Made by a program: the position numbers and the translations under genes. Below the pieces are notes generated by a model, which was given only the letters and a program-made list of their open reading frames with translations, did no database searches and was not told the DNA's origin. Positions 1 through 37,005 of a stretch of DNA of 37,005 nt are shown piece after piece. Numbering within the stretch: position 1 is the first letter of the stretch; every line of letters starts with the position of its first letter. This stretch comes from Clostridia bacterium (GTDB lineage: Bacteria > Bacillota > Clostridia > DUPQ01), in the NCBI GenBank assembly GCA_016929655.1, contig JAFGIJ010000090.1, forward strand, positions 1 to 37,005. The letters run 5' to 3'.

Positions 1-1
1 C

Positions 2-1192
2 TTGTTTCTGACATCGTGTTCTTCATTGTTGGATCGACTTGACCTGCCCGATTCTCCAGTCCCTGAAGCTTCTCAAACCTTGAATCCAACCCGAACCCCT
101 TTGCCGGTAACAACACCATCACCGACCCCGGAGTCACCTTCACCAGAGCCATCACCGGGGCCCACAACCTTTACCCTGCTTGCTGCCGGCGACATCATGG
201 CCCATGCTGACAATCTGAGGGCTGCCCTGGATGTCTCTTCAGGTGAATATGATTTTTCAGAAAATTATATATATGTAAGTGACATTATCAATGAAGCAGA
301 TTTTTCAATTGCCAATCTTGAAACTGTAACTGCCGGTTCCGCATCCGGTTATACAAGTTACCCTCTTTTCAATACACCGGTTGAAATACTTGACGCCATC
401 AAAGGTGCAGGTTTCGATGCCCTGGTAACAGCCAATAATCATTCACTTGACCGTGGAATTGAAGGCGTGCTTTTAACATTGGATGAAATTGAGGCGAGGA
501 GCCTTTTGCATACGGGAACTTACAGCGAACCGGAAACCAATTACCTTACATATGACTATTTTGGTCATGGGATTAGTATACTTGCCTATACCCAGCACCT
601 CAATGGAAATGAACCTTTGCTGGAAGATAGCAAAAAATACATGATAAATGTCATGAACCTTGAAAGCATCATAAGCGATATCGAAAAAGCCAGAACCCAT
701 TCAAGTCTGATAATAGTATACCTGCACTGGGGAAATGAATACACAAGGGATACGGAAACCTGGCAGCCTTCCTATGCAAAGACTTTGTTCGAGGCAGGTG
801 CTGATGTAATACTTGGTACTCACCCACATGTTGTCAGACCCGCAGAAACCATGGTAATTGAAGATAAGAATAAATATGTAATATACTCAATGGGAAACTA
901 CATATCAAATTTCATTAGAACCGATCACCGCGACAATGCCATATATACTGAAGATGGGGTTATGGTTAAACTTACATTTGAGATTGATTCATCCGGCTCA
1001 TTTGATCTTTCACTGGCTGAACACATTCCGACATGGCCATACAAATATGAGGATGAAGATGGACTGCATTATGAAATAATTCCTATACCTGACCCCGATG
1101 TACGTCTTCATGAAAATGATTATGCAGATGACCAGGCCCGCAAATCCTACAACAGGACAATGGAAACTCTCCGGACATTCAAATTTGAATGA
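2..1192 (+). CDS. CapA-family (poly-gamma-glutamate synthesis-like) lipoprotein, 5' end probably outside the window
   Basis: ORF open to the left edge; lipobox-like LTSC; Pro/Thr/Ser-rich linker; LLAAGDIMAHADNL, ANNHSLDRG, VYLHWGNEY and GTHPHVVRPAE motifs typical of CapA/PgsA metallophosphoesterase-like domains. Confidence 0.85.
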   Translation: MFLTSCSSLLDRLDLPDSPVPEASQTLNPTRTPLPVTTPSPTPESPSPEPSPGPTTFTLLAAGDIMAHADNLRAALDVSSGEYDFSENYIYVSDIINEADFSIANLETVTAGSASGYTSYPLFNTPVEILDAIKGAGFDALVTANNHSLDRGIEGVLLTLDEIEARSLLHTGTYSEPETNYLTYDYFGHGISILAYTQHLNGNEPLLEDSKKYMINVMNLESIISDIEKARTHSSLIIVYLHWGNEYTRDTETWQPSYAKTLFEAGADVILGTHPHVVRPAETMVIEDKNKYVIYSMGNYISNFIRTDHRDNAIYTEDGVMVKLTFEIDSSGSFDLSLAEHIPTWPYKYEDEDGLHYEIIPIPDPDVRLHENDYADDQARKSYNRTMETLRTFKFE

Positions 1193-1906
1193 TTATTTAG
1201 GTTCAATCATAACCCTGAAAGTTTCACGATCCCCGCTGCTCTTTCCCAACATCAAAATACCATCATAAAAAATCCTAAGTTCCTCTCCTTCCTTCATCTC
1301 GGAAGAAAAATTTACAGTTATGGAATAGGAATTATTGTTTTTGAAGAAATCCTCTCCGAGACAATCTCCGGCCCATCTAATATAAGAGGAATTGTTGGCA
1401 TGTCCCAGCATATCTATGTCAGAATATCTGACCATGGTATTGAATATAGGTTCAACAGTTTCAGGAAGCCCTGGTTTCAAAGGATTTATAAGTCCGAGAG
1501 CCGGATTGGTATTCAACGGAAAATCAACTGATTTAGCCAGATTCCTGTCAGGTCTCCTGGTATCTATGTCTATGACCAGCCAAAGTGTCCTGGCTGATGC
1601 AAAAAGCCTGCCATTGCAGAACATTTCATAATCCCTGATAAAATAGAGTTTCTCAATTCCAGCAGGATAGGTTGTTAGCTTAATCACTTCACCAAATGAA
1701 GGCATTTCAAGGATATTTATTACAGCCCTTGAAAGAACAAACGCTTTGTTGGTAACAGCTATCTGATCCATACCCACACCAAGTTCATAGGCGTGCAGAA
1801 CAGCACATTCCTGCATAAACTTGAAAAGTTCGTGCAGTGCCAGCTTTCCATTCTTGCAGCAATGTCTTACCCTGACATCGAATTCCCTCGTCAAATTTTC
1901 CTTCAT
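1193..1906 (-). CDS. Acyl-ACP thioesterase-like (hotdog fold) protein
   Basis: ORF 1193..1951; likely ATG at 1906 (MKENLTREFDVRVRHCCKNGKLALHELFKFMQECA), directly after the upstream gene's stop; VRYSDIDMLGHANNSSYIRW hotdog motif. Confidence 0.8.
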   Translation of the reverse strand: MKENLTREFDVRVRHCCKNGKLALHELFKFMQECAVLHAYELGVGMDQIAVTNKAFVLSRAVINILEMPSFGEVIKLTTYPAGIEKLYFIRDYEMFCNGRLFASARTLWLVIDIDTRRPDRNLAKSVDFPLNTNPALGLINPLKPGLPETVEPIFNTMVRYSDIDMLGHANNSSYIRWAGDCLGEDFFKNNNSYSITVNFSSEMKEGEELRIFYDGILMLGKSSGDRETFRVMIEPK

Positions 1907-1907
1907 A

Positions 1908-4715
1908 TCAGAATCTCTCCAGCGTAATATCCCAGGAGCCGTCAGTTTCATCTGATATTTCTATGCCTATGGGAACAACAGCACGAAATTTTTTATAATT
2001 GCCAGTTTTACTCCAGTAAACATAAATCTTGCCATATGGAGTAGGTATACTGCCTTCACACCATTCAAGGTCTGTTTCGGGTATGGAAAGTGACATCTTA
2101 CTGAAACCCTGTTCAATAGGTACTAGCCCAAGAATATATTTAATGAAAACATAACCGGGTGCAGATGACCATGAATGACAGTAGCTTCTTGTCCTTGAAT
2201 TTTCATAGAACCCGGGAAACACTTCCCAGCATGTAGATGAGTCGTATCTCAGCATCATTCCCCACCTGTCCCTTATTTCATCAAGAATGCGGATGTCATA
2301 TCCGTTCCTGTGCAATATTTCAAACAGGTAAAACAGCATGAACGGTGACCCTGGTTCCAGCCACCCTTCCTGGCCTTGCAGCAACTTGCCCAGAACAATC
2401 TGTCTTCTGGCCTTGTTTCTCAGCAATCCATAAAGTTCCAGCATTACATGTGTCTGCATGCTTAATGTCTTTGCAAAACCCTCTTCCTTTGTCCATCCGT
2501 CGGCATAAGCCTGTTTGTCTTCAAGCCAAAGATGGTTTTCCAAATATTCAAGCAACTTTTCAGCCTTCCGGGTGCAATTTTGTACATCGTCATGGAAGCC
2601 AAGTTTCTGTGCCATCCTTGCACCAAATTCAAAGCAATGGGCCAACAGTCCCTGCTGCGCAGTCACCACACCACTGTTGCCTATATCCATTGGTGCCCAG
2701 TCGAGCATATTCCATGCCTTGATGTCAAAGGCACCTTCTTCAGAAATAAAGTTACTGTAATAGTCAAGGGTAATTCTGACTTCATCATATAAATCATTGT
2801 AAATACTTTCATCTCCTGTATAGAAGATGTACTGTTCAATTGAAATCATCCAGTTCATCGTCCAAATGGGAATCGCTGTCTCCCAATCGGTGGGCATCAG
2901 AGCCGGTAAAAGCTTTGTGTACTTTCTGCCAAGTGGCACCTGCATCAAACAATGGCGAAGCAAATCATATTCTCCGAAATAGAATGTACTAACAGCAGCA
3001 CTTACCTGTGCATCGCCACTCCAGAAAGCCTGTTCATAAGTCGGACTGTCGGCAAATGTATCTTCAGAACACATCAGATTTGTTCTTTTTGATATTTCAA
3101 AGATTTTATTAAGTTTCCAGTCACTGCAGCGAAAATTACCGTTCATGGATACAGGATAACTTCCCTGGTTTACTCTCAAACCCCTGATTTCGATTCTTTC
3201 CTTTTGGTCACGGAATGTAATCATCATGAAACGAAGTCCCATCCTTGTAAGGCTTGTATAATCCTGCCAGCCCTGGCTGCAAATATACCTGATGCCATTG
3301 TTTAGTCCGAAGGTAAAGTCTATGTAACCTTCGAACATATTCTCAAAACAATAGATATCCATGACCTGGCCACCAGGCGCATTAATTGTAAAGCCAATGT
3401 TGCCAACAAACATGTTGTTGAAGTCCAGGATTATTGAAGAATCGGTTCCTTTGGAAGGTGCTTCGATGACCGTTGTCAGGTTGTTTCCATTTAGAAGATT
3501 ATTGTGCTCTGCTTTTACAGGAATGTCACTGACTTTTTCCATATTCCTAGAAAGTGAATAAATGTATTCATCATGGAAGACATAGCCCTCATCCACCGTA
3601 TTAACGGGAAATCCACAATCAGCAAGATCCCTGACATCGGTGCTGTCAAATATACCTCTGTCAGATTCAGTGGCACTGGATGAACCGTCATAGTCCAAAA
3701 GTCCACCATATATATCACGAAAGCCATCAGTTTCATTGGGAATGAACTGGACTGGTCCCACGGTAAAGAATTCTTTGAACTCAACTTTACAGTCAAAATC
3801 GTATTCAATATGAACAAAAAGGTCATCAAATTTTGCAGAAAGTTCCATGATGAAGAATTGTTTTCCCTTTTTGAGGCTTACCTCCCTCCTTCTATCACCT
3901 TTGCCGATTTTATAAAGAACACCGTCTATTTTATAGTCACCATGCATGCCGTTCCACTTGTTTGTGGGGAACTCAATTGTTCCTTTACAATCAAACTCAG
4001 CTTCGATGCATGCACCGATATAGGCAGTCATGATTGTAGCATTTGCATCTCTTCGGCCCGGAAACAAAGCTTCCCTTGCATTTATAGAAACAACCCTGCC
4101 TTTTCTGTTGGTTTCAGAAATTGAAACAATATTTTCAGCCATGACTGTTTTTCGGTCAAGATATTTGACAGGTCTTTTTGTAAGTTCGCCCCAGTTGTCC
4201 AAAACTGATACCGCAGTCTTCCAGTCACTGTCATCAAAGCTGTTCTTCATCCAATCAAATGAAAAATCAGCAGCATTATAATGTTCCATGAATCCAAGAT
4301 TTACATTTCTTTTTACCGTCTTTGAAATCCACCCTTTGTCAAAAGTACATAAAACAGATGAGTCTGATACTGCAACAGATACACCACTTTCAGTTATTTC
4401 AAAGGAAAGCCCTCCCTTATTTGCTATCGTCTGATAAGTAGACCAACCATAATCCCAGACCCTCACAGCAAGCAAATTTCTTCCTGTCATTATATCTGCG
4501 CTTATATCATATTCATCATAATACCAGCGCTCTATGGTTGACCTGATGGGTCCCCGGCCTATTTCCCTGCCGTTTATATATAGAACATATCTTGTATCGG
4601 CACTTATTCTTATTACTGTTTCTTCACATGAATTTACTGTGAATTCTTTTCTAAAACAGGCGACTTTGTTTTCACAGTCACTGCCGCCCTGAACCCATAT
4701 CCAATTACCTTTCAT
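1908..4715 (-). CDS. Alpha-L-rhamnosidase-like (GH78-type, six-hairpin) protein
   Basis: 935 aa; ADSPTYEQAFWSGDAQ resembles the GH78 CP-x-RxE-x-GWTGDAQ region; N-terminal beta-sandwich with ADTRYVLYINGREIGRGP; C-terminal region typical of bacterial rhamnosidases. Confidence 0.8.
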   Translation of the reverse strand: MKGNWIWVQGGSDCENKVACFRKEFTVNSCEETVIRISADTRYVLYINGREIGRGPIRSTIERWYYDEYDISADIMTGRNLLAVRVWDYGWSTYQTIANKGGLSFEITESGVSVAVSDSSVLCTFDKGWISKTVKRNVNLGFMEHYNAADFSFDWMKNSFDDSDWKTAVSVLDNWGELTKRPVKYLDRKTVMAENIVSISETNRKGRVVSINAREALFPGRRDANATIMTAYIGACIEAEFDCKGTIEFPTNKWNGMHGDYKIDGVLYKIGKGDRRREVSLKKGKQFFIMELSAKFDDLFVHIEYDFDCKVEFKEFFTVGPVQFIPNETDGFRDIYGGLLDYDGSSSATESDRGIFDSTDVRDLADCGFPVNTVDEGYVFHDEYIYSLSRNMEKVSDIPVKAEHNNLLNGNNLTTVIEAPSKGTDSSIILDFNNMFVGNIGFTINAPGGQVMDIYCFENMFEGYIDFTFGLNNGIRYICSQGWQDYTSLTRMGLRFMMITFRDQKERIEIRGLRVNQGSYPVSMNGNFRCSDWKLNKIFEISKRTNLMCSEDTFADSPTYEQAFWSGDAQVSAAVSTFYFGEYDLLRHCLMQVPLGRKYTKLLPALMPTDWETAIPIWTMNWMISIEQYIFYTGDESIYNDLYDEVRITLDYYSNFISEEGAFDIKAWNMLDWAPMDIGNSGVVTAQQGLLAHCFEFGARMAQKLGFHDDVQNCTRKAEKLLEYLENHLWLEDKQAYADGWTKEEGFAKTLSMQTHVMLELYGLLRNKARRQIVLGKLLQGQEGWLEPGSPFMLFYLFEILHRNGYDIRILDEIRDRWGMMLRYDSSTCWEVFPGFYENSRTRSYCHSWSSAPGYVFIKYILGLVPIEQGFSKMSLSIPETDLEWCEGSIPTPYGKIYVYWSKTGNYKKFRAVVPIGIEISDETDGSWDITLERF

Positions 4716-4721
4716 ATCCGG

Positions 4722-6557
4722 TTATCCTTTCAAAGTACAGGTATATTTTGCTTTAAATAGAGTTTCAGAGCCTTTTCGCCTGACAATAACCCCAGGGCGT
4801 GTGGTGTTGAAATCCGTTGTATAGCTGTTCACCAAAAACACCTCTGTCCCTTTCATTCCTTCAAAATCAAGGGTGACTGTCTTGTCATTCATTTCAAAGT
4901 CAATGGACCAGTCAAATTCACCACTGAATTTCCGAACATCAAAAAGATGCTGGTATCCTTCACTGTCGCCCAGACTGCCAATTACCTCGGTTTCATAACT
5001 GCATTCAATCTTTCCTTTGCAGTAGAACAGCCATTCGATATTGTACTCTTCAACTCCCTTTACATGAAATTCATCATATATTGTGTTTTCCTCTATTCGA
5101 ATATCCCTTGTATAGTCACAGCATTCATAAACATTTTTACTTTTGGCTCTGATTCTGCTTTCATCAAAGTACTCCACTATCCCCTCCGGCCAGACTCCTT
5201 CTCCCACAGGCTCGTATTTTTGGTCCATCATGTCAAGAATAACCGTATTATGGGCTATGGTTTTACGCTGCCATTCCTGGAATATCCTTGTACTGTAACC
5301 ATTGCTGCATAGGTCGCAGGATACCAAATCTCCATAAAATGCCATTTCGATGGTCATAACATCCGGATGGGCATGACTTATGGTTTTTATGCCTGTCTTT
5401 AAAAAGACTTCCGTAATATTATTCTTCAGAATGGCATTGAAACTGTCCTCATTGTTTTGTGAACCGAATGACGGCAGCCCCATGTCGGGATAGCCCGGAT
5501 TGAAAAGCAGTCTTTCCGGTACCGATGCTTCGCCTTCCTTATAAAAGGTTCCCAGTATCTGTTTCAGATAATCGTTGTTCAGAATCTGAGCAGCATATTC
5601 TATCTGTCTTTTATATTTGTTAACATGTATTTCCGGCCATCCATCACCTGGATTCGGCAGAAATCCATTTGAAAACATATTTTCAACGGGATACATATAT
5701 AATCTTTCAAGATAATTGAAGAGTTCATCTGTTTCAGGTATGTACAGATTATGTTCTTTGGCCATATACATGAAATATGTAATGGGATCCGCACAATAAA
5801 AATGGTAATGGGGCGAATATTCAAACCACATTCCTTCCTTTGTAACTCCCCTTCTCATCTGGTCCAGCAGTCCGAATCTTGAATATACTGCATTGTCTAT
5901 GATTTTTCTATCATCAAAGAAAAGTCCAATCATTCCCTCAGCTGCCTTCATCCATGCAGGTATGTTATATATTTTATTGGAAAACTGGTCATACATTTCA
6001 GCCTGGGGAATGAATAGTTTGTCGTGCCAAGCATTGAGTTCTTCTTCTTTGAAACATTCCCTCATCATATCCATGCCCAATAAGCATTGTATGATATTGA
6101 CAGCATCCGAGAGATTTATGCCGGTTAATTTACCTTCAAATCTTTTTGCCGGTGACTCAGCTGTAAACGAATTATAATTTTCTGAAAAGAAATTCAGGGC
6201 TTTTTTTGCGAAATCTGGATATTTATTGTCCCTGTCAAGGCTATAAAGGATCCCTGAATTGTATATCGTTCCAAATGTCTGTCCTCTGTAAGTAGCAGTC
6301 CAGGCATTGTCTTTCTTTGATCCAGTATTTATTTTACCGCAAACCGTACATTTATGTTCATGAGGTGAATTTATGTCATATGCGAGTCTACCGGCACACT
6401 TGTCGCAATGGTAATTATGCCCCCATCCTGCAGTTCGCGATGCATCATCATGATAACTATCAATGAAGACAGTTGCGTCAGTCTTCATTTTCCTGTATAG
6501 CTCTTCTGCCCATTTGTAATTATTTATTTTTTCTCTTACCTGTTTCCAATCAACCAT
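4722..6557 (-). CDS. Heparinase II/III-like family protein (polysaccharide lyase-like)
   Basis: 611 aa; alpha-toroid followed by SHAHPDVMTIEMAFYGDLVSCDLCSNGYS... and a beta-sandwich C-terminus; also carries CDKC...CTVC Cys pairs near the N-terminus. Confidence 0.75.
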   Translation of the reverse strand: MVDWKQVREKINNYKWAEELYRKMKTDATVFIDSYHDDASRTAGWGHNYHCDKCAGRLAYDINSPHEHKCTVCGKINTGSKKDNAWTATYRGQTFGTIYNSGILYSLDRDNKYPDFAKKALNFFSENYNSFTAESPAKRFEGKLTGINLSDAVNIIQCLLGMDMMRECFKEEELNAWHDKLFIPQAEMYDQFSNKIYNIPAWMKAAEGMIGLFFDDRKIIDNAVYSRFGLLDQMRRGVTKEGMWFEYSPHYHFYCADPITYFMYMAKEHNLYIPETDELFNYLERLYMYPVENMFSNGFLPNPGDGWPEIHVNKYKRQIEYAAQILNNDYLKQILGTFYKEGEASVPERLLFNPGYPDMGLPSFGSQNNEDSFNAILKNNITEVFLKTGIKTISHAHPDVMTIEMAFYGDLVSCDLCSNGYSTRIFQEWQRKTIAHNTVILDMMDQKYEPVGEGVWPEGIVEYFDESRIRAKSKNVYECCDYTRDIRIEENTIYDEFHVKGVEEYNIEWLFYCKGKIECSYETEVIGSLGDSEGYQHLFDVRKFSGEFDWSIDFEMNDKTVTLDFEGMKGTEVFLVNSYTTDFNTTRPGVIVRRKGSETLFKAKYTCTLKG

Positions 6558-6567
6558 CTTTAGCCTC

Positions 6568-6921
6568 CTAGCCCTTGAATGCTCCGGTCACCAACGCAAT
6601 TATTATCATCAGAATGAACATTGAAACAATAGCCCATGCAAAGATATTTCTTTTTTTATATACAGGGTTATCCTTGTTGTCCGGTGCTTGGTTTTCTTCA
6701 GTTCTCATCACCTCAGTTAATTCCAGGGCTTTTTCATAATCCAATTCACCTACATAAATATCAGCCGGTACTGAATGAGAGATGGAACCTGCAATTATCT
6801 TCATATAACCGCCCACACTTTTTTGTTTAACCAAATATGGGATTTCGTTCTGTTTGAGAATTCCTTCATACAGGAAAAGTTCCACACTTTTTTCAACTGT
6901 TACAAGTAATTTTTCTTCCAT
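6568..6921 (-). CDS. DUF2007-like putative signal-transducing membrane protein
   Basis: ORF 6568..6939; likely ATG at 6921 after a GGGGGAG ribosome-binding site; N-terminal EGILKQNEIPYLVKQK...IYVGELDYEKALEL typical of DUF2007; C-terminal transmembrane helix. Confidence 0.65.
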   Translation of the reverse strand: MEEKLLVTVEKSVELFLYEGILKQNEIPYLVKQKSVGGYMKIIAGSISHSVPADIYVGELDYEKALELTEVMRTEENQAPDNKDNPVYKKRNIFAWAIVSMFILMIIIALVTGAFKG

Positions 6922-6946
6922 CACAACTCCCCCTTTCATATCCTTA

Positions 6947-6955
6947 ATTATATCA
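6947..6955 (-). promoter_or_regulatory. Extended -10 promoter (TGATATAAT) upstream of the DUF2007-heparinase-rhamnosidase-thioesterase group
   Basis: Minus strand reads TGATATAAT about 25 nt before the 6921 start; no good -35 seen; preceded by three 7-nt near-repeats (TGATACC TGATATC TGATATA). Confidence 0.4.
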
Positions 6956-6966
6956 GATATCAGGTA

Positions 6967-7815
6967 TCAAACACTCTTGAATGCCAAAGTATCACCGGCT
7001 TTTAGCTGACCGGCAATTCTTAAGTCCTCTCTTTCAACTACTGCAATAACCGGATACCCGCCGGTGGTCTGTCCATCATTCATTATAATTATGGGCATGC
7101 CTGCTCCGGTCAACTGTATGCATCCCGGGAAAACCGGCTTGGTGACAATTCCATCCGGTCCACCGGAAATATTTTCACTGGCATCAAGTCTGACTCCCAT
7201 TCTGTCTAAGTATCTGGATACAAAAAATCCGTCATTAAGGAAATTTCTTAAAATTCTTTCGTCGAAGAAATCCGAATCAGGACCTTTTCTTACCCTGATT
7301 GTATAGTTCCCATCAGCTCTGATATAAGAAAAATCAAAATCAGTTTCATTGGGTTCTGTTTTGAGGTTTTCAGAAAATAGAATCTCGCCACGTTTTATTC
7401 TTTCACCCCTGCACATTGACATGCTTCCAAGGAACACCTGTTTTACAAAGCCTCCTGAAACGCCAAGATAAGTTCTGATTCCTCCATGCATTCTACTGAA
7501 ATTAATTACATTGCCCTTCTGAGCTTCAAATACCCGATTCATTACGATTGGTAATCCATCCAGATCTGCTCCCGGGTTGGCACCACTCAAAGCAAAGCTG
7601 CAGTCCCTCAAGAACTCTCCTGAAAACCAGCTGCCTGTTATTTCAATGGCAGGTGCCACCGGTCTGTTACCCAATAGATTATTCAATATATTGAAGGCAT
7701 ATGGATCCATAGCTCCAGAAACCGGCATTCCGTACTTTCTGAAGCCCCTTCTTCCACCATCCTGTATGGATGAATAGATACCCGGTTCAATGATCCTGAA
7801 GGTTTCAACATCCAT
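6967..7815 (-). CDS. pxpC: 5-oxoprolinase subunit C (biotin-dependent carboxyltransferase-like, KipA family)
   Basis: MDVETFRIIEPGIYSSIQDGGRRGFRKYGMPVSGAMDPYAF...NLLGN and MNDGQTTGGYPVIA motifs; adjacent to pxpB and pxpA. Confidence 0.92.
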   Translation of the reverse strand: MDVETFRIIEPGIYSSIQDGGRRGFRKYGMPVSGAMDPYAFNILNNLLGNRPVAPAIEITGSWFSGEFLRDCSFALSGANPGADLDGLPIVMNRVFEAQKGNVINFSRMHGGIRTYLGVSGGFVKQVFLGSMSMCRGERIKRGEILFSENLKTEPNETDFDFSYIRADGNYTIRVRKGPDSDFFDERILRNFLNDGFFVSRYLDRMGVRLDASENISGGPDGIVTKPVFPGCIQLTGAGMPIIIMNDGQTTGGYPVIAVVEREDLRIAGQLKAGDTLAFKSV

Positions 7816-8464
7816 TTTGCACCGCCTTGAATCTGACACGGTCTCCATGCCTGACAGGAAATATCGTTCCGGTTTCCGGATTGAAAAATTTGAAATCTGT
7901 CTTTCCTATTATCCGCCATCCTCCGGGGCTTTTTTCAGGATATACTCCGGTCTGCATACCGGCAATACCTACCGAGCCCGCCGGGATAACCATTCGAGGG
8001 ACATCCAGTCTTTTTGTTTCAAGCCTTTTATCCAAGCCACCGAGATAACAGAATCCCGGTAAAAATCCAATCATGAACACCCGGTAAAGGACAGATGTGT
8101 GTATCTGTATCACATCTTCCTCTGTAAGCCCTGCATTGAGAGCCACAAAGGATAAGTCAGGTCCTTGTTCACCTCCGTATATAACAGGAATGTCATGTAT
8201 TTTGCCTTCTGCCCTTGTTTTTACATGCTTAATATTTTTGATAAATGAACACAATTCAGTTTTTTGAGCAATTCCGGTATCGAACTCGATCAAAATACTT
8301 GAGTAAGCCGGAATTACTTCAATTATTGCTTCATGGTCAAGGACATCCGCCATTCCAAGAATGTATTTGTTAAGTTCCTCATCAATCCTGTTGCCAAAAT
8401 CAATCAGTATATAATTGTCCGCAGGAAAATGAAGCCTGTAGTCAAAATCTTCTCGCAACGGCAA
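7805..8464 (-). CDS. pxpB: 5-oxoprolinase subunit B (KipI family)
   Basis: IGFLPGFCYLGGLDKRLETKRLDVPRMVIPAGSVGIAGMQTGVYPEKSPGGWRIIGKT is diagnostic of KipI/PxpB. Confidence 0.94.
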   Translation of the reverse strand: MPLREDFDYRLHFPADNYILIDFGNRIDEELNKYILGMADVLDHEAIIEVIPAYSSILIEFDTGIAQKTELCSFIKNIKHVKTRAEGKIHDIPVIYGGEQGPDLSFVALNAGLTEEDVIQIHTSVLYRVFMIGFLPGFCYLGGLDKRLETKRLDVPRMVIPAGSVGIAGMQTGVYPEKSPGGWRIIGKTDFKFFNPETGTIFPVRHGDRVRFKAVQNGC

Positions 8465-9182
8465 TACCTTCTTCCATAAGTTTTTTCTTTATAGCCGCCG
8501 CCATAAGCAGGGCACCCTTGGTATCTCCATGTATGCAGACGGAATCAGCATGGGAGGGTAAAAATCCGCCGGGGTTCCCCAAAGCAAGCATAAAGACTCT
8601 TTCAGCAACGATTCGGTAATCAGTTATAACTGCACCTTTCAATTTTCTTGACATAAGGGTTCCATCCGGCTCATATGCCCTGTCGGCAAAAGCCTCGCTG
8701 ACAGGAATTCCACCACCATCGGTTATGGCTTGAATTGAAGCTGAGCCGGCAAGTGAAAAAACAGGGATTTTACCGACTACGGATACAACAGTCTTCACGA
8801 TTTCGTACATAAGAAAAGGACTTGCTGCAGCCTTGTTGTACAATGCTCCATGAAGCTTCATGTGGGCTGTTCTTGAACCCGCTTCCCTGATTGCCTTGTC
8901 AAACAAACACATTTGTTCAACAACTACGTCAACTGTTTCCTTATCATCAAGGCCGGGATCAATTCTTCCAAAATTATCCCTGTCAGGATAACCTGGATGT
9001 GCTCCTGCTGCTATGCCAGCTTTGATTGAAGCCGATATTGTTGTCTTCATTACATCAATGCTTCCGGCATGGAGGCCACAGCATATATTCACACTGCTGA
9101 CATATTTCATCAATTCAAGGTCAAATGGAAAGCCCTCGCCTATGTCGGAGTTTATATCAATCATTAACCTTAAGTCAGTCAA
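8442..9182 (-). CDS. pxpA: 5-oxoprolinase subunit A (LamB/YcsF family)
   Basis: MIDINSDIGEGFPFDLELMKYVSSVNICCGLHAG...GAHPGYPDRDNFGR motifs of LamB/YcsF. Confidence 0.94.
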   Translation of the reverse strand: MTDLRLMIDINSDIGEGFPFDLELMKYVSSVNICCGLHAGSIDVMKTTISASIKAGIAAGAHPGYPDRDNFGRIDPGLDDKETVDVVVEQMCLFDKAIREAGSRTAHMKLHGALYNKAAASPFLMYEIVKTVVSVVGKIPVFSLAGSASIQAITDGGGIPVSEAFADRAYEPDGTLMSRKLKGAVITDYRIVAERVFMLALGNPGGFLPSHADSVCIHGDTKGALLMAAAIKKKLMEEGIAVARRF

Positions 9183-10435
9183 ATCAACAGTACCTCCTCA
9201 ATATATTTCATTATACCGTCAAAATGCCTTACGGCTATATCCTGCATCATCTCGATGTCCGCCTTGAATTCACAGGCCTGCAGTGCCATGGGATGGTTTC
9301 TAACAAACCATTCCCAGGCTTCCATGTCAAATGAAGGAACATTGAATGTTCTGTATATCCAAAGGGGCAGGCTTCCAGGTGTTGTTCCAAAGGATAGAAA
9401 CAGCTGACCGGGGTATTCTCCCTTTCTGAAACCTTCTGTGTAGGAATGGGCAAGTTCTGTACATTCTTTCACATAGGCTGCATCGTCTTTTGCAGCTCCG
9501 GGACCGAAAAATTGGTCAAATGTTATTCCACCGGGGTAACAATGCAATGAAAAAACAGCCCTGGGAACCGTTGATTCAATGAATTTAATAATGGCCTTTG
9601 ATTCCGGTTCAGATACCGGGACAGGCCCCCTGTAAGTCAATGATGTTGGGTCTGCTGTATTCAGGCCGTACATTTCATCCACCACTTCCCAGTCAGAAGG
9701 AAAATTTCTGTTGAGATCAACTCCTGCAGCATTTTTTCTTAAATAATATGTATGACCTTTTGCCATTCTGTCTGCTTCATCAGGATTTGCAGAGGGCATG
9801 ACTGCCAGTCCAACATTTTCGAAAAGCAGTCCATCATTCAATGCACAGAATCTTTCAAATACATCCAGGGCTGTAAACTGGCCTGCTTCAGCCGCATGAA
9901 CACCACCGATAATAATAACAGCATTTTCCATGTTACCTTTTTTCAGGGAAATCATTTCATTTCCCCTGACAGATAAACCATGGCTTTCAAGGATGACTCC
10001 ATCATACAGGGAAGCAATTCTTCTGCATTCCCCGGTTGTTTTTTCATGAGCCCAAATTATGTCATTGTCAACAACCCTGACATGAACAGGACCCAGAGGC
10101 CTTTCATTGAGAGATGTAGTCACCCAGTATACATAAACACTGCCCATCACAGCACTGTCATCAGTATATCTGAATAGATTTTCCGATTTCCTCTCAGGTC
10201 TGCCTTTGTATATGACATCAGCACCTTGAAAATCCTCAGTCAGAAGATATCCATCCCTGTATTTGTTATAGTGAAAACCCGGCACTTCTTTCCTAAGTAT
10301 TTCAACTTCAAGCCCATCAGGTAAGCCGGGATAGTTCATCGGTTCTCTTCTTACAATCGGGCATATAGCAAAATCAAGTAATATTTTCCCATACGAAGAA
10401 GTTACTTCAAGGCCATGCACCAAAGAAAATCCCAT
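9179..10435 (-). CDS. M14 family zinc carboxypeptidase
   Basis: ORF 9179..10477; likely ATG at 10435 after GGGGGTATTTT; HAAE zinc ligands, GVDLNRNFPSDW, SLHCYPGG and SFDMEAWEW match the M14 layout. Confidence 0.82.
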   Translation of the reverse strand: MGFSLVHGLEVTSSYGKILLDFAICPIVRREPMNYPGLPDGLEVEILRKEVPGFHYNKYRDGYLLTEDFQGADVIYKGRPERKSENLFRYTDDSAVMGSVYVYWVTTSLNERPLGPVHVRVVDNDIIWAHEKTTGECRRIASLYDGVILESHGLSVRGNEMISLKKGNMENAVIIIGGVHAAEAGQFTALDVFERFCALNDGLLFENVGLAVMPSANPDEADRMAKGHTYYLRKNAAGVDLNRNFPSDWEVVDEMYGLNTADPTSLTYRGPVPVSEPESKAIIKFIESTVPRAVFSLHCYPGGITFDQFFGPGAAKDDAAYVKECTELAHSYTEGFRKGEYPGQLFLSFGTTPGSLPLWIYRTFNVPSFDMEAWEWFVRNHPMALQACEFKADIEMMQDIAVRHFDGIMKYIEEVLLI

Positions 10436-10450
10436 AAAATACCCCCTTAG

Positions 10451-10475
10451 AAAAGGAGACCGCTTTACGGTCTCC
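10451..10475 (-). terminator. Intrinsic terminator between the flavoprotein gene and the M14-pxp group
   Basis: GGAGACCG-CTTTA-CGGTCTCC, 8-bp perfect stem; minus-strand T-run (AAAA at 10451-10454 on +). Follows the stop of the 10481..12475 CDS and precedes the likely M14 start at 10435. Confidence 0.7.
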
Positions 10476-10480
10476 AAAAT

Positions 10481-12475
10481 TCACTTTACTATTTCACCGC
10501 GTCTGTATGCACTCCATACATTCTCGAACCAGTTGTCCTCAGTAGGAATGGGTCTTATATCCTGCCATTCAACCTCAAATTCAGGTTCAGAACCCGTCTG
10601 ATTCATGCCTATAACACAGGCCTTCTTAAGAAGATCACCTTTGTCCAGGGTGAATCTGAAATCATCAGATAGTTTATCAAGGGGAAGAATGCCTTTGTCA
10701 TCGCTGACAAGATATGAACCCCTTGAACGTCCTCCGTTCCTGATGAACTCAATGATTGCCTTCAGATATACTATCTGGGTAATGAGAATATCCCTGTTTC
10801 TAAATGCTTCGACAAGTTCAAAGCTTCGTCCGGCAACGGTTGTTTTTTCAAAGTTTGCGAGCAGTAAAATGGATTCAGAAAGTGCTTTTTCTGCTTCAGG
10901 CAGTGATCTTATATGAGCACCGGCCCTAGTCATTCTGCCTTGCATTTCAAATCTGTTTTCAATGATGTTTGATTCGCCCTCGTTGGAAAGAATCGTCAGT
11001 GCCCTGTTCATATTGGCAGAAACAGTTGATTCGACAACCTTCGCGAATTCACTTGATTCCATCGGTTCTTCAGTATAATTTGCTGCAATGAACTGGGCCG
11101 CTCTAAATGAACCTACCTGAGTTGAGTTAAGGGCACTGCCTCCCGGTCTATATACTCCGAATGTTCCGTTGACTTCACCAACCGGGAACAGATGCTGTAT
11201 ATTGCTCTCCCACCACATGTTTCCCATGAGTCCGCCGTTGTTGTGCTGTGCACATACAGCGATTTCAAGATATTCCGTTGTTAGGTCAATACCGTTGTTG
11301 GAATAAAGTTCAATGGCTGGTTGGTTCATGTGGGCAAGCCTTTCAATGGGTTTTCCGAACAACGCATTTGAGTTTTTCAGGTAGCTGTAACTTTCTTTGC
11401 CCAGCATTGAGAAATCAAATTCACCATTCTTCTCACTGCAGGTTGGATTGCTCATGAAGTCCATGTAAACCCTTCTGCCTTTTATCTGGGTTTCATTGTA
11501 AACCAGGATATCAATAATTGAGGAACCGAAGTTCTCAATTTTTCTGGGATCAAAGGGCCATTGATAGCCTTTCAGGAAAATTGCATCAAGAAGCTTTCCT
11601 TTGTCATCAAAATATTCATCGAGAAATTCCTTTTCATCATTTCCATCCCTATCAGTGGAAATGTATCTGGGAATAACCTGCTGATAGGTGCCTGAAAGAT
11701 TCCATCTAAATTTAATTGATGCAATTCCATACTGGGATTCGGTTAGGTTGATTCCCTTTGCACCGGCTTCATAAGCCATGCCAGAACTTCCAAGATGATT
11801 TACCGGATAAACACTGGTCAGATACATACCTGCAGGTCCCCCTGCAGCATAAATGACATTTGTACAATTGAAAAGGGTAAACCCTTTGTTTGCTGAATCC
11901 TGTTTGGCAGTATCAATGGCCAGAAGACCTATGGCCTTTTCATCCTTGGTTAGAACAGCAATTACAACAAATCCATCGAAAATCCTGATACCTTTGTTGT
12001 TAATCTGGACTTCAAGCTTTTCCGTCATGAATTTGGACGTCAGCGGACCGGCTGATGTTGCCCTTTCCCTTGGATCATGGTCGGTCTTGTAACCTATATA
12101 CTCACCATATTTATTATGAGGGAACGGTACACCTATAGATGCAAGTTTATAGAATCCCCTGGCAGAGAGAGCTGCTTCAACAAGAGCTATATCCCCATGC
12201 ATACTTCCACCCTTGAAAAGAGTCTGTGCCATTTCAAATACAGAATCAGGAGTATTACCTGAAAGTGTCAGTTTGTAGTAGGTCTGCTTGTCGGAACCCG
12301 TATTCCTTGAAGTTCCCATCTTGATACCTTCGGTTATGATAGCAATATCCTTCTGCCCTAGGTCATAGAGGGAATCAGCTGCATTATATCCGGCAGCACC
12401 TGTTCCCAGTACTATTGTATTCATGCTGAATACATCATAATCAATCCCCTTGATGTTAACTGAATATTTATTCAT
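10481..12475 (-). CDS. FAD-dependent oxidoreductase, fumarate reductase/succinate dehydrogenase flavoprotein-like
   Basis: 664 aa; NTIVLGTGAAGYNAADSLYDLG dinucleotide fold, YAAGGPAGMYL, HNNGGLMGNMWWESNIQHLFPVGEVNGTFGVYRPGGSALNSTQVGSFRAAQ. Confidence 0.82.
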   Translation of the reverse strand: MNKYSVNIKGIDYDVFSMNTIVLGTGAAGYNAADSLYDLGQKDIAIITEGIKMGTSRNTGSDKQTYYKLTLSGNTPDSVFEMAQTLFKGGSMHGDIALVEAALSARGFYKLASIGVPFPHNKYGEYIGYKTDHDPRERATSAGPLTSKFMTEKLEVQINNKGIRIFDGFVVIAVLTKDEKAIGLLAIDTAKQDSANKGFTLFNCTNVIYAAGGPAGMYLTSVYPVNHLGSSGMAYEAGAKGINLTESQYGIASIKFRWNLSGTYQQVIPRYISTDRDGNDEKEFLDEYFDDKGKLLDAIFLKGYQWPFDPRKIENFGSSIIDILVYNETQIKGRRVYMDFMSNPTCSEKNGEFDFSMLGKESYSYLKNSNALFGKPIERLAHMNQPAIELYSNNGIDLTTEYLEIAVCAQHNNGGLMGNMWWESNIQHLFPVGEVNGTFGVYRPGGSALNSTQVGSFRAAQFIAANYTEEPMESSEFAKVVESTVSANMNRALTILSNEGESNIIENRFEMQGRMTRAGAHIRSLPEAEKALSESILLLANFEKTTVAGRSFELVEAFRNRDILITQIVYLKAIIEFIRNGGRSRGSYLVSDDKGILPLDKLSDDFRFTLDKGDLLKKACVIGMNQTGSEPEFEVEWQDIRPIPTEDNWFENVWSAYRRGEIVK

Positions 12476-12484
12476 ATTTCCCCC

Positions 12485-13261
12485 TTATAGTCTTTGTATA
12501 TGGAATCCACCGTCCACATTGACGACTTCGCCGGTGGAAAATGCAAATTTGCCTGAGCAAAAAGCAGACACTGCATTTGCAATATCCTCCGGATATCCCC
12601 ATCTCTTGATAGGTGTCAGGCCTTCTGCAATAAGTTTGTCATATTTGCCCTTTACAACTTCTGTCATTGGAGTAAGTATTATACCTGGACGTATTTCATA
12701 TACATTGATACCGAATTCAGCCAGTCTGTCCGCGAACAGTTTTGTGACCATGCTCACACCGGCCTTTGAGATACAGTATTCTCCCCTTGATGTTGAGGAA
12801 ACATAAGATGACATTGATGCAATATTTACTATTACAGGACTGTAATTCTCAACTTTCCCAACAAGCCCGGTCATTTTGTTGGCAACCAGCTGGGTCAGGA
12901 AAAATGTGCCTTTTAGGTTTATTCCTGTTACAAAATCAAAGCTTTCTTCAGTTGTTTCCAAAATATCCATTCTGACTTTAGGTGCAACACCTGCATTGTT
13001 TACCAGAACATCAATTCTGCCGAATTTTTCAAGGGTTGTTTCAACAACCTCAAGTCTGCTCTCAGCCTTGGTGATGTCGCCCCTTATATAGAGAACATCT
13101 GCACCTGTTTCTTCAACGGTTTTTATGTTATCAAGTACATCATCCTTTTTCAGGACATCCATTATTGCAATTGAATATCCATCCTTTGCCAACTGCAAGG
13201 CTATTCCGTTACCAATACCTCTTGCGGCACCTGTTACAAGTGCAACTTTCCTGCTGCTCAT
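12485..13261 (-). CDS. Short-chain dehydrogenase/reductase (SDR, 3-oxoacyl-ACP reductase-like)
   Basis: TGAARGIGNGIALQLA, NNAGVAP, YCISKAGVSM, NVDGG: classical SDR motifs; likely ATG at 13261. Confidence 0.9.
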   Translation of the reverse strand: MSSRKVALVTGAARGIGNGIALQLAKDGYSIAIMDVLKKDDVLDNIKTVEETGADVLYIRGDITKAESRLEVVETTLEKFGRIDVLVNNAGVAPKVRMDILETTEESFDFVTGINLKGTFFLTQLVANKMTGLVGKVENYSPVIVNIASMSSYVSSTSRGEYCISKAGVSMVTKLFADRLAEFGINVYEIRPGIILTPMTEVVKGKYDKLIAEGLTPIKRWGYPEDIANAVSAFCSGKFAFSTGEVVNVDGGFHIQRL

Positions 13262-13262
13262 A

Positions 13263-15893
13263 TTATTTCCCTCCAAATAAATCATCGATTATAGTTTCTG
13301 CGGCTTTTCTTCCTTCTCCTGCTGCCTGAACCACTGTTGTTCCACCGTTTACAATATCCCCACCTGCATATACTTTTTCCCTGGATGTCCTGAATCTACC
13401 ATCAACTTTTATTTTACCCCTGGTGAACTCAACTCCAACAAGACTTTTGACAAGCTCATCATCCACCATCTGTCCTGTTGCTTCAACACAGATATCTATT
13501 GGCAGCGTATACTCAGAATCAGGTATTATTATAGGTCTTGCCCTGCCTGAATCATCAGGCTCTCCCAGCATAGTATGTGAAATTCTAATGCCCTTGAGTT
13601 TCTCAGACCCTTCATAACCTACCGGTTGGCTGAGAATCATGAAATGAACCCCAAGGTCCAGGGCATGTCTGACTTCTTCATTCCATGCAGGCAGCTCCTT
13701 GAATGAACGCCTGTATATCAGATATACATTCCTAAGTCCTCTTTCCTTCAAAGATGTAACAGCATCCATTGCTGTATTACCGCCCCCTATTACTGCTGCA
13801 GTCATATTTTCACTGAGCTCTATACTGTCTGCTTTATTCTGGTAAAGGAATGTCATTGCATCAATGACACCCTTGGGTCTGCTACCCATCTCTATTGCAG
13901 ACGTCTTGCACATACCTGCTCCGATGAATACCACATCATAACCCATCGCTACAACTGCATCAAGATTCATGTCTGGTCCTATAGGTGTGTTATAATTTAT
14001 TTCAAAGAGTCCTGTATCCTCAAGGCCAAGGCTTTCAACTTCTTTCCTGAAAACTTCCTTTGGAAGTCTTTCAAATGGAATAACGGCTTCTGCTGTTCCA
14101 CCGGGATAATCTGCAGCCTCGAATACTGTCACAGAAACACCAGCTTCTATCAAAGTAACGGCACATGCAATTCCGGCACCGCCGAATCCAATGACAGCAG
14201 CCTTTTTTCCTGTCGGCTTGCCTGCTTTTATCCTGGTCCAGCCTTCTTCCCTTGCTTTTTTTGATATGAACTTCTGAATTTCACTGATCGGTACTGAATT
14301 TTTCCCCAGTATTCCCGCTGAACAGGTTCTTTCACACAGTACCTCAGATGGGCATGTATACGAGCAGGTTTCAGGAATCTTGTTTGATTCCACCATGATT
14401 TCATATGCACGCTTAATGTTGTCATTGTAGAATTCTCTTATGAATCCGGCAACATCAATCTCTGCAGGGCAATTATTGCTGCAGGAACCTCCCCAGCAGT
14501 TTTTACAGCTATCAGCCATTTCATGTATGTATTCCTTGCTGGTAAGCCTTCCCTGATAATAAATACCTGCATATGTATCTGAGTCCCTTATGACACAGCC
14601 GGAAACAACACCGTCCCTCATCATCTGCGTGCATGATGAGCAGGTAATGCAGACCTTGCCTGCCTTGAGTTTTCCATTTGTAAAGAAATCATTTGGGAAA
14701 TCAGGATAAGCTAAACCCATCCTCCCAAGACCTATTATTGAGCCTTTTCCTTCAGAAAGGACATAATCGCCCAAATTCATGGTAACCTGCCGCAGCCAGC
14801 TTGTCCCCGAAGTCACAAACGTCATGTCAGGAAAAGTTTCAGCTATTTCAGATGTCAGCCTGATGTTTCTTTCCAAAGTTTTGAGAGGATGCTCTTCAGG
14901 CAGGTCAAATCCCTGTATCGGGAAGTCATATGGTCTTTCATAATTTGGGTTGAAGTATGGATTCCCGATTGCAATATTAAGCATCTTGACACCTATGTCA
15001 CGCAATTCTCCAATAAGCCTCTTTGGTTCAGACAAATCAGGATTCAAGCTTCCATCTGTGCTCATACCCCATCCATATGGATATTTGTAACCATCTGCAA
15101 CGCTGAGCCTTGATGAAACAGTGATTCCCGGAACTTCATCCATGATACGCTTGATCGTAGTCCTAAGAAATCTGGTTCTGTTTTCAAAACTCCCACCATA
15201 TCTGCTGTTTTCTCTTGTAAACGCCGAAAGATTTTCGTGAATTAGATAACCATGGCATGCCTTGACATCAACTGCATCAAACCCGCACTCCTTTGCTAGA
15301 CTTGCTGCTTCAACGTATTTATCCTGAAGTTTGTCCATATACTCATCAGAAACCAAGGGATATTCTTCGGTAAGATTGTGTTTATATGCAAGCACCTTGG
15401 AATGATGCATTATCATGGGCTCAGCTTTCCCTGTAGGTTTGCTCTCACGCCCTGAATGAGTAAGCTGCAGAACAAGAAACGGATTTTGCTTTTCACCTTT
15501 TTCATTGAAAGAATTATCCCGTATGTCTCTTACGAACTTCTTGAATTTATCGATATTGCCTCTATGTATCCATAACTGACCTGGATTTGCTCTACCTTCA
15601 GGAACCACAGCCGTTGCTTCAAGCCATATGATGCCTGCTCCACCGGCAGCAAATCTTTTATATTTTCTATATGTTAGTTCTGATGGATTGCCCTCATTGT
15701 CACAATCACAGCCTTCCATCGGTTGAATGCAGAATCGGTTGGGAATAGTCCTGCCATCAATTTCAAGAGGTTTTCTGAAATTTTCCATGTTGATTTCTTC
15801 GTTGAAAGGTATGGATACCCCTTCTTTTTCAAGTGCTTCCCTGAATTCCCTGATGTCTCTTATTACAATCCGTGATTTATACTTTTTAATCAT
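13263..15893 (-). CDS. Fusion of an OYE-type NADH:flavin oxidoreductase with an Fe-S plus GltD-like FAD/NAD(P) module
   Basis: N-terminal FMN TIM barrel (NRFCIQPMEGCD, LQLTHSGRES, ACHGYLIHENLS); CITCSSCTQ...C cluster; second Cys-rich module SCKNCWGGSCSNNCPAEID...CSYTCPSEVLCERTC; GltD-like AAVIGFGGAGIACAVTL and AAVIGGGNTAMDAV; C-terminal YAGGDIVNGGTTVVQA. Confidence 0.85.
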   Translation of the reverse strand: MIKKYKSRIVIRDIREFREALEKEGVSIPFNEEINMENFRKPLEIDGRTIPNRFCIQPMEGCDCDNEGNPSELTYRKYKRFAAGGAGIIWLEATAVVPEGRANPGQLWIHRGNIDKFKKFVRDIRDNSFNEKGEKQNPFLVLQLTHSGRESKPTGKAEPMIMHHSKVLAYKHNLTEEYPLVSDEYMDKLQDKYVEAASLAKECGFDAVDVKACHGYLIHENLSAFTRENSRYGGSFENRTRFLRTTIKRIMDEVPGITVSSRLSVADGYKYPYGWGMSTDGSLNPDLSEPKRLIGELRDIGVKMLNIAIGNPYFNPNYERPYDFPIQGFDLPEEHPLKTLERNIRLTSEIAETFPDMTFVTSGTSWLRQVTMNLGDYVLSEGKGSIIGLGRMGLAYPDFPNDFFTNGKLKAGKVCITCSSCTQMMRDGVVSGCVIRDSDTYAGIYYQGRLTSKEYIHEMADSCKNCWGGSCSNNCPAEIDVAGFIREFYNDNIKRAYEIMVESNKIPETCSYTCPSEVLCERTCSAGILGKNSVPISEIQKFISKKAREEGWTRIKAGKPTGKKAAVIGFGGAGIACAVTLIEAGVSVTVFEAADYPGGTAEAVIPFERLPKEVFRKEVESLGLEDTGLFEINYNTPIGPDMNLDAVVAMGYDVVFIGAGMCKTSAIEMGSRPKGVIDAMTFLYQNKADSIELSENMTAAVIGGGNTAMDAVTSLKERGLRNVYLIYRRSFKELPAWNEEVRHALDLGVHFMILSQPVGYEGSEKLKGIRISHTMLGEPDDSGRARPIIIPDSEYTLPIDICVEATGQMVDDELVKSLVGVEFTRGKIKVDGRFRTSREKVYAGGDIVNGGTTVVQAAGEGRKAAETIIDDLFGGK

Positions 15894-15942
15894 GCCGGCT
15901 CTCCCGTCCTTCTGCATTAAATGCTTTGTGTTTCAACTATAT

Positions 15943-15971
15943 ATACTAAAATATCACACTGCTTATATCAA
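15943..15971 (-). promoter_or_regulatory. Candidate promoter of the OYE-SDR-flavoprotein operon
   Basis: Minus strand TTGATA (15966-15971), 17-nt spacer, TAGTAT (15943-15948), about 50 nt from the ATG at 15893. Confidence 0.35.
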
Positions 15972-16034
15972 CCCTAAATTACACTATGAATCCACTAATT
16001 TCAACTTCATATTGATTAGCAACACATTGTCTCC

Positions 16035-16137
16035 TAATAATTACGTCTGGGTAAAATATTTTACCCAGACGTAAATATTTTACCCAGACGTAAATATTTT
16101 CCCCAGACGTAAATATTTTCCCCAGACGTAATTATTA
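16035..16137. repeat. Palindromic tandem array: one inverted plus four direct copies of (A/C)CCCAGACGTAAATATTTT, period 19 bp
   Basis: Direct copies at 16063-16081, 16082-16100, 16101-16119 and 16120-16137 (last ends ACGTAATTATTA); inverted copy TAATAATTACGTCTGGGT at 16035-16052; perfect 34-bp palindrome TTACGTCTGGGTAAAATATTTTACCCAGACGTAA at 16041-16074. Confidence 0.95.
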
Positions 16138-16140
16138 GTG

Positions 16141-16173
16141 AAAAAAATGCACCGGGGTTGTCCGGTGCATTTT
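16141..16173 (-). terminator. Intrinsic terminator of the operon ending with the beta-lactamase/PQQ fusion gene
   Basis: 12-bp perfect stem AAAATGCACCGG-GGTTGT-CCGGTGCATTTT; minus-strand T7 run (AAAAAAA at 16141-16147 on +); 18 nt after the stop of the 16191..18737 CDS. Confidence 0.9.
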
Positions 16174-16190
16174 GGATGGTCATAGAATGG

Positions 16191-18737
16191 TCAGTTTATT
16201 CTGATTCCAAAGATTTTTTTTGCATAGGAGCCAACAACGGCTATATCATTGAATACAGCCGGAGTTGATTCTATGTTTGCTCCAAGGCTGACTTCACTGA
16301 TTATGGTTCCATTAAGAGGGTCAATCAGCCGCATGGTACCACTGAAGTTACAATGAAGTATATATGTCTTGCCGGAATCTGTATCTTTAATGGCTGTTGG
16401 ACTTGACCAGCTGTAGTTAGGCAGCACCAACGCCCAAATTTCAAGACCGGTGTCTTTATCAAGAGCAGCTATCCGTCCACCCATCTTGGTACCTGTCTTG
16501 GCAACATTTATTATGATTCTGTCATTGATATCATTGGTACCGACTACAGGTGTAGCAAGGAAACCGCCGTTTATATAGGAATCATACCAGCAATCATATG
16601 ATGTTTCCCAAACCAGTTCCCCGGTGAGTGCATTGAATTTTCTAACATAACTTTCCATCACTATATCTTCAGCTTGTTCCAACTCTAGCTGTGCTGCTTT
16701 TCCCCGAAGGTCAAATTCACTGGAAACATATATATATACTTTATTTCCGTCTTCTTCCAGGACAATAGATGCATCAGTATCATCTCCGAGGTCTGCAAGC
16801 CATACGGGCTTCAGAGTGTTGAGGTCCAGACATTGTAAAAGTCCGCCGTTGTCTGCAAAGAAAATATAATTCTTATATATTGCCGGTGAGTTTTCAATTC
16901 CCAGTCTTCCGTTAATTGGATTCTTGTACCTGTATTTGATTGTCTCCGGATTAACTGAAATGGTTCCGTTTGTTTTATCGTACTGCGTATTGAGTTTCAT
17001 TATGTATATCAGACCATTTTCTGCGCATTCGATATAGATGTCTTCTTCAATGTACAGCAATCCAGAGGAATCAAATGCATACCAACCTCTGTAAGCCGAG
17101 GAATCATAACCCGGAATTTCATATATAAGACTTTGGTCTATGAGACTGAACATCCTGTATTTTGGAAGCCCATAGACTTCGCCGTTATAGTCTACTCCCT
17201 GACCTGTATAAAAAATGGGATACCCTCTGGGATCAACTGTAACGCTGCCTTTTGTAGGGAATCCAATCTCAATGGGAGGTCTGGTCCATTCCCCTGTCTC
17301 AAGTTCACAGAAGTAGATGAATCCATCCATTGCTGCATATATGACTTCCTTCAGGGAACTTCCCTTGAATTGAGGAAAAACATTCATCAATGCCACAGTT
17401 TCCTGAGGCCACTCTATAATGGATGGTTGTCCTGTCCATCCTGTACCGGGCCAGTTATCTATGACTCCTACATCAAATGACCAGATAATCCCAAGCTCAC
17501 CCTTATCGATATCAACTGTTCCGTATGCTCCGCCGTTCCTGTAATTGTTCCCCCTGAATGTAAGAACCCCTTTGGCATCCTGATAATCATCAGGGTCTCC
17601 GAAAGAAATCAATTCATTGAAATCATAACCATTGGGATTGACAGTATCATATTCAAATGAAAATGCTTCAGGCCTGGCTTCAGTTACAGGGTTCATGACA
17701 CTCTCATATTCTTCACCTTCCATGAACCTGTATATCATCAGTGAAGTCTGTGCCAGTACTTCAAATGCTTCCAGGTTTTCATTTGTCTGCTCGGACATCA
17801 ATGAAACTATATATGGATTATCGGCATAGACAATTCCTATATCATTATAGGCATTTTCATTTATATAATTTCCGATTTTATGAGCAACAGGAACTCCGGC
17901 AGGAAGATAGCGGTTTATTCTGTCATTGAAAACAGTATTTTCAAGATAATTCACCATGATTCCATAAAGCCCGGGATTCTCAATGTTCCTGTCATACAGT
18001 TCTTTTGCAAAGACAGCCATATCTGCAGGACAGGACCGATGCCGCAGACCATAATTTATTGTTGCTCCCAGATCCATCATATAGTCAAGTATATTGTCCC
18101 TGCCACAGAGTCTTATAATCATATTTATTGCACAATTATCACTGTATACAAGAGAATACTCAACAAGTTGTGCAACTGTATATTTATCACCATAATCTCC
18201 CTTAATGATCAGCCCGGTGCCATACTCAAGGTCCTGTTCAAGATATTCCATTTCGATATCAAAACTCAATGCACCCTCTGCTATCTTTTTAAAGAGATAC
18301 AGGTTGATTGGCAGTTTGGATGTACTCGCAGCGATATATTGGTCATATGAAGCAATATTCATTTGATTTCCTGTAGAAATATCCAAGAACGTCAAACCAT
18401 ATCTGCCATCAAATTGACTGAAGTATCGTTCTATATATTCCTCCAGGACATCAAGCTTTTCAATATCTTCTGCAGGATTGTAACCCGGCAAAGGAGTCGC
18501 TGATGGAGTGGGAGTTGGATTGGATGTTACAACAGGTGTTGGTACAGGAGTTGAGGTTTCATCAGGGACTTTCGTCGGTTCTGCAGTCCCTGTAGGCATT
18601 CCTGAAGGAGCCGGAGTTTTGCTGGCTTCTTCGATTATTTCCTCAAGTCCTTCAAATAATGAACATCCGGTCATGAAAACCAGTGTCGCAATTACCACAG
18701 CGATAAGTGAATTAATAATTTTTCTTTTGTGTGTCAT
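16191..18737 (-). CDS. Lipoprotein fusing a class A beta-lactamase-like serine hydrolase domain to a PQQ/WD-like beta-propeller
   Basis: 848 aa; lipobox FMTGCS; Thr/Pro linker; serine hydrolase motifs STSK (SxxK), YSDN (SDN) and HKIG (KTG-like); then repeated blades such as GLLQCLDLNTLKPVWLADLGDD, KFNALTGELVWETSYD, AALDKDTGLEIWALVLPNYSWSSPTAI and LIDPLNGTIISEVSLGANIESTPAVFNDIAVVGS. Confidence 0.8.
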   Translation of the reverse strand: MTHKRKIINSLIAVVIATLVFMTGCSLFEGLEEIIEEASKTPAPSGMPTGTAEPTKVPDETSTPVPTPVVTSNPTPTPSATPLPGYNPAEDIEKLDVLEEYIERYFSQFDGRYGLTFLDISTGNQMNIASYDQYIAASTSKLPINLYLFKKIAEGALSFDIEMEYLEQDLEYGTGLIIKGDYGDKYTVAQLVEYSLVYSDNCAINMIIRLCGRDNILDYMMDLGATINYGLRHRSCPADMAVFAKELYDRNIENPGLYGIMVNYLENTVFNDRINRYLPAGVPVAHKIGNYINENAYNDIGIVYADNPYIVSLMSEQTNENLEAFEVLAQTSLMIYRFMEGEEYESVMNPVTEARPEAFSFEYDTVNPNGYDFNELISFGDPDDYQDAKGVLTFRGNNYRNGGAYGTVDIDKGELGIIWSFDVGVIDNWPGTGWTGQPSIIEWPQETVALMNVFPQFKGSSLKEVIYAAMDGFIYFCELETGEWTRPPIEIGFPTKGSVTVDPRGYPIFYTGQGVDYNGEVYGLPKYRMFSLIDQSLIYEIPGYDSSAYRGWYAFDSSGLLYIEEDIYIECAENGLIYIMKLNTQYDKTNGTISVNPETIKYRYKNPINGRLGIENSPAIYKNYIFFADNGGLLQCLDLNTLKPVWLADLGDDTDASIVLEEDGNKVYIYVSSEFDLRGKAAQLELEQAEDIVMESYVRKFNALTGELVWETSYDCWYDSYINGGFLATPVVGTNDINDRIIINVAKTGTKMGGRIAALDKDTGLEIWALVLPNYSWSSPTAIKDTDSGKTYILHCNFSGTMRLIDPLNGTIISEVSLGANIESTPAVFNDIAVVGSYAKKIFGIRIN

Positions 18738-19192
18738 TTTACAACCACCATTAATAATACTGAAATTGCAAGTCCAAGCAATGCACCTGCTATTACTTCG
18801 ACGGGAGTATGCCCGATAAGTTCCTTTAAATCCTCTTCAAGATGAAACTCACCCTTTGCCCTATTGTGTTGAAACATTCTGTTGAGTACCTTTGCCTGCT
18901 TACCGGCCGCTCTTCTTACTCCGGCTGCATCATACATTACAATCAGTGAGAATGCCAGGGTTACACCAAAAAGTGCAGAGTTAAAACCCGTTCCTATCCC
19001 TATTACTGTTGATAAACTTACAACAAAGGCAGAATGTGAGCTTGGCATTCCACCTGAGCCGAAAAGACGGGTATAATCTATCTTCTTCCTGAGAATCAAA
19101 TCAATTAAAAATTTCAATGCCTGTGCCATAACCCAGGAAACGAAAGGTATAGTCAGATATTTATATTCGAAAAAGAATTCCTTGAAATCCAT
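18734..19192 (-). CDS. Divergent PAP2 family protein (DUF212-like)
   Basis: 152 aa; AQALKFLIDL...GGMPSSHSAFVVSL...YDAAGVRRAAGKQA...LKELIGHTPVEVIAGALLG is characteristic. Confidence 0.92.
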   Translation of the reverse strand: MDFKEFFFEYKYLTIPFVSWVMAQALKFLIDLILRKKIDYTRLFGSGGMPSSHSAFVVSLSTVIGIGTGFNSALFGVTLAFSLIVMYDAAGVRRAAGKQAKVLNRMFQHNRAKGEFHLEEDLKELIGHTPVEVIAGALLGLAISVLLMVVVK

Positions 19193-19193
19193 C

Positions 19194-20072
19194 TTATCCT
19201 TCCCTGTTTACGATAAATGTCATAAGTTCTCTTAGGAACCAGGCATCCTCTTTAATCTTATCCAGTTCCGTCAGTGCATTTACAGCATTTTCCTTCACCA
19301 GTTCAACAGCCCTTGCTTCACCAAGCAAAGAAACCATAGTGACTTTACTGTTTCTTTGATCACTGCCTGTCGGTTTACCTATTATATATTTATTACCATA
19401 AACATCAAGCAAATCATCTTTAACCTGGAATGCATATCCTGCACTTTCGGCGAAATTGTGGATATGTCTTTCATCAGCCTTGCTGCATCCACCAAGGACA
19501 GCTCCGGCTGCTGCCGAAGCAAGAAGAAGTGCTCCGGTTTTCATTGAATACATTCTTTGAAGTTCTTTTTCTGTTCGAACACCCGAAATATCAAGACTCT
19601 GACCGCCGATCATTCCCTCGGCACCGGCTGCTTTCATGATAATCAATGCAGCATTTAGACCCCTTATGTCATTTTCACTGATATTTTCAAGCATACATTC
19701 TGCTGCAGTATTCAGCAATGCATCCCCCGCAAGTATTGCAATTGCTTCACCAAATTTTTTATGGCTTGAGGCTCTGCCCCTCCGAAGGTCATCATCGTCC
19801 ATTGCCGGAAGGTCATCATGTATAAGTGAATATGTATGAATCATTTCAATTGCAGCAGCAAAAGGAAGTACTTTATCCAATGATTCCTTCGAAAAAATTG
19901 AAAATGTTCCCATCATAAGTGCCGGCCTAAGGTGTTTGCCACCGGAAAGGCTGTAATACATGGCTTCCTTGATTTTACCTTCAAGCTTTCTGCTGTCCAG
20001 ATAATCAACAATGAAACCTGTGCAGATTTTTGAATAATAATCCAGTTTTTCCCTGAAAATATCTCTACTCAC
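19194..20072 (-). CDS. ispA: Polyprenyl synthetase (farnesyl/geranyl diphosphate synthase-like)
   Basis: GGKHLRPAL, DDLPAMDDDDLRRGRASSHKKFG, KDDLLDVYG; GTG start at 20072 chosen because the longer ORF (to 20207) overlaps xseB. Confidence 0.9.
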   Translation of the reverse strand: MSRDIFREKLDYYSKICTGFIVDYLDSRKLEGKIKEAMYYSLSGGKHLRPALMMGTFSIFSKESLDKVLPFAAAIEMIHTYSLIHDDLPAMDDDDLRRGRASSHKKFGEAIAILAGDALLNTAAECMLENISENDIRGLNAALIIMKAAGAEGMIGGQSLDISGVRTEKELQRMYSMKTGALLLASAAAGAVLGGCSKADERHIHNFAESAGYAFQVKDDLLDVYGNKYIIGKPTGSDQRNSKVTMVSLLGEARAVELVKENAVNALTELDKIKEDAWFLRELMTFIVNREG

Positions 20073-20268
20073 TGCTTTTCGTATCCTCATTTGCAATTTC
20101 AATCTGCCTGCGGGCATTGTTAAGTCTGTCGTTAAGTTCCTTGATTGTTGAAACTCCTTCCTTATACATCTCAAGAGCCTTGTCAAGTTCAGTGTCACCG
20201 TTTTCAAGTTTGTTTACAAGGCTTTCAAGTTCTTTCATGAGTTCTTCAAATGATTTCTTTTGCATCAT
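20065..20268 (-). CDS. xseB: Exodeoxyribonuclease VII small subunit
   Basis: 67 aa; KSFEELMKELESLVNKLENGDTELDKALEMYKEGV; adjacent to xseA. Confidence 0.95.
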   Translation of the reverse strand: MMQKKSFEELMKELESLVNKLENGDTELDKALEMYKEGVSTIKELNDRLNNARRQIEIANEDTKSSE

Positions 20269-21466
20269 TCATCTCCTTACCTGCAACTTCACATAGTATC
20301 ATGCCATCATACAGCACTGCCGAAATATTATCCCCTTCGGAAACTGCTGCAATACTTGTAATTACATGCCCGTTTTCATCTTTCAAAACGGAATATCCCC
20401 TTACCAAAGTGGCAATGGGACTTAAAAGCTCTACCTTGGCGGCAATTGACCTTAAATCCGCCTCTTTTCTTTCCATTATTCTGGAGAATGAACCTTCCAT
20501 TCTCTCAGCAAACCTTTCTATGAACATCTCGGTTAAATTGAATATCTCTCCCGGTCTTTTCATGACGGGTCTGTCAGACAGTGCTCTGACTCTGGAACTG
20601 CAATAATCTATTATTACATTTATTGCATTTCTCAGACGCTGGTTTGACTCATTGATATTTGTTTTTAAAAAAGATAACTCCGGGACAACCAACTCTGCTG
20701 CAGCCGATGGTGTCGGTGCTCTTTTATCTGAAACAAAATCAGCTATAGTAAAATCAGTTTCATGTCCGACTGCTGAAATTACTGGAATTCCAGATTCAAA
20801 AATAGTTCGGGCAAGTAGTTCTTCGTTGAAAGGCCATAAATCCTCAATTGAACCACCACCTCTGGCAATTATTATGACATCAACCTCTCCCCTGTCATTG
20901 AAATACTTAATTCCTGCAGATATTTCTTTTTCTGCTCCTTTGCCCTGTACATGTGCCGGGTAAAGCTCAAGATTGAAAATTGGAAATCTTCGGTCCAATA
21001 CATTGATGATGTCTTGAATCACCGATCCGGTTTTTGAAGTTATAACTCCGATTTTATTCGGGATCAGAGGTATTGGTTTTTTGTTGCTTTCATCAAACAA
21101 CCCTTCTCCAGCAAGCTTTTTCTTCAGCTCTTCAAATTGCCTGTAAAGTTCACCTTCTCCACTTGCAATCATGCCTGATGCATAAAGTTGATATCTCCCG
21201 GTTCTTTCAAAGACAGAAACATAACCGGAAACAATGACCTCCATGCCATCTTCCGGTCTGAAATCGAGCAATGATGCCTTACCCTGGAACATTACACATG
21301 ACAATGAAGAAGAAGCATCCTTCAGTGTGAAGTAAAGATGCCCTGACTGATGATGTTTGAAGTTGGATATTTCTCCCTTGACAAGAATATTGGAAAGATA
21401 CTCATCATTTCCAAGCAGTATTTTTATATACGAGTTCAATCTTGATACAGATACTGCTTTGTTCAT
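20246..21466 (-). CDS. xseA: Exodeoxyribonuclease VII large subunit
   Basis: VSRLNSYIKILL...VKGEISNFKHHQSGHLYFTLKD...RGGGSIEDLWPFNEE...SAVGHETDFTIADFVSDKRAPTPSAAAEL. Confidence 0.97.
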   Translation of the reverse strand: MNKAVSVSRLNSYIKILLGNDEYLSNILVKGEISNFKHHQSGHLYFTLKDASSSLSCVMFQGKASLLDFRPEDGMEVIVSGYVSVFERTGRYQLYASGMIASGEGELYRQFEELKKKLAGEGLFDESNKKPIPLIPNKIGVITSKTGSVIQDIINVLDRRFPIFNLELYPAHVQGKGAEKEISAGIKYFNDRGEVDVIIIARGGGSIEDLWPFNEELLARTIFESGIPVISAVGHETDFTIADFVSDKRAPTPSAAAELVVPELSFLKTNINESNQRLRNAINVIIDYCSSRVRALSDRPVMKRPGEIFNLTEMFIERFAERMEGSFSRIMERKEADLRSIAAKVELLSPIATLVRGYSVLKDENGHVITSIAAVSEGDNISAVLYDGMILCEVAGKEMNDAKEII

Positions 21467-21476
21467 TTTCCTCCAG

Positions 21477-21869
21477 TCAGTCTATATTAGCCAGAATACC
21501 GTTGATAAACTTTCCTGAAGAATCGCTCCCATAGGCTTTGGCCAATTCAACTGCCTCATTTATGGCAGCGCTTTTAGGCACATCATTTCTATACTTGATT
21601 TCATAATATCCTAATCTAAGAATGGCAAGATCAACCTTGGATATTCTATCCAGCTTCCAGGAGGAAGTCAGATATTTTCCAATCGTCTGATCAATCTCGT
21701 CAGTTATCATGTTGACACCTGAAACTAAATCTGTGATATAATCCGTCGAATCTTTGCTCAATTGATTTTCTTCAAAAAAGAAATCAAGCTGTTCCCGGAA
21801 ATCATCTTTATTAATATCAGTTTGATATATCAACTGAAAGGCTTTTTCCCTGTCTTTTTTTCTGCCCAT
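21477..21869 (-). CDS. nusB: Transcription antitermination factor NusB
   Basis: 130 aa; [12 protein letters not shown]...[57 protein letters not shown]. Confidence 0.95.
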
Positions 21870-21875
21870 TTGCCC

Positions 21876-22415
21876 TCACTGCTTCCTGTCTGCTTCAATT
21901 ATTCCATCTACAACAATACGTATATTCTCAATGTCTGTTCCTGTTGTCTCCATGATTTTACTGCGGATACTTTCCTGCAGACTTGCTGATATTGCAGGTA
22001 TTGATACAATGGGAGGAACTTTCACCCTTACTTCAATGGATGGTTTGCTGTCTGTATCAATTACAATTGTTCTTATGTCATACACATTATCAGCATTTTT
22101 AGCAACCAACTTTGCAAGGCTTTCCAGTGTCTGCGATGATATGCTTACGGTTCCGCCTGCATTGGAAATCTTAATGGCGGGTTTTGTACTGTCTTTTTTT
22201 TGAAATGTAAATAATATTGAAATCACCATCCCTAAAAAAGCGAGCGAAACAAGCAATACCGCCAGTCTGACGCCAGAAAACAATCCGGCATTTCTTATGG
22301 AGTTTCCAATATTATAAAGAAAATCACTGTCCAATGCGCTGTAAACTCCTGCAATAGAAACCAATCCAGCCAGAAGAACGCTGATAAATATCAAAACTTT
22401 TCTTAACTTAACCAT
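21876..22415 (-). CDS. amaP: AmaP-like alkaline shock response membrane anchor protein
   Basis: 179 aa with two N-terminal TM segments and an Asp23-like C-terminal domain, next to an Asp23 gene and nusB. Confidence 0.8.
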   Translation of the reverse strand: MVKLRKVLIFISVLLAGLVSIAGVYSALDSDFLYNIGNSIRNAGLFSGVRLAVLLVSLAFLGMVISILFTFQKKDSTKPAIKISNAGGTVSISSQTLESLAKLVAKNADNVYDIRTIVIDTDSKPSIEVRVKVPPIVSIPAISASLQESIRSKIMETTGTDIENIRIVVDGIIEADRKQ

Positions 22416-22433
22416 TCTACACCACCAATCTTT

Positions 22434-22802
22434 TTATTCCCTGGGTATATTAACACTTTGGACATGAATGTTGGCTTCAGCAACCTTCATCCCTGTCATT
22501 CTTTCCACTGTTTTTTTAACGGTTTCCTGGATATTCCAGGCTACCTCAGGTATTCTGGCTCCAAATTCAGCAATTATATATATATTGATATATACTTTAT
22601 CACCCTTTGTTTCAACACGAATTCCCTTTGAAAGATTTCGTATACCAAGCACCTCTGCTATATCACCGGTTAATCCGCCGCTCATGGAAAACACACCATT
22701 GACTTCAACAGCTGCAAGGCCAGCAATTATAGCAATGACATCATCACTTATCTTTAATTGCCCATATGATTCTTCGTTTGCAATCAATTCGTTTCCCGAC
22801 AT
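22434..22802 (-). CDS. Asp23/Gls24 family envelope stress response protein
   Basis: YGQLKISDDVIAIIAGLAAVEVNGVFSMSG...GIRVETKGDKVYINIYIIAEFGARIPEVAWNIQETVKKTVERMTGMKVAEANIHVQSV. Confidence 0.95.
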   Translation of the reverse strand: MSGNELIANEESYGQLKISDDVIAIIAGLAAVEVNGVFSMSGGLTGDIAEVLGIRNLSKGIRVETKGDKVYINIYIIAEFGARIPEVAWNIQETVKKTVERMTGMKVAEANIHVQSVNIPRE

Positions 22803-22823
22803 TTGTCCTCCATTCCCATAAAG

Positions 22824-22853
22824 ATTATATCATTGCTTCCGTACTATGTTCAA
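22824..22853 (-). promoter_or_regulatory. Promoter of the Asp23-amaP-nusB-xseA... operon
   Basis: Minus strand TTGAAC (22848-22853), 18-nt spacer, TATAAT (22824-22829) with extended -10 TGA; just upstream of the 22802 start. Confidence 0.6.
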
Positions 22854-22873
22854 TCAAGCAAGTGAATCTCCTG

Positions 22874-23782
22874 TCAACTGTGTCCCTCTTCTTTTCTTGT
22901 AATGACATAATTACTGACCATGAATTCCGGATAATATGAATTCTTGGATTTTCTAAGGCCGGGCTTATCCATATCTTCCTGTCTGTTTAGATATTTTACA
23001 TCACTCCACTCATTGGCTGTATACACCTGGTTGAGTTTGGCATAAATACCCTCAAACTCAGTATCTGCTTTTTCAAAAATAACAACCGCCATATCTTCTG
23101 CAATCTTGCTTCCTATGGCAAATGCCTCAATGACTCCATTGATCCTGATGGCTCCACCTCTGTACTCTATGCCTCCGGCTCCTGACAGCAATTCCAACAC
23201 AGCAGCTTTCTCGTGTGATGACGGTTTATCCGGGCCACAATCCTGTTTTTCGCACCAAATTTCCATGACCCTCTCAATTTCGTCCATTTCAGAGACTCCT
23301 ATTTTTACATACTCAAATTTTCCTTCATAGTGCCTGTCAAATTTGCTGATATGATTTCTTTTTTTGGAGTACTTCTTACCACTTAAATTTGCCAGATTTT
23401 CCTGTAGATATACATACTCAGAAAATCCATGCATATTTTTATAATCATATTTCCCAGGTAATATCTCCTGCAGTTTTTTTACGTCATCTTCGCTTGCGCA
23501 GTAAATTCTTGGTGTTTTAGCAATATTGCTGCAGTATTCCTCAAGGTTACTCATTGCTTTTTCAAGATTTCCAGTTCCATATGGCATAAATGCCGTGTTG
23601 GCAAAATTACATTCAAACATGTAAAGAAAATCATCCTTTATATCAAATGTAAGTCCTGAAAAATCCCTCCATAGATACAGTGTCTGAAACTTTGCCAAAG
23701 ACATGTATTTATGAGTATAAGCTAGATATTCCTTGATTTCTTCTGCGTTTTCGCTGGTTAATTTCCTAGGGTTCAAAGTCAA
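22874..23782 (-). CDS. DUF2156 (GNAT-like / phosphatidylglycerol lysyltransferase C-terminal-like) protein
   Basis: 302 aa; GFSEYVYLQENLANLSGKKYSKKRNHISKFDRHY and GGAIRINGVIEAFAIGS...YAKLNQVYTANEW...YLNRQEDMDKPGLRKSKNSYYPEFMVSNY. TTG start overlapping the upstream stop (TTGA). Confidence 0.85.
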   Translation of the reverse strand: MTLNPRKLTSENAEEIKEYLAYTHKYMSLAKFQTLYLWRDFSGLTFDIKDDFLYMFECNFANTAFMPYGTGNLEKAMSNLEEYCSNIAKTPRIYCASEDDVKKLQEILPGKYDYKNMHGFSEYVYLQENLANLSGKKYSKKRNHISKFDRHYEGKFEYVKIGVSEMDEIERVMEIWCEKQDCGPDKPSSHEKAAVLELLSGAGGIEYRGGAIRINGVIEAFAIGSKIAEDMAVVIFEKADTEFEGIYAKLNQVYTANEWSDVKYLNRQEDMDKPGLRKSKNSYYPEFMVSNYVITRKEEGHS

Positions 23783-24825
23783 AACGTTATTTCCTTTCCT
23801 TCATCAGCTGACCTATAAGCTGCACCTATGAGTTTCATCATTTTCCTTGCATCATCAGCAGGAGAAATGTTGGTCTCCCGGCCTTCAATTACAGCTATGA
23901 AATGGTTGAATTCATTCAACGCCTTCTTCTTATAATTAGTATCAGGATATAAATTGACCAGTGTGTCATTTATTTCCGTAAATATTTCAAGCTTACTGTT
24001 ACTGTACCTTACTCCACCTTTTGTGCCGAACAGTTCATAGAAGAAATCCTCCTTTTCCGTGTTCAATGCAAATGAAATCTCAAAATTCAAAGAAGCACCT
24101 GAATTCAATCGCACAAATCCAACAGCAAGGTCTTCAACATCAAATATACCCTCAGAAGGAGTATCTGAAAACCCCATGTTCCTGGTTTTACAGTCCTGGA
24201 ACTTCCTGTAAGTGGCTGCAGATACGGATAATGGTTCAGGACTATCCATCATATACAAGGACAAATCAATCATGTGGACCCCAAGGTCAATCAATGGCCC
24301 CCCACCTGAAAGTGCCTTCTGTGTAAACCATCCTCCCTTCCCCGGAATACCCCTGCGTCTTCTCCATCCGCACCTTGCATGATATATTTCCCCAAGATTC
24401 CCATTGCTAATATAGTCCCGTATAAAGAAAGCCTCATTCGTAAACCTGTTGTTGAGTCCAACCATCAGTTTTCTATTATATTTAGCAGAAGCGTTTATCA
24501 TATCAACAGCCTCTGCTTCATTCATGGCAATGGGTTTTTCGCAATGAACATGGGCTCCGGCAGCCATGGCATCAATTGTCATCTGCCTGTGGTACTTATT
24601 AGGTGTACATACACTTACTATGTCAGGTTTTTCCTTGTCAAGCATTTCGAGATAGTCATTGTATATATTTATCTTCGGATACTTTTCCTTCATAGCAGCA
24701 AGAGCAGTGTCACTGATATCACTGACAGCCACGACCTCTACATTCTCCAGTTCGTTATATCCGGGAAGATGCTTCCACTTAGCTATCCCACCCGCTCCTA
24801 TGCATGCATATCTATATTGCCCCAT
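23779..24825 (-). CDS. Gfo/Idh/MocA family oxidoreductase
   Basis: 348 aa; YACIGAGGIAKWKHLPGYN, CTPNKYHRQMTIDAMAAGAHVHCEKPIAMNEAEA, GGGPLIDLGVHMIDLSLYMM. Confidence 0.95.
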   Translation of the reverse strand: MGQYRYACIGAGGIAKWKHLPGYNELENVEVVAVSDISDTALAAMKEKYPKINIYNDYLEMLDKEKPDIVSVCTPNKYHRQMTIDAMAAGAHVHCEKPIAMNEAEAVDMINASAKYNRKLMVGLNNRFTNEAFFIRDYISNGNLGEIYHARCGWRRRRGIPGKGGWFTQKALSGGGPLIDLGVHMIDLSLYMMDSPEPLSVSAATYRKFQDCKTRNMGFSDTPSEGIFDVEDLAVGFVRLNSGASLNFEISFALNTEKEDFFYELFGTKGGVRYSNSKLEIFTEINDTLVNLYPDTNYKKKALNEFNHFIAVIEGRETNISPADDARKMMKLIGAAYRSADEGKEITF

Positions 24826-25550
24826 TACTTCACCTCACCGGTGGGAACTTTTCTCCATTCGCATCCACTGGAGTCTATTATTTCCCCTGCAGGCGCTGCC
24901 CATTTGCATGCGTTCCTTAAAACGGTTTTTACTTTCTCATTATGGAAGGCTGTATTTGTTTCATGTCCCGGTTGGAAATAGAACATCCTGCCTCTTTCAA
25001 CCTTGAAACAGCATCCGGACCTGAAAACCTCTCCGCCCCCGAACCATGATACAAAAACGAGTTCGTCAGGTTCAGGAATACCAAATGGTTCGCCGTACAT
25101 TTCTTCTTCCGGAAGTTCAATGCTCTCGCCGATTCCCTGTGCTATAGGATGTGATGGGTTAACCACCCAAACACGGCAACTGTCTCCGTCACGCCACTTC
25201 AGAGAACCGCTTGTTCCTGTAAGTTTCTTGAATATTTTTGAAAAATGCCCTGAGTGCAATACAATAATACCCATTCCGCCTCTGACACGGACAGCAATTC
25301 TTTCTACTAGTGCATCATCAACTTCGCCATGAGCCATGTGCCCCCACCAAATCAGAACATCGGTATCATTAAGGACCTTATCCGGCAGACCCTGGTCGGG
25401 TTCGTCAAGTGTTGCTGTTCTGACAATAAAATCATCATCAGCCTTCAAAGCTCCAGCTATTGCCCCATGGATACCATCAGGGTAAAGCTGCCTTACGGTT
25501 TCACTCTTCTTTTCGTGCCTGTATTCGTTCCAAACAGTTACTTTTATCAT
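24825..25550 (-). CDS. ThuA domain protein (trehalose utilization-like)
   Basis: [14 protein letters not shown]...[19 protein letters not shown]...[29 protein letters not shown]...[33 protein letters not shown] at 25550 preferred because of the GGAGG immediately upstream. Confidence 0.92.
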
Positions 25551-25564
25551 ATTTTCCTCCATAA

Positions 25565-26623
25565 TTATGAATATTCTTCAACCAGCTTAAGCTGTTCTTC
25601 TTCATTTTCTGCCCTGGTTCTTATCAATAACCTGCAGTTTGAAAACACTTTTACAAATTCCTTTATCTCCCACGGGTTCAAAAACACATACAGTCCTTTG
25701 CCTGCCCTGATGATTTTATCATACATATCATAATATGATTCATCTGCATTACCCGGCGTTCCGGCTCCGGGCACCCATTGAATTGCATTGATGTTCTCTA
25801 TTTCCAGCAGAGCATCAAGATGTCTGACTGAACCGGGTCCATCCAGATGGTAAATAACATTATCAATTCTATCCGCCTGTTTTCTTAAATAAGGAATTTC
25901 AAACTTTTTGAACATATCCTCTGACAGCATACAGGAAATATCGCTTTGCAGAACACTTGTACTACCTTTTCCCAGAAGATTGTAGTGTGTATAAGCTGTG
26001 TATCCTGCGTCATCCATGATAATATCAGTTATTTCATCAAACACCTTTTCCCAGACCATGTAGAGCTTGTCCAGGACTTCAATGACCCCGTCCGGATCAT
26101 CCATAAGCTCTACCAACAGTCTTTCAGGTCCCATTACAGCTGACAGGATATCAAGGTTCTGCTGCAGATCCGGCATGGATGGTCTGAATATGTTCCCTGA
26201 CATTCTTTTATAATACTTTGCTGAATCAATGGTCCATTTATACCATGCAAAGTCACTTGAATGACCGCCATCAGACTTGTAAACCAACATTTCACATCGT
26301 TCTTTTATTTCATCCAATGTATTTTGGGTCTCACTGAACCAAATTGTATTTTCACTGTAAATCGGTTCTGAGCCTATAAATGTCGATAGACTGCCGGGAC
26401 CCAGATATGGAGCGAGATCGGGAAAAACCTCCCCATGAAAACTCTTTTGTTCAAAGAAAGCCTTATGCTTTTTTAAATTCATTCTGTAATCTGAAAAATC
26501 CCCAATGTCTTTGTATGAAGGTGATTTAACCGACACATCAGCCACAATCAACCTGAGTCCGTTCTGTCGATTCCACCAAGCGTCAAATTTATTCGTTGTT
26601 TCATCCCAGTTGGTCTTTAACAT
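25565..26623 (-). CDS. Uroporphyrinogen decarboxylase (URO-D)-like family protein
   Basis: 352 aa; [30 protein letters not shown]...[14 protein letters not shown] and overall layout of URO-D-like TIM barrels often found in sugar/methyltransfer contexts. Confidence 0.75.
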
Positions 26624-26631
26624 ATAAACAA

Positions 26632-26653
26632 GGTCCGGAACTTATTCCGGACC
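26632..26653 (-). terminator. Hairpin terminator at the end of the efp/small-protein transcript
   Basis: GGTCCGGAA-CTTA-TTCCGGACC perfect 9-bp stem; minus strand continues TTGTTTATAT; overlaps the end of the 26642..26854 CDS. Confidence 0.6.
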
Positions 26654-26854
26654 GTCTCCATCTTTTAATCTGTCCTCAATCTCAGAAAGCCTCATATCAA
26701 ATTCATCAACTGCATCAACCAAATCATCTGCGACCAGTGCACAGTCCTCTAGGACCTCAATCATTTTCTTAATGAAAAGCCTGTATTTGGTATCCCACTC
26801 AATAACTTCTGCTTCCTCAATCAGTTTTTTGACCCGGTCTGCAAGATAATCCAT
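26642..26854 (-). CDS. Small acidic protein, possibly CD1247 N-terminal-domain-like
   Basis: 70 aa, MDYLADRVKKLIEEAEVIEWDTKYRLFIKKMIEVLEDCALVADDLVDAVDEFDMRLSEIEDRL; immediately downstream of efp. Family assignment is from memory. Confidence 0.6.
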   Translation of the reverse strand: MDYLADRVKKLIEEAEVIEWDTKYRLFIKKMIEVLEDCALVADDLVDAVDEFDMRLSEIEDRLKDGDGPE

Positions 26855-26855
26855 A

Positions 26856-27413
26856 TCAGGCTCTTTCCATATATTCGCCTGTTCTTGTGTCTATCCTGAT
26901 TTTATCTCCAATATTGACAAACAATGGAACCTTGACCATGGCTCCGGTTTCAACCTTAGCCGGTTTGTTTGCACCTTGGGTTGTATCCCCTCTGAACCCG
27001 GGTTCGGTTTCAACTACTTCAAGCACCACAAAGAATGGCGGTTCAATTCCAAATACTTTTCCCTTATATGCAAGTACTTCAACAGTTTCATTTTCCTTGA
27101 TGAATTTCAAGGCATCGCCAAGCTGACTTTCATTTATGGGCTCCTGCTCATATGTTTCAACATCCATGAAGTAGTATAACTGACCATCATTGTAGAGGTA
27201 CTGCATATTCCTTTTATCGACCCTGGCTTTTTCGTATTTATCGTTAGGGTTGAATGTTCTTTCAACAGTTGACCCGGTAATTATATTCTTTACCTTTGCC
27301 CTTACAAATGCCGCACCTTTTCCCGGCTTTACATGCTGGAACTCAATGACCTGGCAAAGCTGCCCGTCCATCTCAAATGTGAGTCCATTCCTAAAATCTC
27401 CTGCACTTATCAT
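26856..27413 (-). CDS. efp: Elongation factor P
   Basis: [66 protein letters not shown] at 27413 follows GGAGG. Confidence 0.97.
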
Positions 27414-27444
27414 CAGTGATACCTCCATAACATATATCGTTTTG

Positions 27445-27473
27445 ATTTTACCTTATTAAGTTAACCTTTGCAA
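27445..27473 (-). promoter_or_regulatory. efp promoter
   Basis: Minus strand TTGCAA (27468-27473), 17-nt spacer, TAAAAT (27445-27450). Confidence 0.5.
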
Positions 27474-27522
27474 TCAGGGTATGATACTATTAGTAAAGAA
27501 AAATTCATCCAAAGAGGTGCTT

Positions 27523-28431
27523 ATGAACACAGAACTAAAAAAACAAAAAACTCATAAAAAGGTCTTCATGGGGCTTTTTATATTCTTTTTTACCCTAACC
27601 CTGATTCTTGGTACAGTTGTCTTGCTTAACTGGGACTATATTCTGTTCAAGGCTTTCATAACAAACAGATATCTCAAGACCGAAATTCTTGATGAAATTT
27701 ATCCTGAATATGTTGGGCAGGAAGTCGATGGAAAGTATTTCAGGTACTTTGACAACCTTAGCATTGCGGCAGTAACTAAGTTAATACGTGATACAGGAGA
27801 TGATTACTATACATATCAATACAATCCTGATCAGTTTGAAAGCTACACTGCTTCCCGGGAGGAAAAAGCCGCTTTATCCAACACAAAGGAATTGACACCG
27901 GATACTGTTTATATGCTTCTGACCAATTTTACTCCCGATTCCCTGGAATTTTTCAAAGCATCCCTATCGGAAATTTCCAATTACAGTAATCTTGTACTCG
28001 ATCTCAGGGATAATGGAGGCGGTGATATTGATGTCATCTTTGAAATAGCAGACTATTTCTTACCAATGAATACCGGTATAGTCACGGAATTCAGACGCCA
28101 TCGCACAACCGAAATACTGACCAAAGAAATTCAGACCCTTGATTTCAACAAAATAGTAATACTTCAGAACAATCATACAGCATCTGCTTCAGAACAGCTG
28201 ATTGCAGCACTTACATATAATCTGGATGAAGTGATTACTGCCGGATTACCTACCTATGGAAAGTCCGTTGGACAGACTAGAATTGCCCTCTTGAATGGCT
28301 TTTATGTAAAAGCCACTACCCTTGAATGGAAGATACCGGATGGCACGGATATTGATGGCAATGGCATAACCCCTGATATCCTTTATGAAGGTGAGGACCT
28401 GCTTGAATACATTCTTGAATCAGTCCTTTGA
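27523..28431 (+). CDS. S41 family peptidase-like (C-terminal-processing-protease-like) membrane-anchored protein
   Basis: ATG at 27523 after AAAGAGGTGC; N-terminal TM; NLVLDLRDNGGGDIDVIFEIADYFLP, HTASASEQLIAALT (Ser) and LPTYGKSVGQ (Lys) match the S41 catalytic core. Confidence 0.85.
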   Translation: MNTELKKQKTHKKVFMGLFIFFFTLTLILGTVVLLNWDYILFKAFITNRYLKTEILDEIYPEYVGQEVDGKYFRYFDNLSIAAVTKLIRDTGDDYYTYQYNPDQFESYTASREEKAALSNTKELTPDTVYMLLTNFTPDSLEFFKASLSEISNYSNLVLDLRDNGGGDIDVIFEIADYFLPMNTGIVTEFRRHRTTEILTKEIQTLDFNKIVILQNNHTASASEQLIAALTYNLDEVITAGLPTYGKSVGQTRIALLNGFYVKATTLEWKIPDGTDIDGNGITPDILYEGEDLLEYILESVL

Positions 28432-28443
28432 TTGAATCATTAA

Positions 28444-28480
28444 AAAAAAGGGGCACTGCCTTTGGCAGTGCCCCTTTTTT
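28444..28480. terminator. Bidirectional intrinsic terminator between convergent S41 and citrate synthase genes
   Basis: AAAAAAGGGGCACTGCC-TTT-GGCAGTGCCCCTTTTTT perfect stem with A and T tracts on both sides. Confidence 0.93.
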
Positions 28481-29822
28481 ACCTATTGTCGATAGGCGTA
28501 TATTCAACTGAATTTATTACACTCTTGTATGCCGGTCTTATTATTCGGCCTCCGTTTATTATCTCTTCTATTACATGTGCTGTCCAACCTGTTACCCTTG
28601 ATGCCGCAAATAATGGTGTAAACAAATCCTTTGGTATCCCCAGCATTTCATAAACAAACCCTGAGTAGAAATCCACATTTGCACAAAGATCCTTGGAATT
28701 CTTTTTGATACCCATGAAAACCTCTGGAGAAAGCCTTTCAACTGATTTATATAATTCAAATTCTTCCATCCTGCCCTTGGACAGTGCCAGTTCCATTGCT
28801 TTGCCTTTCAGAATTTCACATCTTGGATCTGATTTAGTATAAACCGCATGACCTATTCCATATATCAAACCCGACCTGTCAAATGCATCTTTTCTTAATA
28901 TTCTTGCCAGATAATCACTCACTTCACTGTCATTCGACCAGTTTTTAACCGCTGATTTTATTTCGCTCATCATTTCGTTGACTTTTATGTTTGCTCCCCC
29001 GTGCCTTGGTCCTTTGAGCGAACCTACTGCTGCAGCAATTGAAGAATACATATCAGTACCTGATGAAGCCACCACATGTGCTGTGAAAGCAGAGTTATTT
29101 CCTCCGCCGTGTTCAGCATGAAGAACCAGCAGTAAATCAAGGATTTCAGCTTCAAGCTTTGTGTATTCACCTGAATCCCTTGACATCAGCAGTAAATTTT
29201 CAGCTGTTGATAGATTCGGGTCTGGATTCCTTATAACAAGACTTTTATTAAGCATATTGTATGTCTTGGCCTGATAACCATAGGCAATCAGCGCTGGAAA
29301 TCTGGCTATCAGCTCTATACCCTGACGAATAATGTTTACAATACTTATATCATCGGGGTTATCATCATATGAATATAGTACAAGAACACTTCGTGCAAGC
29401 TTGTTCATGATATCATTGCTCGGTGCTTTTAAAATCATATCCTCTAGGAATGAAGCAGGAAGACTTCTGCAAAGACCCAGCAGGCCGCTGAATTTTTCAA
29501 GTTCTTCTTTATCCGGAAGTTTTCCAAACATCAGGAGATAAGCAACTTCCTCAAAACCAAATCTGCCCTGTGAGAGAAATCCATTTGAAATTTCCTCTAC
29601 ATCTATTCCTCTGTAGCGCAGCCTTCCTTCAACGGGAATCTTTTCACCTTCGTCCATGATATAGCCATGAACATCACCAATTTCCGTTAATCCGACTAGA
29701 ACACCGGTTCCATTGGCATTTCTAAGGCCACGCTTTACATCATATTTACTGTAATAAGCCGGCTGGATAATATTGTTCTTTTCTGCCAATGCCCCAAGTT
29801 CCATAATATAGTTCGATTTCAT
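28479..29822 (-). CDS. Citrate synthase / 2-methylcitrate synthase family
   Basis: LRYRGIDVEEI, LHAEHGGGNNSAFTAHVVASSGTDMYSSIAAAVGSLKGPRHGGAN, GIGHAVYTKSDPRCEILK; likely ATG at 29822. Confidence 0.95.
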   Translation of the reverse strand: MKSNYIMELGALAEKNNIIQPAYYSKYDVKRGLRNANGTGVLVGLTEIGDVHGYIMDEGEKIPVEGRLRYRGIDVEEISNGFLSQGRFGFEEVAYLLMFGKLPDKEELEKFSGLLGLCRSLPASFLEDMILKAPSNDIMNKLARSVLVLYSYDDNPDDISIVNIIRQGIELIARFPALIAYGYQAKTYNMLNKSLVIRNPDPNLSTAENLLLMSRDSGEYTKLEAEILDLLLVLHAEHGGGNNSAFTAHVVASSGTDMYSSIAAAVGSLKGPRHGGANIKVNEMMSEIKSAVKNWSNDSEVSDYLARILRKDAFDRSGLIYGIGHAVYTKSDPRCEILKGKAMELALSKGRMEEFELYKSVERLSPEVFMGIKKNSKDLCANVDFYSGFVYEMLGIPKDLFTPLFAASRVTGWTAHVIEEIINGGRIIRPAYKSVINSVEYTPIDNR

Positions 29823-29829
29823 TGTCTCC

Positions 29830-30471
29830 TCACTTTCCAAGCACTCTGTTTCTAGCATTTTTAACATGAATCAGCATATAGTGCTCTGCTCTGATACTGT
29901 CCCTTGCTTCTATTGCCTCAAATATAGCCTTGTGTTCTTCAAGGACCGCTTTCGCTCTTGCAGGTTTTCCAAAGCTGTCGCTCCTTGCTTTTTTCAAATT
30001 ATGGTGGAAGGTACTCAGTATATTCCTTAACGTCTTGCTTCCTGACGCTTTGAAAATCGTTTCATGGAAATCGCCATCCAGCTTGACCAGATGATCCATG
30101 TCCTTCCTGTTTGTATAAAACTCCTGCAGATCAACCAGTTCACGCAATTTCTCCAGAATTTCATCGGTTGCATTTTTTGCTGCTCTTCTTGCTGCCAATC
30201 CTTCAATTGAAATTCTTATTTCATAAATATCCTCAATATCTTGGCTTGTTATTCCTGTAACAATTATGGCTTTGTTGGGGATAGCTTCTACCAATCCTTC
30301 AAGTTCAAGCTGTCGGATTGCTTCTCTTACCGGAGTTCTGCTTACCTTCAGCTGTTCAGAAAGCATATTCTCAGTCAGTTTTTGCCCTTCTTTGTATTTC
30401 CCGCTGATTATGTCCTCTTCAAGCTGTGCAAAAACTTTCTCCCTGAGGGATCCCTGAAATTCATCATTCAA
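29830..30471 (-). CDS. GntR family transcriptional regulator (FadR/FCD subfamily)
   Basis: wHTH GQKLTENMLSEQLKVSRTPVREAIRQLELEGLVEAIPNKAIIVTGIT plus FCD domain; TTG start at 30471 after AGAGGTGAAGG. The longer ORF start (30516) would place the operator and -10 inside the CDS. Confidence 0.93.
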   Translation of the reverse strand: MNDEFQGSLREKVFAQLEEDIISGKYKEGQKLTENMLSEQLKVSRTPVREAIRQLELEGLVEAIPNKAIIVTGITSQDIEDIYEIRISIEGLAARRAAKNATDEILEKLRELVDLQEFYTNRKDMDHLVKLDGDFHETIFKASGSKTLRNILSTFHHNLKKARSDSFGKPARAKAVLEEHKAIFEAIEARDSIRAEHYMLIHVKNARNRVLGK

Positions 30472-30483
30472 AACCTTCACCTC

Positions 30484-30515
30484 TGTATAACTGTATAATT
30501 GTATACAATTATACA
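30484..30515. promoter_or_regulatory. Candidate GntR operator: 24-bp perfect palindrome TGTATAATTGTATACAATTATACA (30492-30515) plus an 8-bp repeat TGTATAAC/TGTATAAT/TGTATACA (30484-30507)
   Basis: Core TTGTATACAA resembles sites bound by GntR/FadR-type regulators; overlaps the -10 of the regulator's own promoter. Confidence 0.85.
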
Positions 30516-30535
30516 TATGCCCAATTGATTGTCAA
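30508..30535 (-). promoter_or_regulatory. Consensus promoter of the GntR-citrate synthase operon
   Basis: Minus strand TTGACA (30530-30535), 16-nt spacer, TATAAT (30508-30513). Confidence 0.85.
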
Positions 30536-30557
30536 GCAAATTATAAATTTTTAGGAA

Positions 30558-31721
30558 TTACTTATTCCGCGAACTGATTTCCCATGCTTTTCCGAGAAGA
30601 TAATTAGAATAGTTATGTTCAGGCGAATTGAGTACATCCTCCAGGAGCTCATCCAGTATTTGTCTGATCTGTCTGCCTTCTTGTGCAACACCGGCTTTGA
30701 TCAGTTCATCACCATCAATCTGCATATCCTGTAAAGAAGTACAATCCCCGGCTTCAAGTATGGCATTATAAACATGGAGGTCTGATCTTCCAAGCAGAAG
30801 AACCCTTTTTGCATCTACAATCCCTATGGAAGATATCAGCTTCCTCACCTGATATTTTGTTGTGTATGGACCTTCTGAAAGTTTATCCATAATGTGCATG
30901 ACACTCTTTATAGTCTTATTCTCTGCTTTTAACAGGTTAAGGATTCTTGCTGCATATTCAGGTTTAAATAAAAAGTATGAGAGTCTTAGTATATAGTCAT
31001 TTTGGAAGGGGATGTTCTTATATCTAAGCAACCTGAAATCAGGGTGAATGCTTCGGCCAAGATTCGTGTCCCTCAGATAAGTTATCTTTTCAGTAAACTT
31101 TCCTTTCAACATTCTGGAAAATTCGCTGTATATCCTTTCCTTTGATATAAGGCTGATGCTTTCAACGTTTCTCATGATGCCCTTTTTAGTCCTTGGTTCA
31201 ATATCAAATCCCAGTTCACATGCAAATCTAACGGCTCTCATCATACGCAGTGCATCTTCCTCAAACCTCTTCTCCGGTTTACCCACTGCCCGGATTATTT
31301 TATTCGCCAGGTCCTCAGTGCCATTGAATAGGTCAATCAACCCTGTATCAAATGCAAATGCCATTGCATTGACAGTAAAATCCCTTCTTTCAAGGTCTTT
31401 CTCAAGATTACCCGTATGTTCAAGTGTATCAGGATGCCTGCTGTCTGAATATCCATTTTCTATTCTATATGTGGTTACATCATAAAAATATCCATTGTGA
31501 TTCACTCTTATGGATCCATACTTAAGACCTACATCATAAGTGTCTTTGAAAATCTTCTTGATTTGTTCCGAAGTGGCATCAGTTGCAATATCAATGTCTG
31601 TAAAGGCTCTGTCAAGCAACGCATCTCTGACACAACCTCCCACGAAATAAGCTTCAAAACCATTTTGTTTTAAAACCTCCCAGGCTCCTCTGTGAACTGC
31701 CAGATATTCTCTGATCATCAT
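30558..31721 (-). CDS. cca: CCA tRNA nucleotidyltransferase / poly(A) polymerase family
   Basis: FEAYFVGGCVRDALLDRAFTDIDIATDATSEQI, RRDFTVNAMAF, EDALRMMRAVRFACELGFDIEPRT; ATG at 31721 chosen because the longer ORF runs through the lysA terminator. Confidence 0.93.
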   Translation of the reverse strand: MMIREYLAVHRGAWEVLKQNGFEAYFVGGCVRDALLDRAFTDIDIATDATSEQIKKIFKDTYDVGLKYGSIRVNHNGYFYDVTTYRIENGYSDSRHPDTLEHTGNLEKDLERRDFTVNAMAFAFDTGLIDLFNGTEDLANKIIRAVGKPEKRFEEDALRMMRAVRFACELGFDIEPRTKKGIMRNVESISLISKERIYSEFSRMLKGKFTEKITYLRDTNLGRSIHPDFRLLRYKNIPFQNDYILRLSYFLFKPEYAARILNLLKAENKTIKSVMHIMDKLSEGPYTTKYQVRKLISSIGIVDAKRVLLLGRSDLHVYNAILEAGDCTSLQDMQIDGDELIKAGVAQEGRQIRQILDELLEDVLNSPEHNYSNYLLGKAWEISSRNK

Positions 31722-31763
31722 TACACCCCTGTAACTATATCCAATTAGATTATACGCTTGCCC

Positions 31764-31797
31764 AAAAAACAGAGCAATGTGTACATTGCTCTGTTTT
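31764..31797 (-). terminator. Intrinsic terminator downstream of lysA
   Basis: AAAACAGAGCAATGT-GT-ACATTGCTCTGTTTT perfect stem with minus-strand T6 run. Confidence 0.9.
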
Positions 31798-31805
31798 CCC
31801 AATTA

Positions 31806-33050
31806 TCAGAAATTTTTTAGAAGATCTTCCAAAGTATCACGCCGTCTTATAAGATTCACAGAACCATCGGTTCTGATCAGTACCTCAGCCGGTCTGAGCC
31901 TGTTGTTGTAATTGGAGCTCATTGAATAACCGTAAGCGCCTGCGTCCATGACTCCAAGTATGTCACCTTCGTTAATTATGGGCATCAGCCTTTCGTGTGC
32001 CATAATATCACCTGTTTCACAGATGTTACCTACGATGTCAACGGTTTCACCAGCCTCTTCTTTTACCAGTTTCCCTTGTCTATAAACTTCAATATCATGA
32101 TGTGAATCATACATTGCAGGTCTTATTAGAGTATTGAAACCCAGGTCAGTTCCAATGTACAATCTATCATAATTGGACTTTCTAACATGAACGGTTCCAA
32201 GAAGAATACAGCTTTCAGCACTTATATACCTCCCCGGCTCACTCCTGAAAAGAATCTTACTTCCATATGAGTCTGTCCATTCATTTAGAATTTTAGCAAA
32301 TTCATTTCCAAATGATTCAAGTTCAAGCCTTTGCTGTCCTTCCTGCTTCCTATATGGAATACCAAAGCCACCTCCGAAATCAACGAATTCAAGGTCTTTG
32401 AACTGTGAAGCAGTCTCAAGCACACTCCTGACTCCCTGCAGGTAATTCTCACCGTCCATGAAAAGTGAGCCGATATGCTGATTTATACCAACAAGCTTTA
32501 ATTTATGCTTTTTAAGTATTTCTTTGACCTGATCTGCTTTGTCAAGATTTATACCGAATTTGGTTTCTTTACCGGCAGTTACAACTTTTTTATGGTGACC
32601 AGCTCCCAGTCCTGGATTGAATCTTACACTCACATCCCCTCCGGGATTCAATTTCCCGAACTTTTCAAGCTGTGAAAGACTGTCGACACTTACAGCTATA
32701 CCTCTTTCAATGGCAAACAGCATTTCTTCATCTGACACATTGTTGCTGATATAGAAAATCTCCTCAGGAGAGAATCCTGCCTTTTCCAGTACATATATCT
32801 CTCCGGGTGACATTGCATCTGCATGCAATCCTTCCTCATGGGCAATCTTCAGAAGAGTCAGATTGGAATTGGCCTTGATTGAATAGGTCACCTGAAATTT
32901 TTCATAAGGCACCATACCTGTCATTTCCCGGCATCTATTTCTGAAAATTTCCTCACTATAAATAAACAAGGGAGACCCGTACTTGCTTAAAAGCATGTCC
33001 GGAGTGTTTCCCTTGTAAAAATCCGTCGTTTCGCTGAAATATACTGTCAC
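31806..33050 (-). CDS. lysA: Diaminopimelate decarboxylase
   Basis: YGSPLFIYSEEIFRNRC, YSIKANSNLTLLKI, FDFGGGFGIPY-type FVDFGGGFGIPY, EPGRYISAESCILLG, ICETGDIMAHER, DAGAYGYSMSSNYNNRLRPAEVL. Confidence 0.95.
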   Translation of the reverse strand: MTVYFSETTDFYKGNTPDMLLSKYGSPLFIYSEEIFRNRCREMTGMVPYEKFQVTYSIKANSNLTLLKIAHEEGLHADAMSPGEIYVLEKAGFSPEEIFYISNNVSDEEMLFAIERGIAVSVDSLSQLEKFGKLNPGGDVSVRFNPGLGAGHHKKVVTAGKETKFGINLDKADQVKEILKKHKLKLVGINQHIGSLFMDGENYLQGVRSVLETASQFKDLEFVDFGGGFGIPYRKQEGQQRLELESFGNEFAKILNEWTDSYGSKILFRSEPGRYISAESCILLGTVHVRKSNYDRLYIGTDLGFNTLIRPAMYDSHHDIEVYRQGKLVKEEAGETVDIVGNICETGDIMAHERLMPIINEGDILGVMDAGAYGYSMSSNYNNRLRPAEVLIRTDGSVNLIRRRDTLEDLLKNF

Positions 33051-33101
33051 TGTCTGCCTCCAATTGATTTTCTAAGATTTTATTCAATGCAGACTTCACT
33101 G

Positions 33102-34790
33102 TCAATCTTTTTTATTGTGTCTCTTAATCTTCTTTGTTGTGGTTTTTTCAAATTCATCTTCCCGTATATGAAAAATCCTGATCCTTTTGAATGTAGGTAA
33201 CTTCTTATTTATCTTCTTTATTTCATCACCTATAATCTTTTTAATTTCATCCATACTTGGTAAATGGTCAGCGATGGTTTCCTTGATGCTTTCGAAATTC
33301 GGAACAATATGCGCTTGTATGAAATTCTCTTTGGTTATATCCTCTTCGCTGTCGGATACTACAGATTCAAGGATGAATGGACTGTTATTAAGATATTCCT
33401 CCAGTTCCTCCGGGAAAATGTTTTTTCCTGTTTTTGTAACTATCAGATTTTTCTTCCTGCCTGTAATTGTATAGAATCCATCCTTGTCCACTTTTCCGTA
33501 GTCTCCTGAATGAAGCCAGCCGTCAACTATTGTTTTTGCTGTTTCTTCGGGCATGTTGTAATACCCAAGCATTACATGGGGACCTTTTATTAAAATTTCA
33601 CCGATCCCATCCTTATCCGGATTATCAATTTTCATTTCATAGCCCGGCAAAGCCATTCCAAGGGCACCATGCTTGTAGAATTTCTCAGGGTTTCCGGCTG
33701 TGCATGGAGAGCATTCCGTCATACCATATCCCTGAAGAATTGGCAGACCCATCTTGTCAAAGGATCTTGAAACACTTGGGCTAAGAGCTGATGCACCGCT
33801 TATTATATGATGTACTCTTCCACCTAGACTAGCATGCACTGTCTTGAATATCTTACGCCTGGATTTAACATTAAGAACAGATGCAATTGCCAGCAATAAA
33901 TTGAAGACAATCTTCTTGACCGGGGAAGCTTCGGCTTTTTTCATAATCTTGCTGTGAACATTCTCGATGATCAAGGGTACTATTACCAGTATTGTGGGTT
34001 TTGTTTCCCTGATGTTTTCTGCTATGAACTTAAGCCCTTCACAGAATGCAACCGTACCGCCGGAACCAATGATTGTAAGAAATCCGCAGGTACATTCAAA
34101 GGTATGGTGAATCGGAAGAATTGACAGTGAAAGGTCTCCGGGCACAATTTTCAGAATTGATTTCATTGCAGCAACGTTTGAAGTCAAATTACTATGGCAT
34201 AGCATAACTCCTTTGGCAACACCTGTTGTCCCGGATGTAAACAAAAGCATGCTCATGACATCCGGGTCTATTTCTGCGTTCAGGAATTCCATGTTTCCAT
34301 CTGCCAGCAGTCCCCTGCCTTTTTCAATGAGTTTTGGATACGAGATATCCCCCGTCTCATCCATGGGAATCTGATAAACAAGGTTTTCACATACCTGGGC
34401 GATTTTTTTAATCTTTGAAGTCTGCTTGCCTGAAAATACGACGGCCTTTAACCCCGATTCCCTGCACAGATAAATCAATTCATCTGTACTGAGTTCCTTG
34501 TCAAGTGGAACAATAACTCCGGTTCCATTTACCGTAGCCATATACGTAACACACCACTCGTACCTATTTTCACCGATAACACCTATTTTTTCATTTTTTA
34601 AGCCCATATCTATGAATGCAGTACCAAGCGCATTTACATCTTCCTGAAATTGCCTGTATGTTGTGGGCTCATATTTTCCATCGATTTTACTAAGAAAAGC
34701 ATTGGAATCCGGATTAGCTTCCACTACCTTACCCAGAAACTCCCTGAGATCCCTTTTTGGGGTCTCATCATAAAATATATTTTTCTTCAC
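33102..34790 (-). CDS. AMP-dependent long-chain acyl-CoA synthetase-like protein
   Basis: LLFTSGTTGVAKGVMLCHSNL, GYGMTECSPCTAGNP, GWLHSGDYGKVDKDGFYTITGRKKNLIVTKTGKNIFPEELE. GTG start overlaps the serS stop (GTGA). Confidence 0.93.
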   Translation of the reverse strand: MKKNIFYDETPKRDLREFLGKVVEANPDSNAFLSKIDGKYEPTTYRQFQEDVNALGTAFIDMGLKNEKIGVIGENRYEWCVTYMATVNGTGVIVPLDKELSTDELIYLCRESGLKAVVFSGKQTSKIKKIAQVCENLVYQIPMDETGDISYPKLIEKGRGLLADGNMEFLNAEIDPDVMSMLLFTSGTTGVAKGVMLCHSNLTSNVAAMKSILKIVPGDLSLSILPIHHTFECTCGFLTIIGSGGTVAFCEGLKFIAENIRETKPTILVIVPLIIENVHSKIMKKAEASPVKKIVFNLLLAIASVLNVKSRRKIFKTVHASLGGRVHHIISGASALSPSVSRSFDKMGLPILQGYGMTECSPCTAGNPEKFYKHGALGMALPGYEMKIDNPDKDGIGEILIKGPHVMLGYYNMPEETAKTIVDGWLHSGDYGKVDKDGFYTITGRKKNLIVTKTGKNIFPEELEEYLNNSPFILESVVSDSEEDITKENFIQAHIVPNFESIKETIADHLPSMDEIKKIIGDEIKKINKKLPTFKRIRIFHIREDEFEKTTTKKIKRHNKKD

Positions 34791-36067
34791 TTTGATATCA
34801 TTTCCTTTCCAAACCATTTAACCAGTACCTTAGGTACCAGTACACTTCCGTCCTGCTGTTGGAATTGTTCTACTATTGCCGGAAATATTCTTGATGTTGC
34901 GAGACCTGATGCATTGAGTGTATGTAGGAAATCATTCTTACCATCTTCTGTTTTCCTATACCTGATTTTCCCTCGTCTCGCCTGGTAATCGCGTGCGTTT
35001 GATGCAGAACTTACTTCTTTATATATACCCATACTAGGTATCCATACCTCAATATCATATGTCTTTGCCATGGAATGGCTTACATCTCCTGCAGCCAGTT
35101 TGGTTGTACGGTAATGCAACCCAAGTCCCTGCATCAGTTTTTCCGCTTTTCCTACCAGTTCTTCAAGGGCTTCATCACTTTTTTCAGGTACCGTATACTG
35201 GAACATTTCAATTTTGTTGAACTGATGTCCCCTTATCATTCCCCGTTCTTCAGCCCGATAGCTTCCGGCTTCTTTCCTGTAACATGGAGTATAGGCAAAA
35301 TATTTCCTCGGAAGTGATTCTTCAGGAAGTATCTCATCCCTGTGCACATTGATAAGTGCAGTTTCAGCCGTGGGCAGCAGGAATTGATGCTCATCCTTGT
35401 CATCATCATTTTCAAGGGCAAATACATCTGCTGCAAATTTCGGGAACTGGCCGGCAGTATATCCACATGCGTGTCCAAGTATATGCGGAGGAAGAAGAAA
35501 CTCATATCCATCTTTTAGATGTTCCTCTATGAAATAGTTTAACAATGCCCATTCAAGAACAGCTCCGTCTCCCCTATACAGCCAGAACCCATTCCCGGAT
35601 ATCTTGGTTCCGCGTTTATAATCAATGAGTCCTAGATTTTCACAAAGGTCAACATGATTTCTTATTTCAAAATCAAACTCAGGCTTACTTCCCCAGGTTC
35701 TTATGACTTCATTCTTTGCTGCATCCCCAGGAATAACGTCTTCATCAGGAATATTCGGAAGGACTTCCATGAATTCCTGAATTTTTTTCTGGCAAATGGC
35801 AGTACTTGCTTCCATATCCTTTATTGAATCAGAAAGCTCCTTCATTTTAACAAAGGTCTTAGTTACATCTTCACCTAACTTTTTAAGTTTTGGAATTTCT
35901 GAAGAAACGGTATTTTTTTCAGCTTTCATCTGCTCACAGGCAAATATAAGGCTCTTCCTTTCATCATCCCATTCAATCAATTGCTGAAAGTCAACCACAA
36001 AACCTCTTTTAGCCATGGCTTTCGTGACTTCCTCAGTGTTTTCTCTGATCCTCCTGATGTCAAGCAT
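34787..36067 (-). CDS. serS: Seryl-tRNA synthetase
   Basis: MLDIRRIRENTEEVTKAMAKRG...coiled-coil; TAETALINVHRDEIL, PCYRKEAGSYRAEERGMIRGHQFNKIEMF, EVSSASNARDYQARRGKIRYR. Confidence 0.97.
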   Translation of the reverse strand: MLDIRRIRENTEEVTKAMAKRGFVVDFQQLIEWDDERKSLIFACEQMKAEKNTVSSEIPKLKKLGEDVTKTFVKMKELSDSIKDMEASTAICQKKIQEFMEVLPNIPDEDVIPGDAAKNEVIRTWGSKPEFDFEIRNHVDLCENLGLIDYKRGTKISGNGFWLYRGDGAVLEWALLNYFIEEHLKDGYEFLLPPHILGHACGYTAGQFPKFAADVFALENDDDKDEHQFLLPTAETALINVHRDEILPEESLPRKYFAYTPCYRKEAGSYRAEERGMIRGHQFNKIEMFQYTVPEKSDEALEELVGKAEKLMQGLGLHYRTTKLAAGDVSHSMAKTYDIEVWIPSMGIYKEVSSASNARDYQARRGKIRYRKTEDGKNDFLHTLNASGLATSRIFPAIVEQFQQQDGSVLVPKVLVKWFGKEMISK

Positions 36068-36104
36068 CACACACCTCCATAATATTTTTCAGTGGTTTTT
36101 GCGC

Positions 36105-36315
36105 ACAAAAAACCGTCCCCTACATGGGACGGAAATATCCGCGGTGCCACCCAATTTAATCAATGATTCCCTCAAACATGATAACCGTCTGTACGGCCGG
36201 TCTTTTCAACCGGATTCTCCGGGAATGGATTCACATGCCATGTGTCGACGGTTTTCACCAAACACCGCCTCTCTTTGCACACCATGTCAGGTTACTTTTC
36301 CCCCTCATGGAATTG
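36105..36315 (-). ncRNA. T-box leader controlling serS (serine specific)
   Basis: T-box GGGTGGCACCGCGG at 36139-36152 (minus); terminator CCGTCCC-ATGTAG-GGGACGG + T6 at 36107-36132; specifier loop context GUGAA-UCC-A gives a Ser codon at 36227-36229. Confidence 0.95.
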
Positions 36316-36321
36316 AAATAA

Positions 36322-36350
36322 ATTATACAGCAGCTTATTTTATTCGTCAA
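36322..36350 (-). promoter_or_regulatory. serS T-box promoter
   Basis: Minus strand TTGACG (36345-36350), 17-nt spacer, TATAAT (36322-36327). Confidence 0.8.
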
Positions 36351-36469
36351 TTGCATTTCAGATAGAAAACCTCACCCATCCGGCCCAACTTCGATACACT
36401 TTATGGGTGAATATCCCGTTTCATGCAAACACCTCTGAGGTATTTGCTCGATTTTACTATATCTTGTGA

Positions 36470-36498
36470 TTGCACCGGCAAATAAAAACTTTTATAAT
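36470..36498 (+). promoter_or_regulatory. Promoter of the Yip1-like gene
   Basis: TTGCAC (36470-36475), 17-nt spacer, TATAAT (36493-36498). Confidence 0.65.
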
Positions 36499-36517
36499 GT
36501 ATATGAGGGTTAATTGT

Positions 36518-37005
36518 ATGAATAAAAGTGAAAAAAGTATCAAATTGACTGATGGAGCAATCAAGCGGTTTCTGCTATTTGCATTGAATCCTGCCGAGAT
36601 TTTCAGAGATAAGAAACCTTACAATTGGTTTCTGTTTCTTATTTACCCGGCTCTCGGGTGGATGATCTTCTTTTTACAGGTTGGACTGGACAAGTTTTCC
36701 GGTTTCAGGGTATTCATTACCATGATTCTCGGACTTGTTATCGGATATGTTGCTGTGGGAGTCATAGGTTTTATCATAGCCTTTATTTTGGCAAGGCTCG
36801 GTATGGACATCCGGGCAGACCAGGTAATCACTTTGATTTCAATGTCACATACCTATATGATTTTTTCAGTAATTTTAGGCTTGATATACCGAATTTTCGG
36901 AAGCAGTTCTGCATCTGCATTTGGGATTACAGGGCTTCTTTGTACATTACTTCCCATATATGCAGGAATAAGGATACTTGGTAAAGACAAAGCTTTCCTG
37001 CCTCC
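36518..37005 (+). CDS. Yip1-domain-like multi-pass membrane protein, truncated by the window's right edge
   Basis: Open frame from ATG 36518 to the edge with no stop: MNKSEKSIKLTDGAIKRFLLFALNPAEIFRDKKPYNWFLFLIYPALGWMIFFLQVGLDKFSG...; preceded by GAGGG and a promoter. Not listed in the ORF track because no stop is reached. Confidence 0.75.
   Translation, partial: MNKSEKSIKLTDGAIKRFLLFALNPAEIFRDKKPYNWFLFLIYPALGWMIFFLQVGLDKFSGFRVFITMILGLVIGYVAVGVIGFIIAFILARLGMDIRADQVITLISMSHTYMIFSVILGLIYRIFGSSSASAFGITGLLCTLLPIYAGIRILGKDKAFLP

Follow-up and report, generated by a model that had tools for sequence, protein, structure and literature searches.

Genomic context of the array

The window analysed here, by which we mean the whole stretch of 37,005 nucleotides, belongs to the draft genome of an uncultured Clostridia bacterium (2.23 Mb, 229 contigs, 89% complete). 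In the window, an intergenic block of 103 bp lies between the gene of a beta-lactamase-like/beta-propeller protein with its intrinsic terminator and an operon encoding an OYE-family FMN oxidoreductase, an SDR and an FAD protein (Table 1). The closest named relatives of the OYE gene are found in Clostridia MAGs, at 69-77% protein identity. The terminator had been described from the letters alone as a conventional structure distinct from the block, which is borne out, its T-tract ending 3 bp away. On the other side, promoter-like hexamers of the OYE operon lie 63 bp past the array; as a consensus match alone they are weak, and their positions are conserved when aligned with one of two congeners (L132), in which the array is lacking. 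The sequence of that congener holds what seems to be the end of the same beta-propeller gene, a terminator-like inverted repeat, the alignable promoter and the OYE gene, with no array between them, and in the other congener (L131) the interval is occupied by two extra genes. Most simply, this lineage would have acquired the array between a terminator and a promoter that were already there.

An Rfam search of the window gave no match above the gathering threshold for the array and found a T-box leader alone (minus strand, 36122-36317, RF00230, 112 bits). Elsewhere in the window, a weak second tandem repeat (4696-4732, 17 bp x 2.1) overlaps the ends of the minus-strand genes at 1908-4715 and 4722-6557.

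Table 1. Coordinates of the features of the locus and of related elements elsewhere in the host genome.
Feature	Position	Strand	Remarks
FAD protein	10481-12475		
SDR	12485-13285		
OYE-family FMN oxidoreductase with FeS/flavoprotein half	13263-15917	-	
Promoter-like TTGATA-17-TAGTAT of the OYE operon	15943..15971	-	
Left end module TAATAATT	16035..16042		CC precedes at 16033-16034, as in most copies
Unit 1, inverted, ACGTCTGGGTA	16043..16053	-	TACC-CAG-ACGT reversed
Palindromic 8-bp linker AAATATTT	16054..16061; again 16073-16080, 16092-16099, 16111-16118		
Unit 2, direct, TACCCAGACGT	16062..16072	+	
Unit 3, direct, TACCCAGACGT	16081..16091	+	
Unit 4, direct, TCCCCAGACGT	16100..16110	+	
Unit 5, direct, TCCCCAGACGT	16119..16129	+	
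Right end module AATTATTA	16130..16137		Left end inverted
Perfect 34-bp palindrome	16041..16074		Units 1 and 2 around the linker
Intrinsic terminator of the upstream gene 16191-18737	16141..16173	-	TGCACCGG..CCGGTGCA then TTTTTTT
Beta-lactamase-like/beta-propeller protein	16191-18737	-	
Family B repeat copies	L305 1-85; L307 3697-3923; L313 1-157; L315 2886-2982; L327 2949-3170		
Y1 transposase gene, RAYT superfamily	C149 (L329):3228-4004	-	PF01797 above cut-off

Anatomy of the block

The sequence-only reading had described the block (16035-16137) as a 19-bp array of one inverted and four direct units, and this description is correct to the base; the perfect 34-bp palindrome and the agreement of the outer 18-mers at 17 of 18 positions were likewise reproduced when the sequence was read again. 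TRF assigns the block a period of 19 bp, 4.4 copies and a match of 96%. The chance expectation of such a palindrome in 37 kb of the window's composition is about 4e-6, and the block folded as single-stranded DNA is 10-11 SD more stable than its shuffles. A promoter scan within the array scored no better than shuffles. The palindrome was also considered as a plus-strand terminator, since the scan scores its hairpin as terminator-like, but a real T-tract is absent and this candidate was rejected.

A modular repeat family in the host genome

Among the checks named in the sequence-only reading was a search of the host genome, in which a single occurrence of the block would have spoken against a functional operator or a mobile element. 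The block proved to be repeated: as a query against its own genome it gives 86 matches. Sequence searches of this genome, on which the census is based, reveal about 35 related intergenic loci with about 125 units, referred to here as family A. There are 40 occurrences of the motif CCCAGACGTAA by itself and 0 of its reversed control; the CAGACGTAAATATTT core has 76 matches; and the pattern AAATATTN12AAATATT has 52+56 exact matches, with 0 for reversed controls and 0 in both congeners. A covariance model built on the two-unit palindromes recovered all of these again in the host genome, and a diverged 13-copy array (C129:5559-5819), also used as a query, is a further member. In total, 112 units were parsed in 34 loci, two of these parses being spurious and a few units being missed, and about 13 more come from the C129 array. 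With six contigs breaking off within arrays and a draft that is 89% complete, all counts and array lengths are lower bounds. Such contig ends are typical of repeats that break short-read assembly, and family A arrays explain some of the fragmentation of the draft. The arrays at C50 and C139 have overlapping terminal units and may represent opposite ends of a single array.

The elements follow a common grammar, in which an end (CC)TAATAWTT is followed by 11-bp units joined by linkers AAATATTT and closed by the inverted end AAWTATTA(GG). The TAATAATT-type left end is common to most of the 34 parsed copies. Units mostly have the form NNNN-CAG-ACGT and may stand in either orientation, the linker is exact in 71 of 75 cases genome-wide, and CAGACGT-AAATATTT is the most conserved portion of the family. 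Because the linker is its own reverse complement, the 19-bp register (11 + 8) is kept whether neighbouring units are direct or inverted. About half of the elements (17) are perfect two-unit palindromes of about 48-50 bp, exemplified by CCTAATAATT-ACGACAGACGT-AAATATTT-ACGTCTGTCGT-AATTATTAGG, and the rest are arrays of 3-13 units. Terminal inverted repeats TAATAWTTACGWC are present at both ends of the two-unit elements and of several arrays.

Genomic position of the copies

All 34 mapped copies are intergenic. Where both neighbouring genes are known (28 copies), these are co-directional at 20, divergent at 5 and convergent at 3. The neighbours are functionally mixed; those downstream include genes for an esterase, alanine dehydrogenase, GH2, tyrosyl-tRNA synthetase, an AcrB-like pump, a copper ATPase, MatE, PdxA, SecDF, SMC and homoserine dehydrogenase, among others. 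A transposase gene was not found among the neighbours scanned.

At 18 of the 34 loci, the element starts 2-14 bp past the T-tract of an intrinsic terminator that faces it. Against uniform placement in free spacer this bias is strong (KS p = 1e-9), and it persists at p = 0.009 (12 loci) when 60 bp are reserved for promoter and leader. It may reflect target choice or survival, two causes that the data do not separate. Nothing specific on terminator-targeting repeats was found in the literature searched. At L004 (C105), the core of the repeat unit, CAGACGT/ACGTCTG, is also present in the stem of the terminator to the right of the array, a match that may be due to chance, to gene conversion or to an origin of the repeat at this site.

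No target-site duplication of more than 2 bp was found at family A copies, the sole perfect direct flank match of at least 5 bp being one of 7 bp at L008, where the flanks are A/T runs; a duplication of the palindromic TA may nevertheless have occurred. In tandem contexts, the majority unit orientation relative to transcription is distributed 9 to 2 (p ~0.07), which is below what would support a claim. Two copies intrude closely on their neighbours: at the right end of C89 (L002) the upstream gene appears to take its stop codon from the TAA of the element end, and at the left end of C10 (L007) the array reaches the ribosome-binding site of the next gene, with no space for a separate promoter.

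Distribution beyond the host genome

Outside this genome the family was not encountered in the relatives and collections searched. The CAGACGTAAATATTT core is absent from 59 relatives, comprising the two congeners, eight other members of the taxonomic family and 49 further Clostridia, bar one isolated chance match, and the covariance model found no match in the ten other genomes of that taxonomic family. The palindrome is absent from GTDB contigs (the host genome left out) and from IMG/VR, and the 103-bp block is absent from plasmids and phages bar one chance match; altogether, the viral contigs, plasmids and phages searched yielded no family A member. The one phage match covers 41 bp of a microvirus gene (E = 8e-3) and was attributed to chance.

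Mirrored arms and probable array growth

The arms of the palindromes covary at 8 pairs, with 22 double-changed cells and 0 one-sided changes. The covariation score is reached by 0 of 500 shuffles and also exceeds that of every slid register. Each variant of the two-unit elements (ACAC, TAGA, CAGA, ACCC, GCGT and others) recurs in mirror image on the opposite arm. With G-U-type intermediates lacking, this pattern suggests copying or correction at the DNA level, or the dispersal of palindromes that were already complete, rather than selection acting on an RNA.

Within arrays, adjacent units tend to be alike, and at C191 two unit types alternate to form a 38-bp higher-order repeat; both observations agree with the prediction of unit duplication. 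The arrays C127 and C133 have different flanks and share identical first four units inward from the element boundary, so that multi-unit arrays, besides single units, appear to have been copied between sites.

Other repeats, transposases and a group II intron

Two further intergenic tandem families, B and C, were found in 542 kb of host DNA sampled. Family B (34 bp around ACCCGAGGGGT) has palindromic linkers of the CTCGATTTTCGAG type and is found at contig ends too; one of its copies adjoins a terminator. Family C is built of 33 bp around AACCAATCATCCCAAGGATGATTGGTT (CCAATCATCC..GGATGATTGG) with an 8-bp linker and forms nine clusters in the sampled 542 kb.

The host genome holds two Y1_Tnp genes. 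The one at C149 matches the NCBIfam model REP_Tyr_transpos at E = 2e-12 but does not reach the cut-off of that model, and is flanked on both sides by family C palindromes (3141-3255 and 4122-4260). In published REPtrons and TIRtrons, a Y1 gene stands between copies of its own repeat family, which often form dimers or clusters (PMC3733652, PMC6006769, PMC3116915), and the RAYT/TIRYT-like C149 gene with family C is such a REPtron/TIRtron in an uncultured Clostridia bacterium. A contig end truncates the other Y1 gene (C78), whose flanks are therefore only partly readable. No family A copy lies in the readable flanks of the two genes, those of C78 being incomplete, and no longer element or parent IS with family A ends was found in the assembly, from which about 11% of the genome is missing. 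In the congener G001, palindromes of 39-41 bp occur near Y1 genes (L228 1349-1389, L233 1031-1069); they have a CCTTGGG core in common and differ in their stems, which suggests co-diversifying repeat/transposase pairs in the genus.

A group II intron with a reverse transcriptase and intron RNA domains is present at C49:13518-14147 (L268), upstream of a pyrG-like gene, its 5' end lying near a contig end, where the 5' exon is lost; the intron is absent from the congeners G001 and G002. PF00589 genes number one in the host genome, no more than in the congeners.

Comparison with known repeat systems

Like REP elements, family A occurs as palindromes between genes, arranged as inverted doublets and repeated many times within one genome. 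In common with REP/BIME/REPIN systems of RAYT/TnpA-REP (PMC3116915, PMC3733652, PMC6006769), it consists of short intergenic palindromic units whose compact form is the inverted doublet, with tandem clusters, mixed orientation, species specificity, several families per genome and no visible target duplication. In contrast to REPs of the GTAG class, none of the parsed units or ends carries a GTAG/GTGG tag, and perfect symmetric palindromes of about 50 bp take the place of imperfect 20-40-bp hairpins. Furthermore, the unit is too short to fold alone, the 8-bp palindromic linker and 19-bp register are foreign to REPs, and linkage to a RAYT was not found.

Other systems are similar in part. TIR repeats of TIRtrons/TIRYT (PMC3733652; subclass 2.1, PMC6006769) are also moderately abundant, in some cases self-complementary and arranged as dimers or clusters, and Y1 genes exist in the genus, one of them flanked by family C here; however, the GGGGWSAS motif is not seen in family A, and no assembled Y1 gene has family A in its readable flanks. 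Pneumococcal BOX (boxA-boxBn-boxC), RUP and SPRITE elements (PMC3049150) are likewise modular and intergenic, with distinct ends and variable internal tandem modules, and BOX-type elements are enriched downstream of genes and regarded as parasitic (PMC3049150). BOX modules are nevertheless larger and accompanied by target duplications, and, compared by description, share no evident sequence or length with family A (PMC3049150), whose ends and internal units, unlike those of BOX, obey one 19-bp grammar. CGTC-tagged REPs (PMC3733652) resemble family A in the ACGTC motif of the units, the head-to-head dimers and the lack of a known dedicated transposase; their CGTC tag is unpaired beside an 8-9-bp stem, a 4-5-base loop and a CCA tail, whereas in family A the motif lies inside a long stem. 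By analogy, family A would work like REP/BIME, BOX and TIR repeats. It is filed neither as a GTAG REP, since the tag is absent and a RAYT is not linked, nor as the classical MITE of a DDE IS, for which terminal inverted repeats are present but neither a target duplication nor a parent IS was found.

The core sites of tyrosine recombinases, such as cer and dif, have inverted arms around a 6-8-bp spacer. Two-unit family A elements (11 bp - 8 bp - 11 bp) have the same inverted arms, but unlike cer/dif the family comprises about 35 dispersed copies and direct arrays devoid of inverted arms. An Xer/dif-like site was set aside, as its geometry fits the two-unit form only.

Origin of the array and alternative explanations

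Altogether, the block is probably one copy of a species-private, non-coding, interspersed family of modular repeats of the REP/BIME/BOX type, which spreads as a unit and grows at its linkers. At its smallest, an element has two 11-bp units in perfect inverted arrangement about AAATATTT, bounded by the ends CC-TAATAATT...AATTATTA-GG; longer elements string these units together in arrays that strictly keep the 19-bp register. Elements would spread to new intergenic sites complete with their defined ends, presumably by transposition, as the dispersal, common ends and position of the copies suggest, with either a preference for sites behind intrinsic terminators or best survival there. Replication slippage or template switching, to which the observed pattern points, would add, remove or flip units with the register unbroken, because the linker is itself palindromic, and would give rise to arrays, mixed orientations and self-correcting palindromes. 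The spreading enzyme may act in trans, unlinked to any copy; the best guess would be a single-strand Y1/HUH transposase of the RAYT/TIRYT class, because target duplication is not seen and another repeat family flanks such a gene here. Effects on host genes would be incidental. Against the spread of family A stand the lack of a transposase gene among the scanned neighbours and of a clean footprint, the intergenic DNA of the congeners being too diverged for insertion boundaries at base level; growth in situ combined with recombination between loci may still have played a part.

Two proposals of the sequence-only reading, a miniature palindromic mobile element and a replication-slippage hotspot, fit the evidence: the copies are scattered in one species only and have their ends in common, arrays in different flanks start identically, unit number and orientation vary in strict 19-bp register, and in a congener the orthologous locus is free of the array. 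Its third proposal, an iterated operator for the OYE-SDR-flavoprotein operon, is unsupported in view of the occurrence of the repeat at about 35 loci among functionally unrelated genes and of a congener in which promoter and operon exist and the array does not; as a whole, that interpretation is partly supported.

In its general form, the operator explanation holds that a dimeric DNA-binding protein occupies CAGACGTAAATATTT half-sites and controls downstream genes, the OYE operon included. The conservation of CAGACGT-AAATATTT above the rest of the element, dyads CAGACGTAAATATTTACGTCTG that would suit a dimer, and the many copies upstream of promoters, here 63 bp before a -35-like hexamer, speak for such a protein. 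We nevertheless consider it quite unlikely, as the downstream genes have no common function, the copies hug the terminator and not the promoter, three of them lie between convergent genes, and family A is wholly missing from two congeners that keep operon and promoter. That same proximity to terminators lends some weight to selected insulators of transcription or topology, cruciform blocks that would back up termination, stop read-through or absorb supercoils, a type of role previously proposed for the BIMEs of E. coli. The very stable hairpins and the compensatory changes in the palindromes fit this role as well. It remains unlikely, given that several direct arrays consist of units all facing the same way, so that hairpin formation is not common to all copies; that one-sided pair changes of the G-U type, which RNA selection would allow, are absent; that only a few palindromes run into T-runs, most of them not doing so; and that the element is private to one species while the same terminator stands without it in a congener.

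Local processes or a different vehicle have also to be weighed. The likeness of neighbouring units and the two-unit higher-order repeat of C191 are what would be expected if a chance palindrome had expanded in situ by slippage and moved between loci by homologous recombination only, but slippage alone does not explain why about 35 unrelated intergenic sites have ends and linker in common, and flanks are not shared between copies, which makes this history distinctly improbable. Group IIC introns target sequences behind terminators, and family A might accordingly be seen as a passenger of group II intron retromobility, with which it would have in common the preference for terminator-distal sites and the contrast between this genome, with its C49 intron reverse transcriptase, and G001 and G002, which are without it. 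No sequence links the intron ends to the repeat, however, and with the 5' exon lost the class and target of the intron are unreadable, and we regard this as a most improbable origin.

A more far-reaching version of the preferred account, that of interspersed repeats spreading as units, would see in family A a new class of self-amplifying intergenic DNA, composed of an 11-bp unit and an 8-bp palindromic linker, inserted in trans immediately behind intrinsic terminators without target duplication and evolving by unit flipping at the linker; families A, B and C, unrelated in sequence, would then coexist in one Clostridia lineage, served by Y1/HUH transposases of the TIRYT branch. This we put forward as a rather doubtful extension.

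Significance

In Proteobacteria and streptococci, short interspersed repeats have been studied thoroughly. A survey of tagged REPs names no Clostridia (PMC3733652). Family A is of more interest than an isolated tandem repeat and of less than a new regulatory system; it is young and private to one species, and its units, linker, ends and orientation rules can be read directly. It thereby makes testable how such repeats can drift and yet stay perfectly symmetric, and whether they are spread by a Y1 transposase acting in trans.
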